Shown piece by piece: positions 1-48,876 of a stretch of DNA of 48,876 bases. Below the pieces are notes generated by a model. It made no database searches, had not been told where the DNA came from, and was given only the letters and a program-made list of their open reading frames with translations. The stretch's first letter is position 1. Each line of letters starts with the position of its first letter. The position numbers and the translations under genes were made by a program. The DNA is from a virus, in IMG/VR virus record IMGVR_UViG_3300045996_000280, positions 1-48,876 of that record; one strand, written 5' to 3'.

Positions 1-118
1 CAGTGAGTTTCTAAAGGCTGTTCGGTGAAACAACGGACCTTCAAAGAGCAAGACACGGATGCACGGCTTGGGCGTAAACGCTTTCTAGAGCGTATGGCCC
101 AGACCCGCGATGCAGAAA
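1..118. repeat. Left copy of the terminal direct repeat
   Basis: These 118 bases recur at 48759-48876 with one difference: G at 57, A at 48815. The copies join the two halves of one small gene, so the sequence closes into a 48,758-bp circle. This is the signature of a circular or circularly permuted genome assembled with overlap. The mismatch could be a sequencing error or population variation. A true short terminal repeat is possible but less likely, because the boundaries fall inside coding sequence. Confidence 0.95.
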
Positions 119-186
119 AAGAAATTAAAGAATATACGGAAGAAGACTGTCTTGAAAACAAGCAACATCAAAGTAGACCTGATTAA
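25..186 (+). CDS. Small basic protein of unknown function, complete across the circle junction
   Basis: This 53-residue reading frame starts at GTG, overlapping the stop of the preceding gene (48628-48786) in a GTGA junction. Its stop overlaps the ATG of the endonuclease VII gene by one base (TAATG). It is rich in Lys, Arg, Glu and Gln, with no cysteines or membrane segment. The tight overlap on both sides is the main reason to believe it is translated. No family is recognised. Confidence 0.6.
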   Translation: MKQRTFKEQDTDARLGRKRFLERMAQTRDAEKEIKEYTEEDCLENKQHQSRPD

Positions 187-620
187 TGCCGAAAGTTAAG
201 GACCGTATTCGGCATTGTGCCCACTGCGGAACACAGTTCAGTTTAGACGATCCTGGCGCACTTAGGAAGTATTGTCAAGTCTCCTGCCGAAACGCGTTTC
301 ACTGGAAGAGGCAAGGGCCAAAGTACCGTGCGTCTGAAAAGGGCAAGCTAACCGCGTTTGTGTGGCGACTGCGCACAGTCTTTAACCTAACCTTGGACGA
401 CTACCAAACAATGCTAGCGTCCCAAGGAGGTGGTTGTGCTATCTGTGCGCGTTCAGAACCAACGGGATACAACTGGCACGTAGATCACTGCCACGCCTCG
501 GGCGCGGTGCGGGGTTTGTTGTGCAGCAAGTGCAACCAAGGACTTGGGCTGTTCGAAGACCAGCCGGATGTTCTTAACAAAGCAATTAAATATCTTGAAA
601 ACAGCAAACATATCAGTTGA
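186..620 (+). CDS. Recombination endonuclease VII-like HNH nuclease
   Basis: This 144-residue protein has the endonuclease VII fold: an N-terminal pair of Cys motifs (CAHCG near residue 12, CQVSC near 30) and a C-terminal catalytic block with CAIC, HVDHCH, GLLCSKCN and a GLFEDQPD tail. T4 endonuclease VII resolves branched DNA before packaging; phage homologues of this compact type are common beside nucleotide-metabolism genes. The ATG overlaps the preceding stop. The end overlaps the 5' part of thyX in another frame, suggesting translational coupling. Confidence 0.85.
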   Translation: MPKVKDRIRHCAHCGTQFSLDDPGALRKYCQVSCRNAFHWKRQGPKYRASEKGKLTAFVWRLRTVFNLTLDDYQTMLASQGGGCAICARSEPTGYNWHVDHCHASGAVRGLLCSKCNQGLGLFEDQPDVLNKAIKYLENSKHIS

Positions 621-1278
621 GCTTATCGGGCATTTTGGCAACGACGCCACAGTCGCCAGCGCCGCCCGCGTCTCGTTCCACAAGGACGCCTCAAACTATT
701 CGGATGAGCAGAACCACAAACTCATCCAGTACCTAGCAAGGAACCAGCACAAATCCCCGTTCAACCATGCGTTTATCAGCGTACGAGTGAAGGCCCCAAT
801 TTTCGTCGGGCGTCAACTGGTTAAACACAAGTTCATGCCATGGAACGAGGTGAGCCGTCGATATGTAGATGATGAACCGGAATTCTACTTTCCAGAAGCA
901 TGGCGCACCAAGGCCGAGAACGTAAAGCAAGGTAGTAGTGATGTGGCATTGGATATTGCCGATCAAGACCTATGGGTCGTGGGTGAGGATGGTTACATCC
1001 TGTATGACCACGCGGCTGTGGTTGATATGGCGCTTGCTTGGTACATCAATGCACTCAAGCGCGGGGTATGTGCCGAACAGGCCCGCATGCTACTCCCACA
1101 GAACACTATGACAACTTGGATTTGGTCCGGGACCCTCGGGGCCTTTGCTGACATGCTGAAGCTGCGTTTGTCTCCATACACCCAACAAGAAACACGTGAA
1201 GTGGCGGAACAGATTAAGGCTCTGGTTGAGCCTCTGTTTCCTGTGGCACTTCCAGCACTACTAAATAATAAGGAATAA
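568..1278 (+). CDS. thyX: Flavin-dependent thymidylate synthase
   Basis: ThyX makes dTMP from dUMP using FAD, methylenetetrahydrofolate and NADPH. The protein of about 236 residues has the ThyX layout: the N-terminal VELIGHFGND/AARVSF segment, a central signature block and the C-terminal helical part. The block reads KHKFMPWNEVSRRY where most ThyX proteins have RHRxxSxNExSxRY, so two arginines are lysines and a serine is proline; the NE.S.RY half is intact. The first ATG lies at 568, inside the endonuclease VII gene. A TTG at 595 would give a start more like family members, but neither has a strong ribosome site. nrdJ follows immediately. Confidence 0.88.
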   Translation: MFLTKQLNILKTANISVELIGHFGNDATVASAARVSFHKDASNYSDEQNHKLIQYLARNQHKSPFNHAFISVRVKAPIFVGRQLVKHKFMPWNEVSRRYVDDEPEFYFPEAWRTKAENVKQGSSDVALDIADQDLWVVGEDGYILYDHAAVVDMALAWYINALKRGVCAEQARMLLPQNTMTTWIWSGTLGAFADMLKLRLSPYTQQETREVAEQIKALVEPLFPVALPALLNNKE

Positions 1279-1279
1279 A

Positions 1280-3241
1280 TTGAATAACGCTAGCCTACGC
1301 AGTCAACTCATCACCCGCCGCACCTACAATAGGCCCCTCGATGAGGCCGGTAAGGTGTTTGAAACCTTTGAGCAAACAGTTGACCGGGTAATTGGACACC
1401 AAGCTTGGCTGTGGAATCGTGTTGGTAAGGCCAATCACAAAGAACTAGAAGAGCTTCGTAAGCTGCTGCTAGATCGCAAGGTGCTTATGTCAGGCCGCAC
1501 GTTGTGGCTGGGTGGCACAGAGGTAGCCAAGCGTCGGGAAGCCTCTCAGTTTAACTGTAGCTTCACATACGTGGAAACAGTATATGACGTAGTGGATGTG
1601 CTGTGGCTTCTCATGCAGGGCTGTGGAGTTGGCTTCCGCCCAATCATTGGACAGCTAACTGGCTTTCAGAAACCCATTGAGTCTGTGGAAGTTATCCGCA
1701 GCACAAGGACAGAAAAAGGTGGAGAAGAGTTTAACACCGAAACCTATGACCCAGCTACAGGGGTGTGGACCATCCGAGTTGGAGACTCAGCCGAATCGTG
1801 GGCCAAGTCCATCGGTAAGCTGGCCGCTCATAAGTTTCCCGCCAATAAACTTGTACTCGATTTTTCACAGATTCGACCATCCGGCGAACGCCTCAAGGGA
1901 TATGGTTGGATTAGTAGTGGTGATGAATCCATCTGCAAGGCATACACCGCAATCGTAAACATCCTGAACAAGCGCGCTGGCTCTTTGCTGACCCGCATTG
2001 ACATCTTGGATGTGGTCAACTGGATGGGCACCATTCTTAGCTCACGCCGGTCTGCTGAGATTGCTTTGTTTGAGGTGGGTGAAGATGAGTGGCAAGAGTT
2101 TGCAGTAGCAAAGCGTGATTGGTGGGTGGACAACGTTCAACGAGCCCAAAGCAACAACTCGCTGCTGTTCAAGCAAAAGCCAGCTATCGAAGAGCTTCAG
2201 CACATCTTTGACCTCATGGTGGAAAGCGGTGGTTCAGAACCTGGGTTCATCAATGGACAACAGGCCACCAAGCGTGCGCCGTGGTTTAAGGGTGTGAATC
2301 CCTGTGCCGAGATTCTGCTGGGTAACAAGAGCTTCTGTAACCTGGTGGAGTGTGATGTTGCTAAGTTCAAGGGAGACAGCGCAGGACTACGCCGTGCCAT
2401 TCACCTTGCTGCACGTGCCAACTACCGACAGACCTGTGTGAACCTGTTGGACGGTATTCTGCAAGAAGCATGGCACCTCAATAACGAGTTCCTGCGGCTG
2501 TGTGGTGTGGGTCTCACGGGCATTGTGCGGCGTCCTGATCTTGGTGCCTATGACTACGCCGAGCTACAGCGCACAGCTACCAGCGGGGCCTACAGCATGG
2601 CAGACGAGTTGGACCTACCACGGCCTAAGAATGTAACCACAATTAAGCCGAGTGGCACGCTGTCTAAGGTAATGGACACCACTGAAGGTGTGCATAAGCC
2701 ACTTGGAAAATACATTTTTAATAATGTTAATTTCGGGAAACATGATCCTCTTGTACCGCTGTGCCGAGCAGCTGGCTACAAGGTAATTGACAACCCAACG
2801 GACCCCTCTGCTGTACTAATCACCTTCCCGGTGAAGTGGGAGGATGTTCCGTTTGATAAGGTTGTGCGGGATGGCAAGCTGCTGGAGGTAAATCTTGAGT
2901 CAGCAGTTGACCAACTAGAGCGCTACAAGATGCTGATGCACAGCTGGTGTCAGCAGAACGTATCAGCCACCATTAGTTACTCAGTAGATGAAGTGCCGGA
3001 CATCGTGCAATGGCTTCACACCAACTGGGACAGCTATGTGGGTGTGTCATTCTTGTTCCGTGCTGATCCCACTAAGACAGCTAAGGACCTTGGCTATCTC
3101 TATCTCCCTCAAGAGGTGGTGACGAAGGAAGCATACGAAGAGTATGCGGCAAACCTTCAGCCAATTGAGCTAAACAAGAGCAACGATATTGATGCACCAA
3201 TTGAGGATGAATGTGCATCAGGAGCCTGTCCTATTCGTTAA
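1280..3241 (+). CDS. nrdJ: Adenosylcobalamin-dependent ribonucleoside-triphosphate reductase (class II)
   Basis: This 653-residue enzyme reduces ribonucleotides to deoxyribonucleotides with a B12-derived radical. Monomeric class II features are visible: the first redox Cys in QFNCSF, the active-site set NPCAEI (Asn, radical Cys, Glu), a second Cys eleven residues later (SFC), and a C-terminal ECASGACPIR pair that recharges the active site. It is somewhat shorter than the roughly 740-residue Lactobacillus enzyme. The start is TTG, chosen because TAAGGA lies five bases upstream and thyX stops at 1278. Function depends on host cobalamin. With ThyX it forms a deoxynucleotide supply unit that needs no oxygen. 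Confidence 0.93.
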   Translation: MNNASLRSQLITRRTYNRPLDEAGKVFETFEQTVDRVIGHQAWLWNRVGKANHKELEELRKLLLDRKVLMSGRTLWLGGTEVAKRREASQFNCSFTYVETVYDVVDVLWLLMQGCGVGFRPIIGQLTGFQKPIESVEVIRSTRTEKGGEEFNTETYDPATGVWTIRVGDSAESWAKSIGKLAAHKFPANKLVLDFSQIRPSGERLKGYGWISSGDESICKAYTAIVNILNKRAGSLLTRIDILDVVNWMGTILSSRRSAEIALFEVGEDEWQEFAVAKRDWWVDNVQRAQSNNSLLFKQKPAIEELQHIFDLMVESGGSEPGFINGQQATKRAPWFKGVNPCAEILLGNKSFCNLVECDVAKFKGDSAGLRRAIHLAARANYRQTCVNLLDGILQEAWHLNNEFLRLCGVGLTGIVRRPDLGAYDYAELQRTATSGAYSMADELDLPRPKNVTTIKPSGTLSKVMDTTEGVHKPLGKYIFNNVNFGKHDPLVPLCRAAGYKVIDNPTDPSAVLITFPVKWEDVPFDKVVRDGKLLEVNLESAVDQLERYKMLMHSWCQQNVSATISYSVDEVPDIVQWLHTNWDSYVGVSFLFRADPTKTAKDLGYLYLPQEVVTKEAYEEYAANLQPIELNKSNDIDAPIEDECASGACPIR

Positions 3242-3244
3242 ACC

Positions 3245-3634
3245 ATGTCTGCCTACTACAAGTATTTTAGGTTTGTCACTCGCACCTTCCGTATGCAGAT
3301 TCTTTGGGAGCAAGGTTATTGGATGCGCTGCAAGTTTCGTGACAACGGAGACTTGTATGAGGTAGACCTACCTGGGTTTGACCTAGAGAGGTTTAAAGCT
3401 GATCTAGCAGCCATTAACCCTTGGAATGTGTTTGCAGCTAAGGCACACACTCCCTACATCAAGAAGGTGTTTGAGGACGTGGAACTCGCCACCAAGGTTG
3501 TTACCTTGCAGGTGCGTCCACAACGCTTATTCAAGCACGAGGATAGAAAAGAAATTGTCTATTCCTCTTTAATCACAATGAAAAGTAGGGAGCCCTCTGA
3601 TGTGTGGCACGCCTACCATGAAGGAAAACAATGA
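3245..3634 (+). CDS. Hypothetical protein after nrdJ
   Basis: A 129-residue protein starting three bases after the nrdJ stop and sharing its transcript. It is rich in Phe, Tyr and charged residues, has no membrane segment or signal peptide, and belongs to no family I recognise. Its stop overlaps the next start in an ATGA junction, so it belongs to the same translational chain. A role in nucleotide supply or late DNA metabolism would be a guess from position only. Confidence 0.7.
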   Translation: MSAYYKYFRFVTRTFRMQILWEQGYWMRCKFRDNGDLYEVDLPGFDLERFKADLAAINPWNVFAAKAHTPYIKKVFEDVELATKVVTLQVRPQRLFKHEDRKEIVYSSLITMKSREPSDVWHAYHEGKQ

Positions 3635-3783
3635 ACGTAGATATGCAATCCATTTATGGCTTCCAAGTTGGCTTTGAAATTGCCGACAAGGACACCCTTG
3701 AAACATTCAACCTACCTTGGGGCTTCACACTGGAACTGGGTGTTGTGCGCTTTGTGTTCCAAGGTGATGAACTAGAAGAATAA
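3631..3783 (+). CDS. Small acidic protein at the end of the right arm
   Basis: A 50-residue reading frame that begins at the ATG of an ATGA overlap with the gene before it and ends just before the convergent terminator. It is acidic (ending GDELEE) and partly hydrophobic, with no recognisable motif. It is the last plus-strand gene of the circular map before the minus-strand lysis and structural operon. Confidence 0.6.
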   Translation: MNVDMQSIYGFQVGFEIADKDTLETFNLPWGFTLELGVVRFVFQGDELEE

Positions 3784-3827
3784 AAAAAGAAAGGCCGGCA
3801 CACCTCGCAAGAAGTGGCCGGCCCTTT
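3784..3827. terminator. Convergent terminator between the two genome arms
   Basis: A hairpin with stem GGCCGGC (3793-3799) and GCCGGCC (3817-3823) lies between the convergent stops at 3783 and 3834. On the minus strand it is followed by TTTCTTTTTTT, a good intrinsic terminator for the endolysin transcript. On the plus strand the tail is only CTTT, so termination there is probably weaker. Confidence 0.85.
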
Positions 3828-3833
3828 GTCTAT

Positions 3834-4349
3834 CTACAGTAGAACTTTCTTAGCTCTTTCCCACAACTCAGTGCGTTCCTTTAGATGGTTATAACCACCG
3901 TTGATTCGCCTAGTTGCTTTACGGATGTCATCCGACAATGCTGATAAATTATTGTTTTTCCAAAACCATCCCGCAGACCGAGCAGCGTTCAGAGGCTGTT
4001 CTAGTAACTCTGGAGTTTCCAAGAGCGGTAAATCCAGGGCTAGTGAGCACAGCACGTAGTTGCGCTTACCAGTTATTTGAATCAGTCCTCTACCCTTGTA
4101 GCGTACGCCATCTCCAGGTGCTGTGTTTCCCAGGTCCGATCTTCCCTCATAAGCTGCACCTGACGCTAGTTCTTTCACGTATCGCAGCTGACCCGACTCG
4201 TGACCAATTTGGGCAAGGAACATGCACATCTGTTGAGGACTGCCTATCCCAAATTCAGCACAAGCTTGGTTTAGCGGATCAACCCACTTAGCCAGGGAGC
4301 CCTTCGGGGCTTCCCGGTAAATGGCCTTTAGGATGTCTTCATTCAGCAT
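3834..4349 (-). CDS. Endolysin, GH19 chitinase-like lysozyme
   Basis: This 171-residue protein is a phage lysozyme of the GH19 fold. It shows FLAQIGHESG near residue 48 with the likely catalytic Glu, the YEGRSDLGNT/PGDG.RYKGRG block, LIQITGKRNY, and the C-terminal RRINGGYNHL motif. Such enzymes cleave the glycan strands of peptidoglycan at the end of infection. There is no signal peptide, so it needs the holin encoded about 19 kb upstream in the same operon. I chose the ATG at 4349 because AGGA lies five bases ahead. It overlaps the end of the large ejection-protein gene. Confidence 0.9.
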   Translation of the reverse strand: MLNEDILKAIYREAPKGSLAKWVDPLNQACAEFGIGSPQQMCMFLAQIGHESGQLRYVKELASGAAYEGRSDLGNTAPGDGVRYKGRGLIQITGKRNYVLCSLALDLPLLETPELLEQPLNAARSAGWFWKNNNLSALSDDIRKATRRINGGYNHLKERTELWERAKKVLL

Positions 4350-7300
4350 CGCGTTCCTCAATTAGTTTGTTGAGGCGCGCCATGCCCTTAACAGCTTCTA
4401 GCTTCTTGGCAGTTGTGGTGGAGCGTTCAATGGCAGTTAGAAACTCCTGCTTCATTTGTGTCTCCAGCTGCTGGTTCTCAATGGCTGTGCCGTTTAGACG
4501 GACATACAAAGCCTGTAGGTTCTCAGCACGCTTGGTGTCACCACGACGAATAGCGTCATAGTATTTGTCCACAATGCCCTTAGAGCGGTCTACAACATCC
4601 TTTTGTTGTTTACCAATCTTGTAGTTGATGTCGCTTGTGAAAGCCTCACGTTGACTACGCAGCCCAGCTGCACGAATAGCCTCTTCTTCAGGTGTACGGG
4701 CATAAACCCCTTCCCTGCTTGCCAAGTCAGTTGCACGCTTGTAAACAGCCGTGCCATCTGGCCTATCCCGCGATACGTTCTGGTCGCGGAACACTTCCGT
4801 TTCCATTAGTCCCTGTAGACCTGTTGGTGTCACATTGCGAACAGCTTGTGCCACATTGGTTGACGTAGGATCAACTACAGCCTTACCAACAGCACCAACT
4901 TGTTTCGCCACATCCACCAGTGGTGCAGCAGGAGAAACAGCCATGTCACCCAAACCAGGGGCAGACAGTCGGCCAGTCATGTTGATTCCAGACTCACTGG
5001 ATACAGCACCATAAACAGCGCCTTCACCTAGGTGTTCTAGAGCCCATAGCTTCAGGTCAAAGTCCTTGACCTTTTCCCAAGCTGCATCGGGCAACATTCC
5101 CTTAGCCCAGTTAATCAGCTTGTCGAGGTCGTTGAAACCAGGAACACCAGACAAACCAGCCATACCCATTTGCACAACCACCATGCTGAGTAGTGGCAGC
5201 GGGTTACCTCGCAGAGCCTCCTTACCAAAGTAGCGGTATTGGTTGAGCAAGTTTGCCGGGTAGGTTTGCAGTGTGTTCAATGCATCACCAATGGTGCCGA
5301 GCTTGCTAAACAGCATAGGACGCTCACCAGCACGGTAGTCCACCATTGAGGCATTGACTAGCTCCTCCGCCTTCTGGAACAGTGCTGTGTTGTCCTTGAA
5401 CTTGCCAGTATCCTTGAGCATGTTCACAAAGGTCATGTACGCCGTAGAGCGAACAATGGCTTCAGGAACCGACATGGTTTTACCAAGCAGCTTCACGGAT
5501 TCAGCGACAGCACCCCGTGAGGTAACTGGTGATTCGTCAAGAATCGACCGAGCAGTAATGCCGTTGTCCTCTGCATACTTGAATGCCTGCTTATAGAATC
5601 CCAGGTCCTTTGCAGGAACGGTGTCCACTAGCTGCTTCATGGAATTGGCATAGTGGCCCAGGGCCATAGGCAGACCCATAGCCATACCTAGACCCAGTCC
5701 CTTAATAGGATTGCCACCGAGCTTCACCATGCCATCCATGAGGTGGGGCACCGTATTAACAACCTGCAAGAAGTTGGCAGCGGTGTAGCCCAGAGAAAGG
5801 GCCAGCTTCTGCACAATGAAGAAACTCTTCAGGTTACCCACCCCACGGCCAAACACCGAGGGTGAAACACCAAGGTCACGTACCGCATTCTCAATACCAG
5901 CTACCCACTTTGCCGTGTTAGACCCAGCATTGTTTTGGTAATAGGCTTTCGCATATTCCATGTTCTTGGGTTGCTGTGTGTTCAAGGCTTCGTCAGAAAA
6001 CACCTCCTTCAGCTTGGCACCAGCCTCCTGCATCGAACTCCACTTGTAGGCATTCTTGGCATACTGGATTTGTTCATTGAACCTTGCCAGGGCTTCTTTG
6101 CTGCTGGGCATACCGGGACGGTCACCCACAAAGCCACGGATGTTGTCCTTGCTCTCAAAGTGTTTCTGCTGACCTGCGAAGTTGGCTGTCTCTGTTGCAA
6201 TGGCAGCTTCATAGGCCTCCTGCAAACGGAGAACATCCGGGTTGTCTCGCCCCAGCACATCACGCAACGTGGTGTATTGAGCCTGCAGGTCATTCTTTGT
6301 CATGCCACTGCGCACAACATGACTCTTCTTAGGATCAACAACTAGCTCAGGAAATTCTTTCTTTAGAGCTTTAATTTGTTCATTTAGACCCAGCTTGCTA
6401 TCGGCAGCCAAATACCACTTCAAGCGCCCTTCCTTGTCATACACAGGTTGGCGGAAATCACCTTGCCAGCGTGAGGCTGTGTAATATTCCTTGGCACTGA
6501 TGGGCTCTAGGCCCTGCTGTGCACGTGCTTGGTTTTGAATGTCCAGTGTGTCCTTGAACATCTGGCGAACACCTGCATACGCAGCAAGCGCCTTCTCATT
6601 CAAACCAGTTGCTTGTAGTTGCTCTGCCGTCATTTGCTGGCGGTTGAACATCTCCCACTTAAACACCTCGGCCATGTTCACAATGTCTTTGGTGGGCAAC
6701 TTGCGTAGCTGCTTCTCAACCGGAACAATGGTTTTGGTGGTGAGTAGGTCAGCCCGCTTAACGGCGTTCTGCACTGTTTTAACTACACCATCCACAAGGG
6801 CACTGCGGCGTGTCAGCGCCTCTAGATTGCCCCCTGAAGCAGTCAGGGTAGCTGCCTTGGAAACAGATGCGTCCTTGCCCTCTGCAAGGGCCTTGGTGAT
6901 GACATCCGTTGGTGTAGGATCAACCGGAATCATGGACTTACCTACAATCTGTGTAACCGGTCCACGGGTGTTTTGAACAACCTTACCTTTAAAAATATTC
7001 TTTAAAGATTCGGACACACCTTGAAAGTCCACGGCACCACGCTGTGAAGCGGGAACAGAAATAGGACGGCTACCATAGCCCGGTAGTTGCTCCCCCTCCA
7101 GTGGCATCAGGTTTAGGTTACCTGCGTCAAAACGAGGGCCCGCAGCTTCCTTGTTGATAATGCCCTTGCGCTGTAGCGAGGCCACCATCTTCTTACCCAG
7201 GTCTGTTTGCACACGACCCGGAGCAATGTTAAAGCCAGCTTCACGAGCCGCAAGGTACATACGAGCAGCGGCGCCATGACCACGCAGGCCATCTGCAACT

Positions 7301-8637
7301 TGAGCATTCTCAGCCACCAGGGTGCCATCTTCACGAATGGCAAAGTCCACAAAACCAGACAGCTTACCGTCAGGGGTCTTGAGCCTCACCATGACGGAGT
7401 TGGCCGAACCCAGCTTAATTGGCTCAACTTCAACATCAAATTTCTGGAATTTATTTTTAATTGTGTCTAGGTCAGTACCAATATCAATGCGCCCTGCTTG
7501 CTTGCGAGGTACTCGTCCACGTTTCTGACGCACTGATTGGTAGTCGGGAGAGTCATAGGCATTGCTGCGTAGCTCCTCCTCCATTTGCATTAGGAGGTCT
7601 TCCTTGGCAGCTTTCGCCTCGTCAACACGCTCCTGACGGATACGCTGTACTAGCTCTGGATCAGCCTGCTTAACCTGCTCTTGACGCTGGTTCCACATTG
7701 CCCCCATTTCCTGCTGCACAGCAGCTGGATCGGGTCTATCAACAGGTAGGTTGTCTAGAGCCTGTTGCTTGGCTTGTGCCTCTGCATATGGATCACGGGG
7801 CCGATTGGCCTCCACAAACATATCCAGCTGTGGGTTTGCCTCTGCCTGACGGGCAGCAATGGTTTCAACACTGTCCGAGAAAGGTAGGTCTAGCTGGCGT
7901 GCTGCATCCATTGGTGCAACAGGAGCCTCTGCACGTACAGGTGCATCAGGCAGCTTTACAGCGGGTTGTGTCTGTGGACGGCTAGGCGTCATGGGACCCA
8001 TAGCACCACCGAGAATGGCCGAAACAATGGCGCTATCTCGATTGGGGCCTAGGATTTCCTTAGTGCGGTCTTGTTGGGCAACAGCGGCAATAGCCTGCTT
8101 GGTGAGTACATCCTGTGCAGCGTTGGCACCTGCACCCGTGAGGGCCTTCTTAACCAGTGTGGTCCCAAAACCACCTGGCAGGGCTAGGCCGACAGCATTA
8201 CCAGCGGTGTCAATTGCCGTACCTGCCAGGGCACGTGGAAGGGTCTCACCTTCCTGAATCATGGTTTGACCTGTGTCCGCTGGGCTAGCAAGCATTGCAG
8301 CCATTTGGACTGGTAGGGTGACAACAGCACCTGTCACCTTCCCACCCAATCCCACCTCATCATTGTTTGGGTTAGCAGCACGCAGACGTTCTGCCGTGCG
8401 CTTGTCCAGCTTGCTGAAAATCTCATCCGCCTTGTCTGTGTCAAACAGGTTGACAACACCACCAGCTAGGCCAGTACCAAAGCGGTCAATGGCGTTAGCA
8501 GCCTGTTCGTTGGCTAAATGAATTGCTGTGCCTAGGCTGGCTTTCTTCTTAACAGGTTCGGCAGGGTCAAGGTCTTGTTCCCAGGCCGGCTTCTTAGAAG
8601 ATTCTGTTTGGTCTAAGTCCTTGTCCCATGCTGCCAT
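4339..8637 (-). CDS. Giant internal virion / DNA-ejection protein
   Basis: This 1,432-residue protein is the largest in the genome and lies between tail genes and lysis, where podoviruses encode proteins packed in the head and injected with DNA. The N-terminus carries two AWxxDLD repeats (residues 3-9 and 18-24), typical of such proteins. Then come an Ala/Gly-rich hydrophobic stretch (about 55-215), a Gln/Glu-rich coil (about 280-380), a segment at about 400-495 with a GNAT-like LRGHGAA motif, and long helices with further hydrophobic stretches near the middle. I see no lytic transglycosylase motif. Placement as an ejection protein is inference from size, context and composition. Confidence 0.8.
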   Translation of the reverse strand: MAAWDKDLDQTESSKKPAWEQDLDPAEPVKKKASLGTAIHLANEQAANAIDRFGTGLAGGVVNLFDTDKADEIFSKLDKRTAERLRAANPNNDEVGLGGKVTGAVVTLPVQMAAMLASPADTGQTMIQEGETLPRALAGTAIDTAGNAVGLALPGGFGTTLVKKALTGAGANAAQDVLTKQAIAAVAQQDRTKEILGPNRDSAIVSAILGGAMGPMTPSRPQTQPAVKLPDAPVRAEAPVAPMDAARQLDLPFSDSVETIAARQAEANPQLDMFVEANRPRDPYAEAQAKQQALDNLPVDRPDPAAVQQEMGAMWNQRQEQVKQADPELVQRIRQERVDEAKAAKEDLLMQMEEELRSNAYDSPDYQSVRQKRGRVPRKQAGRIDIGTDLDTIKNKFQKFDVEVEPIKLGSANSVMVRLKTPDGKLSGFVDFAIREDGTLVAENAQVADGLRGHGAAARMYLAAREAGFNIAPGRVQTDLGKKMVASLQRKGIINKEAAGPRFDAGNLNLMPLEGEQLPGYGSRPISVPASQRGAVDFQGVSESLKNIFKGKVVQNTRGPVTQIVGKSMIPVDPTPTDVITKALAEGKDASVSKAATLTASGGNLEALTRRSALVDGVVKTVQNAVKRADLLTTKTIVPVEKQLRKLPTKDIVNMAEVFKWEMFNRQQMTAEQLQATGLNEKALAAYAGVRQMFKDTLDIQNQARAQQGLEPISAKEYYTASRWQGDFRQPVYDKEGRLKWYLAADSKLGLNEQIKALKKEFPELVVDPKKSHVVRSGMTKNDLQAQYTTLRDVLGRDNPDVLRLQEAYEAAIATETANFAGQQKHFESKDNIRGFVGDRPGMPSSKEALARFNEQIQYAKNAYKWSSMQEAGAKLKEVFSDEALNTQQPKNMEYAKAYYQNNAGSNTAKWVAGIENAVRDLGVSPSVFGRGVGNLKSFFIVQKLALSLGYTAANFLQVVNTVPHLMDGMVKLGGNPIKGLGLGMAMGLPMALGHYANSMKQLVDTVPAKDLGFYKQAFKYAEDNGITARSILDESPVTSRGAVAESVKLLGKTMSVPEAIVRSTAYMTFVNMLKDTGKFKDNTALFQKAEELVNASMVDYRAGERPMLFSKLGTIGDALNTLQTYPANLLNQYRYFGKEALRGNPLPLLSMVVVQMGMAGLSGVPGFNDLDKLINWAKGMLPDAAWEKVKDFDLKLWALEHLGEGAVYGAVSSESGINMTGRLSAPGLGDMAVSPAAPLVDVAKQVGAVGKAVVDPTSTNVAQAVRNVTPTGLQGLMETEVFRDQNVSRDRPDGTAVYKRATDLASREGVYARTPEEEAIRAAGLRSQREAFTSDINYKIGKQQKDVVDRSKGIVDKYYDAIRRGDTKRAENLQALYVRLNGTAIENQQLETQMKQEFLTAIERSTTTAKKLEAVKGMARLNKLIEERDAE

Positions 8638-9606
8638 TTATCGTTTCGTCCCTAGTTTGCCGTCAGGCGTAATGAATCGAGTACCCGGAGGTAGCCGGCT
8701 ATAGTCCGCATCAGAAGTGACACGTACTGGCTGTGTTTGTTGTGGTGTCGTAGCACCCGGATTGGGGCGGGTAAACTGCTGTACTGGCTGTGGCCCATTA
8801 ACTGCAACCCCACCCATAGCACCCAAATCAACCTTGCCTTCTTGTGTTGCACGAGCACCGGCTTGGCGATCCTGAACACGCATACGGTTGTACTGGTTGG
8901 CTAGATTCATGAGGCGCTCAGCTTCTACCTCATCACCCCGGGCCAGAGCCTCTTGAGCAGCTGCAAAGGTTGCTGTTGCTGCCTTCTCGAATCCCATCTT
9001 CCCGGACAACAGAGCAGCCTCGATATCGGAGGCACCACCCGAACCACCGCGCACATACTTACCAGCCTCAATGGCCTGGCCTTGTGTCTTACGTGCCTCG
9101 TCTCCACGAACCCGCTCCAACTCAGCTTGGCGCAGAGCCATCTGACGCTGCTTCTCGGATTCCTGAACCACACTGCGGTGTTGCTTCAATAGCATTTCGC
9201 CCATAGCCCGTTCTTGTGGGTCTTGGGACATAGCCATTTGCTGTGCCCCGTTCTCAAGAATCTTCAGGTCTGAGTCCGATAGCTGGGCGCGAGCAGCGCC
9301 TTTGGCACCAGCGATTTGCTCACCCAAACTGCCCCGTGAAACAGCGGCCTTGTCTTGCAGCAGGCCACTTTGAGCAAAGATGCCGGGCAGACCAGCTGCC
9401 GTGGTTTCATTTCCTAGCCGTGAAGCCTCAAGTTTTAAAGGATTGTTTTGCTCATTAAAAAGAATATCCTGCAAAGCCTGTTGTTGATTTAACTTGTCAG
9501 CATTCTGAGCAGACTCAAATTGCTGTAGGCCGTACTCAACAGGAGCCACAGAATACTGACCAAAGATTTGTGCTAGGTTTGGATACTGTGCATTAACCTG
9601 TGCCAT
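8638..9606 (-). CDS. Probable internal virion protein, Gln/Ala-rich
   Basis: A 322-residue, largely helical protein rich in Gln, Ala and charged residues, with a Pro/Thr/Gln-rich linker near residues 270-300 and a basic end. It sits directly between the 440-residue protein and the giant ejection protein, with no gap on either side (one-base overlap upstream, adjacent downstream). This trio resembles the gp7/gp20/gp16-like ejection cluster of P22-type phages by position. No sequence motif proves it. Confidence 0.65.
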   Translation of the reverse strand: MAQVNAQYPNLAQIFGQYSVAPVEYGLQQFESAQNADKLNQQQALQDILFNEQNNPLKLEASRLGNETTAAGLPGIFAQSGLLQDKAAVSRGSLGEQIAGAKGAARAQLSDSDLKILENGAQQMAMSQDPQERAMGEMLLKQHRSVVQESEKQRQMALRQAELERVRGDEARKTQGQAIEAGKYVRGGSGGASDIEAALLSGKMGFEKAATATFAAAQEALARGDEVEAERLMNLANQYNRMRVQDRQAGARATQEGKVDLGAMGGVAVNGPQPVQQFTRPNPGATTPQQTQPVRVTSDADYSRLPPGTRFITPDGKLGTKR

Positions 9607-10928
9607 TACATATCCCCGTAGTCGTCATACACTGGACCAGCTAACGTAGCGGGAGGTCCCATAAACTGGCCCTGGTTGAAGTTGTCATAGCCTTGGAAGT
9701 ATTGCTTACCCATCGTGCCAAGCTTGTCCATCAAACCACTCTGGCGCAGCACGTTGTAGAGGTCCTTGTATTGGCTCATTTGTGCAGCACTCTTCTGGTT
9801 GAATAGGCTGTTAAGTTGTGGTGCTTGACGCGAAGCCATTTCAGCAAGTCGTGCCTGTAGCTCAACACTGCGAGGACCATATTGACTGCGACGACCAGAG
9901 GCAGCATCCTTACGGGCAAGCTGTTGTTCCAGTGTTTGGGCATATGCCGAGTTGGGACTAAACAACTGTTGAAGCTGCCCAATCTGACCTTGAATATCCT
10001 TCTTAGCTTGGTTGGCACCATAGAGGCCCAAACCAGCCGATGCCAGGGTGTTACCCAGGTTCTGGCCTCCCTGGCCCTGCATACCCAGTGCATTCAGGCC
10101 CTGTCCAAACAGGCTACCTAGGCCACTGGTTAGACCTCCTTGCATTGCACCTTCACCCACGCTGTCTCCCTTCATTGCCGCGCCAGCAGCACCACGTAGA
10201 ACACCTGTACCAACCTTGCCGAGCATTCCACCGGTGGCCTTGTTGTATTCGCTGTAGGTGTCTGAAATGTCTTTCCATGTGCTTGAGTTATCAGCTGCCT
10301 GGTTGACACCATTCATAGCACCTCCAAACATTTGGGAGAGGCCAGGTAGGGCACCTTGTAGGGCACTTTGAATAATCTCACCACCGTTGGCCCAGGCATT
10401 ACCTGCACCAGCTGCTGCACCGCCCACAGCTTGACCGGCCTGAGCACCAATACCAGCAGCTTCACCAGCAGCGCCAAACCCTGCCCCCATACCCTGTGTG
10501 CCATAGTAGGAGGCAATTAGCTGGGCAATGGCATGACTGCCCCGGCTGTTGCTTGTGTCAACGCCCTTGTTCTCCGCACTTTGGTAAGACTCCTTGGTAG
10601 GACCTCCATATTGGTTTACATAGGGGTCATACTCCTTACCCGTAACCTTGCCCATGAGCTTGGCACCGAAGGGGTCCCCAGCACCAATGAGTAGTTGGGT
10701 GGGGTCCTTCTTAAACTTATCCTCCCAATCCGCCAGCTGACTCATTTCAAAGTCACCCAACGAATCAGCATACTCACTTACATCACTACGCCAATCCGAC
10801 ATCCAATCAGGTGCCCAACCTAGGTTCTCTAGGATCGCACCCCCGGGGTCAAACATATTCCCGATGGTGTCTCCATGATCGCCACTGAATAGGCCACCCG
10901 GGTCTACAAGATCACTAAAAAATCCCAT
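9606..10928 (-). CDS. Probable ejection protein, glycine/alanine-rich
   Basis: A 440-residue protein with repeated VDPGG/FDPGG motifs at the N-terminus, a long Gly/Ala-rich core (about 135-320) that looks membrane-active, and a Gln-rich C-terminal helix. Virion proteins with this composition are usually carried in the capsid and enter the envelope during ejection. The stop overlaps the ATG of the next gene by one base. I do not recognise an enzymatic domain. Confidence 0.65.
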   Translation of the reverse strand: MGFFSDLVDPGGLFSGDHGDTIGNMFDPGGAILENLGWAPDWMSDWRSDVSEYADSLGDFEMSQLADWEDKFKKDPTQLLIGAGDPFGAKLMGKVTGKEYDPYVNQYGGPTKESYQSAENKGVDTSNSRGSHAIAQLIASYYGTQGMGAGFGAAGEAAGIGAQAGQAVGGAAAGAGNAWANGGEIIQSALQGALPGLSQMFGGAMNGVNQAADNSSTWKDISDTYSEYNKATGGMLGKVGTGVLRGAAGAAMKGDSVGEGAMQGGLTSGLGSLFGQGLNALGMQGQGGQNLGNTLASAGLGLYGANQAKKDIQGQIGQLQQLFSPNSAYAQTLEQQLARKDAASGRRSQYGPRSVELQARLAEMASRQAPQLNSLFNQKSAAQMSQYKDLYNVLRQSGLMDKLGTMGKQYFQGYDNFNQGQFMGPPATLAGPVYDDYGDM

Positions 10929-10937
10929 GTTGTTTCC

Positions 10938-11291
10938 TTAAACGATGCCTACCCAAACAGCACCGTTCTTTACGTAGATGCGTTGGTTGGCAACACCGGG
11001 TGTGTCTGCCCGAAAATAGAAGTCTCCATTAACACCTAATGTGCCGGGAGGTGCCCCCACTCCACCACTGATAAGGGGTGAGATTAGGAGGGGTGAGTTG
11101 TTTTGAACCGCCGTACCTGAACCAGTTGTTGGGACACCATAACCGGCCAATGTGGTAGGTGTCCCTGTAATACCAGTCCAAGCAATGGAGATGGCCCCAG
11201 TATTGACAATGGTGCGTAGCTTCTCATACCAGTCATTCCAGAAGGAGTTTCCGGGTGGCTGTCCAATTGGTGAGGGTGGTAGGAACGCCAT
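10938..11291 (-). CDS. Small tail-associated protein
   Basis: A 117-residue, Gly/Pro/Thr-rich protein encoded two bases after the tailspike gene. The central part (TTGSGTAVQNNSPLLISP) and the end (GDFYFRADTPG, RIYVKNGAVWVGI) resemble short repeats found in tail fibres and their heads or tips. It is likely part of the adsorption apparatus, but no precise family is evident. Confidence 0.6.
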   Translation of the reverse strand: MAFLPPSPIGQPPGNSFWNDWYEKLRTIVNTGAISIAWTGITGTPTTLAGYGVPTTGSGTAVQNNSPLLISPLISGGVGAPPGTLGVNGDFYFRADTPGVANQRIYVKNGAVWVGIV

Positions 11292-11292
11292 A

Positions 11293-12954
11293 TCACCAAG
11301 CCGCGATGGCGGTGCGCTTCCAAGTATTGGTAGCTACACAGACATAGATGTAGTTGGAGTCCCAGCAGATTTCCCCTTGGTTACCCGCTGCCCCAGCACT
11401 TGCCGGAGTACGTGAGGTACGCAGCCTTAGGTTCTGCCCATAATGGTCAACACCAGACGATAGTACCAACATCCAAGGGGTACCACCCGCATATGGATAG
11501 AATGTATGCCCGTCGCTCAAATGCTCCAGGCCCTTGGCCTTTAGTCGCAAGGAACCGGCAGCCCCTGAGTTCTCCACAACGGTGGTGCCGTTACGTGTGA
11601 ACGTGAAGTTGGCGCCAGATGGGTCAAACTCAATGTTGCCGCTAGAACCATACATAGTGGTCTTTCGGGTGGAGTCCCAACGCCAGAGCTTTGTACCGTT
11701 AATCCGTAAGTCCAGGGTCTTACTGTCGGTTTGATCTGGGTCCGCAGTGAAGTCTACAAAGCCGTTGTACCCAAAGGATAGAACAGCAGCCCGGTTGGTA
11801 TTGCGCGGAATATTAAGGGCCTCCAGACGGTGGTCCTTGGCAAACGCCAATGAACTGTGCCGAGCGGTGTTTTGCTCCCACTCTGTAATATCGGTGTACG
11901 GTGCCGCAACAGTGTTAAGCTCCATACCACGTGTAGCAATCTCAGAGTATCCGGCAAACTTCAGGTTTACACAGTTTGAGCCGTTAACCAGGATTGCTGC
12001 GGGTACAGCGTTAGGAGAGGTCCCGGTACTGTGGAATTCAAGGTATGCACGGAACTCCAATTCGGTACCACCATCAATCTGAATTCCTGTGTTACCTCGC
12101 AGACACTTTACATAGAACTTGGATCGCGTACAGCGGTTGTTGGCGCCTGTCACATCTGACTTAAACCACATCCCGCGTTTACATAGATTAGTTGTGACAT
12201 TATCTACAGTGATGTAGAAGCATCCGCTGTCTGTCCCCAGCACGGTAGGGCCGGGCTGCACTACCACCCCCTCATCACAATTCTCAATGTGCAAGCTGCT
12301 CCATTCTTGGTATGACTGACTGCGGTAGCCAGTGGTTTGCGTCATACTCTCCGGAACAATACCAAGGCCAATAATGCCTGTCTTTCCATTGGCATCAATG
12401 CGGAAGTCACTCCCACCTGAGTAGAGGCGAGATGCCCTTACCATAACCATGTTGTTACTACCAGCCTTCAGGACTGTGTTTACTCCACGGCCACGAATAA
12501 GGATGCCCTTACCTGTGGAGAAGTCTGTACCAGTGTCTGGCAGCTTAATACCATCAGCATATGAGTCTGCTCCAGCCATCGGATTGGTTGTGCCATTCAG
12601 CAAAATGGTGCCCACACCCAAATCCAGAGTACCTCCCCCCACAGACACCAGATATGCGATTGCCGCATTAACTGCCGTATCGGAGGCGGTTGCCCCGGTC
12701 AGGTCAGCACCGAAATCTGCCAGGCTCACAGTCTCAGCATTCTTCTGATGCTGTGTACGGTCCACAGCACCTGTGAAGGGCTGCACCACTTTCACCATTG
12801 CATCGCCATCAGTGAGGGCACTGCTACTACCCAAGGCGTAGCGGAATGTTCCGGTAGGGGGGCTTGCCGAGGTGTAAATGTTGTCGTTGACATCATTGAG
12901 CCACGCCGCATTTACGGCTGGGGCCTGAAAGTCCACATAGGTTGTATCAGCCAT
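11293..12954 (-). CDS. Tailspike with right-handed beta-helix
   Basis: A 553-residue protein. The N-terminal part is a short virion-binding head. From about residue 95 it has VSLADFGADLTGATASDT, the usual start of a pectate-lyase-like beta-helix (the family pattern is VxxFGAxGDGxxDDT), followed by repeated Gly/Asn/Val strands. The C-terminus has a GEICWDSNYIYVCVATNTWK motif, frequent at the end of phage spikes. Such proteins bind and often depolymerise surface polysaccharide, so this gene probably fixes host range. Its ATG directly follows the stop of the gp10-like gene. Confidence 0.82.
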   Translation of the reverse strand: MADTTYVDFQAPAVNAAWLNDVNDNIYTSASPPTGTFRYALGSSSALTDGDAMVKVVQPFTGAVDRTQHQKNAETVSLADFGADLTGATASDTAVNAAIAYLVSVGGGTLDLGVGTILLNGTTNPMAGADSYADGIKLPDTGTDFSTGKGILIRGRGVNTVLKAGSNNMVMVRASRLYSGGSDFRIDANGKTGIIGLGIVPESMTQTTGYRSQSYQEWSSLHIENCDEGVVVQPGPTVLGTDSGCFYITVDNVTTNLCKRGMWFKSDVTGANNRCTRSKFYVKCLRGNTGIQIDGGTELEFRAYLEFHSTGTSPNAVPAAILVNGSNCVNLKFAGYSEIATRGMELNTVAAPYTDITEWEQNTARHSSLAFAKDHRLEALNIPRNTNRAAVLSFGYNGFVDFTADPDQTDSKTLDLRINGTKLWRWDSTRKTTMYGSSGNIEFDPSGANFTFTRNGTTVVENSGAAGSLRLKAKGLEHLSDGHTFYPYAGGTPWMLVLSSGVDHYGQNLRLRTSRTPASAGAAGNQGEICWDSNYIYVCVATNTWKRTAIAAW

Positions 12955-14421
12955 TTAATTTGTTCCCATATTTATTTTTACTTCTAGACCTTTAATACGG
13001 AAAGGACCAGAACCTGTGTATTCCCACTTAAAGGCTCTGCGCCTAAACCGCCCTAAGCGATCTGTGCTGGGACGCTCTTGGAAGAAGTTAATGTCTCGCG
13101 GAGTGGAGAAGGTTAGATAATCCGTATCCGTCCAGCTGAGTTGCATAGTCTCAGTGGATGTGATTCCCCGGTCACACCACACCGTTACCTGGGACATATA
13201 CTTTTGGTTGTATGTATCAAACGTCTGATTGGGTGTAATGCCACGGCAGGTGAAGCTGGTGGACGAATCCGTTCCCAAACCTTCTTGCATGTTGTAAACC
13301 GAACCATTTTGCTGGCGGATGAAGTAGCAGCTATAGCTACCTGACTTCTTCACATTCACACAACCAACCATGTCAAAGTAGGGGTTCCCGGCATAGCCCC
13401 AGCGTGTCCACAACTTGGTTGTCACGTCATACACAAACGTATAATTGAGGCCTGTGTATAAGACGTAGAACACATGCCCGGAGATTGCTACCATGCTTCC
13501 ACGGTAGTTGTCAAACTGCGCATTCAGACCACCTAGATAACGGGTTAGGGTTACGTCACCAATCCCGTCCATCTTCAGGTCTTCTAGAATGAAGACATCC
13601 GGCTGACCCTCTACGTTGTTGCCCACAAAGATTGCTTTGTTGCCCCACTGCGCATAACCACCTAGGTAGCCATTGAATTTAACAGGGGTGTCGTTTCGCT
13701 GTAGTGGGCTACCTGATGTATTACCTGCATCCCAGAAATACTCAATACTGTTGGTGCCGAAGATGGCAATGTAGTTGTTGAGCTTAATCGGTCTAACCGA
13801 CTGGTCAGGTAGAATCTCGCACGAGATGAAATCCCCCGCAGTCCACAACATCGGGTCATTGAGGTTGCTGTTGTATAGGTCCCCAGTTCCCGTCTTCAGC
13901 AGGAAGATGTAGCCGTCTAGGAACACTGGATAGGGCTGATGGGGAACCGGTAAGTCAGGTGCAGTGCAGGTAGTAACGGTGTCTGTGCTACTCAGCATCT
14001 TTAAAGAGGTGCCATCCGTGAGCACAACCGTTTGTGTACCGTTGTCATAGAGGTAATCTGTGAAACCTACCTCGCCGGTAATCGTGGAGAAGAACCCGGC
14101 ATAAACGTTGGAAATGCTCGTGGTTGCAACGTTATAGATATACAGGGTGTTGCCAATTACCCAATACAGCTTTTGAAAGTCTGCATTGAAATAAATACCT
14201 CGGGACTCTGCATCAGTAGCCGAGTAGAACAGACTAGTGCCCGGACGCTTTACAATGTGATAGTCATTTTCCCCAATTTCCTTGTTGCGCACTAGCTCTA
14301 CAAAGACGTTGAAGAAATCGGTGTCATATCCCGGTGTGTTATTACGACTAAACTGGGTGCCCAGTAATGGCACCATTTTGGTTTGATATGTTGACTGAAC
14401 TGGTGTTTTACTGAACGCCAT
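12955..14421 (-). CDS. P22 gp10-like tail accessory / packaged-DNA stabilisation protein
   Basis: A 488-residue, beta-rich protein resembling the P22 gp10 family, which closes the neck after packaging. Recognisable features are KRPGTSLFYS near the N-terminus, repeated blade-like segments, the hallmark IFGTNSIEYFW near the middle, and the C-terminal DRLGRFRRRAFKWEY motif typical of gp10-like proteins. The order, gp4-like gene then this gene then tailspike, is also as expected. It shares its boundary with the tailspike gene and overlaps the 237-residue gene by one base. Confidence 0.82.
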   Translation of the reverse strand: MAFSKTPVQSTYQTKMVPLLGTQFSRNNTPGYDTDFFNVFVELVRNKEIGENDYHIVKRPGTSLFYSATDAESRGIYFNADFQKLYWVIGNTLYIYNVATTSISNVYAGFFSTITGEVGFTDYLYDNGTQTVVLTDGTSLKMLSSTDTVTTCTAPDLPVPHQPYPVFLDGYIFLLKTGTGDLYNSNLNDPMLWTAGDFISCEILPDQSVRPIKLNNYIAIFGTNSIEYFWDAGNTSGSPLQRNDTPVKFNGYLGGYAQWGNKAIFVGNNVEGQPDVFILEDLKMDGIGDVTLTRYLGGLNAQFDNYRGSMVAISGHVFYVLYTGLNYTFVYDVTTKLWTRWGYAGNPYFDMVGCVNVKKSGSYSCYFIRQQNGSVYNMQEGLGTDSSTSFTCRGITPNQTFDTYNQKYMSQVTVWCDRGITSTETMQLSWTDTDYLTFSTPRDINFFQERPSTDRLGRFRRRAFKWEYTGSGPFRIKGLEVKINMGTN

Positions 14422-15134
14422 TACTGCCTCATCATGGGCGCGAAATACAACGAGGCTTCATCAGTTCCGAAGGACGTTGCTTCCGCTGTGTAAATCTGCA
14501 TCTCCTGCATGAGTAGCTGACGGTCACTGAGCGGCACACCATATTCCGGGGCAAGGGCTACAGCGAGTTGGTAAATGATGGCCTGATGCCATTCCTGGGG
14601 AAAGTCTGGAGTGTCTGTGCCAGAAACAAAATCCTCAAATGGCCGCTGATAAACAATTTTAATTTGTTTATTTGTAATGCCAGCTGTATCAGGTGTGGGC
14701 CATACAGTGATGATTCCGTAGTTCACCAGAGGCTGGTAGAACATCTGGATAGGACTGCCGGTGGAGCCTGTTGAGTAAATGGTGTTATATTCATAGATGG
14801 AGTGAATTTCCATCTCAATGTTGGCACCGGAAACTGTGTCCACCAGAAGGGCCTGCTGCATCTTCAAGGGGAACGGAGTTGCCAGAGTTTTGCCTACGCC
14901 AATCTCATAAGTTGCTGTACCAGCCACGGGAGTAAAGACATATTCCTTACGTGCCCAGAGAGGCATTCCTAGAGTCTGTAGCTTGGCAATGACTACGTTC
15001 AGTGCCTGAGCACCATTGGTGAGGTCCTCTGGGTCCGCCGTCTGGCCCTTAGCCAGTACACCCAGCTTTCGGAGAGCGGCGGAAATCAGTTGATCCCGGG
15101 TTAGTTCAAAGAGGGTGAATCCACTGGTTGCCAT
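14421..15134 (-). CDS. P22 gp4-like head-to-tail adaptor
   Basis: A 237-residue protein beginning with a helical segment LTRDQLISAALRKLGV and a second helix with ALNVVIAKLQTLGMPLW, followed by a beta-rich body and a C-terminal helix that contains QEWHQAIIYQLAVALAPEYG. This pattern is common in phage tail accessory factors that bind the portal, and its position before the gp10-like gene supports the role. It is a family-level inference without a diagnostic active site. Confidence 0.75.
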   Translation of the reverse strand: MATSGFTLFELTRDQLISAALRKLGVLAKGQTADPEDLTNGAQALNVVIAKLQTLGMPLWARKEYVFTPVAGTATYEIGVGKTLATPFPLKMQQALLVDTVSGANIEMEIHSIYEYNTIYSTGSTGSPIQMFYQPLVNYGIITVWPTPDTAGITNKQIKIVYQRPFEDFVSGTDTPDFPQEWHQAIIYQLAVALAPEYGVPLSDRQLLMQEMQIYTAEATSFGTDEASLYFAPMMRQ

Positions 15135-15137
15135 GTG

Positions 15138-15440
15138 TTAATCCGGTAGGTTGTAAAAGAGTCCCGGTGTCATGCAGCCAGGGGTTGCCAGTCCAGGGAC
15201 AGCAATGCTTTGGGCCAGAGTACAGAACTGCACAAAGACATCAGCAGGCTCAGGGCGCACCCAAGGAGGCACAATTGACTCCCTAGGTGCCCTGATGTAA
15301 AGCTGTGGATGCTTTACTTCCCAATCTTTAGAACAGACCTTCAGCCCGTCCCAACGATCTTTAATTTCGTTTGAAGGGAACTCAAAGCCGCACACATCGC
15401 ATACGGCAAGCCAAGTTCCGGGCCAAGGTTGTTTTCTCAT
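15138..15440 (-). CDS. Zinc-ribbon protein in the head-neck gene cluster
   Basis: A 100-residue protein with CDVCGFEFPSNE near residue 14 and a partner Cys in LKVCSKDWEVKHP, a treble-clef or zinc-ribbon arrangement, followed by RPEPADVFV. Small proteins with this N-terminus are common between capsid and tail genes in phages. The function is unknown. It overlaps the upstream gene in an ATGA junction. Confidence 0.65.
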   Translation of the reverse strand: MRKQPWPGTWLAVCDVCGFEFPSNEIKDRWDGLKVCSKDWEVKHPQLYIRAPRESIVPPWVRPEPADVFVQFCTLAQSIAVPGLATPGCMTPGLFYNLPD

Positions 15441-15682
15441 GGTTTACTCAACTGCGATTTGACAGTGGTTTCAAACCTATCTAGTCGGTCCCACAACTCC
15501 TGCTTGAACTCGCGGAAGTCTTCCCGACGCAAATAGTGTTCTTGGAAATGCTGTTGCCTCAGTTGGAGGTCTTTAATTTCCTGGCGGGCCGTGTCATGGC
15601 TGTTACGCATCTGAAACATGACGACACCAAGCAGGCCATTTAGAAGAAACGTGACGATTAAAACAATTACTGCGGTGTCCAT
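15437..15682 (-). CDS. Membrane-anchored coiled-coil protein
   Basis: An 81-residue protein with one N-terminal transmembrane helix (about residues 4-24) followed by a charged amphipathic coil ending LRREDFREFKQELWDRLDRF. The shape resembles spanin-like or anti-holin-like small phage proteins, but there is no lipoprotein partner next to it and its place among neck genes is unusual for lysis. The function is unassigned. Confidence 0.65.
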   Translation of the reverse strand: MDTAVIVLIVTFLLNGLLGVVMFQMRNSHDTARQEIKDLQLRQQHFQEHYLRREDFREFKQELWDRLDRFETTVKSQLSKP

Positions 15683-15708
15683 TTAGTTCCATTTCTATGC
15701 CCCTAGGG

Positions 15709-16002
15709 TCATGCCCCGTAGCCAACATAAGCAACGGCACCCGTACCTGCCACCACCACGGTTAGACCAATATCACAACGCAAGGCGTTAACAAACACCA
15801 CGGCGTTGTAGACACCAGTAGCTGGAATCTGTAGGACCGCGACAACCTTACCTGTTGCCGTTACTTCGTCATAAATCGTGACAGTTGCAGCGTTGGTGCC
15901 GTCTGCCGTAAGCTGAATGCTGTTTACCGTACCCTTGCCGGTACTGAGTAGGGTTGTGCTACCTGCTGCAAGGGCACCACTCGATAGTGCTGTGGTTTTC
16001 AT
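15709..16002 (-). CDS. Small beta-rich virion protein
   Basis: A 97-residue, Ala/Thr/Val/Gly-rich protein with alternating beta-type sequence and almost no charge, as in head decoration proteins. It lies between two minus-strand terminator-like hairpins and the neck genes. A role on the capsid surface is inferred from composition and context only. Confidence 0.65.
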   Translation of the reverse strand: MKTTALSSGALAAGSTTLLSTGKGTVNSIQLTADGTNAATVTIYDEVTATGKVVAVLQIPATGVYNAVVFVNALRCDIGLTVVVAGTGAVAYVGYGA

Positions 16003-16017
16003 ATTTCCCCTTAAAAG

Positions 16018-16041
16018 AAGAGGGAGCCGTAGCCCCCTCCC
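16018..16041 (-). terminator. Terminator-like hairpin with UACG loop
   Basis: Read on the minus strand, the stem GAGGGGGC / GCTCCCTC (16020-16039, one G-U pair) closes a TACG tetraloop and is followed by TTCTTTTAA. It sits between two virion genes, so it probably reduces rather than stops transcription towards the neck genes. Confidence 0.75.
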
Positions 16042-16047
16042 TATTGT

Positions 16048-16479
16048 TTAACGCACGTAGCGAATGCTGATGTAAAGCTCGCCTGCCGTTGGGTTGCCGG
16101 TCGTTGCCGTGCCCGTGAAGAGCAGAGCAGTATCGGACGCCAGCGGAAGGTCATTGCCTTGCATAATCAGCGTTACGGGGGAAACAGGACCAGCTGCACC
16201 GGCAGCAGGGGTGTTAACGTCAAAGGCACTGGCAAACTTAGTTGCCGTGCCAGTCACACCAATGCTGAGAGTTGCCGCAGTAACACCGTTGCCTGAGAAA
16301 GCCGTTTTCTTCCAATAGTCAAAACCAAGAATGGTTGCATCTGCTGGGAGAACAGCTTTCACGGAGGCAGCACCGCCTGTCGTGAAGTCTGCAAACGTCA
16401 ACTTAACAACCTTCACATGGCAGTCTTTGTCCATGTTGGTTGCAGTTGGGTTTGCCTGCTCATTAAAATTAATTGCCAT
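16048..16479 (-). CDS. Probable capsid-associated decoration protein
   Basis: A 143-residue protein rich in Ala, Thr, Gly and Val, with beta-type alternation and a GELYISIRYVR end. It is flanked on both sides by terminator-like hairpins and lies directly downstream of the major capsid gene, so it is probably expressed at high level with the capsid. Decoration or head completion is the likely role. No specific family is recognised. Confidence 0.65.
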   Translation of the reverse strand: MAINFNEQANPTATNMDKDCHVKVVKLTFADFTTGGAASVKAVLPADATILGFDYWKKTAFSGNGVTAATLSIGVTGTATKFASAFDVNTPAAGAAGPVSPVTLIMQGNDLPLASDTALLFTGTATTGNPTAGELYISIRYVR

Positions 16480-16490
16480 TTGTTTTCCTT

Positions 16491-16512
16491 AAAAAAGGAG
16501 CCCGAAGGCTCC
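16491..16512 (-). terminator. Intrinsic terminator with UUCG loop after the capsid gene
   Basis: On the minus strand GGAGCC-TTCG-GGCTCC (16497-16512) is followed by six T residues. It lies nine bases after the major capsid stop and is a textbook intrinsic terminator. Incomplete read-through here would set capsid mRNA above that of downstream tail genes. Confidence 0.88.
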
Positions 16513-16520
16513 CTTAAAGA

Positions 16521-17429
16521 TTAGGCACCAGCAGAGCCGAACAGCGCACGTGGGTCCGTCCAGCCGAAGCTGAAACGCATCGTGGCCTTATACTTGGCGT
16601 TCTCGGTATCAAAGTCCTCGTCCATACCAAACTCATCGGCACGACGCTCGAAATACTTCATGCCGTCCTTGACATCGGTGCGGATAAACCATGCATCGGT
16701 GTCGGTGAGGTAGTGGTTGGTGACAATCTTTGGGATCATGCCCATTGTCTTGAGAGCGTTGAGGTCGTTGTTTTCAGTACCAACACGGCCATCACTCTTC
16801 AGGATGCGGGATGCTTCAAAGATCGACTGACGCGGAATAATCAGAGCGTCCGGGCGGACGGCAATGGTTAGGCCACGGTCATTGGTGAAACCAGCGATGT
16901 CAATACAGGCCTGCTCAAGAGCAGCTTCTGACAGGTCAGAGGCGGTAGCCAGTACGTTGGACCAGGTGCCACCAGCGTAGTTGGGGTGAGCGCTGTTAAT
17001 CAGCGAAACACCATCACCACCAGTGTAGGAAGCGTTGAATGCACGGTTATAGACGTTGGCAGCAATCACTTCCTTGGTTTGACGCATAGAGAAAGCCAGA
17101 CCCTGTGCCTTGCGCTGACCAACTACGTCGTACTGGTCATCCTCATACACCTCACGGGTGATGACGAAGCCAGAGGCATACACCACATGGGTGTAGCGGG
17201 AAATGAAGCTTTGACGCTCGTTGTCATAGGTGATTGGAGCGCCTTCAGCCTTGACCGAAGCCAGACCGAATGAGCTAACACCAACGTCCTCTTCAAATGC
17301 CTTGCGGCTTGAGAATTTGTCGAAAAGCTTGTCCCACTCAGCGGGGTATTCGGCATAAGCCTTGCCCCACCAGGCATTGACGCCAGGCCACAGAGCTTTT
17401 GCGAAATTGGAACTGGTAATAACTGACAT
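16521..17429 (-). CDS. Major capsid protein, Mu gpT-like
   Basis: A 302-residue protein with the pattern of Mu gpT-type major head proteins: an N-terminal helical segment, then the GVSSFGLASVKAEGAP and YASGFVITREVYEDDQY region, a central SAHPNYAGGTWSN loop, RPDALIIPRQS, and the C-terminal RFSFGWTDPRALFGS. These HK97-fold proteins form the icosahedral shell. It is preceded by scaffold-like and head genes and followed directly by a strong hairpin, consistent with high expression. Confidence 0.88.
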   Translation of the reverse strand: MSVITSSNFAKALWPGVNAWWGKAYAEYPAEWDKLFDKFSSRKAFEEDVGVSSFGLASVKAEGAPITYDNERQSFISRYTHVVYASGFVITREVYEDDQYDVVGQRKAQGLAFSMRQTKEVIAANVYNRAFNASYTGGDGVSLINSAHPNYAGGTWSNVLATASDLSEAALEQACIDIAGFTNDRGLTIAVRPDALIIPRQSIFEASRILKSDGRVGTENNDLNALKTMGMIPKIVTNHYLTDTDAWFIRTDVKDGMKYFERRADEFGMDEDFDTENAKYKATMRFSFGWTDPRALFGSAGA

Positions 17430-17444
17430 TTTTTATCCTTCTAG

Positions 17445-18026
17445 TTAAGCCACACCAGCAGTGTTACCTGCGAGGTTGGACGAGTTGAGAGTAACTAGAA
17501 GCTTCCAGTTGGCCGAATCAGACATATCCGAATCAGGGCGCTGCGCCACACCTAGCACTTTGAGGGGAAGAGTTGCGGTAGTTGCACCAGCACCACCCAG
17601 AGCGGTCATCGCGCTCAGGCCAGTAGGGGTGTTCACTGCCGTGTAGTTCAGACCCATGTTCATACCAATTGCCGTAATGGCAGTGGCTGCACCAGCTTGA
17701 ACTTCATAAACAACTGACGGGTCAACACAGACACGAGCGTAACGAGCGGTGGAAGCCGCACGATATTGCCCGGGAGTGTTGAGGTTGGAGAAGTCAGGCT
17801 CAAAGCCAACAACCACACCAACGGGAAGACCCGTATCCGCCGAAGCGCGGGTAATAGAAGCAACGCCGTTAGCGTCAGCAGTACCACCCCAGTTAACTAC
17901 GTCACCAACGCCAACAACGGTCGCATCAGCGGCCAGTAGGGCGAAAGTCTCTACAGCACCGTTCCAAGCACTACCATTAACGTGCTTGACGGGGCGCAGG
18001 CCCGAAGGCCGGCTTACGTTTGCCAT
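17445..18026 (-). CDS. Head decoration / structural protein
   Basis: A 193-residue protein beginning MANVSRPSGLRPVKHVNG, a start frequently seen in structural proteins beside phage capsid genes, with a beta-rich Ala/Val/Thr body. It lies immediately upstream of the major capsid gene, the usual place for a decoration protein. The assignment is by composition and position. Confidence 0.7.
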   Translation of the reverse strand: MANVSRPSGLRPVKHVNGSAWNGAVETFALLAADATVVGVGDVVNWGGTADANGVASITRASADTGLPVGVVVGFEPDFSNLNTPGQYRAASTARYARVCVDPSVVYEVQAGAATAITAIGMNMGLNYTAVNTPTGLSAMTALGGAGATTATLPLKVLGVAQRPDSDMSDSANWKLLVTLNSSNLAGNTAGVA

Positions 18027-18053
18027 TTACATTCTCCACAAGGGAGATGCACT

Positions 18054-18458
18054 TTATGATCGGGAGATTTCAAAACTACCCTTGTGACCTTTTAGCGCAT
18101 CTTGTTTAATTGATTGTTCTGATGCGTCTACACGTGCCTGTTTTTCAGCCTGATCTTCTTGAAACCATTCCTTGTCAATTGACATGAGAACGGAGAAATC
18201 ACCCTGACCTACAGAAACGCGAGCAGCAGAACCAGCTACAGAGGCGGCGTTAACCCGGCGATCACCAATTTGATGGTCTTCGGCCTTTTCAACTACCCAC
18301 CCATTTTGTTGAAACATCTCAACACGACCGTCTTTGTCGTTGACAAATCGGTATTCACGGCCTTCTTGCTTGTTGGAAACATGCAGAATGCTCTTTGAAC
18401 CGACTGGTGCCCGCTTCGGGCGGCTACCTCGTGTAACCTTCGCAATTTCTTTAGTCAT
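18054..18458 (-). CDS. Hypothetical head-region protein
   Basis: A 134-residue, highly charged protein with a basic N-terminus (TRGSRPKRAP), a small central beta-like segment and an acidic, Gln/Glu-rich helical tail. It lies between the scaffold-like gene and the decoration gene. It could be an assembly factor. No domain is recognised. Confidence 0.6.
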   Translation of the reverse strand: MTKEIAKVTRGSRPKRAPVGSKSILHVSNKQEGREYRFVNDKDGRVEMFQQNGWVVEKAEDHQIGDRRVNAASVAGSAARVSVGQGDFSVLMSIDKEWFQEDQAEKQARVDASEQSIKQDALKGHKGSFEISRS

Positions 18459-18460
18459 TT

Positions 18461-19261
18461 TTAAAGCCCTTTAGCTTTTTTAAGATCGGCCAGGTATTGC
18501 TCTTTAGTCAGTACCTTGCTTTGAACTAGGTTGTTCATAATTCGACGCTCTGTGTCAGTAAGCTCGATTTCCTTTGAGGAAACACGGCCCTTAGCAGAAC
18601 TCCCCTCCACTGCGGAAGGCTTGTCTTTGTTGGGGTTGCGGAACTTGGTAGGAAACTCGGCACGTACGGCCTTCTCAATTTCCTTCAGCACCTGATCGGG
18701 GGTCATGGTTTTAGCCATAACAGCCCCTCGGAACTTGGCCCCTACCTCATCCGCAAATACCCGCATATGAGGTTGTGTCTCATACCAAGTGTTTTGAGCC
18801 ATCCAGCCTTGCAGCACAGGATGAACTTCAGGTTCAACCGGGGCAGTTAGCTCTTGTTTAAGGGCTCCGTGTTCTTCCTCAATTTCCTCACGTCGCTCAT
18901 TGAGTGCGTGATACTTGGTAAGGTCACCTTCCTCAACAGCAATTTCTTGCTGCTTCTTGAGGTCGGCCAGAGCACGCTTGTATTCAGTTTCCTGAACCTT
19001 GGTGTAATGCGACTTCATGCCGTCAAGCGCGGCTTCAAGTCGTTTCAGTTGTTTGTTTTGATTGGCAATTCGTTCAAACAGCGGTTGACGCTGCACAAAC
19101 TCCTTGGCATCAATGAAATTCTCATCATCGCCTTCAAACTCTTCTTTAGGACGCCAGCCCATCTCGATGGCTTTTTGCTCAATCGGAGATAGCTTCACTT
19201 CCTCGGAAGGGGTTGCTTCAGGTGCCGACTCGGGCACTAGTTCTTGGTTTTCTTCACTCAT
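18461..19261 (-). CDS. Probable scaffolding protein
   Basis: A 266-residue, strongly acidic and helical protein. It begins with SEENQELVPESAPEATPSEE, has a long charged coiled coil (about residues 80-140) and a basic C-terminal helix (RRIMNNLVQSKVLTKEQYL). This acidic coil with a basic end, encoded between portal and capsid genes, is the standard layout of phage scaffolds that direct shell assembly and then leave. Its ATG overlaps the stop of the GroES-like gene. Confidence 0.75.
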   Translation of the reverse strand: MSEENQELVPESAPEATPSEEVKLSPIEQKAIEMGWRPKEEFEGDDENFIDAKEFVQRQPLFERIANQNKQLKRLEAALDGMKSHYTKVQETEYKRALADLKKQQEIAVEEGDLTKYHALNERREEIEEEHGALKQELTAPVEPEVHPVLQGWMAQNTWYETQPHMRVFADEVGAKFRGAVMAKTMTPDQVLKEIEKAVRAEFPTKFRNPNKDKPSAVEGSSAKGRVSSKEIELTDTERRIMNNLVQSKVLTKEQYLADLKKAKGL

Positions 19262-19593
19262 TCAGTTGTCTCCCACACCATGACGATGTCCTCGTCGTTG
19301 ACCACAAGGTATTTCTCATCGGGGTTACCTGGGTTTTTCAGGATTTTCCCTCCGTGTCGAGCATAAGAAACTCGATCACCTACCTTGCACCAAGCATCCA
19401 CGCCTCCGCGATCACTGAAGGCAACTGGCCCTAGTTGAAGCACAATGCCGGAATCAATGGCGGTGGCTTCTTTCCGTTCGTCTGCTTCTTGCAAAACAAT
19501 GCCGCTGCGCTTGGCAGCTGCAATAACGGGATCAAAGGTTTCCAGGGTGTCTGGTTTAATTAGTACCCGATAACCGGGCGTTTTGGGAGTCAT
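19258..19593 (-). CDS. GroES-like co-chaperonin
   Basis: A 111-residue protein with the chaperonin-10 layout: YRVLIKPD near the N-terminus (GroES has DRVIVKR), SGIVLQEAD before a mobile-loop-like stretch, DSGIVLQLGP, WCKVGDRVSYARHGGK, and the C-terminal EKYLVVNDEDIVMV, equivalent to the GroES end. Phage co-chaperonins such as T4 gp31 replace host GroES when the capsid protein folds. Its place between portal and scaffold genes supports this job. No GroEL gene is present, so it would act with host GroEL. Its ATG overlaps the stop of the small gene at 19590. Confidence 0.75.
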   Translation of the reverse strand: MTPKTPGYRVLIKPDTLETFDPVIAAAKRSGIVLQEADERKEATAIDSGIVLQLGPVAFSDRGGVDAWCKVGDRVSYARHGGKILKNPGNPDEKYLVVNDEDIVMVWETTE

Positions 19594-19790
19594 TGATTAA
19601 CGTCCTCAACATCTGTGTTGATAATGTCTTCTACGGCTTGGATGTAGCCTGAAACGTATTCCAGCTTTTCCGGTTCGCCACGTAGATTTTTAAGCACGTT
19701 ATATTTGTGCTCTTGGAGACCAGCGAAGAAATTTCGTGTTACTTCGAGTTCTTGCCACTCTTTAAAGGCTTGCTTTGAGGTTGCGATGAT
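19590..19790 (-). CDS. Small protein overlapping the portal end, no AUG start
   Basis: An open frame in the -1 frame relative to the portal gene encodes a charged, helical product and ends in an ATGA overlap with the GroES-like start. It has no ATG, GTG or TTG in its first 30 or so codons. An excellent ribosome site, AAGGAG (19801-19796), stands five bases before ATC ATC (19790), giving a 66-residue protein beginning IIATSKQAFKEWQ. Alternatively, the portal ribosome could slip at T-TTA-AAG (19766-19760) and add 56 residues to the portal. Small helical proteins of this kind commonly follow phage portal genes. Confidence 0.6.
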   Translation of the reverse strand: MIATSKQAFKEWQELEVTRNFFAGLQEHKYNVLKNLRGEPEKLEYVSGYIQAVEDIINTDVEDVNQ

Positions 19791-21832
19791 TTAAGCTCCT
19801 TAGCTTGAGTAATCTTCTGTTGATGCTGTTGTGCGTTTTGTTGGAGCTTTTGGGCTCCCTGCGCTGCCGCCTGCGCTTGGAAAATTCGTTGCTTATGGAT
19901 TTCAGCAGCTGAGGTGATTTGGGCCTTCTCGCCCTCAATCTGCATTTGTTGCGCATGTTGTTGCGCCTTCATATGCATTTGCAGTTCGGCATCACGAGCC
20001 TGCAATTCCATCTTCTGCTGTGTTTCTTGAAGCTTGATCCCAGCCTTTTGCTGTTCCATCTGAAGCTTCATTTGCATTTCCATTTGCTTAGGATCAGGAC
20101 CGGGCTCTGGAGGAGCACCTGTCTGAGCCACTTGAGGATTCAATAGCTGTTGCCAGTTAGGCTGTTCCTGAGCCTCTAGGACACGGGAAATAACCTCCAC
20201 TGGGTTCATGAGGGGACCCGCCATACCCATAAGCTCTAGGAGGCCCTGGGCCTTCATCAGCTTCTCACTCTGGGAAACGGCGTTGGGGTCTGCACCTGGG
20301 CAGATGTCATAGCCCTTGTCCAAGAAGTCGTCTGGCCCAATGGGCTCATCCAACACTTCCGCCTCTGTTTGAGGATCAAGATAAACACCATTGAGGTAAT
20401 AAATCTTTTTAAATTCTTCATCCAAACTGCGGAAAATACGCTTATACACAGCAGTGAAAACCTTCATCCCCTGTTCCACCGTAGCCATCGTTGTGGTTGC
20501 GGGGGTGTTCTGACCAGGCATCTTACCTGTGAAGATTTCAGCAACTGAGGCCAGTTCCTTACCAGAGGTAATCAAACTGCCCATAAGCTGGAACAACACG
20601 TTGCTAGGGTCCTTAGCCGGAAGCGGCACAATTTGCTTCTTCAGGTCATCTCCAGTGGCATTTACTGGTTTCCACTCACCGGGCTGCATCCGCGTATCAC
20701 CAGCCTTGAGCCGCAGGCCCTTGCCAATGAAGCCACTCTGAAGGTTGCTCAGGGTGCCCGCATCAACCAACTGGTTAATCAGGGTGTTTACAGACTCGTT
20801 AATCGGACCAAGCAGTACGCCGAAACCAAGGCTGTAAAAGCTACCATCAGGGTTAGGCACAAAGGAAAACTTTGTGTAATACTGCTGGGCAGTGATTTTG
20901 GAAACTTCGCCATCGGCATTGAACTCTACGTCTTCCTCTGCAAAGCGGGCTACAATACGCAGTATCCGACCCGTTTCCTTGTGGAACGTAACAATGTAGG
21001 GCTCTTCATAGCCGTCATCGTCTAGGTCCAGGTAGGTATGCTGCTCAATCAGTGTGTAGGGCGTGGTTTCATCAATCGCCCCATCAAAGGGTGAAACCCG
21101 CTGGTTTGGATCGGTTTGTGGTTGAGGCTGGGTGCCTAGGTCAACATCAAGAAACAGGCCCTTACGGACCCGCTCTTTGAGAACCCGAGGCGTCATCTCA
21201 ATGACTTCTGAAACCCGCTCGGCATCTGACAGGCAATGTGCCCAGTAGTTGACAACGAGGTTTTTAGGCAGAATCAGTGTGCTCTTAACCTTCTCGGTAC
21301 TGGGATCGTAGAAAGTCTTTTTGAACACAGTGCCAATAATGGGCAGCATCATTAGCAGCTTGTCCATGTCCTCTTCCCAAGATTTCATGTCATGCATGAG
21401 TTGGTAGGACATAAAGGTGGCTACTCGGTCTGCCTTGGCCCGCTTCTGACCGTCAAGGTCTTTGCCAATAACCTTACCCTGCACCACCTTGCCGTTTGAG
21501 GGCACCAGACTTGGGTAAGCCCGTGCGGCAAACTGCATGGCAGCTGTGGACAGTAGGGGGTATTTGATGTTGGAGGCTTTAGGCCAGGGGAAGCTCTTTT
21601 CCTTGCGGACCTGCATTGCAAGGTCAGTCCACTCGTCTAGCTCCTTTTCCCAGTCTTCCCGGCTCTTCTGGTCCCGCTCAAAGCCGGTTTTGCAGGAGTT
21701 GCCAATGTCCTCTAGCGTCTGTTCATCCAGCGTTTCCGCAAGGTTGGTGGAGGCTAGAAGTCGCGTAACGGTGTTAATATCCTGTGAGTTGGCTACGGCC
21801 GGACTCCCCATCTCCGCTTGTTCTAAGTTCAT
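19739..21832 (-). CDS. P22-like portal protein
   Basis: A protein of about 697 residues, close to the 725 of P22 gp1, that forms the dodecameric DNA channel of the head. It contains WTDLAMQVRKEKSFPWPKASN, YPLLSTAAMQFAARAYP, the long central wing with LIEQHTYLDLDDDGYEEPY, and a C-terminal Gln-rich helical tail of about 120 residues resembling the portal barrel. I chose the ATG at 21832, which has GAGGA upstream. An earlier TTG at 21877 is possible. The start lies inside the terminase gene, and the end overlaps the small -1-frame gene. Confidence 0.9.
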   Translation of the reverse strand: MNLEQAEMGSPAVANSQDINTVTRLLASTNLAETLDEQTLEDIGNSCKTGFERDQKSREDWEKELDEWTDLAMQVRKEKSFPWPKASNIKYPLLSTAAMQFAARAYPSLVPSNGKVVQGKVIGKDLDGQKRAKADRVATFMSYQLMHDMKSWEEDMDKLLMMLPIIGTVFKKTFYDPSTEKVKSTLILPKNLVVNYWAHCLSDAERVSEVIEMTPRVLKERVRKGLFLDVDLGTQPQPQTDPNQRVSPFDGAIDETTPYTLIEQHTYLDLDDDGYEEPYIVTFHKETGRILRIVARFAEEDVEFNADGEVSKITAQQYYTKFSFVPNPDGSFYSLGFGVLLGPINESVNTLINQLVDAGTLSNLQSGFIGKGLRLKAGDTRMQPGEWKPVNATGDDLKKQIVPLPAKDPSNVLFQLMGSLITSGKELASVAEIFTGKMPGQNTPATTTMATVEQGMKVFTAVYKRIFRSLDEEFKKIYYLNGVYLDPQTEAEVLDEPIGPDDFLDKGYDICPGADPNAVSQSEKLMKAQGLLELMGMAGPLMNPVEVISRVLEAQEQPNWQQLLNPQVAQTGAPPEPGPDPKQMEMQMKLQMEQQKAGIKLQETQQKMELQARDAELQMHMKAQQHAQQMQIEGEKAQITSAAEIHKQRIFQAQAAAQGAQKLQQNAQQHQQKITQAKELKSSQPQSKPLKSGKNSK

Positions 21833-23291
21833 CAAGGAAATCCTCTTCGTCTTGTTCCTCCCTTGTGGGAGCTTCAACCAGGTTGTTTAAAAGCAAACCA
21901 AGGTAGGAAAATGCATCCACCTGGTCGTCGTGTGTGTCTCGGGGGAACTTGGTAAGCTCATCCTCGAATGTAGGAAACCAGTCTGCTTCCTTGTCAAAGA
22001 AAACCGACTTGGCACGCATACGGGCCTGCATACCTCGCGCGCGGGTTAGCTTGTCCTTGCCTTGGTGCTTGAGTTGCACAAGGTTGATAAACACCCCGGT
22101 GCGGATCATTTCTTCCCGTAGGAAGGGGCCAATGGACTTGGAAACCTGCATCTCCTCAATACCGACAAACTCCGGCTGGTAGATGCGCTGGAGAGCAATA
22201 AGCTGGTCTACGATTTCTCGACCGTCTAGGCGTTCACGCACAACCTGTAGGATGTGAATCTGCCGGTTCTCGTCCACACCAGCCACCACGAACACCGAGT
22301 AGTCGGCACGTTGTTCCTGCGAAATCGCAAGGTCAACCGTGATGTAGATGTGCAGCTTCTGTTGCCGAATGTCCTTGGGACACTCTAGGAAGTCTGTGCG
22401 CTTGAAGAATGCCGAAGCCTCGTCAAGAGGCATGTTTAGGTATTCTTGGCTGTAGCCGTCTGCCATGCCGCTTGCAGCAAACTCAGCCTTCTTCTCAATA
22501 AACCATTGTGCGGAGTATTGTTCAGGCCACAGGATGTGCTCAAAATCCTCGCTGTGTGCACGATACTTAACACCGCGCCACCCGCCACGTTTTTTCTCAC
22601 TCCACAGTTTTAGGGGCTCTTTCCGTGTCCACTTGTCATAGGACAGTGGCATCATGTTTTCCAGCAGGCTGTCTGTGTGCATCACAGTGCCCACCACACG
22701 GATAATCCCAGAACGGCTCATACAGGGCAAAAGGGCCTTGTAAAACCAATGTTTCATCTTGTCTCGACGTTCCTTGTTCATGACAGCCTCGTCATCCTCA
22801 AGGTCGTCGCAGATGACGATGTCAGGGCGTTTGCCCAACCAGTTCATACCACGGAGGGCCTGACCTGCGCCCTTTGCCATGATGCGGAACTTGTGCCCGT
22901 CAGCCATCTCTACAACAATATCTGTCTCGGAATCACGTACAAATTGAACGTGACCTTTGTCATTACGCTTTAACTCAAATAGCGAGTTAACAGCCTCGTT
23001 GTTCTGGAGATGGTCCTTGATGGACGACAGGAACATTACGGCCTGTGCCTCCGTGTTTGCGATGAGCACCATGTAGTTGCGCTCACGGAACAGGAGGGTT
23101 GCTAGGCCGTAAGCCACCGTACCACCGGTTGTCTTCGCGTGTGCTCGTGGAGCAGCGATGGCTACCTTGGTGTCCTTGGAGCAGAAGAGGTCCCACATCT
23201 CTCGGTGAAATGCAGGACTCTCTACGGCATTGTCAAATCTGGAAGATAAAACTGTTCTGGAAAATCCGGCAATTGTTTCTGATGTGAGCAC
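21774..23291 (-). CDS. terL: Terminase large subunit
   Basis: This 505-residue motor cuts and packages DNA. The ATPase half has a Walker A-like APRAHAKTT near residue 48, a Walker B-like DIVICDDLEDDEA near 160, and coupling motif VGTVMHTDS. The nuclease half has ITVDLAIS, VGIEEMQVSKS and the C-terminal DTHDDQVDAFSYL acidic cluster. Start is GTG at 23291, overlapping the last base of the holin stop. The end overlaps the portal start by about 59 bases. Confidence 0.93.
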   Translation of the reverse strand: MLTSETIAGFSRTVLSSRFDNAVESPAFHREMWDLFCSKDTKVAIAAPRAHAKTTGGTVAYGLATLLFRERNYMVLIANTEAQAVMFLSSIKDHLQNNEAVNSLFELKRNDKGHVQFVRDSETDIVVEMADGHKFRIMAKGAGQALRGMNWLGKRPDIVICDDLEDDEAVMNKERRDKMKHWFYKALLPCMSRSGIIRVVGTVMHTDSLLENMMPLSYDKWTRKEPLKLWSEKKRGGWRGVKYRAHSEDFEHILWPEQYSAQWFIEKKAEFAASGMADGYSQEYLNMPLDEASAFFKRTDFLECPKDIRQQKLHIYITVDLAISQEQRADYSVFVVAGVDENRQIHILQVVRERLDGREIVDQLIALQRIYQPEFVGIEEMQVSKSIGPFLREEMIRTGVFINLVQLKHQGKDKLTRARGMQARMRAKSVFFDKEADWFPTFEDELTKFPRDTHDDQVDAFSYLGLLLNNLVEAPTREEQDEEDFLDELRTSGDGESGRSQLTGY

Positions 23292-23710
23292 TACTTCACC
23301 GTTTTCTCATAAGTCCGATAGGCACCTAGGCCCAGCAAACCAAACAAGAGCGGCATCATTTCCACCATGTCAATGGGCGGTAGCTCTATGTGATGACCGG
23401 TATATTGACCCAGTACGAATAAAGCAGGGCCACCAATGTACTTAGCGAAGAAAGCCAAAGCGCAACTCCAACCGACAGCTGGCCGCCAACCTGACTTGAA
23501 AAGGTTGTCGCTCTTTGCTTCCTCGACATTAACGTCCCCTTGTTTAAGAGCCAGCTGGGTGTTGGCATTCAAGATGGCAAGTTCACCACTTTGCTGCAAT
23601 TCCAACAGTCTTAGCTTTGCTTCTTCTTGTTTTGTTTTATCTGGAAAAATTCTTTCCACCAGGGAAAGGCCAACCTCAAGCAGTCCAGCTGCCACAACTG
23701 GGGCAACCAT
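23291..23710 (-). CDS. Holin of the three-TM family
   Basis: A 139-residue membrane protein resembling the phage 3TM holin family. A hydrophobic N-terminus (PVVAAGLLEVGLSLVER) is followed by a charged helix, then FKSGWRPAVGWSCALAFFAKY, a second hydrophobic stretch, and a last one at EMMPLLFGLLGLGAYRTYEK. The SGWRPxxGW motif is characteristic. Holins open the inner membrane for the endolysin. Here the gene sits next to the terminase, far from the endolysin but in the same operon. Confidence 0.85.
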   Translation of the reverse strand: MVAPVVAAGLLEVGLSLVERIFPDKTKQEEAKLRLLELQQSGELAILNANTQLALKQGDVNVEEAKSDNLFKSGWRPAVGWSCALAFFAKYIGGPALFVLGQYTGHHIELPPIDMVEMMPLLFGLLGLGAYRTYEKTVK

Positions 23711-24009
23711 TATTTCTTTCGCTCCCGCTTGGAGGTTTGGCTTTTCATGCTCCCGTCAGCGTTGCGGGAGAAGGACCTGTTACTGGAAGCAGACACAGCA
23801 CGAAGGTTGGATTTGGCGGATGTGCCACCCTTGGAGAGTGGTTTGCGGTGGTCGAGGTCTTTGCCGTCGCCCCGCTTAACTGTGCCGTCCTTGATGGCGT
23901 CATTGCGAGCCACGGTACGTTCTGAGCGGTTTTTCCGCTGTTCGGGTTTGGAGTGGTACTTGTCGTACTCTTCTCGATAATTACGTTTCCCGTCCTTCTG
24001 GTAAGGCAT
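23710..24009 (-). CDS. Small HNH-like nuclease beside the terminase
   Basis: A basic protein of about 99 residues. It has a Lys/Arg/Tyr-rich N-terminus (YREEYDKYHSKPEQRKNRSE) and a nuclease-like core, DLDHRKPLSKGGTSAKSN, followed by LRAVSASSNRSFSRN. HNH proteins next to terminase are widespread in phages and in some are needed for packaging cleavage. The core motif lacks the Cys zinc knuckle of larger HNH enzymes. The ATG at 24009 was preferred; two earlier Met or alternative starts exist. Confidence 0.75.
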   Translation of the reverse strand: MPYQKDGKRNYREEYDKYHSKPEQRKNRSERTVARNDAIKDGTVKRGDGKDLDHRKPLSKGGTSAKSNLRAVSASSNRSFSRNADGSMKSQTSKRERKK

Positions 24010-24637
24010 CCGATTCCCCTGGTTGTGAGGCATCACTAACAAAGATAACGTCAGTTACCTCCACAGGAGCCTTGATGTCTTGTTTATTGGCAAACTGGGC
24101 AAACTGCTGCGCAAGCTTTTCCAGCTTGGACACAACGTTGTCCTCATGCACTTGAACCTTCTCTGTGGTGTTGAGGCGTTCCCGCCGGTCAATCATGTCC
24201 ACAGTGACACGGTGAATGTCTCGGAGAGCAACTGGTTTGCGCTTCATCTTTCCCGTTTTCTGGTCATAGATGAAATCACCGTGCTCTAGCCGATCTTCCA
24301 CAAGCTCCATGCTTTTAGAAATAATCTTTTTCATTCGATTGGAAACCTCAATGGTTTCTTGTCCACGAATGTCATTTGCCATTTCCTGCCACCACTCTTG
24401 CCGCTTCCAGGAAGTAATGGTGACTTCGGGGATACGTAGGGCATTGGCAGCGGCACGCACACTGCCGAGCAGCATGTAGGTTTGTAAAGCCTCAATCTTC
24501 TGGCTGTCGCTGTAGCGCACATTGGTTGGTGCATCTATGGCACGCCGCTTAGGCGATTTGAGGGATTTTCCCTTTTCGTTGTCGGTTAGCAAGGAACTAC
24601 TCCAGTGATCTTCAAAAGCCAAGGCATATTGTAGCAT
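23981..24637 (-). CDS. Terminase small subunit (probable)
   Basis: A protein of up to 218 residues with an N-terminal helix-turn-helix (YSDSQKIEALQTYMLLGS, ALRIPEVTITSWKRQEWW) and a helical middle rich in basic and acidic residues, as in small terminases that recognise the packaging site. It lies upstream of the HNH, holin and large terminase genes. The ATG at 24637 lies in the loop of a perfect inverted repeat and has a poor ribosome site. A TTG at 24592 has GGAG seven bases upstream and may be the true start. Confidence 0.78.
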   Translation of the reverse strand: MLQYALAFEDHWSSSLLTDNEKGKSLKSPKRRAIDAPTNVRYSDSQKIEALQTYMLLGSVRAAANALRIPEVTITSWKRQEWWQEMANDIRGQETIEVSNRMKKIISKSMELVEDRLEHGDFIYDQKTGKMKRKPVALRDIHRVTVDMIDRRERLNTTEKVQVHEDNVVSKLEKLAQQFAQFANKQDIKAPVEVTDVIFVSDASQPGESDALPEGRET

Positions 24638-24649
24638 TTTTCAATATGC
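24624..24649. promoter_or_regulatory. Inverted repeat enclosing the small-terminase ATG
   Basis: A perfect eight-base inverted repeat, GCATATTG (24624-24631) and CAATATGC (24642-24649), leaves a ten-base loop. In minus-strand RNA the loop holds the first ATG of the small-terminase gene. It may be an operator or an RNA hairpin that controls initiation. Nothing else in the sequence decides between these. Confidence 0.55.
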
Positions 24650-24666
24650 AAGATCTTTTATATACC

Positions 24667-25215
24667 TTATTCTGTTTTATTCTTTTCCATGATTCGACGC
24701 ATGGACTCGCCTAGCGTGGCCCACTCTTCCGGGGAGCCGGTTCCCTTCATGCGATTGGCCCGCCAAGACACGATATGGACATTTCCCTTGACATACCCCT
24801 TGGTGTTGTCGATTCGGTCAAACGTTGGGTAGTCATCAGCCTTCCACATTGTTTGGTTGTAATTGAGTGGAATTCCAAGAAGTGGACAGTGGGTTGTGAA
24901 CTCAATGTCGCTGAACTTGATGTCGAATTCCTTGGCCTTGGTGTTACGTCGCTTGTTCTGGAAACGCTCATAGAGGTTGCCAAACATGGCCTGGGCCACT
25001 GTGGCATTAACACCCAGTTCACGCATAAACTTGCGGGTATAGTTTTCTGTGAGCAGGCGGAACTTTGCCTGCATTTGGCTCTGTAGGTCCTTGTACTTCC
25101 TTCGGATACACGATGAGAGAGTGGCTACAGGTACATCCAGCATGTCAGAGATAACCTTGTATGGAACACCAGCAGAGTAGAGTTTAACCAGGGAGAGTTC
25201 TTGTTCGTTAGTCAT
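24667..25215 (-). CDS. HNH endonuclease with N-terminal helix-turn-helix
   Basis: A 182-residue protein that opens the late operon. Residues 1-45 contain a helix-turn-helix (LVKLYSAGVPYKVISDMLDV, PVATLSSCIRRKY). The C-terminal half has CPLLGIPLNYN, YPTFDRIDNTKGYVKGNVHI and VSWRANRMK, a recurrent His-Me-finger/HNH nuclease pattern in free-standing phage endonucleases. It may be a mobile nuclease placed before terminase or a regulator-like nuclease. There is no clear ribosome site, and the promoter-like TATAAT lies about 30 bases upstream. Confidence 0.75.
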   Translation of the reverse strand: MTNEQELSLVKLYSAGVPYKVISDMLDVPVATLSSCIRRKYKDLQSQMQAKFRLLTENYTRKFMRELGVNATVAQAMFGNLYERFQNKRRNTKAKEFDIKFSDIEFTTHCPLLGIPLNYNQTMWKADDYPTFDRIDNTKGYVKGNVHIVSWRANRMKGTGSPEEWATLGESMRRIMEKNKTE

Positions 25216-25237
25216 GGAGCAATTTGAAGTATAGGGT

Positions 25238-25272
25238 GTAAATATTATACCACATAATGCATTCCATTTCTA
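25238..25272 (-). promoter_or_regulatory. Probable promoter of the left-arm (virion) operon
   Basis: On the minus strand a perfect TATAAT (25249-25244) is preceded by TGG, giving an extended -10 element. The -35 position has only TAGAAA, 17 bases upstream. It faces the whole terminase-to-endolysin operon and is the best promoter seen for it. Confidence 0.65.
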
Positions 25273-25275
25273 CAC

Positions 25276-25288
25276 AAACACAGTGTTT
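25276..25288. promoter_or_regulatory. Palindrome AAACACAGTGTTT, possible operator
   Basis: A six-base perfect inverted repeat around one central base lies just upstream of the late promoter, in the divergent control region. Its size suits a dimeric repressor, but no candidate regulator gene lies adjacent. Confidence 0.4.
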
Positions 25289-25320
25289 AAAGAAAATATT
25301 CTTTTAATGCGAGGTCATCA

Positions 25321-25477
25321 GGCCGAGCATCTGAAGGGAGAAGACACCCAGGTCTTCGACCAACACAATGAAGGAGGAAGGGAGCCCAAAGCTCTCTTCC
25401 GACACACAGATGTTGTAAGAAATAACAGCATAAGATGTAACAGTTCAAATAAAGTTCTGTGTCAACGGAACTTTTTT
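25321..25477 (+). ncRNA. Possible structured RNA ending in a terminator
   Basis: Three hairpins follow one another: GAAGAC/GTCTTC near 25339-25356, GGAAGGGAGC/GCTCTCTTCC near 25377-25401, and AAAGTTC (25451-25457) with GAACTTT (25468-25474) followed by a T run. The last is a good plus-strand terminator. A reading frame crossing all three hairpins has no ribosome site, and I do not accept it as a gene. A short untranslated RNA or an attenuated leader is the better reading. Its promoter was not located with confidence. Confidence 0.4.
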
Positions 25478-25483
25478 CATTTC

Positions 25484-25513
25484 TTGTATCTAACTATATT
25501 ATTCTTTTACTAT
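25484..25513 (+). promoter_or_regulatory. Sigma70-like promoter for the right arm
   Basis: TTGTAT (25484-25489) and TACTAT (25508-25513) are separated by 18 bases in an AT-rich stretch immediately after the terminator. Transcription from here would enter the long untranslated region leading to the first plus-strand gene. Confidence 0.55.
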
Positions 25514-25519
25514 AGCTAT

Positions 25520-26301
25520 ATACGCGCGAGAGGGCCACACAGCCCGGCAGCGCCGAGTGCGACATGCCAGTCCTTGGGAAAGGAACACCTAGACCCCCTC
25601 AAATGGTGTTAGCCAGGCTGTCAAAGACATGCCGAGCTACGCGAGGCACAGCCAATAGCCCTAGAAGGCCCCTAGAAGGCTCTAGGAGCCTCCAACGGAG
25701 GTAACCAGCAGGGGTAGGTGCTATGTGACCTGAAAATGCCCCAAAAGGGCTAAAATCCCAAACACCCTGTTTTATGGGAAATTGTAGAAATTTGGGAAAG
25801 TGGCTTACGCCGAACTGGGCCCTGGGAAGTTTTCCCCCACCCCCCTCCTAGACATGGTGTTTTTCTGGTGAGCATCAGCCTGTAACAGTGGTTCGATTCC
25901 CCACACAGGCATCACACAGCCGCTGAAATCAACAGCTTGGCATTGATGTGTGTAGAAGCTCCTCGCCTGCCCTACCTAACCCATGCCTAGCCCCCCCTCA
26001 TGTAAGGGGGTGTGCCCTGGTCTAGTTGGGTGTTGATTAGCTGAACGTGTGTTCATTAATACCCGGGTACAATTGGCTTGAGGCAGGTCAAATGTATACA
26101 CTGTTTACATTCAGCCCCCTATCAGCCCCCTAAGTTCCACACAGCACAATAGGTTTTTACAATGACAAAGCCTGTTGCAATAGCTACATCTCATCGACCT
26201 AGCCCCTTTTTTCCTTTTTAGGTTGTCTTTTCCTTTTTCTTCAGGCACAATGCAGTCATGCATCGGGACAAGGGTGTCCCAGCCCAATCAGGAGAAATGA
26301 C
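25520..26301. other. Gene-free control region or leader of the right arm
   Basis: About 780 bases contain no credible gene on either strand. They hold a tandem 11-base repeat CCCTAGAAGGC (25659-25669 and 25670-25680), directly followed by the hairpin GGCTC-TAG-GAGCC. They also hold a TCCCAAA/TTTGGGA inverted repeat (25756-25762 and 25791-25797), a CCCCCT/AGGGGG hairpin near 25990-26012, and a tRNA-like T-arm fragment near 25885-25915. Promoter candidates lie at both ends. The position between divergent arms suits an origin of replication or regulatory leader. That is inference. Confidence 0.6.
26073..26100 (+). promoter_or_regulatory. Sigma70-like promoter upstream of the first early gene
   Basis: TTGGCT (26073-26078) and TATACA (26095-26100) have a 16-base spacer. 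The first right-arm gene starts about 200 bases downstream. A second weak candidate overlaps 26156-26184. Confidence 0.45.
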
Positions 26302-26532
26302 ATGAGCTACGCCCAATATTGCCGCCTGCACTTGAGTGTTGCCGATTCCAACCGTACCCTTGTGCGACATGCTCAAAAGATGCTCAGTGTGGAAGGCCGC
26401 AGCGCGGCCATGCGTAAGGTCCGTCATGATTGGCTGCGTGCAATGATTGCAGAGCATGACAAGGCGAGAAACCTCACAGCCTACCTCTGCCAGAAAACTT
26501 CCCGTGCCAATCCTCAGCCGGTGCGACGTTGA
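26302..26532 (+). CDS. Early hypothetical protein
   Basis: A 76-residue basic protein, the first gene of the right arm, with a GGAGA ribosome site about six bases before the ATG. It is rich in Arg and Ala, with a helical middle (RSAAMRKVRHDWLRAMIAEH) and a basic tail. It could bind nucleic acid. No family is recognised. First-position early genes often act on the host. Confidence 0.65.
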   Translation: MSYAQYCRLHLSVADSNRTLVRHAQKMLSVEGRSAAMRKVRHDWLRAMIAEHDKARNLTAYLCQKTSRANPQPVRR

Positions 26533-26602
26533 AATTATCAGTCTCGCCTAACCACAACAACGCACCTGGAGCCTGTAAAGGCGAAGGTGCAAGGAAAACG
26601 CT

Positions 26603-26791
26603 ATGACACCAACAGCCCTCCTCACCTGGATCAACACCCATGACACGGGTGTGTGGCCGGCAGCTGTGTTGACACCTCAAAACACGGTTGTGATTCGCTC
26701 TGTAGGCTACAACAGCGCCACAGACGAACACTTTCGCTATGAAGATGAGGTGTCTAGCTACGCTGATGCCCGTCAGATTCTCGGCTACTAA
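26603..26791 (+). CDS. Early hypothetical protein
   Basis: A 62-residue protein with AAGGAAAA just ahead of its ATG. It is acidic, with mixed helix and strand character and no motif I recognise. It shares a transcript with the genes on either side and ends 15 bases before the next ATG. Confidence 0.6.
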   Translation: MTPTALLTWINTHDTGVWPAAVLTPQNTVVIRSVGYNSATDEHFRYEDEVSSYADARQILGY

Positions 26792-26806
26792 CAGGTAAGG
26801 TACATC

Positions 26807-26968
26807 ATGGACACCAAGCCGCGTGTGTATATCACCAAGAGCCGAAGCGGCCACTACCACGTCACCATCAAGGACGCAGGTGGCTTTACCGTGGCCCGAA
26901 GCGGTAAATGCGAACTTGAAACCGCGCGTCTATTCGCCCGCGAAGAACTCGCCAAGCTCGCCACCTAA
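26807..26968 (+). CDS. Small basic early protein
   Basis: A 53-residue protein that reads as a short beta-beta-alpha unit (VYITKSRSGHYHVTIKDAGG, then an Arg/Glu-rich helix). Sequences of this shape occur in DUF-type phage proteins that may bind DNA, but I cannot name one. A terminator hairpin follows directly. Confidence 0.6.
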   Translation: MDTKPRVYITKSRSGHYHVTIKDAGGFTVARSGKCELETARLFAREELAKLAT

Positions 26969-26982
26969 CATCCGCTGCCCGA

Positions 26983-27009
26983 CCCGCCTTGTGCGGGCTT
27001 TCTCTTTTG
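26983..27009 (+). terminator. Intrinsic terminator before the H-NS-like gene
   Basis: Stem CCCGC (26983-26987) with GCGGG (26993-26997) is followed by CTTTCTCTTTT. It separates the first three early genes from the H-NS homologue. Confidence 0.75.
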
Positions 27010-27044
27010 TGTACATTTGACATGTTCAAAACATCGGAGGAAAC

Positions 27045-27350
27045 ATGTCCCTAGCTGACCTCATTAAGCAAAAAGAGGAACTTGAGAAGGCCATTGCACA
27101 GCAGCAGGCAGAAGAGCGCGGCAACGCAGTTGCCCAGGTCCGCGAGCTAATGTCCACCTATGGGCTTACGGTTTCAGACCTAGCGCCACAGAGGGCGCCA
27201 ACACGCCGCACAGCAAGCAAGGGTCTGAAGGTAGCTGCCAAGTATGTCAACAAAGACACCGGGGAATACTGGACTGGCAGGGGCCTGCAACCCAAGTGGC
27301 TGCGAGCCAAGCTAGCAGAGGGCGCCAAGCTAGCTGACTTCGCCACCTAA
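27045..27350 (+). CDS. H-NS family nucleoid protein (BpH3-like)
   Basis: A 101-residue protein with the two-part H-NS layout. An N-terminal coiled coil (about residues 3-40, LIKQKEELEKAIAQQQ) would give dimers. The C-terminal DNA-binding domain has KYVNKDTGEYWTGRGLQPKWL, close to the betaproteobacterial H-NS signature with the TGRG loop that enters the AT-rich minor groove. Phage H-NS homologues can silence or de-silence host and phage genes. The ribosome site is CGGAGGAAAC. It is its own unit between two terminators. Confidence 0.88.
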   Translation: MSLADLIKQKEELEKAIAQQQAEERGNAVAQVRELMSTYGLTVSDLAPQRAPTRRTASKGLKVAAKYVNKDTGEYWTGRGLQPKWLRAKLAEGAKLADFAT

Positions 27351-27357
27351 CAACAAG

Positions 27358-27379
27358 GCCACCCTAGAGGTGGCTTTTT
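27358..27379 (+). terminator. Intrinsic terminator after the H-NS-like gene
   Basis: GCCACC (27358-27363) pairs with GGTGGC (27369-27374), and five T residues follow. It closes the H-NS unit. Confidence 0.88.
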
Positions 27380-27430
27380 CATGTCCGCTGAGTAGGCACG
27401 GAAAATAGATGTAACAGTTTGTAAATCGCC

Positions 27431-27460
27431 ATCTTTTTCCTTTTTAGGGTGTTATAGTGG
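27431..27460 (+). promoter_or_regulatory. Extended -10 promoter of the exported-protein cassette
   Basis: TGT-TATAGT (27450-27458) is an extended -10 element with no good -35 hexamer. The preceding TTTTTCCTTTTTAGG is repeated almost exactly near 26208-26223, which may mark a shared early control element. Confidence 0.5.
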
Positions 27461-27493
27461 CTACATCGACAACACATCTCCCTGGAGTGCATC

Positions 27494-27724
27494 ATGGCAG
27501 CTTTGAACGGTCACAAGAATTGGAATCACTGGAACGTGTCTCTCTGGATCAACAACGACGAGGGCCTGTATGGCATGGCCCGTGAACTGGTTCGCGACAG
27601 TGAATCCCGCGACCTTGCTGCCCGCTCCATGCTGGAAGCCTTGCGCGAATTTGGCAACACCAAGACCCCGGATGGTGCTCCCTACAGTGTCAGCAGCATT
27701 CGTGCTGCAATGGTGGACATGTGA
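27494..27724 (+). CDS. DUF7249-like phage protein
   Basis: A 76-residue acidic protein with the motif NGHKNWNHWNVSLWINNDEG near the N-terminus, which I recognise from a family of small phage and plasmid proteins of unknown role. The stop overlaps the ATG of the following secreted protein, so the three genes at 27494-28553 form a coupled unit under one promoter. Confidence 0.75.
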   Translation: MAALNGHKNWNHWNVSLWINNDEGLYGMARELVRDSESRDLAARSMLEALREFGNTKTPDGAPYSVSSIRAAMVDM

Positions 27725-28161
27725 AACCCATCATCCTCACCCTTGTTGTTGTGTGTGCTCCGGCCCAGGCCGACATCATTGGTGTGCACTTACATAGCCG
27801 CCATGAGTCAGAGTCACACGTTGTCACGGCACCCGATGGCACCACCTTCACCCAGCGATACAACAACCAAAACCGTGGCATCTACTATATGCACGACAGT
27901 GGGTTGACAGCTGGGTTCTACCGCAACAGCTACAACAGAGACACGTTCTATGCTGGGTACACGTGGCAAGGCCCTACCTGGGGCCCTATCCGTCCTGCCG
28001 TGTCCATCACTGGTGCCACTGGTTACAGTCAGGTACATGATGTGGGCAAGATTCGCCTGCAAGTGATGCCGTCTGTTCAAATCTTCGGATTTGTGCGTTA
28101 TGCTGTAGCTCCCGCTAAAGGTGGTGTTCTTCAACATATTTCTATAGAGAAAAATCTATGA
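27721..28161 (+). CDS. Exported protein with signal peptide, beta-rich
   Basis: A 146-residue protein with a short, weak signal peptide (MKPIILTLVVVCAPAQA, probable cleavage after AQA). The mature part has many aromatic and Gly residues in alternating strands (RGIYYMHDSGLTAGFYRNSY, FYAGYTWQGP), which suggests a small beta-barrel or periplasmic beta protein. Similar exported proteins occur in phages and proteobacteria without known function. Next to a lipoprotein gene, it may alter the host envelope, for example to block other phages. Confidence 0.7.
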   Translation: MKPIILTLVVVCAPAQADIIGVHLHSRHESESHVVTAPDGTTFTQRYNNQNRGIYYMHDSGLTAGFYRNSYNRDTFYAGYTWQGPTWGPIRPAVSITGATGYSQVHDVGKIRLQVMPSVQIFGFVRYAVAPAKGGVLQHISIEKNL

Positions 28162-28553
28162 AAACCGTGATTTTGTTGGCAACTTGTGTCTTTTTGCACG
28201 GTTGTGCATCTAGAGATGGTGTTGTTGTGAAGGCCTCGCCCCTTAGCGGGGCTTCTTCACGTCCGGCATCCAGTGAACCTGTGTGCCTGCTACCCGGGTC
28301 TATCAACCTACCCCACACTGTTGTAGGCAATGTGGTTGCCACAAAGCGCAGCTATGGACAAGTGGACGAGCTTGCACCCGAGGTTGCCAAGTCGGCACGC
28401 CGCATGGGTGGCAATGCTGTTGTCAACTGGGCACCCTCACAACGCTTCAAAGGCCCTGTTGCATGGCGCGCCGTGGCCCCCACTGGTCAAGGTCTTGTCG
28501 TTTTTGTGCCTGAAACATTCAGTTGCACGCAACTTGGTGGACAAGTCTTTTAA
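28158..28553 (+). CDS. Lipoprotein
   Basis: A 131-residue protein whose signal peptide ends in a lipobox (FLHGC, Cys about residue 16), so it should be lipidated and anchored in the envelope. The rest has Pro/Ser-rich and beta stretches, including GNVVATKRSYGQVDEL and MGGNAVVNW, which resemble YbjQ/UPF0145-like proteins. It overlaps the stop of the exported-protein gene. Phage lipoproteins often mask receptors and prevent superinfection. That role is inferred. Confidence 0.75.
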   Translation: MKTVILLATCVFLHGCASRDGVVVKASPLSGASSRPASSEPVCLLPGSINLPHTVVGNVVATKRSYGQVDELAPEVAKSARRMGGNAVVNWAPSQRFKGPVAWRAVAPTGQGLVVFVPETFSCTQLGGQVF

Positions 28554-28571
28554 GAAAAAGGCCTAAAGTTG

Positions 28572-28600
28572 TTGACTTGGTCGAAAAGCTGTCCTAAAAT
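28572..28600 (+). promoter_or_regulatory. Strong sigma70-like promoter
   Basis: TTGACT (28572-28577) and TAAAAT (28595-28600) have the ideal 17-base spacing. The next gene starts 30 bases later behind AAGGAA. This is the best sigma70 match seen in the window. Confidence 0.85.
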
Positions 28601-28630
28601 TCACAACATCTTGTGCAGAAAGGAACTAAA

Positions 28631-29020
28631 ATGCCCTTTGTTTCACCGAACTTCCAAGACGCATCCTACGAACTCAAGTCAATTCCTAAACCTAAAATCG
28701 TAAAACCAATGGCAAACCCCAAGGCTCTTTCCCCAGTTCTCATTGCTTCCATGATTCGCAGCGCGGCAACGCCGGGTAGCGGTGTCACCCAGGCATCCCT
28801 GCTGTCTCTGGTGATTTCGAGCACGGTGATGACCTATGGCACCCATGCCGCATCCTTTGAGAAGGAGCGTCCTGGTGTGTACGTGGTGAGCTACTACCTG
28901 GAAGGCACGATGGTGGATCAAGTGCAGGCCGCCAACACCGCAGAAGCAAAGAGTCTCGTGATTGAGTACCTAGTTAACGCCGCGCGAGAAGAAATTGCAA
29001 AAGAAAAGCAGAACGCCTAG
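28631..29020 (+). CDS. Early hypothetical protein with strong promoter
   Basis: A 129-residue protein with its own near-consensus promoter and terminator. The middle (LIASMIRSAATPGSGVTQASLLSLVISSTVM) is uncharged and helical, and the end is a charged helix. No family is recognised. Isolation in a single-gene unit with strong signals suggests an early, highly expressed, host-directed function. Confidence 0.7.
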   Translation: MPFVSPNFQDASYELKSIPKPKIVKPMANPKALSPVLIASMIRSAATPGSGVTQASLLSLVISSTVMTYGTHAASFEKERPGVYVVSYYLEGTMVDQVQAANTAEAKSLVIEYLVNAAREEIAKEKQNA

Positions 29021-29043
29021 GATTAACGCCCTCCCTCCCAACA

Positions 29044-29070
29044 AGGCCCGTTTTACAGCGGGCCTTTTTT
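29044..29070 (+). terminator. Intrinsic terminator
   Basis: AGGCCCG (29044-29050) pairs with CGGGCCT (29059-29065), followed by T residues. A larger alternative pairing of AGCGGGC with GCCCGCT downstream (near 29096-29103) could make the site bidirectional. Confidence 0.85.
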
Positions 29071-29206
29071 GTTTCTACACCCAGCCTGCTGTAAAAAGCC
29101 CGCTTTTTCACGTCTGAAGCTTGCGACGACGTATGTGCAAATGGTCGGCACCTGCCGTTCTACGGGTAAACACCTAGGAAAAAGATAGAAAAAGAGGAAA
29201 AACAAG

Positions 29207-29235
29207 TTGCCAAAAAGGAAAAGCGGGCGTACATT
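29207..29235 (+). promoter_or_regulatory. Sigma70-like promoter for the long right-arm operon
   Basis: TTGCCA (29207-29212) and TACATT (29230-29235) are 17 bases apart. Downstream genes then follow with ATGA overlaps for many kilobases, so this may start the main replication operon. Confidence 0.7.
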
Positions 29236-29276
29236 ACACACATGGGCACAACTCACCCATTAAAGGAGAAAACCAA

Positions 29277-29453
29277 GTGACTTCCATCTTTGTGTCGCCC
29301 TCTGATGGGGCAACCCGCGAGTTTCACGGCCCTGAATGTGAGGCCAACATCTTGTTTGGTGGTGTTTTGCTGATTGTTTGTAGTGAAACCGAGCAACACG
29401 CCTGGGCACCTGGCAGTTGGCACAGCTACCGCGTTACCAAGGAGCAGCAATGA
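29277..29453 (+). CDS. Small early protein, GTG start
   Basis: A 58-residue frame that starts at GTG with AAAGGAG eight bases upstream, about 40 bases after the promoter. It ends in an ATGA-type overlap with the next gene. It has a short hydrophobic centre (ANILFGGVLLIVC) and a Trp/His-rich end. The function is unknown. Confidence 0.65.
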   Translation: MTSIFVSPSDGATREFHGPECEANILFGGVLLIVCSETEQHAWAPGSWHSYRVTKEQQ

Positions 29454-29794
29454 ACCTCTACGATCAAATCATGAAAATCCGTAGTAGTGCCGTAGATGCA
29501 CACGACGAATTCCCAGACCAACACAGTGCCTATATGGCCGGCCACAAACATGCCCGCCATGCTGCTGCTGAACTGGCTATGGAGGCTAATGTTGTGATTG
29601 ATGTGGCCTCCATGCACGCAAACATACAAGCCAAACAGATTAGTGAACAACACGAACTTATCGAGCAGTTGGCTGAGGCACTAGCCCAGTCGGTCGAATA
29701 CATTAAGGAATACCAGCAGGCCGACAACGCACGTGCAACACTTTTCAGCGCCTGCGCCGCTCTGAAAGCTGTGCAGGAGTACCGCGATGGCTGA
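29450..29794 (+). CDS. Helical early protein
   Basis: A 114-residue protein starting at the overlapping ATG. It has an HDEFPDQHSAYMAGHKHAR segment and a long helix (QISEQHELIEQLAEALAQSV) like those of small phage proteins of unknown role. An earlier alternative start upstream is less likely because of the overlap. The end overlaps a tiny membrane-peptide gene. Confidence 0.7.
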   Translation: MNLYDQIMKIRSSAVDAHDEFPDQHSAYMAGHKHARHAAAELAMEANVVIDVASMHANIQAKQISEQHELIEQLAEALAQSVEYIKEYQQADNARATLFSACAALKAVQEYRDG

Positions 29795-29876
29795 CCTTCA
29801 ATTCTGGACCTCGTTGGCTGTGCTGCTGACATTCATTTACGTGCTTGCACGTGTGTTGGCTATTTGCTACGAATAG
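29787..29876 (+). CDS. Tiny single-TM peptide
   Basis: A 29-residue frame, mostly one hydrophobic helix (WTSLAVLLTFIYVLARVLAI), overlapping the preceding stop by eight bases. It would insert into the inner membrane. It is short, but the chain of overlapping starts supports translation. Confidence 0.5.
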   Translation: MADLQFWTSLAVLLTFIYVLARVLAICYE

Positions 29877-29886
29877 GGAGATTACA

Positions 29887-29979
29887 ATGAGTGATGTTTT
29901 CTTTTTTCTTTTTGGTGTAATCTTTGCACTTGTGTGTGAAATGGTGTTGGACCTGTTCAAGAAAGGGATTGAGCAATGA
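29887..29979 (+). CDS. Tiny single-TM peptide
   Basis: A 30-residue frame, one hydrophobic helix (VFFFLFGVIFALVCEMVL) followed by a basic end. AGGGAG lies about eight bases upstream, and the stop overlaps the next ATG. With the previous peptide it forms a pair of membrane micro-proteins. Confidence 0.5.
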   Translation: MSDVFFFLFGVIFALVCEMVLDLFKKGIEQ

Positions 29980-30125
29980 CCTTCGACTTCTACCTCGATG
30001 CGTGGAAATATGCAGTGCGGCATCGCATTGCGGCCAAACTTATTAAAAAGATTAAACGCTTTGATGAAAAGCACCTGTGTTTTCAGGTGGTCTATCAATT
30101 GCCCAATGTGCGAGGTGTCAAATGA
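29976..30125 (+). CDS. Small basic protein
   Basis: A 49-residue protein rich in Lys, Arg and aromatic residues (AVRHRIAAKLIKKIKRF), joined to its neighbours by ATGA overlaps on both sides. It could be membrane-peripheral or bind nucleic acid. No family is recognised. Base composition becomes markedly GC-rich just after it. Confidence 0.55.
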   Translation: MTFDFYLDAWKYAVRHRIAAKLIKKIKRFDEKHLCFQVVYQLPNVRGVK

Positions 30126-30391
30126 ACAACAATCAAGGGCCTGAGTGGGTGGAGCGGGCGATGGCCCTGGCAGATTCGATTCGGCTGGCCGATGAACTCG
30201 CAGGCGACGAGGACGAGGCGAGCGAATCTGATGCTGACCGCACGTGGAGCGCCCTCCGCGCCCACCTCGAATCCCGAGAGGCCCTGGTGAAGCAGTTGGC
30301 CGAGGCGCTGGAAGAACTGCACTACGCCCACACCGACAAAGCAGACGCGCTGGCCCGCGCCGCCCTGGCGGCCTATCAGGAGAAGACATGA
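30122..30391 (+). CDS. Acidic helical protein in GC-rich block
   Basis: An 89-residue, highly acidic helical protein, the first gene of a visibly GC-rich stretch that ends near 32.1 kb. It has LAEALEELHYAHTDKADALARAALAAY at its end, a pattern common to accessory proteins of temperate phages. The function is unknown. Confidence 0.65.
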   Translation: MNNNQGPEWVERAMALADSIRLADELAGDEDEASESDADRTWSALRAHLESREALVKQLAEALEELHYAHTDKADALARAALAAYQEKT

Positions 30392-30795
30392 GCATGACCG
30401 CCGAACGCGCTGCGTATTTTCTGCGCCGCTTCAAGCACGACGAGAAGATGCTGGGCCCGAATGAGCAGGCTGCGCTCGACTTCGCTATTGCCGTCCTCGC
30501 CGCGCAACGGCAAGCCGAGCCGGTGGCGTACCAGTATCAGGACCGGGAAGGGAAGTGGCGCCCGTTCATGGATGAGCGGCACTACGAGAACACGGTAGCC
30601 GATGGCTCTTGGCCAATTCGTGCGCTCTACGCCGGCCCGGTCCCCGCAGCAGGCGACGAGGTTACGGATGCGCTGCCAATGGTCCCCCGTTCAGTCGCAC
30701 AACGGGCCGTGAATCATGCCTCGCTCGGCACTCCCGGCAGCTTGTCGGACGCCACCAAGATGCTCGACGCAGCCATGCAAAAGGACACCCAATGA
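30388..30795 (+). CDS. Accessory phage protein with PVAYQY-type repeat
   Basis: A 135-residue protein starting at the overlapping ATG. The middle, EPVAYQYQDREGKWRPF followed by WPIRALYAGP, belongs to a frequent phage accessory pattern seen in Eaa/Ead-like proteins. The remainder is helical. No biochemical role is known for that pattern. Codon use is richer in GC than in the surrounding replication genes. Confidence 0.65.
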   Translation: MSMTAERAAYFLRRFKHDEKMLGPNEQAALDFAIAVLAAQRQAEPVAYQYQDREGKWRPFMDERHYENTVADGSWPIRALYAGPVPAAGDEVTDALPMVPRSVAQRAVNHASLGTPGSLSDATKMLDAAMQKDTQ

Positions 30796-31685
30796 CCACA
30801 CCGAAAGAACTGGCGGACAAGGCGAAGAAGCTGGCCGCAGAGCCCAACCGATACAACACGCTGTGCGCCACCATCGACCAACTGCAAGCGATGGCCGAGG
30901 CGCGGCAGGGCAGCGGGGAGCCGGTGAATGCCTACACCGCCTGGAGCGCGCATTCGGCGCTCAATCACCTGAGCCTTTACAACGGGCCGGGCCGGTTGGC
31001 CGAGGCGACTGCGATGCTGGTGCCCGCCCCACCCTCTGCGCAACAGGCGACCGATGCTTACGACCCCGAGAATGATCCCCCAGCATGCGAGCCGTCCGAC
31101 TGGTCGCCTCCTGCCGGGTGGGACGGTGACGGGTCAGTGGCCGCGATGGCTCGCCGGGCCGCACAACAGGCGACGGGCTCCGGTCAGGTGCTGACGGAGA
31201 ACAGCGCGCTTGAAACGCTCATTGTTCTCGCAAAGTTCCTTGGGATCAACGAGGCAGAGGAGAAGGCCCGACCAAGTTATGACGGCTCTGCACCTGTGTC
31301 GCGCACCTTCATGGCGGCTATCGAGCGATTCGCAGCGGCCACCCAGGCGCAGCCCGAGGCGCCGGACTTCCCGGCCGGGGCTATCGTCAACGGCAACATT
31401 CACGCCGACCGTGTAGAGGCAACTGGCTTCGAGTGCGAAGGTGGCAACCTGCCGCTGTGCGCCGACTGGCAGGAGTTCCGCCGGTGCTTCAACCACCTCG
31501 CACACTGGGCGGAACTCCACGCCGCCCCCACTACGGGCAAGCGCGAGCCGCTGCGGGCTGACGTGGCGCTAGACATGGCCGAGCCTCTGCGCCCACTTTT
31601 CAAGAGTGCCGAGGATTGGCTGATGGTGCTGGCATACGCCCGCGCTATTGAACAGGCACACGGCATCACCGGGGAGCAGCGATGA
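30792..31685 (+). CDS. Large accessory protein of the GC-rich block
   Basis: A 297-residue protein of several loosely linked pieces: an N-terminal helical segment (MTTPKELADKAKKLAAE), an Ala/Gln/Pro linker around 85-140, a helical segment near LETLIVLAKFLGINEAEEKA, and a C-terminal part with ECEGGNLPLCADWQEFRR. It looks like a mosaic of accessory-gene modules. No catalytic motif is visible. It overlaps both neighbours in ATGA junctions. Confidence 0.6.
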   Translation: MTTPKELADKAKKLAAEPNRYNTLCATIDQLQAMAEARQGSGEPVNAYTAWSAHSALNHLSLYNGPGRLAEATAMLVPAPPSAQQATDAYDPENDPPACEPSDWSPPAGWDGDGSVAAMARRAAQQATGSGQVLTENSALETLIVLAKFLGINEAEEKARPSYDGSAPVSRTFMAAIERFAAATQAQPEAPDFPAGAIVNGNIHADRVEATGFECEGGNLPLCADWQEFRRCFNHLAHWAELHAAPTTGKREPLRADVALDMAEPLRPLFKSAEDWLMVLAYARAIEQAHGITGEQR

Positions 31686-31816
31686 GCGCGCCTGCACGTA
31701 CCGAACCTCAGTCGCCCGCCGGATACCGCAAGTGCGAGTTCCGCGGCTGCAACACAAACGCCCGAATGCGCGCCTGCTGCGAGCAGGGTCGCCAGGCTGA
31801 CAAGAAAGGAACCTGA
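31682..31816 (+). CDS. Small Cys-rich protein
   Basis: A 44-residue frame with C-x5-C near residues 21-27 and a CC pair near residue 37 (KCEFRGCN, RACCEQGRQ), which may bind a metal. It overlaps the preceding stop and lies one base before the next ATG. It is short and without a recognised family. Confidence 0.5.
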   Translation: MSAPARTEPQSPAGYRKCEFRGCNTNARMRACCEQGRQADKKGT

Positions 31817-31817
31817 C

Positions 31818-32132
31818 ATGCAAACCAACCAAACGCCGGAAGCGCTGGCGGATCACATCCTGACCACTGCCGCGAAATTCCGCCACGCCAAAGCAAGCGA
31901 AGCGCATCACGATTGGACGCTCCTGTGTGCCCTGGTCGACCGCCTGCGCGACATGGCGGCCAGCGGGGCGAAGGAGTGCGCTGCTTTGCAACGCGATGCG
32001 GAGCGGTATCACGTACTGAGGAATCGAGATTACGACTTTGTGGTTGAGCAGGATCGCCCTGGCTGGCGTACCACACTGCCGGTCGGGCGTGGCTTGGATG
32101 AAGCCATCGACGCCGCAACGAAGCGAGGTTGA
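31818..32132 (+). CDS. Accessory helical protein
   Basis: A 104-residue protein with GAACCTG ahead of its ATG, helical N-terminal two-thirds (PEALADHILTTAAKFRHAK, WTLLCALVDRLRDMAAS) and a basic end. It is the last gene of the GC-rich block. The function is unknown. Confidence 0.62.
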   Translation: MQTNQTPEALADHILTTAAKFRHAKASEAHHDWTLLCALVDRLRDMAASGAKECAALQRDAERYHVLRNRDYDFVVEQDRPGWRTTLPVGRGLDEAIDAATKRG

Positions 32133-32133
32133 G

Positions 32134-32454
32134 ATGGAATCTTCCCTAACGGTCCAGATTCCGAAGGTGAAGCAGAATGCTGTCGACTTGGAAGCCCTGT
32201 CGCGTGAGACGGGTGTACCGGTTGAGGTGCTGCGCACGTTTGCAGGAATCTCCGACCCGGCCAACGAGCACCTGTTCACCGCCCAGTCCGCGCGCAAGGC
32301 GTTTGCTGGCGTGAAGGTCTATCAAGTAGGCTATCTTGTTCGCTATTCGCGAATTGGAGAACAAAATTATTTCTTTTCTTTTGACAGAGCCAGTGCAGAG
32401 GAATATGCAGTTAAGCACCACGGCACTGTGCACATCATGTTGGAACAACCGTGA
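32134..32454 (+). CDS. Hypothetical protein with HTH-like N-terminus
   Basis: A 106-residue protein. Residues 15-45 (AVDLEALSRETGVPVEVLRT) could fold as a helix-turn-helix, and the C-terminal half is strand-rich (YQVGYLVRYSRIGEQNYFFSF). Base composition shifts from GC-rich to phage-typical inside this gene, so its ends may have different origins. The stop overlaps the GTG of the deaminase gene. Confidence 0.6.
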   Translation: MESSLTVQIPKVKQNAVDLEALSRETGVPVEVLRTFAGISDPANEHLFTAQSARKAFAGVKVYQVGYLVRYSRIGEQNYFFSFDRASAEEYAVKHHGTVHIMLEQP

Positions 32455-32768
32455 GTAGGAAACATGCCATCACCGCACTCATCTACAACAAGCGTGGTCG
32501 CCTTATCAGCATGGGGCAGAACTCTTACGAAGTTACACACCCTCTACAAGCGCGTTGCGCCCAGGCCGTTGGCGAACCTCATCGCATATTTCTCCATGCT
32601 GAGATTGCCGCGTTGGTGAAGCTAAAGAACTGGGACACAGCCCACAGCATTCATGTGGCCCGCTACACCCGCAATGGAGAGCCCGCAGATGCCCAGCCCT
32701 GCAAGGCGTGTTGTCATGCCCTGAAGCTGGCCGGGATTAAAAATATTTCTTTTACGGTGAGTCACTAG
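32451..32768 (+). CDS. Zinc-dependent dCMP/cytidine deaminase-like protein
   Basis: A 105-residue protein with the deaminase zinc motifs: HAEIAALV near residue 49 (His ligand and catalytic Glu) and PCKACC near residue 83 (two Cys ligands). Phage dCMP deaminases supply dUMP for thymidylate synthesis, which fits the ThyX in this genome. It is short for a dCMP deaminase and lacks a separate regulatory zinc site, so substrate is uncertain. Start is GTG, overlapping the previous stop. Confidence 0.8.
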   Translation: MSRKHAITALIYNKRGRLISMGQNSYEVTHPLQARCAQAVGEPHRIFLHAEIAALVKLKNWDTAHSIHVARYTRNGEPADAQPCKACCHALKLAGIKNISFTVSH

Positions 32769-32797
32769 CTCATCCGGTGAGCCACAGGAGACCAACA

Positions 32798-33160
32798 ATG
32801 GCTACGAGCTATGAAGACATGAGCAAGTGCAGCTGGCGAGACCTGCATGCCGAGTGGCTAGATGACATGGATCAAGGAATCAACCAAGTTTTCCGGGAAG
32901 ATTTTCTTAAAACGTGTAAAAAGCCCAACATCCACACTTTACCTGTTGTAGAATTTAATGGAGTTTTTGCAAAACGGGTAGAACTTACCCTAGATGATGT
33001 GCTAGACGACCTTCTCCTGAACAAGGAGGTGAAAGACGCTCTCATTGACCTTTTAGCCAACAGCACGTGTGTTCATTCTGAACACCTGCGGAGTCAGCTT
33101 GCAGGCTGCTACGCAAACACACACGGCGCACAACTAAACGAACTACTGGGGAACCCATGA
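32798..33160 (+). CDS. Hypothetical acidic protein
   Basis: A 120-residue, acidic, helical protein with CAGGAG upstream of the ATG. It contains WLDDMDQGINQVFREDFL and LTLDDVLDDLLLNKEVKDAL segments. The next protein has a similar helical, acidic build, but no clear sequence repeat. The function is unknown. Confidence 0.65.
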   Translation: MATSYEDMSKCSWRDLHAEWLDDMDQGINQVFREDFLKTCKKPNIHTLPVVEFNGVFAKRVELTLDDVLDDLLLNKEVKDALIDLLANSTCVHSEHLRSQLAGCYANTHGAQLNELLGNP

Positions 33161-33459
33161 ACAAGCAAGCCGAAAGCCACGAGCTTTACGAAGCCTTTCA
33201 GGAAGATGTATGGGACAACTTATACAACTTCATGCACGATGGATTTAAAAATTACAGCGAGGATTGGGAAATTGCCTTTGCAGAGGCATCCCAACACCCC
33301 GATGTTAAAACCGCTCTCCTTCACCTCATGAATCAAGACGGCGTGCACAGTGTATTGGCTTTGCGTGACCGATTCAAGCATTTGTGTGCGAAAGCCCATG
33401 CAAATGTTAATGTTAATACTGAAGTCGCGCGCCTTTGGGCAATCCGCGAAACCTTTTAA
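33157..33459 (+). CDS. Hypothetical helical protein
   Basis: A 100-residue helical protein overlapping the preceding stop in an ATGA junction. LYEAFQEDVWDNLYNFMHDG and VKTALLHLMNQDGVHSVLAL resemble the layout of its upstream neighbour, so the two may be distant paralogues. No known domain. Confidence 0.62.
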   Translation: MNKQAESHELYEAFQEDVWDNLYNFMHDGFKNYSEDWEIAFAEASQHPDVKTALLHLMNQDGVHSVLALRDRFKHLCAKAHANVNVNTEVARLWAIRETF

Positions 33460-33468
33460 GGAACCCAT

Positions 33469-33690
33469 ATGCGCTGCACAGCTTGCAACAAAGCCCTCTC
33501 CGACTACGAATCAACCCTTCGCCATGCCGAAACAGGGGAGTTTCTAGATACCTGCCTCAAGTGCCTAGATGGCCTGGGTATTAAAACCAAGGGGCGACCC
33601 GACCTAAACAAGCGGGAGGTGCCTGAAGATGACGAGGCCGACCTTTCGGAGTTCCGGGCATTCTTTCGTTCGCTTGGAGAAGAAGAATGA
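33469..33690 (+). CDS. Zinc-ribbon protein
   Basis: A 73-residue protein with two CxxC pairs (RCTACNKAL near residue 2, TCLKCLDG near 28), a classic zinc ribbon, and an acidic C-terminal helix. Similar proteins are frequent upstream of T7-like primase genes. It has AAGGAA ahead of its ATG. Confidence 0.7.
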   Translation: MRCTACNKALSDYESTLRHAETGEFLDTCLKCLDGLGIKTKGRPDLNKREVPEDDEADLSEFRAFFRSLGEEE

Positions 33691-33911
33691 AATATTTTAA
33701 AAAGCCCAATTACAAACTTTGCAAGTGGGACCTGTTCTATGCGCTGTGGTGGGTAGGCATTGCGCCTGGTATGGTGTTGCAATGCTTGACTCTGGGGTGG
33801 TTCCGCTATTTCGAGATGGGTTGTGACATTCTTGAGAACGTGTATCAAGAAGAGCGCCGTTGGGAGAACGAACGGGCCAAGCAACGCTTGGAGCGGCAGC
33901 GTGGCAACTGA
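33687..33911 (+). CDS. Small membrane-associated protein
   Basis: A 74-residue protein with a central hydrophobic stretch (WDLFYALWWVGIAPGMVLQC) and a long charged C-terminal helix (ENVYQEERRWENERAKQRLERQ). It overlaps the genes on both sides. It may be a membrane anchor with a cytoplasmic coil. The function is unknown. Confidence 0.6.
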   Translation: MKYFKKPNYKLCKWDLFYALWWVGIAPGMVLQCLTLGWFRYFEMGCDILENVYQEERRWENERAKQRLERQRGN

Positions 33912-34660
33912 TGCACACAGCCTGTTTAAACCCCTCCTGTGGGTCCTCTGATGCAAGGTATGTCTACAAGGATGGCTCTTCCTTTTGCTTCTCCTGTCGC
34001 AAGTCGTTCCGAGGCAATTGGAACCCATATGCATACACAGAAGAGCCTGCTAAACCGGCTGGCATTGCTTTGCCTGATGATGCCTCCCACGACTTTCCTG
34101 AGCATGTGGTTGCTTGGGTTGCTAAATATCACCTAACGGTGGAGGACCTCCTAAAACATGACTGCTATTACTCGGCAAGCTGGGACCAACTCATTTACAC
34201 CTGGAGAGACGGAGAAAACAACCTTGTGCTCTGGCAAGGGAGAAACTTCCGACCAACAGCCAAAGTCAAGTGTTTTACCCAAGGAAAGCCCGACGAAGTT
34301 TTGCCGCTCTACCATGTGGGACCAACAGGCACAAACGACACGCTTGTGGTTGTGGAAGACCCCGTAAGTGCAATGCGTGTAAGTGCCTTTGCAACTGCCA
34401 TGCCAGCCCTAGGCTCTGACCTGTCACCCAACAAGCTTGCTCGCCTACTGGACCGGATGCGTAGCGACGGTCTATCAAAGGTGGTTGTGTGGCTCGATGG
34501 GAACATGTACCCCAAGGCACAGCGCATGGCACAGAGGTTCCAGATGCTTGGTGTTGACGCTCGCGCGGTGTTCACAGAGGAAGACCCAAAGGCTCTGACC
34601 AATGACACCATGCAGGAAATCCTAGGGAAAGATGTAAAGTTGCTAGACAGCTTTTCCTAA
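33911..34660 (+). CDS. DNA primase with zinc finger and Toprim domain
   Basis: A 249-residue protein matching the primase half of T7 gp4. An N-terminal zinc finger (CLNPSC near residue 5, then SFCFSCRKSF) is followed by the Toprim core: VVVEDPVSAMR with the catalytic Glu, and VVVWLDGN, where the usual second Asp of DxD is Asn. It would synthesise RNA primers for the polymerase. The ATG at 33911 overlaps the preceding stop; the long upstream extension is not needed. The helicase is encoded as a separate gene downstream. Confidence 0.85.
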   Translation: MHTACLNPSCGSSDARYVYKDGSSFCFSCRKSFRGNWNPYAYTEEPAKPAGIALPDDASHDFPEHVVAWVAKYHLTVEDLLKHDCYYSASWDQLIYTWRDGENNLVLWQGRNFRPTAKVKCFTQGKPDEVLPLYHVGPTGTNDTLVVVEDPVSAMRVSAFATAMPALGSDLSPNKLARLLDRMRSDGLSKVVVWLDGNMYPKAQRMAQRFQMLGVDARAVFTEEDPKALTNDTMQEILGKDVKLLDSFS

Positions 34661-34690
34661 ACGCGGTACAATTTTCTCTAGAAAGAAGAA

Positions 34691-34825
34691 ATGAATAAAG
34701 AAGAACTAGTTAGGAAGTACAGGAGGTTTTTGGAGAACAGCCTGGGCTACTCCCCCTCTCGTGCCTACGATGAGGCAGCTGTGTTGCTTCAGTTCCTAGA
34801 TGACCTGTTTAAGGATGGAAAATGA
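34691..34825 (+). CDS. Small helical protein between primase and helicase
   Basis: A 44-residue frame with AAAGAAGAA upstream of the ATG, ending in an ATGA overlap with the next small gene. It is helical and charged (KEELVRKYRRFLENSLGY). Function unknown. Confidence 0.55.
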   Translation: MNKEELVRKYRRFLENSLGYSPSRAYDEAAVLLQFLDDLFKDGK

Positions 34826-34959
34826 GCACCAACCGTCTGCCACCATACTTTGTGTTTGATGACCTGGAACGTGACATCTGGCGTATGGAGGACATCCGAG
34901 ATGTTCAGATGGTGCTTCTCCAGGTGCTGCAAATCATTCGGGACATGAAAGATGACTGA
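34822..34959 (+). CDS. Small acidic helical protein
   Basis: A 45-residue frame starting at the overlapping ATG. It has VFDDLERDIWRMEDIRDVQM and a hydrophobic helix near the end. It overlaps the next tiny frame by eight bases. Function unknown. Confidence 0.55.
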   Translation: MSTNRLPPYFVFDDLERDIWRMEDIRDVQMVLLQVLQIIRDMKDD

Positions 34960-35032
34960 TCGTGACACCGATAGGCTCCTGTTGGAGAAGGTTGCTAAGG
35001 CTGCTGCCCTAGGGGGAGAATGTGCAAGCTGA
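34952..35032 (+). CDS. Tiny peptide frame before the helicase
   Basis: A 26-residue frame (MTDRDTDRLLLEKVAKAAAL) overlapping the preceding stop and the helicase GTG. It may mainly couple translation into the helicase gene. Confidence 0.35.
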   Translation: MTDRDTDRLLLEKVAKAAALGGECAS

Positions 35033-36254
35033 ACTAAGCATTGTGGCTGCGTTCCTGTGCTATGGGGTTTGGGACAAGTTTCATTCTGATGTGTCCACCC
35101 AGGACATGCCGGAAGACCTTCAACCAATCTACCGCACACTGGATTCGTGGCACAAAACACAGAACGAAGAGCAAGCGGATTTGCATGTGCAAGACCTAGC
35201 TGCGCTTTTCTTCGCACAAAACAAAACAAATAAAGAGTTTTACGGAAAAGTATTCGATACACTGGGTAGCTACACACCCAATGTGTCTGTGGTGAGAGAA
35301 CTCATTCAGTCAGTTAGACGTGCCAAGCTGCTGCGTGAACTAAGCCTAGCCTCCTATGACGTAGCCGAGGGTAAGAAGAGCTATGAGGATGTCCAGAAGC
35401 TTATGGAAGCACTGGGTACAGCTGATGAAGAGCCTGGGGATGATGCAGATGCCTTTGTTACTGATGACCTAAACAGCCTGCTGGACACGACATATAAGAC
35501 GCCTGGCCTACGCTGGCGCCTCGATGTGTTGAACAAGTCGTTGGGTAGTTTGCGCAAGGGCGACTTTGGCTTTATCTTCGCTCGACCAGAGACGGGTAAA
35601 ACCACCTTCCTTGCCTCTGAGGTAACACACATGGCAGAGCAGGCAACCGGTCCTGTCCTGTGGATTAATAACGAAGAGCAGAACCCAAAGGTAAAGAGCC
35701 GGGTCTATCAAGCTGCGTTGGGTGTTACGCTGGCGGAAATGCTGTCGAATACGGAATATTGGGATAAAGAATATAAGAAAAGGCTTGGTGGGAAAATTCT
35801 GATTCCCAATCAGTCTGTGTATACCCGCTGGGATGTTGAGAAGCTGTGCAAACGCTGCAAGCCTAGCCTAGTGGTCATTGACCAGCTACCAAAGATTAAA
35901 GGATTCAAGGCCGAGCGGGATGACTTGATGCTGGGTGCCATCTTTCAGTGGGCGCGTGACATGGCTAAGGAGTGGTGCCCAGTCATTGGTGTCTCACAAG
36001 CTGGTGGTGGAGCTGAGGGTAAGAAGTATCTCACTATGGATGACGTAGCAAAGGTGAAGACCGAGGTACAGGCTGAAGCTGACTTCATGCTGGGCATTGG
36101 TAAGACACATGACACAGGATGGGAAGAGTTTAGATTTCTAAATATTTCCAAGAATAAACTTTCGGGTGATGTGGACTCTGACCCTAACCTGAGACATTCC
36201 CGGATGGAAGTCAAGATTGACGCCCTACGGGCACGATACAAGGACATCAAATGA
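35022..36254 (+). CDS. DnaB-family replicative helicase
   Basis: A 410-residue RecA-fold helicase. After a helical N-terminal domain, the ATPase core begins near residue 165 with LRKGDFGFIFARPETGKTT (Walker A). LWINNEEQ carries the catalytic Glu, LVVIDQLPK is Walker B and GVSQAGG the sensor. It unwinds DNA ahead of the family-A polymerase and should cooperate with the separate primase. Start is GTG, chosen for the GGGGGAG site upstream; the preceding tiny frame overlaps it. Confidence 0.88.
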   Translation: MQAELSIVAAFLCYGVWDKFHSDVSTQDMPEDLQPIYRTLDSWHKTQNEEQADLHVQDLAALFFAQNKTNKEFYGKVFDTLGSYTPNVSVVRELIQSVRRAKLLRELSLASYDVAEGKKSYEDVQKLMEALGTADEEPGDDADAFVTDDLNSLLDTTYKTPGLRWRLDVLNKSLGSLRKGDFGFIFARPETGKTTFLASEVTHMAEQATGPVLWINNEEQNPKVKSRVYQAALGVTLAEMLSNTEYWDKEYKKRLGGKILIPNQSVYTRWDVEKLCKRCKPSLVVIDQLPKIKGFKAERDDLMLGAIFQWARDMAKEWCPVIGVSQAGGGAEGKKYLTMDDVAKVKTEVQAEADFMLGIGKTHDTGWEEFRFLNISKNKLSGDVDSDPNLRHSRMEVKIDALRARYKDIK

Positions 36255-36409
36255 CAGTGTTTGTTTGCTACACACGTATCCCCTATGAGGGGTGTACAGA
36301 GCCCTTAGTTGTGTTCTCTACCCGAGAACTTGCAGAGGCTTGGAAGCTGGGTGCAGAGGCCTCTGGCAGCTACGGACAACCCCGCATTGCCGAACTGGAA
36401 GTCGTATGA
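36251..36409 (+). CDS. Small hypothetical protein
   Basis: A 52-residue frame joined by ATGA overlaps to the helicase before it and to the next gene. It has mixed strand and helix (VFVCYTRIPYEGC, STRELAEAWKLG). No recognised family. Confidence 0.6.
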   Translation: MTVFVCYTRIPYEGCTEPLVVFSTRELAEAWKLGAEASGSYGQPRIAELEVV

Positions 36410-36609
36410 AGTCCAAGCTAAAGAACAAGCAGCAAATCTTTGTAGTCGTCCGTGTGTCCTCGGACTCCGGGCAATCTGTAGTGCTCGATAGCTTTGCAAC
36501 ACCGGATGCGTGTATGGACAAGTGCGATGAATACACACAATATTTTAAAGATAAAAATATTGAGGGCTTTGTTTTCCAACCACAAACTAGCGCATTCTAC
36601 GACCTATAA
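36406..36609 (+). CDS. Small hypothetical protein
   Basis: A 67-residue protein starting at the overlapping ATG, with a basic N-terminus and a strand-helix-strand layout (QQIFVVVRVSS, ACMDKCDEYTQYF, EGFVFQP). Function unknown. Confidence 0.62.
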   Translation: MKSKLKNKQQIFVVVRVSSDSGQSVVLDSFATPDACMDKCDEYTQYFKDKNIEGFVFQPQTSAFYDL

Positions 36610-36618
36610 GGAAAGAAC

Positions 36619-36915
36619 ATGGAACACAAACACGCTGCCATTCTGCGGGCCATTGCAGACGGGAAAGAAATTCAACTTAGGCACGGGAACTCCGGCGCCT
36701 GGACCAATTGTGTAGAGAGTACCTTCTTCTACTACGCGGACACGGTGAGTATTCAATTCCGCGTGAAACCAGACCGCATTTGTGGGTGGATTAATGTATA
36801 TCCCGCAGGCGCTACGAGCGACATACATGACACCAAGGAGCATGCAGACATGGGTGCTGACCTGTACCGAATTGCATGTATTCCAGTTGAGTTTAATGAA
36901 GGAGATGGGCTGTGA
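36619..36915 (+). CDS. Hypothetical phage protein
   Basis: A 98-residue protein with AAGGAAAG ahead of the ATG. HAAILRAIADGKEIQLR near the start and the VSIQFRVKPD strand are typical of small phage proteins with the ILRAIADGKxVQ pattern, of unknown role. The stop overlaps the next GTG. Confidence 0.68.
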   Translation: MEHKHAAILRAIADGKEIQLRHGNSGAWTNCVESTFFYYADTVSIQFRVKPDRICGWINVYPAGATSDIHDTKEHADMGADLYRIACIPVEFNEGDGL

Positions 36916-37061
36916 CAGTTGACGACATTATCGCAATTGTCGAGAAGGCGCGGGAGGGCTCCCTAAACCTCCGAAGCTACACCGGCTACAAAGAGATTCT
37001 ACAAGCTCTGAAGCAATATCAAGCAGACGCAGAATATCAATCCTGGATCAAAGCATCATGA
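36912..37061 (+). CDS. Small helical protein, GTG start
   Basis: A 49-residue frame starting at GTG inside a GTGA overlap. It is predicted to be helical (DDIIAIVEKAREGS, YKEILQALKQYQADAEYQ). Function unknown. Confidence 0.5.
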   Translation: MTVDDIIAIVEKAREGSLNLRSYTGYKEILQALKQYQADAEYQSWIKAS

Positions 37062-37234
37062 ACCTAATTGACACCGCAGGTATTGCACAAATTCTTGGTG
37101 TATCTCGTGCTCATGTAACGGATAGGCTAACCAAGCAACACGACTTTCCCAAGCCATTCATCAATCGTTCCCAGAAGCTGCGGCGCTGGAAACAAGATGA
37201 TGTGTTTATGTGGGCCACTAAGGGTAGTAAATGA
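37058..37234 (+). CDS. AlpA/excisionase-like DNA-binding protein
   Basis: A 58-residue protein with a winged helix-turn-helix of the AlpA/Xis type: GIAQILGVSRAHVTDRL forms the helix-turn-helix, FPKPFINRSQKLRRWKQDDV the wing and last helix. Such proteins bend DNA at attachment sites or control integrase genes. The integrase lies 1.1 kb away, so an excisionase role is plausible but not proved; it may also be a general regulator. ATGA overlaps on both sides tie it to the operon. Confidence 0.72.
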   Translation: MNLIDTAGIAQILGVSRAHVTDRLTKQHDFPKPFINRSQKLRRWKQDDVFMWATKGSK

Positions 37235-37359
37235 AACTGGCTTGGCTTGTATATCCGTATGAGGATGATCCCCACACCTGTGAAATTCAGTTTGGTGAGC
37301 CTGAGCGTTGGCTTTATTACAAGGTGGTACCAATCTGTTATGCAGAGATTCAGCGATGA
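37231..37359 (+). CDS. Small hypothetical protein
   Basis: A 42-residue frame with strand-rich sequence and many aromatic residues (WLVYPYEDDPHTC, ERWLYYKVVPIC), held in the operon by ATGA overlaps at both ends. Function unknown. Confidence 0.5.
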   Translation: MKLAWLVYPYEDDPHTCEIQFGEPERWLYYKVVPICYAEIQR

Positions 37360-37481
37360 AATACCTAACCACATTAGCCCTAGTAGGCATGGGAATGTAC
37401 GGATTGCAGCAAGGTGTTGAATACAGCGGATGGGTTTTGTTTGTTGGCTGCTGTGCGGCTCTGTCAGTGAGGTTTGAATGA
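37356..37481 (+). CDS. Small membrane protein with two hydrophobic helices
   Basis: A 41-residue frame with hydrophobic segments at about 4-16 and 22-37 (LTTLALVGMGMYG, GWVLFVGCCAALSV), likely an inner-membrane hairpin. It overlaps both neighbours. Function unknown. Confidence 0.5.
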   Translation: MKYLTTLALVGMGMYGLQQGVEYSGWVLFVGCCAALSVRFE

Positions 37482-37726
37482 AGTATCGTCTGTTTGATAC
37501 CCAGTGGATGAATGTGGTGAATAACCCCGAGGTAATGGGTGCCTATGATGTCGAGCATGCAGTTGCCATCGCGGTAAAACTCACTGAGGAGGCAATGGCA
37601 AAAAACATTGAGGCTAATAACTGGCCTAAAACCAAGCCATGCCACAGCCCCTACTGTGAATGTGAAGCTGGTAAGTGCACTCACCCAGGGTTCTACGACG
37701 CTCGGCATGAGGGCACAACACCATGA
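37478..37726 (+). CDS. Hypothetical protein with Cys/His cluster
   Basis: An 82-residue protein starting at an ATGA overlap. Its end holds CHSPYCECEAGKCTHPGF, a cluster of four Cys and two His that could bind zinc. The front half is a strand and a helix (EHAVAIAVKLTEEAMAKNI). Function unknown. Confidence 0.62.
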   Translation: MKYRLFDTQWMNVVNNPEVMGAYDVEHAVAIAVKLTEEAMAKNIEANNWPKTKPCHSPYCECEAGKCTHPGFYDARHEGTTP

Positions 37727-37860
37727 TTGACTCAGAAGACCATTATGAATGGCAGCGCCTAGAAGATGAGTTGGCTGCTGACATTGAGGATGAAACCTAC
37801 TGGCGTGGGTATGATGATGGCTTTGCCGCTGCCGTTAAACAATATTTAAAAGAGAAATAA
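37723..37860 (+). CDS. Small acidic protein
   Basis: A 45-residue acidic frame ending in YWRGYDDGFAAAVKQYL, a motif common at the end of small phage proteins. It overlaps the preceding stop and abuts the next ATG without a gap. Confidence 0.55.
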   Translation: MIDSEDHYEWQRLEDELAADIEDETYWRGYDDGFAAAVKQYLKEK

Positions 37861-38184
37861 ATGAAACATACACCAGGACCCTGGTATTGGATCGAAGGTG
37901 GTCGGAATGACATGCCCATCCTCACCTCTGATGCGGGACGTGTCTGCCACTTTGGCAATAACCGCTCGTACTATCCAAATGAGGGTGATCCGCCGGAGGA
38001 GCCAGACGCCCAGCTAATTGCCGCTGCACCTGATTTGTTGGAGGCTGTAAAGTTGGTCATCGCTTGGTATGAGGCCGAAGACGATCACAGCAAGGCGGAC
38101 TTCTACCAGCGCATTGAAATGTGCCGTGAGTCGGAGGCAGCGTGCCGCGCAGCTATCGCCAAGGCAACCGGAGAATCACAATGA
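37861..38184 (+). CDS. HTPGPW-type phage protein
   Basis: A 107-residue protein with the recurrent phage pattern MKHTPGPW at the start, ..DAQLIAAAPDLLEA in the middle and a helical end. The family is very common in temperate and lytic phages, and its function is unknown. The stop overlaps the next small gene. Confidence 0.75.
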   Translation: MKHTPGPWYWIEGGRNDMPILTSDAGRVCHFGNNRSYYPNEGDPPEEPDAQLIAAAPDLLEAVKLVIAWYEAEDDHSKADFYQRIEMCRESEAACRAAIAKATGESQ

Positions 38185-38294
38185 CACCTAGCCTATTCCT
38201 TGAGTGGTTCCTAGTTATCTGGATGGCTGCTGTTGCCATCGCTGTAGTGTGTGGTGTTGGTTACCTGTTCTGCACAAATAAAGAGGCCCTCTGA
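38181..38294 (+). CDS. Tiny single-TM protein
   Basis: A 37-residue frame made largely of one transmembrane helix (WFLVIWMAAVAIAVVCGVGY). It is the last gene before the integrase module. Its stop lies inside the hairpin that terminates the integrase transcript. Confidence 0.5.
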   Translation: MTPSLFLEWFLVIWMAAVAIAVVCGVGYLFCTNKEAL

Positions 38295-38302
38295 CGAGGG
38301 CC
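38276..38302 (-). terminator. Terminator of the integrase transcript
   Basis: GGCCCTC (38285-38291) pairs with GAGGGCC (38296-38302) around TGAC. On the minus strand it is followed by TCTTTATTTG. A second hairpin, GGGGTG-GAT-CACCCC (38328-38342), lies between it and the integrase stop. Confidence 0.7.
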
Positions 38303-38352
38303 GTTAAATCTACGGGGGTAGCGAATTGGGGTGGATCACCCCAGGCCCCACC

Positions 38353-39381
38353 CTACATATCCAGTTGATTGGCAATTGACTCCATCGTGGGACGGTAATA
38401 AACCGTGAGTAGCGTTTTCAGGTCACGATGCCCGCTGATACGGGCCAGGGTCATGACATCCACCTTAGAGGCAAACCGGGTAAGCGCATCTGCCCGTGCA
38501 TCATGAAAGTGCAAGTTGTCGATTTGCAAATTGGTAGTTGCTTTACGAAACAAGGCGTCAAGAGATGCCGATGAAACAGAGAACAACTTACGCCCCCCAG
38601 CGGGGGCCTCTTCTCCAAGCGGGAAACTGGTCAGCACAGAAAGCAGACGAGTGGCGTGTTTGGACAAGGGAATATCACGCGGCCGGCCGGTGATGTGCTC
38701 TGTTTTATGAGACACAGAAGCTACACGCCTATCTAGTGAAACATTCTTGGTGGACAGAGACAAGATTTCCCCAGCACGCATACCAGTGCGCAAGGAAACC
38801 AGAAAGGCATAGGCAGTTTCAGCTTGTTTGGAATGCGGAATTGAGTTGGTGATGTATCCGAGCCAACGGCAAATAGCTTTCACCTCCTGCCACTTTGGTA
38901 GGCGTGTGCGAGGTGGGTTGTTGCCAGGGGTTTTCATTCCCTTAAAAGGAGACTCGGAAATCCATTTCCATTCATCCCGTGCAATAGAAAAAACATTTCT
39001 CAAAAGATTGATGTCTCGTTGCACCGATCCTTTAGAAACAACTTTAAGACGTGCGTCACGCCATGCAGCAATGTCAGGTGTGCCGATGTCAGCAAGTTGC
39101 TTTGTCACCAGCTGAGGGAACTCACGAGACAAGGCATAGAGCCTAAGACGTTCAGAGCGCATGCCACGCTTGGTGGGGGACACCTCCTCAGCGTAGCGGT
39201 CTAAAGCGTCCTGGAAGGTCTTGGAGGGTGTCTCACCACGCTTCTGGCGTAGAAGCTCTGCTTCCTTGACAGCGGCCCAGCTAGTGGCCTCTGCCTTGGT
39301 AGCGAACATCTCGCTGATACGAACACCGTTGCGAGCTACCTGAGCCCGCCACTTCTTGCCTAGCTTGTAGATGGATGCCAT
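38353..39381 (-). CDS. int: Tyrosine-type integrase
   Basis: A 342-residue site-specific recombinase. An N-terminal arm-binding-like domain (residues 1-50) includes KWRAQVARNGVRISEMFATK, a SAM-like core-binding region follows (about 55-160), and the catalytic domain has the Arg in TGMRAGEI, HFHDAR with His and Arg, SGHRDLKT with the second His, and Tyr in TVYYRP. All key catalytic residues are visible, so it should be active. It points against the surrounding operon and has its own terminator. Host-chromosome integration is expected. No repressor gene was found. Confidence 0.93.
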   Translation of the reverse strand: MASIYKLGKKWRAQVARNGVRISEMFATKAEATSWAAVKEAELLRQKRGETPSKTFQDALDRYAEEVSPTKRGMRSERLRLYALSREFPQLVTKQLADIGTPDIAAWRDARLKVVSKGSVQRDINLLRNVFSIARDEWKWISESPFKGMKTPGNNPPRTRLPKWQEVKAICRWLGYITNSIPHSKQAETAYAFLVSLRTGMRAGEILSLSTKNVSLDRRVASVSHKTEHITGRPRDIPLSKHATRLLSVLTSFPLGEEAPAGGRKLFSVSSASLDALFRKATTNLQIDNLHFHDARADALTRFASKVDVMTLARISGHRDLKTLLTVYYRPTMESIANQLDM

Positions 39382-39452
39382 GTCTGTGTAAGTCCTAAAG
39401 GTGTCTGTGCGAAATCTGGGAAGTGCCTACACAGGCTAGCGTGGGTCTGTGC
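39382..39452. repeat. Three phased GTCTGTG repeats upstream of the integrase
   Basis: GTCTGTGT (39382-39389), GTCTGTGC (39403-39410) and GTCTGTGC (39445-39452) are direct repeats whose starts are 21 and 42 bases apart. This places them on the same face of the DNA. They abut the integrase start. Arm-type integrase sites or operators are the obvious possibilities. Confidence 0.55.
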
Positions 39453-39526
39453 AGGAAACAAGCTCACCACGATGTCATTTTACACAACAACTTCATAGGT
39501 AAACATGGAATCAGTAGGAAAAGTTA

Positions 39527-39547
39527 TGGTGCCCCCGGCAGGGGTCC
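39527..39547 (-). other. Possible attP core resembling a tRNA 3' end
   Basis: Read on the minus strand, GACCCCTGCCGGGGGCACCA matches the form of a tRNA 3' end: T-stem strand, seven-base acceptor strand, discriminator A and CCA. Many integrases use such sites. The CCCC/GGGG pairing also makes a plain hairpin, so the match could be chance. It lies in the 225-base gap between integrase and GIY-YIG genes. Confidence 0.35.
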
Positions 39548-39606
39548 TTAGTTGTTCTCCGACAATGACTTACAAAGTCCGTGGGGAAAATCGGGGGAGC
39601 TGCTGA

Positions 39607-40089
39607 ATGGCCCACTTTCGTGTGCAGGCTGGCCTGTGGCGGGCCGAGGTGTGTCGCGTAGGTGTGCGAACTTCCGCAACCTTCCCCACCCGAGATGCGG
39701 CAGAGGCATGGGCCCATGAGGTTGAGACTAGCCTAAAGGCATCCAAGAGCCCCAAGGCAATCCTAAGTCACCCACAGGTAGTAGCAACCCTCCCTTCAAA
39801 AGTCCTAGACGCCCGGCGACGGGTTCAACACTCACCCGAGGACATCGTAAAGCTGAGTCGCCCAGCACCAACCACATGTGGTGTGTACTTCCTGATTCGT
39901 GATGGAGTTGTCACCTATGTAGGGAAGACCACCAACCTACTGGCCCGACTGACAAAGCACCGCCGCATGGGCAAGGTGTTTGACTCATTCACGTTCATCC
40001 CGTGTGCTGAGTCTGAGATGACCCAGCTGGAGGGCGACTACATCATGGCCTATTGGCCAGCTGAGAACCGTGCAGTGGAGTTGACATGA
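39607..40089 (+). CDS. GIY-YIG nuclease with integrase-like N-terminal domain
   Basis: A 160-residue two-part protein. Residues 90-160 form a GIY-YIG nuclease: CGVYFLIRDG, VTYVGKTTN, LLARLTKHR with the likely catalytic Arg, and MTQLEGDYI with the metal-binding Glu. Residues 1-45 (WRAEVCRVGVRTSATFPTR, then a helix) align with the N-terminus of the integrase encoded divergently next door (WRAQVARNGVRISEMFATK). The nuclease may therefore read the same DNA as the integrase. GGGGGAG precedes the ATG. The stop overlaps the next gene. Confidence 0.85.
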   Translation: MAHFRVQAGLWRAEVCRVGVRTSATFPTRDAAEAWAHEVETSLKASKSPKAILSHPQVVATLPSKVLDARRRVQHSPEDIVKLSRPAPTTCGVYFLIRDGVVTYVGKTTNLLARLTKHRRMGKVFDSFTFIPCAESEMTQLEGDYIMAYWPAENRAVELT

Positions 40090-40277
40090 CAGAGACAACG
40101 ACAACCACGGGGAGTGGGGAAAAGCCCCACATCTGGTGGTCAAACGTGGCCCAAGTCTGGTTCTGTGGCATCTGTAGGTCCACGTATGGCTGTGGCGACA
40201 ACCCTTCAGAAGCCTATGCAGATTGGGTGCTGGCGTTGCCCCCGGCTGACGCACGAGCACTGGGGCTCTACACATGA
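40086..40277 (+). CDS. Small hypothetical protein with CxxC
   Basis: A 63-residue protein with a Thr-rich start and PHIWWSNVAQVWFCGICRST, a strand pair with a CxxC. The pattern resembles short phage proteins that read W.....W.C. It is coupled by ATGA overlaps to both neighbours. Function unknown. Confidence 0.6.
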   Translation: MTETTTTTGSGEKPHIWWSNVAQVWFCGICRSTYGCGDNPSEAYADWVLALPPADARALGLYT

Positions 40278-40552
40278 AGTTACGCAAACGTGCAAAGCAT
40301 CTGAAGAGCACACAGAAGTGTTGGATCGTGGTGCAGGCACATGGCCGGTGGGGCGTTGTGGAAGAGTGGTGTGTACCGGGCAGGGTGAAGCCCTTTGTAG
40401 GACCGATCCGCCCCATTGACTGGGATGCGTTCTACAGGTCTTTGGTTGACCCCATACAGGCTCTGGAGCGTGGCCTTATGGAAGCGGCCCGTGCCCTGGT
40501 CAGTGGTGTAGAGGTGGACGTAGATGCGGCACTAGACCTGGAGGATGAATGA
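40274..40552 (+). CDS. Hypothetical protein upstream of the polymerase
   Basis: A 92-residue protein with a basic N-terminus (KLRKRAKHLKSTQK) and an acidic helical end (GVEVDVDAALDLEDE). It overlaps the previous gene and the 12-residue leader frame. Function unknown. Confidence 0.6.
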   Translation: MKLRKRAKHLKSTQKCWIVVQAHGRWGVVEEWCVPGRVKPFVGPIRPIDWDAFYRSLVDPIQALERGLMEAARALVSGVEVDVDAALDLEDE

Positions 40553-40587
40553 CGGTTCTGACCTTTGACTGGAAAGTTAAGCCATGA
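40549..40587 (+). CDS. 12-residue leader frame that mimics the polymerase start
   Basis: The frame reads MTVLTFDWKVKP and ends in an ATGA overlap with the polymerase, which starts MSVLTFDFETT. Both junctions are overlapped. It may couple translation, or be a remnant of an older polymerase start left by recombination. Confidence 0.4.
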   Translation: MTVLTFDWKVKP

Positions 40588-41660
40588 GCGTCTTAACTTT
40601 CGATTTTGAGACAACCACCTACAGCAATGGCTCTGCCTTTGACCAACGCAACAAGGCGGTGTGTGTTGGTTTCCAAGAGGGAGCCCAACACGGGGAATGC
40701 CTCTTTGACATGGACACGGAGGACATCCAGAGCCGCATTGATGGTTGCTCCTGGCTAGTTGGGTTCAATGCCAAGTTCGATCTACACCACCTTCGCAAGA
40801 TTGGTGTGGACATTAGCAATGTGAGGGTACACGACTGCCAGCTAGCTGAGTTCATGCTTGAGGGGCAGACCAATCCCTACCCTAGTCTAAATGAAGCAGC
40901 TGAGAAGTATGGATTTCCTTTGAAGCTCGACAAGGTGGCGAGCGACTATTGGGACAAGGGTATTCAGACGAATGAAATCCCACGCGATGTACTCAGCGAG
41001 TATTGTCTGTATGACATCGAGCTAACCTACAAGGTCTATCAAAAGCAGCTGGAGCAATTTCAACAACAACCCGCCCTTTTCAAGCTGTTCAAGATTGCGT
41101 GCCAGGACCTATTGGTGTTGGAGGAAATGGAGTGGAACGGCATGCGGTATGACGCGGCGCTTTGCGCCGAAAGGAGCAAAGCAATTGAGGCCAAACTGGT
41201 TGAGATTAGAAAGCAACTGGAGAATGTTTACCCGGAGGTACCAATCAATTTCAGCAGTGGTGACCAGCTTAGTGCTTTTCTATATGGTGGGGTGGTTAAG
41301 CAAGACGCTAAAGAACACATTGGGTTTTTCAAAACAGGTGAGAGAGCCGGACAGCCCAAGTACAAGAACATTGTGATTGAGCATCGGCTACCACGCCTAG
41401 TGGAGCCTCTGCCAAAAACAGAACTTAAAAAAGAAGGATATTGGAAAACAGATGAAGCAACTTTACGAAAACTTAAAGGACCGGCTGCTAGAAAGTTCGT
41501 TGGTCCTTTACTTGAAATGGCTAAGCTGGACAAACTCAATTCTACTTACTACCAGGGCCTTCCGAAGCTGGCTGAAGAATGTAGTTGGCCGGATGGAATG
41601 ATTTACGGACAGTTCAACCAGTGTGTTGCAGCCACCGGGCGCTTGTCCTCATCTAAGCCT
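40584..41660 (+). CDS. Family-A DNA polymerase, N-terminal half, exon 1
   Basis: The exon encodes 359 residues. The 3'-5' exonuclease domain shows DFETT near residue 7 (Exo I), GFNAKFDLHHL near 58 (Exo II) and YCLYDIELTY near 138 (Exo III). The first part of the polymerase domain ends at CVAATGRLSSSKP, where family-A enzymes continue PNLQN. The next codon is TAA, inside a group I intron. Splicing joins it to exon 2 to make a 377-residue protein. Unspliced mRNA would give a 359-residue truncated protein. The ATG overlaps a 12-residue leader frame. Confidence 0.9.
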
Positions 41661-42365
41661 TAACACGATAGGGCTTACAAAACCGTATTAATTCAGGGGA
41701 ACTCCAGACCGGACAATCCTGAGCCAAGCCAGCCAATCCTTCTTTAGTGAAGCATATGGACATCAAACACTACTACGAAAACACAGAATTGACATTGGCA
41801 CAGATTGCGGAGCAAGTTAATTGCTCTGAATGTACTGTGCATCGATGGGTGAAGAAAAACTATTCTTCTTCTTTTAGGAAGTCTAGAAAAGCAGCATGCT
41901 ATCGAAATTCCAAACTGGGGGCACTCAACCCAATGTCTGGGAAAACAGGGGACTTACACCCTGGCTATGTTGGCCTAGTGTCCGATAATAAAGGGTATCT
42001 GATGCAACTGAAGCCCAGCTGGTATACCGGCAGGAAGCGATCCAAGCATGTATTCGCCCATCATATTGTCATTTGTGTCTCATTGGGCATCTCAGAAGTG
42101 CCTCGGGGTTGGGCAGTCCACCACTGTGACTTCAATCCCCACAACAATGAGTTTAGTAATTTGGTGTTAATGACTATGAGGGACCATATGCGTCTACATA
42201 GTTATCTGGAAGGTGCAACGACTATCTCGAAAGAGAGTACACTCAAATGGGTGGAAACATACGGTACGCCATTTAGGCGTAATGATATAGTCTACTCTTC
42301 ACAGGAATGTGAAGCTGCAAGTAGTGTTGCGGGGGAGGAATAATGACCCTCTCTGAATATCAAGG
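41661..42365 (+). other. Group I intron in the DNA polymerase gene
   Basis: A 705-base intron. The 5' exon end AAGCCU (41655-41660) pairs with GGGCUU (41671-41676), giving P1 with the U-G pair at the splice site. Further helices: P3 ACCGTA/TACGGT (41682-41687, 42260-42265), P4 TCAGG/CCTGA (41693-41697, 41718-41722), P7 GACTA/TAGTC (42220-42224, 42288-42292), P7.1 TCTC-GAAA-GAGA (42225-42236), P8 ACGCC/GGCGT (42266-42280) and P9 CTTCAC/GTGAAG (42297-42314). The last base is G42365. The P7.1 stem suggests subgroup IA, like other phage introns. Splicing restores SSKP-NLQN. Confidence 0.9.
41756..42343 (+). CDS. Intron-encoded HNH homing endonuclease
   Basis: A 195-residue protein of the I-HmuI type. 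The N-terminus has a helix-turn-helix (LTLAQIAEQVNCSECTVHRW) and a NUMOD3-like KLGALNPMSGKTGDLHPGY. The nuclease core reads FAHHIVICVSLG, PRGWAVHHCDFNPHNNEFSNL and MRDHMRLHSYL. It should cut intron-less alleles and drive intron spread. The frame runs on through the P7, P3 and P8 strands of the intron, so the last 40 or so residues are constrained by RNA structure. An upstream GTG (41747) is possible; no strong ribosome site is seen. Confidence 0.82.
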   Translation: MDIKHYYENTELTLAQIAEQVNCSECTVHRWVKKNYSSSFRKSRKAACYRNSKLGALNPMSGKTGDLHPGYVGLVSDNKGYLMQLKPSWYTGRKRSKHVFAHHIVICVSLGISEVPRGWAVHHCDFNPHNNEFSNLVLMTMRDHMRLHSYLEGATTISKESTLKWVETYGTPFRRNDIVYSSQECEAASSVAGEE

Positions 42366-42422
42366 AATCTGCAAAACTTCGCAGGCGACTGTCAAGACAT
42401 CTTCCTATCGAGGTATACATGA
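42366..42422 (+). CDS. Family-A DNA polymerase, N-terminal half, exon 2
   Basis: Eighteen codons, NLQNFAGDCQDIFLSRYT, complete the first polymerase polypeptide and end at TGA. NLQN is the universally conserved segment after SSxxP, and QDIFLSRY is the strand leading to motif A. Motif A itself is encoded by another gene at 42867. The TGA overlaps the ATG of the next small gene. This exon is recognisable only after removal of the intron. Confidence 0.85.
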   Translation, partial: NLQNFAGDCQDIFLSRYT

Positions 42423-42709
42423 AATTCCCAAAGCAATTTCTTATTGAACTGGCATGTGAGGATTATGACGATGATGTGGTTCAGATCGTCCACACTTCCC
42501 GAGGATCACCACGCCGCTGGGTGACTCCCATTAACCTTGTATTTCAGTATCAAGGTAAACTCTATCGCACCACTTATGAGACGGGTAATACGGAGAGCCA
42601 GGACACAAGCCCGTATGAGTACGAGCCGGACGAAATTGAGTGTGCTGAGGTAGTGCCCAAAGAAACAACTGTTGTGGTGTATGTCAACGCAAGCGAAAGC
42701 GCAGCATGA
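42419..42709 (+). CDS. Small acidic protein inserted between the polymerase halves
   Basis: A 96-residue acidic protein with a SRGSPRRWVTPINLVFQYQGKL-like strand block and a C-terminal VVPKETTVVVYV strand. Similar proteins often lie near phage polymerase genes. The ATGA overlaps at both ends show that it is a real part of the operon. It separates exon 2 from motif A. Whether it helps the two polymerase parts assemble is unknown. Confidence 0.72.
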   Translation: MKFPKQFLIELACEDYDDDVVQIVHTSRGSPRRWVTPINLVFQYQGKLYRTTYETGNTESQDTSPYEYEPDEIECAEVVPKETTVVVYVNASESAA

Positions 42710-42870
42710 ACCTGTTGAAGCTGGGTAACACCACGTCTTACACGACACGAGAAATTAAATATTTTCTTTCCTTTATTCGTGAGATTGAAGCTGAGAAGTT
42801 TGTAGCTGAGTTGTGCCAAGCTGCTTATGACATTGGCTTTGAGGATGGCTGGGAGGATGCCAGCGAATGA
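42706..42870 (+). CDS. Small acidic helical protein before the catalytic polymerase gene
   Basis: A 54-residue protein joined by ATGA overlaps to its neighbours. It is mostly helical (TTREIKYFLSFIREIEAEKF) and ends YDIGFEDGWEDASE. Its last codons contain the GGGAGGA ribosome site of the polymerase C-terminal gene. Confidence 0.65.
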   Translation: MNLLKLGNTTSYTTREIKYFLSFIREIEAEKFVAELCQAAYDIGFEDGWEDASE

Positions 42871-43601
42871 TTGTTAGTGTTGATGCCCGCGCCCTGGAGT
42901 GGCGCTGTGTAACCGAAATTGCACAGGAGCCTACAGCACTCCGTGAGATCGTTGAGGGACAGGACGCACACGAACTCAACCGCGTGGCATTCGACCTACC
43001 TTCACGACTCATTGCAAAATTATATTTGTTCAGAACCATTTTTAATCGTGGAAAAGGTTACGCATTCACGGTTGATCCCAACTTCATGCACGTGTCTACG
43101 TCGCAGAAATACTGGGACGAAGTAGGACGAAAGTTCTACACCAAGTACGCAGCCATTGAGGAATTGTATAAGAAGAACACCAAGCTGGTTATGGACGGCA
43201 AACCCATTGTGGGACCGCTCGGGAGGTTTTGGCCTATCCAAATGGAGCGTGATTTCCGTGGGGAGCTTAAGGTTCCAGAAACCAAGTTGGTTAATTACAT
43301 CGTGCAAGGCACTGGTGCTGATGTAATGGCAATTGCCCGTGTTTCATTCACCAATCGCCTGAAAAAGAAGGCATGGGGAAAACACGTTAAGCAAATTGCT
43401 ACGATCCACGACAGCATGGTGTGTGACTCGCCGAACGAACTAGTGCAAGAGGTGGTGAATCTCTACTACCAAGTATTTGATGACCTACCTCTGAACATCA
43501 AGAAACTATTTAACTACGACTGGAAGACGCCACTAGGGTGTGAAGCGTCTGCCGGTCCCAACATGAAAGATTGCGTGGAAATCCCACGCACTGACAAGTA
43601 A
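42867..43601 (+). CDS. Family-A DNA polymerase, separate catalytic C-terminal half
   Basis: A 244-residue protein that begins exactly at motif A: MIVSVDARALEWR (catalytic Asp). Motif B is SRLIAKLYLFRTIF, keeping Arg, Lys and Phe at the usual spacing but with Phe where most enzymes have Tyr. Motif C is ATIHDSMVCD. It has its own ribosome site (GGGAGGA, nine bases upstream). With the 377-residue N-terminal half the total is 621 residues, a normal phage size, so the two chains probably form one enzyme. An SSB-like gene follows. Confidence 0.9.
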   Translation: MIVSVDARALEWRCVTEIAQEPTALREIVEGQDAHELNRVAFDLPSRLIAKLYLFRTIFNRGKGYAFTVDPNFMHVSTSQKYWDEVGRKFYTKYAAIEELYKKNTKLVMDGKPIVGPLGRFWPIQMERDFRGELKVPETKLVNYIVQGTGADVMAIARVSFTNRLKKKAWGKHVKQIATIHDSMVCDSPNELVQEVVNLYYQVFDDLPLNIKKLFNYDWKTPLGCEASAGPNMKDCVEIPRTDK

Positions 43602-43603
43602 AC

Positions 43604-44179
43604 ATGCAATTTCAAATCTCTGTTCTAAACGTCGACAAGATTTCCAAAACCACCAAGACTGGTAACAGCTACTTCCAAATTGAAGTGAGCTACAAGGAGC
43701 TTGGTACGGGTAAGGTTAGCAGCAAGAAAATCATGCCCTTTGGCAGCACGGCGGATGCACACAAGAAGCTGATTGATGCCAAGCAAGGTGAGGTATTTAC
43801 CGTTACGGCTGAGAAGGGTGAACCCAATGCCGAAGGTAAGAGCTTCTGGGAATGGCAAGGTGTTGTGCAGGCCGCTCCTGGCTCTGCTGCGCCCTCTGCA
43901 CAAACTTCTGCTGCTACCCCAGCCTCTGCCCCAGCGGCTCGCTCTGGTGGCTCCTGGGAAACTCCTGAAGAGCGTGCTTCAAAGCAAGTGCTAATCGTTA
44001 AGCAAAGCTCGCTCAATGCGGCTGTTGCCACACTGGCTCCCGGTGCCAAGGGTGCTCTGGACCCAGCTAAGGTAAAGCAGCTGGCACAGGAATACACTGA
44101 CTTTGTGTTTGGTAAAGAAGAAAAGAAAAATCTTTTTGATATGCCAAACGACGACATTGACTCAGACATCCCGATGTAA
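43604..44179 (+). CDS. Single-stranded DNA-binding protein (probable)
   Basis: A 191-residue protein with an N-terminal beta-rich OB-like part (about 1-85), an Ala/Pro/Ser linker (about 90-115), a helical segment KQVLIVKQSSLNAAVATLA, and an acidic tail ending DMPNDDIDSDIPM, which resembles the SSB tail that recruits partner proteins. Its position between polymerase and exonuclease genes fits. The OB fold is inferred from pattern. Confidence 0.78.
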   Translation: MQFQISVLNVDKISKTTKTGNSYFQIEVSYKELGTGKVSSKKIMPFGSTADAHKKLIDAKQGEVFTVTAEKGEPNAEGKSFWEWQGVVQAAPGSAAPSAQTSAATPASAPAARSGGSWETPEERASKQVLIVKQSSLNAAVATLAPGAKGALDPAKVKQLAQEYTDFVFGKEEKKNLFDMPNDDIDSDIPM

Positions 44180-44181
44180 GG

Positions 44182-44514
44182 ATGGCATATGACCCTCGCC
44201 TACTGGTTCTTAGCGCTTTTGCTAATTCTCTGGCTAACCCATACAAACGAATGATTCCAAAGAAATTCAAACTGGGGGGAGTGACTTGGACGGTAAGCGA
44301 GGTTCCTCGTATTGCAGGTGACAACATGGGTTACTGCAATATGTATGACGCTCAAATCCAAATTGTCAAGCACCTCAAGCAAGACATCAAAGAACAAACC
44401 TTTGCACACGAATTGGTCCATGCACTTTTGTTTGCAACAGGCCGCATGGAACACGATGAGCAGTTGGTTGATTCCATCGGTGTGTTTCTACACCAATACT
44501 TGAAGCAACAATGA
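44182..44514 (+). CDS. Zinc metallopeptidase-like protein (SprT/ImmA type)
   Basis: A 110-residue protein with FAHELVHALLFATG, a zinc-binding HExxH motif, after a strand-rich front half beginning IPKKFKLGGVTWTV. Short phage proteins of this form are related to SprT/IrrE-like peptidases. A natural substrate is unknown. It may act on a host or phage regulator. The first Met at 44182 follows AAGGATGG; an internal Met (IPKK) could be the true start. Confidence 0.78.
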   Translation: MAYDPRLLVLSAFANSLANPYKRMIPKKFKLGGVTWTVSEVPRIAGDNMGYCNMYDAQIQIVKHLKQDIKEQTFAHELVHALLFATGRMEHDEQLVDSIGVFLHQYLKQQ

Positions 44515-44705
44515 CACGTACCCGTATTAAAGAAGTCACGAATTCCGACTGCACCTACTTTGTAGCACAGTTTAAAGAGTGGTTTTCACCTTGGCTCCCC
44601 TGTGCGCCGTCTGCATTCTCACGGCGCAAGACCCTGGAGGCCGCTCAAAAGGACGTAGATGAATTTCTATACATGCCGAAGGTGACTTACCATAAATATC
44701 CATGA
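44511..44705 (+). CDS. Small hypothetical protein
   Basis: A 64-residue basic frame between metallopeptidase and exonuclease genes, linked to both by ATGA overlaps. It has Trp/Phe-rich strands (YFVAQFKEWFSPWLPC) and a helix. Function unknown. Confidence 0.58.
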   Translation: MTRTRIKEVTNSDCTYFVAQFKEWFSPWLPCAPSAFSRRKTLEAAQKDVDEFLYMPKVTYHKYP

Positions 44706-45502
44706 CACTACTTATCGTAGACGGGGATCACATATCGCATCGAGCAGCCTCTTCTTGTGAACCCACTAAGGCCAAACCATTTACAGCGAGTAAGGACATT
44801 GCCATTTCCCGCTGTGTCTCAATGGTGGAAAACCTAAAGCGGCGTTACAACGACCCGGAGATGGAGTTTCATATCTCAGGTGAAGGCAACTGGCGCTATG
44901 ACGTATATCCAGAGTACAAGGCCAACCGCAAATCAATGACGCGGCCTACATGGTTGGATGCTGTCAGGGAGTTCATGGTGTTGGAGTACAAGGCCAGTAT
45001 CACCAACGACATGGAGGTAGACGATATCTGTGGTATTCGCCTTACCCAAGAACGTGAGCGGCCTGAGAAGGTGGTTTGTGCTTCCTTAGATAAGGACTTG
45101 CTACAGCTACCCGGATACCACTACAGCTGGGAAATCAGTGGCACCACCTCCACAGGAAAGACCTGGGTGCGTGAGGAAAGTGAAGTGCTGATTACTCCGC
45201 TAGATGGATTACGCCGCTTCTACGGCCAAGTGATTCAGGGGGACTCAGCAGATCACATCCCCGCATTCGACGGTAAGTTTCGATCCTCTACACCACAGTT
45301 TGTGCAGCGTCTTCTCAATCCTCTTCAGGAAATGACAGAAGAAAAAGAAATGTATGAATATTGTTTATCTGTGTATGAGGACGAGTGTGGCAACCCAATG
45401 AGGTTTGAAGAGATTAAGCAAATCATGCACCGCAACGCATCTGTTCTATACATCATGAAAGACTACAACGACAAATGGACACCACCGAACACGACGGCGT
45501 AA
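44702..45502 (+). CDS. 5'-3' exonuclease (FEN/PIN-type)
   Basis: A 266-residue protein resembling T7 gp6. It shows LLIVDGDHISHRAA at the start, GEGNWRYDVYPEYKANRK, a conserved acidic centre with NDMEVDDICGI, the ASLDKDLLQLPG motif and IQGDSADHIPAFDG with the last acidic pair. These position the two metal ions of the family. It would remove RNA primers and degrade host DNA. It overlaps a small frame at its C-terminus. Confidence 0.88.
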   Translation: MTLLIVDGDHISHRAASSCEPTKAKPFTASKDIAISRCVSMVENLKRRYNDPEMEFHISGEGNWRYDVYPEYKANRKSMTRPTWLDAVREFMVLEYKASITNDMEVDDICGIRLTQERERPEKVVCASLDKDLLQLPGYHYSWEISGTTSTGKTWVREESEVLITPLDGLRRFYGQVIQGDSADHIPAFDGKFRSSTPQFVQRLLNPLQEMTEEKEMYEYCLSVYEDECGNPMRFEEIKQIMHRNASVLYIMKDYNDKWTPPNTTA

Positions 45503-45681
45503 CTTACACGCTCACTAATGAACTGCGCTTCCTTGAACGTGATGGAGAGCGGCGGCTACAACAGCTTTGGGAAGGCCCAACAATCTACACGCCTCCCGAC
45601 ACCTCTAAGGGATATGACGGCCGGACCACTACCTACAACCTCTGGCGAGATGTCCCACTGGTGGTAATTCCCAAACTATGA
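45475..45681 (+). CDS. Hypothetical phage protein
   Basis: A 68-residue protein that starts inside the exonuclease gene. It contains RRLQQLWEGPTIY and WRDVPLV, patterns shared by small phage proteins near exonuclease genes. The overlap of 28 bases is in another frame. Function unknown. Confidence 0.6.
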   Translation: MDTTEHDGVTYTLTNELRFLERDGERRLQQLWEGPTIYTPPDTSKGYDGRTTTYNLWRDVPLVVIPKL

Positions 45682-46106
45682 GTAGTTGGACTCCCGGCCG
45701 TTTACAGGCATGGGTGATTGCTGGGTTACGCAGCCTGTCCCGCAAGTACCCGCCTCGTTATGAAACGCTGAAAGAGGCACAGACAGAGAAGAAAATCAAT
45801 ATGAAGACTGGGAGACTGGCACAGCACTATGAGTGTGCTGCGTGCAAGGATCATTTCCCAGCCACTGAGGTGCAGATTGACCACATAGAAAGTGTGGTGG
45901 ACCCAGCCACCGGCTTCGTAGATTTCAACACCTATATTGAACGGCTCTTCTGTGACAAGAGCAATCTGCAATGTCTCTGTAAGCCCTGTCATCTAATTAA
46001 GAGTAATCTGGAAAAGAAATGCAAATCAAACAAGTCATCCAAGGCAAAGACGGAACCTACAGCTTCCAAGGCTCGCTCACGGAAGAAGAACACACCTTCC
46101 TCCTAG
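45678..46106 (+). CDS. HNH nuclease-like protein
   Basis: A 142-residue protein. The core (about 50-110) has YECAACKDHFPATEVQIDHI with two Cys and DH, then LQCLCKPCHLIKS with the second Cys pair and the last His, an HNH fold with zinc knuckle. Proteins like this follow the exonuclease gene in many T7-type clusters. The last 30 residues are a low-complexity Lys/Ser tail whose DNA also codes, in another frame, for the next protein. Confidence 0.8.
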   Translation: MSSWTPGRLQAWVIAGLRSLSRKYPPRYETLKEAQTEKKINMKTGRLAQHYECAACKDHFPATEVQIDHIESVVDPATGFVDFNTYIERLFCDKSNLQCLCKPCHLIKSNLEKKCKSNKSSKAKTEPTASKARSRKKNTPSS

Positions 46107-46204
46107 AGCTAGGTCTATCAATTCTGCTAGAAGAGAACGGCTTGCCGTTCACCTCCATTGACCCAGCCCAAATGTCTCTGGACTTTAGCGAGGAACAACA
46201 CTGA
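46019..46204 (+). CDS. Acidic small protein overlapping the HNH tail
   Basis: A 61-residue acidic protein (LTEEEHTFLLELGLSILLEE). It begins 88 bases before the HNH stop in a different frame and ends in a one-base overlap with the phosphoesterase ATG. Its regular helical sequence suggests that this is the constrained frame, and the basic HNH tail the accommodating one. Function unknown. Confidence 0.6.
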   Translation: MQIKQVIQGKDGTYSFQGSLTEEEHTFLLELGLSILLEENGLPFTSIDPAQMSLDFSEEQH

Positions 46205-46968
46205 TGCGGCACTTCGTGTTGCCAGATTGCCAGGTGCGCCCAGGTGATGATTTCACATACTTAACAGCCATTGGCAATTACCTCGTGAAGAAGCAACCCG
46301 AGGTTGTTGTGTGCCTAGGGGACTTTGCGGATATGCCTAGTCTGTCTTCTTACGACCAAGGGAAGAAGTCGTTTGAAGGTCGGCGTTATAAGGCAGATAT
46401 TGCGGCCACTCATGCTGCAATGGATGCACTACTGAAGCCTCTAAGGGACTTCAACGACAAGGCCAAGAAGAACAAGGAGAAGCGCTACAAGCCCCGCATG
46501 GTGATGCTGCTAGGTAACCACTGCGACCGCATCAATCGAGCCGTAAACAACGATCCTAAGCTAGACGGGGTGCTGTCCACCAACGACCTTAAATACAAGG
46601 AAGCCGGTTGGGAGGTACATCCATTTCTTGAGGTTGTGGTGATTGATGGGGTGGCTTACTCGCACTATTTTACAACGGGCCAAATGGGGCGCCCTGCTGC
46701 ATCGGCAGCGGCCCAGCTAGCAAAGAAACATCAAAGCTGCATTGCAGGACACCAGCAAGGACTTCAAATCGCCACAGCCTATCGGGCAGATGGTGTGCGA
46801 CTGACAAGCATCATTGCAGGTAGCTGCTACGAACATGATGAGGATTATCTAGGCCCACAGGGCAACAACCACTTCCGTGGCCTACTGGTGCTCAACGATG
46901 TTCAACCCACTGGTGAATTCGACATCATGCCTGTATCGCTCGCATACATTAAAAAGAATTATGTTTGA
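46204..46968 (+). CDS. Metallophosphoesterase
   Basis: A 254-residue calcineurin-like phosphoesterase. Motif I is LPDCQ (Gln where most have His, which also occurs in related phage proteins), then CLGDFADM, LLGNHCDR, and late His residues in YSHYF and AGHQQG. The family hydrolyses phosphoesters, and the phage branch has no fixed substrate. It lies in a nucleotide-metabolism cluster. It ends in a short overlap with the next gene. Confidence 0.83.
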   Translation: MRHFVLPDCQVRPGDDFTYLTAIGNYLVKKQPEVVVCLGDFADMPSLSSYDQGKKSFEGRRYKADIAATHAAMDALLKPLRDFNDKAKKNKEKRYKPRMVMLLGNHCDRINRAVNNDPKLDGVLSTNDLKYKEAGWEVHPFLEVVVIDGVAYSHYFTTGQMGRPAASAAAQLAKKHQSCIAGHQQGLQIATAYRADGVRLTSIIAGSCYEHDEDYLGPQGNNHFRGLLVLNDVQPTGEFDIMPVSLAYIKKNYV

Positions 46969-47686
46969 GACTAATCCCAATAAACGAAAAGAAATGCCGA
47001 TCTGTTCTGGTGTTCTTGATTACTTCCCGCTGGCTCTGGCTGAAGTGGCTAAAGCCTCAAAGGCAGGTAACGACCAACACAACCCAGGACAGCCCTTGTT
47101 TTGGAATCGCACTAAAAGCACTGACCACGCCGATTGCCTTCTACGGCATCTAGTGGAACGCGGCACAACAGACACAGATGGTGTACCCCACTCCGCCAAG
47201 GTTGCGTGGCGTGCCCTTGCTATTCTCCAACTTGAAATGGAACAAAATGAAGAACTTTCTATTGTCAAACAAAATGAATATCCTGCTGGTGGTATGGCTG
47301 CTCCTGGTAAGTTATTTCACTGTGCTTACACGGTTGGACCTGATGGCAGCGTACGAGGTACTAGTAATGCACCATCAAGCACTGGGGGCACTGGTTCAAA
47401 TGGTGACCAGCAAAACCATCATCTAACTCTTGATGAGGTAATGGCCCAGTGGCAACAGCGCCATGAAATGGAAGAGGCCATGCGGGAAGAGGTTCCTAGT
47501 GGATGGAAAGCAAATCCTGGCTATCTACCGGTAGCCAGTAACACAATGGTAGAGGTGTTGCATCGTGCTTCAGTTTGGGGGAAGACTATGGGTGCGGCGT
47601 TCCTCTATGACTGGGACATCCTTGGGGATGAGTCAGACATCTTGGAATATCGGGTGATTGGCGTGCAAGCCGGAGGCGCCGTATGA
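46961..47686 (+). CDS. dATP/dGTP diphosphohydrolase-like protein
   Basis: A 241-residue protein. Residues 17-95 (YFPLALAEVAKASKAGNDQH, DHADCLLRHLVERG, HSAKVAWRALAILQLEME) match the pattern of phage proteins annotated as dATP/dGTP diphosphohydrolase N-terminal domain. A Gly/Ser-rich linker (about 125-150) joins a second half rich in Met, Trp and Glu with no clear motif. Such enzymes tune dNTP pools. MazG lies immediately downstream. The ATG at 46961 overlaps the preceding stop. Confidence 0.7.
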   Translation: MFETNPNKRKEMPICSGVLDYFPLALAEVAKASKAGNDQHNPGQPLFWNRTKSTDHADCLLRHLVERGTTDTDGVPHSAKVAWRALAILQLEMEQNEELSIVKQNEYPAGGMAAPGKLFHCAYTVGPDGSVRGTSNAPSSTGGTGSNGDQQNHHLTLDEVMAQWQQRHEMEEAMREEVPSGWKANPGYLPVASNTMVEVLHRASVWGKTMGAAFLYDWDILGDESDILEYRVIGVQAGGAV

Positions 47687-47997
47687 CACTAGATGACTAC
47701 CAAAAGCAAGCAGCAACCTTCCGCATTCCTGGTGTGCCAAATGAAGAGCGGGTATTGGGCCTGCTGTCAGAAGCTGGGGAAGTTGCTGGGGTGTTTCAGA
47801 AGCTTTGCCGAGGTGACTACCCTCCCCTAGAAGCAGAGAAGCTGCTATTTAAGGAGCTTGGTGACACTTTGTTTTATCTCTCCCAAGTAGCTATGGACAA
47901 CGGGTGGAACCTGTCCGAAGTGGCTAACGGAAACATTGAAAAACTAACCTCCCGCAAGCTGCGTAACGCCTTGATGGGCTCTGGAGACAACCGATGA
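47683..47997 (+). CDS. mazG: MazG-like nucleotide pyrophosphohydrolase
   Basis: A 104-residue MazG-fold protein. LLSEAGEVAGVFQKL provides the first metal-binding Glu pair, and FKELGDTLFYLSQVA the second (Glu, Asp). Single-domain phage MazG proteins hydrolyse nucleoside triphosphates and may lower ppGpp or remove unwanted dNTPs. It overlaps the genes on both sides. The C-terminal helix is basic. Confidence 0.88.
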   Translation: MTLDDYQKQAATFRIPGVPNEERVLGLLSEAGEVAGVFQKLCRGDYPPLEAEKLLFKELGDTLFYLSQVAMDNGWNLSEVANGNIEKLTSRKLRNALMGSGDNR

Positions 47998-48071
47998 TTA
48001 CCTTCCTAATTGGCTTGGCTCTTGGAGCCGCCCTTGCTTTCTTCTACTTCTGCATTCGTATGGGGCTGTGA
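47994..48071 (+). CDS. Tiny single-TM peptide
   Basis: A 25-residue frame, almost entirely hydrophobic (FLIGLALGAALAFFYFCI). It is bridged to MazG and to the next gene by overlapping start and stop codons. Confidence 0.45.
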   Translation: MITFLIGLALGAALAFFYFCIRMGL

Positions 48072-48307
48072 TGCCATATATCAAACGCGATGACAGGCCG
48101 GTGGCAAGGTTTGCACCAGCCAATGCGGGGGAACTCAATTATGCCCTCACCATGACCATCAAAGAGTATTGGCGCCGCACAGGCAACTACCAAGGCATCA
48201 ATGACATTGTTGGTGCTTTGGAGGGAGCCAAGCTGGAGTTCGTTAGGCGCATTGTTTCCGTGTATGAAAACGGAAAGATTAAAGAAAATGGTGAAGTGTA
48301 TGACTAA
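48071..48307 (+). CDS. DUF6899-like phage protein
   Basis: A 78-residue protein with the recurrent phage pattern PYIKRDDR at the start, AGELNYALTMTIKEYW and INDIVGALEGAKLEFVRR. The family is found with nucleotide-metabolism genes, and its function is unknown. ATG at 48071 is preferred over the GTG three bases earlier. The end overlaps the deoxyribosyltransferase-like gene by eight bases. Confidence 0.75.
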   Translation: MPYIKRDDRPVARFAPANAGELNYALTMTIKEYWRRTGNYQGINDIVGALEGAKLEFVRRIVSVYENGKIKENGEVYD

Positions 48308-48638
48308 ACTTATTTACCTCGCCTCGCCATATTCTGCCTACAAGCCTGGCAAGGAACAGGCATTCCAAGAGGTGTGTGCCAAGGCGGGTGAACTAATGCT
48401 TGAAGGTCACAAGGTGTTCTGCCCCATTGCACACAGCCATCCCATTGAGTGGTGGGGCATGGGTGAAAACCAAACCGGTGACTTCTGGCTTGAACAAGAC
48501 TACGCCGTCCTACAGCACTGCGATGAAATGTGGGTCTATCAAATGCCTGGGTGGGAAGACAGTTATGGCATCCAACAAGAGATTTCCTTTGCCCAAGACT
48601 ACGGCATTCCAATTCTATACATCAAATATGCACCCTGA
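48300..48638 (+). CDS. Nucleoside 2-deoxyribosyltransferase-like protein (DUF1937 type)
   Basis: A 112-residue protein with KLIYLASPYSAY at the start, VFCPIAHSHPI in the middle, FWLEQDYAVLQHCDEMWV and SYGIQQEISFAQ near the end. This matches the Rossmann-like family related to nucleoside deoxyribosyltransferases, which move deoxyribose between bases. The catalytic Glu is probably in QQEI. A salvage role alongside MazG, ThyX and NrdJ is likely, but the exact reaction is unproven. Confidence 0.8.
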   Translation: MTKLIYLASPYSAYKPGKEQAFQEVCAKAGELMLEGHKVFCPIAHSHPIEWWGMGENQTGDFWLEQDYAVLQHCDEMWVYQMPGWEDSYGIQQEISFAQDYGIPILYIKYAP

Positions 48639-48786
48639 TCTGGAAGAACTACTTAATCTAATTGCTTGCCGACTGTCTGTGGATGAGGTGCTGGACATCC
48701 TTGACTGGGAACTCTATGAGTTGCTTGAGGCGCTGAAGCCACACATCAACGACAACTACAGTGAGTTTCTAAAGGCTGTTCGGTGA
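48628..48786 (+). CDS. Small acidic helical protein
   Basis: A 52-residue acidic protein (LEELLNLIACRLSVDEVLDI) that starts inside the preceding gene and ends in a GTGA overlap with the junction-spanning small gene. Its 3' end lies in the repeat shared with the left end. Function unknown. Confidence 0.62.
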   Translation: MHPDLEELLNLIACRLSVDEVLDILDWELYELLEALKPHINDNYSEFLKAVR

Positions 48787-48876
48787 AACAACGGACCTTC
48801 AAAGAGCAAGACACAGATGCACGGCTTGGGCGTAAACGCTTTCTAGAGCGTATGGCCCAGACCCGCGATGCAGAAA
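48759..48876. repeat. Right copy of the terminal direct repeat
   Basis: This copy is equal to 1-118 except for A at 48815. The gene that starts here at GTG 48783 is cut off by the window end and is complete at 25-186. Confidence 0.95.
48783..48876 (+). CDS. 5' part of the junction-spanning small gene
   Basis: This is the same gene as at 25-186, truncated by the end of the window. The single mismatch changes a GAC GGA TGC context to GAC AGA TGC: codon 11 is ACG in one copy and ACA in the other, both Thr, so it is silent. Confidence 0.6.
   Translation, partial: MKQRTFKEQDTDARLGRKRFLERMAQTRDAE

Follow-up and report, generated by a model that had tools for sequence, protein, structure and literature searches.

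A family-A DNA polymerase encoded as two genes with a break before motif A, in a phage genome and its relatives

Split and intron-bearing polymerase genes in described phages

The closest described cases are the OM43 phages MEP401 and MEP402, reported in 2023 with a split polymerase and one small ORF in the gap, for which the possibility of an intron was left open (PMC10580990). In these two phages and in most MEP401-type genomes, the exonuclease and the N-terminal part of PolA are found in ORF 1 and the C-terminal part of PolA in ORF 2 (PMC10580990), which is also the division seen in the stretch of DNA analyzed here (hereafter the window; all 48,876 nt of IMG/VR virus record IMGVR_UViG_3300045996_000280). 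MEP402 shares the break point of the window, with a first half that ends SRYGETT* and is followed by MILNADAKALEW. Both OM43 phages differ from the window in having one unrelated small ORF rather than two, and a first half without a group I intron. The closest annotated isolate is Alcaligenes phage vB_Af_QDWS535 (OK172329), annotated with two family-A polymerases that are 50% (N half) and 48% (C half) identical to those of the window and broken at the same point. Unlike in the window, the two halves of this isolate overlap by 1 nt (TAATG), with neither small genes nor an intron.

A family-A polymerase in two ORFs is also found in ICP2-like vibriophages (ICP2, Saratov-12, VP41s3), where the gap holds an HNH gene (ICP2), an 87-aa gene (VP41s3) or no cargo (9 nt, Saratov-12). 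As their cut falls about 12 residues earlier than that of the window (NLQNISN* / MSDIKRCIVSRF) and they lie outside the split clade in the tree, the ICP2-like split is an independent event. A group I intron was considered for the ICP2 insert and rejected, with no Rfam match and with a 9-nt stop/start junction lacking any insert in Saratov-12; the RefSeq "intron" annotation of the ICP2 polymerase is probably a misannotation.

In T4-like phages, gp43 (43A/43B) and the NrdA of Aeh1 are split enzymes that work as complexes (PMC2988022). These enzymes and topoisomerase 39/60 resemble the locus studied here in that an essential replication enzyme is made as two active polypeptides with a link to homing endonucleases (PMC2988022), but they are a family-B polymerase or other enzymes and have no sequence relation to it. 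Group I introns have been described in the family-A polymerases of SPO1/HMU phages, Bastille and phiL7 (cited in PMC10580990). As in the window, the intron in these polymerase genes carries an HNH endonuclease. Splicing of the SPO1/HMU, Bastille and phiL7 genes restores one uninterrupted polymerase, whereas the splicing predicted for the window restores the N half only.

Layout of the polymerase locus

The window encodes a family-A DNA polymerase as an N half of 377 residues and a C half of 244 residues (Table 1). A sequence-only reading of this DNA had described two exons that end at a TGA, two small genes, and a second polymerase gene with its own ribosome site, all of which are present in the sequence, including a GGAGG 10 nt upstream of the C half start (read in L001, the copy of the window among the loci compared). 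Its total of 621 residues was likewise correct (359+18+244). The C half begins MIVSVDARALEWR. Many stops lie in frame between the N and C halves, so the two cannot form one ORF. Every junction had been described as an ATGA overlap, which is accurate for the three at 42419, 42706 and 42867 but not for that between the C half and the next gene (43601/43604), which reads TAAACATG. The mini-ORF that precedes the polymerase appears, from its sequence, to duplicate part of the start of that gene; in L003, a locus 85-89% identical to the window, the polymerase starts MTVLTFDFETT with a direct ATGA overlap.

Table 1. Features of the polymerase locus, in window coordinates
Feature	Position	Strand	Length	Content and matches
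Mini-ORF	40549..40587	+	12 codons	MTVLTFDWKVKP; upstream of polymerase; ATGA overlap with polymerase start
N half, exon 1	40584..41660	+	359 codons	3'-5' exonuclease, thumb, start of palm; ends GRLSSSKP; PF00476 3e-15, PF01612 9.5e-6, phrog_9556 3e-58
Predicted group I intron	41661..42365	+	705 nt	between GRLSSSKP and NLQN codons; RF00028 and relatives
HNH homing-type endonuclease ORF	41747..42343	+	198 aa	within the predicted intron; PF13392 7.4e-8, phrog_7545 1.8e-50
N half, exon 2	42366..42422	+		NLQNFAGDCQDIFLSRYT + TGA; intron-free equivalent in L003 at 4785-4862
Small gene 1	42419..42709	+	96 aa	phrog_6343 3.7e-19
Small gene 2	42706..42870	+	54 aa	same position between halves in L003
C half	42867..43601	+	244 aa	motif A (VDARALEWR), motif B, motif C (HDS); PF00476 3.8e-14

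Both halves match the Pfam DNA_pol_A profile (E = 3e-15 for N and 4e-14 for C; 56.4 and 52.9 bits, with a cut-off of 34.3 bits), the N half covering positions 48-126 and the C half positions 154-378 of 381. In the alignments of the two halves, the exonuclease motif residues D7, E9, N62, D66, Y140 and D144 are invariant across N halves, and the motif A (D6, E11), motif B (R47, K51) and motif C (H181, D182) residues are invariant across C halves, confirming that all exonuclease motifs belong to the first part and motifs A, B and C to the second. In addition, the N half keeps and conserves the thumb and the first palm strand (GRLSSSKPNLQN...SRY), both of which are absent from the C half. No other PolA, PolB or PolC was found within the 48.9-kb record, a linear virus contig that is not stated to be complete and could therefore lack a further polymerase.

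The break point and its gap in related phages

A search of phage genomes for the same break point, which had been proposed as a check, recovered about 150 related loci from viral_contigs, all sharing one break position, in the beta-turn that precedes motif A, with none fused among the closest 80 matches per search that made up the survey (80 loci were found by the N half alone), a sampling that a rare fused member may have escaped. The break comes after SRY and ahead of the residue that precedes motif A, and the window reads SRYT* / MIVSVDA at this position. A search of genome_contigs gave a single close match, on a contig catalogued as part of a Thaumarchaeota MAG. As the same break is found in about 150 loci, chance and sequencing error are excluded. 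The metagenomic origin of the record would allow for an assembly or sequencing artefact, but the independent isolates QDWS535, MEP401 and MEP402 carry the same break as the contigs, which refutes this reading and leaves it a negligible probability.

In a FastTree phylogeny, 58 representatives drawn from the split loci are monophyletic with moderate node support (SH 0.88), and the fused polymerases of the HMO-2011-type phages CRP-3 and CRP-738 fall outside. Fused CRP-3 reads SRFPGGRVGEWDFSGLEFR where split L111 reads SRFND*MLIACDASQLEWR; the two are of equal length, and the break is in the PGGR turn. These sequence comparisons indicate that the split is fixed throughout a large, diverse phage clade and long-established, and it has already been published for one related group. 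The arrangement had been thought unusual for this genome, a view left unsupported by its fixation across the clade and its publication in 2023 for MEP401/402 (PMC10580990).

Across relatives, the spacing of the two halves runs from 17 nt of overlap to 3.6 kb, with representative sizes of -17 nt (for example in L064), -1 nt (L004 and L021), 0 nt (L111, in which a single TAA is followed by ATG in the same frame), 138 nt (L003), 231 nt (MEP402) and 3598 nt (MW202796, in which a methyltransferase and other genes occupy the gap). These distances bear on whether 42420-42866 is spliced out as a second intron to give one continuous polymerase, an option raised by the OM43 phage authors (PMC10580990) and favored by the frequency of group I introns in phage polymerase genes and by the intron 50 nt upstream of the gap. 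As the halves of relatives overlap by 17 or 1 nt, touch with one stop codon between them, or stand 3.6 kb apart with other genes in the gap, an intron cannot be the general cause and is ruled out as such. In the window itself, no Rfam intron family was found within 42420-42866, and the 447 nt of the gap are filled by two ATGA-overlapping ORFs, one of them conserved in L003; a second intron appears unlikely here as well, and we consider this explanation of the locus extremely improbable. The comparison settles a question left open in print, and the small ORF that separates the two polymerase ORFs in such phages is no intron.

The intron proposed earlier for the first half was recovered as a match to Rfam Intron_gpI (RF00028) of 25.9 bits (E = 3.6e-4), under the gathering score of 50 bits; a search at the gathering threshold reported no intron, and it was visible only in a permissive search. 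L015 and L117 carry homologous introns at this site (E = 4.8e-6 and 5.6e-5), and the three share a conserved core, P7 and ends, plus P1 covariation, with the P1 pairing of the window intron read from its sequence. The assignment as a group I intron with an HNH ORF holds on these grounds, with splicing as a prediction. Such an intron is present at this site in 3 of the roughly 150 loci, and L003 lacks both it and the 96-aa gene. By this distribution, the intron is a separate, sporadic element, and the small genes vary between relatives. Relatives of small gene 1 occur elsewhere, among phages of Aeromonas, Vibrio, Salmonella and Bacillus. Small gene 2 is 98% identical in L003 (dN/dS 0.06, from few changes), and a search for its relatives yielded no phage match. 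Endonuclease genes lie in the gap of L012, L024, L026, L101, L118, L119, L120, L123 and ICP2 and none in that of the window; these gap endonucleases may be later arrivals rather than the cause of the break.

Selection, predicted fold and motif A interruptions

Between the window and L003, dN/dS is 0.119 for the N half and 0.122 for the C half, and purifying selection acts on both. N-half and C-half distances co-vary (r = 0.857), with none of 2000 permutations as high. Structure prediction of the L111 read-through relative, a single-chain proxy for the window's polymerase (21 sequences), gave a single canonical Pol A (pLDDT 90, pTM 0.85) with Klenow and Bst Pol I as best PDB matches (TM 0.74-0.79), and the window C half alone, modeled with AlphaFold2 (pLDDT 93.8), matched Bst, Taq and T7 polymerases.

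A gene in several pieces with mobile DNA inside could represent a decaying, inactive polymerase replaced by another. Against this stand dN/dS values of 0.12 in both halves, the retention of all catalytic residues, the same state throughout a diverse clade, and a 48.9-kb record in which no second polymerase was found, and we regard a dead gene as exceedingly improbable. Together with the co-varying distances, this sequence evidence upholds the earlier description of a settled, functional-looking split before motif A. It is very unlikely that the halves act apart, with an N protein that serves as an exonuclease on its own and a C protein that polymerizes together with a different partner: each half is restricted to certain functions and the genes stand 3.6 kb apart in one relative, but the C half is without the thumb and first palm strand that the N half conserves, the distances of the two halves co-vary, and the read-through relative is predicted to fold as a complete Pol A.

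We instead favor, with a probability of about 0.87, a two-subunit family-A replicative polymerase with an ancient split fixed in this phage clade, a gap that acts as a landing site, and an intron acquired later. The exonuclease, thumb and first palm strand would come from the N chain, the catalytic palm and fingers from the C chain, and the two would be translated separately from one transcript, with the C chain using its own start and the ATGA overlaps probably coupling translation. Because the beta-hairpin that precedes motif A is cut at its surface turn, the chains would be expected to assemble non-covalently into an ordinary Pol A fold. Small genes and homing-type endonucleases would come and go in the gap, the group I intron would have been inserted later and independently at a different conserved site of the polymerase and is presumably spliced, and the split itself may have originated by homing-endonuclease insertion. 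A family-A replicase could thus be permanently two-chain and cut beside the catalytic aspartate, and the conserved cut site could be used directly in the design of split polymerases.

About 17 of 145 relatives also have a C half whose motif A is broken internally (DASQL^EWR) by an insert of 1-10 nt that in most cases brings a stop codon, and these C halves remain under selection. Introns were considered here and rejected, as there is no Rfam match and the inserts span only 1-10 nt; two exact-pattern matches to the motif A break (L191 and L193) were discarded as not polymerase. The stop sites at the inserts include CUU-UAG-CUU, CUA-UAG-CUA, and a CUU-UGA like the RF2 site, and by analogy the interruptions resemble the natural hopping of ribosomes over stops seen in T4 gene 60. 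We tentatively suggest, at somewhat below even odds, that the split locus is a natural counterpart of the T4 topoisomerase 39/mobA/60 cassette, with endonucleases in the gap and ribosomes that hop or shift over the non-coding motif A insert in a minority of relatives. If true, this would amount to a natural case of short-distance bypassing, located in the catalytic motif of a replicative DNA polymerase, and these relatives make a long-presumed, hardly documented decoding event directly testable. The motif A of the window itself is intact.

A two-gene family-A DNA polymerase and its relatives

The family-A DNA polymerase of the window is encoded by two genes, and Pfam DNA_pol_A matches both of them with complementary parts of its profile. 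Two small genes of 96 and 54 residues lie between the halves, with ATGA overlaps at the starts at 42419, 42706 and 42867 and a GGAGG located 10 nt upstream of the C-half ATG. The sequence and the Pfam matches bear out the sequence-only description of this locus in its particulars, down to the sum of 621 residues. The split polymerase is a true and biologically sensible finding; it had also been put forward as an arrangement that looks unusual, which is not supported, as a split of this kind is already published for the OM43 phages MEP401 and MEP402 (PMC10580990). What the comparison adds is breadth, a case against an intron in the gap, and an independent parallel in the Vibrio phage ICP2.

Viral contigs were searched with profiles of the N half alone, a search that is independent of the split, and of the C half alone, and the best 80 of more than 500 loci were taken from each, the two sets overlapping and including near-duplicates. 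None of these loci was seen to carry both halves in one open frame. Wherever both ends are visible the break position is constant (...SRY(x)*, then M-hydrophobic-hydrophobic-x-x-D-A), which answers the earlier reading's proposal to look for the same break point in phage genomes. The gap varies from a 17-nt overlap to 3.6 kb, with 1-nt overlaps, single stop codons and spacings of 50-500 nt among the intermediate cases; the 3.6-kb gap, in MW202796, holds a cytosine methyltransferase and other genes. All that separates one relative (L111) from a fused gene is a single TAA, after which an ATG opens in the same frame, and its junction is exactly as long as SRF-PGGRVGEW-D in the fused CRP-3. A tree of 71 sequences places the 58 split representatives together in a group (SH 0.88) that contains no fused polymerase, and the fused HMO-2011-type polymerases CRP-3 and CRP-738 fall outside it. 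The N half of this split polymerase was also seen on a contig (L176) that is assigned to a Thaumarchaeota MAG but is probably a mis-binned phage contig.

Between the window and a close relative (L003), dN/dS is 0.119 for the N half and 0.122 for the C half. Among 46 representatives, the pairwise distances of one half correlate with those of the other at 0.857, a value reached by 0 of 2000 permutations, though one that shared ancestry alone also yields. The only PolA matches in the 48.9-kb record are the two halves, and no match to PolB or PolC was found there. To stand in for the two-chain complex, L111 was folded with a residue in place of its single stop, giving a model (pLDDT 90, pTM 0.85) whose best PDB matches are Klenow and Bst and in which the break lies in a loop immediately before strand 378-385, where motif A is located. 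Folded alone, the C half of the window reached a pLDDT of 93.8; this half should need the N half, because the thumb and first palm strand sit there. The halves thus appear to be functional and to act as one enzyme.

A mini-ORF (MTVLTFDWKVKP*) that is a partial duplication of the polymerase start, and has an ATGA overlap with the real start, is not found in L003. Further upstream, a GIY-YIG nuclease is weakly matched by a 160-aa protein whose N-terminus is similar to the arm-binding start of the adjacent integrase; L003 has the same pair, with this N-terminus diverged.

Introns and gap cargo

The authors who described MEP401 and MEP402 asked whether the small ORF in the gap is an intron (PMC10580990). 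A spliced intron as a general explanation of the gap is incompatible with the overlapping, touching and widely separated halves of relatives. These layouts, and the absence of any Rfam intron family from 42420-42866, also speak against a second intron across the window's gap, the alternative named in the sequence-only reading.

The N half itself is interrupted at GRLSSSKP^NLQN by a 705-nt group I intron (Rfam E = 3.6e-4, a match short of the curated gathering score), whose HNH ORF matches PF13392 and phrog_7545. The window intron is nearly identical in its P7 region and ends to introns in two relatives, L015 (E = 4.8e-6) and L117 (E = 5.6e-5), and the exon/intron P1 pairing (AAGCCU/AGGGCUU in the window versus AGGCCU/AGGGCCU in L015) reads in the alignment as a compensating change. 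Because these homologues occupy the same codon and L003 has the exons joined without an intron, the comparison indicates that the intron is real and sporadic, and it is predicted to splice.

The ICP2-like vibriophages are cut about 12 residues earlier than the window clade (NLQNISN* / MSDIKRCIVSRF) and fall outside its group in the tree; theirs is an independent split. Their gap holds 9 nt in Saratov-12, an HNH gene in ICP2 and an 87-aa gene in VP41s3. RefSeq annotates the ICP2 polymerase as a spliced "join"; as Rfam finds no intron in the insert and the empty site of Saratov-12 has its own stop and start, this is probably a wrong intron call for a split gene into which an HNH gene has been inserted. 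Gap cargo is equally fluid in the window clade, where L003 lacks the 96-aa gene, whose relatives occur elsewhere, in unrelated phages, and where some members carry HNH or endonuclease VII-like genes in the gap. By analogy with T4-type precedents (PMC2988022), an endonuclease is a plausible cause of the original split.

Interrupted motif A in relatives

A separate and potentially more novel question is raised by about 17 of 145 distinct C halves, in which the frame is broken within motif A, between the DASQL and EWR codons, by inserts of 1, 2, 6, 7, 8 or 10 nt, mostly with a stop. Deleting the insert exactly restores the consensus; in the window, motif A is uninterrupted. A 95%-identical pair differs in its presence (L092 without, L093/L094 with).

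Recoding, by ribosomal bypassing or frameshifting, seems the likeliest reading of these sequences. The remainder of the interrupted C halves is under purifying selection (dN/dS 0.05-0.2), and no second polymerase copy was found in six records checked. In inserts of at least 6 nt, the preceding codon and the insert's last triplet match at 19 of 30 bases (P = 0.0002 against shuffled inserts, in a test chosen after the data were seen), a match that tandem duplication could also produce. Recoding is further favoured by a review describing "stop-hops" of exactly such a kind in synthetic constructs, as well as the split T4 gene 60, where the bypassed 50 nt may have given protection from a homing nuclease (PMC5009743). 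With relatedness ignored, a GGAGG within 24 nt upstream of the start occurs in 14 of 17 interrupted loci versus 4 of 110 others, and an endonuclease in the gap in 6 of 20 versus 2 of 126.

Only a few C-half breaks lie outside motif A. Three are near motif B, after LPSRLIxK, that of L014 matching a group I intron weakly (E=0.028); L188 has a second break at profile position 146, before motif C; and L007 and L026 have small shifts adjoining motif A.

Coordinates of polymerase features in the window and in retrieved relatives (L-numbers); positions in motif-A rows span the interrupted stretch, and the insert is the part in square brackets
Locus	Positions	Feature	Detail
Window	40584-41660 + 42366-42422	polymerase N half	377 residues once intron removed
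Window	42867-43601	polymerase C half	244 residues
Window	40549-40587	mini-ORF	
Window	39607-40089	160-aa protein	
Window	38353-39381	integrase	minus strand
L176	3667-4827	N half	
L010 (ICP2)	2799-3345	"join" site	
L171 (Saratov-12)	4155-4170	empty site	
L093	2488-2524	motif-A insert	CTT[TAGCCC]GAA
L094	6001-6037	motif-A insert	CTT[TAGCCC]GAA
L119	6001-6037	motif-A insert	CTT[TAGCCC]GAA
L095	4464-4490	motif-A insert	CTT[TA]GAG
L112	4958-4987	motif-A insert	CTT[TA]GAG
L188		motif-A insert	CTT[TA]GAG
L133		motif-A insert	CTT[T]GAG
L134	5979-6001	motif-A insert	CTT[T]GAG
L113	6001-6034	motif-A insert	CTT[TAGCTT]GAA
L018	3891-3924	motif-A insert	CTA[TAGCTA]GAA
L143	5988-6022	motif-A insert	GAA[TAGCTACGAT]TGG
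L101	2083-2120	motif-A interruption	
L118	5966-5995	motif-A interruption	
L123	867-900	motif-A interruption	
L144	5972-6001	motif-A interruption	
L015	8165-8205	motif-A interruption	
L019	4363-4392	motif-A interruption	
L127	4567-4600	motif-A interruption	
L014	4929-5594	break near motif B	
L018	4067-4651	break near motif B	
L206		break near motif B
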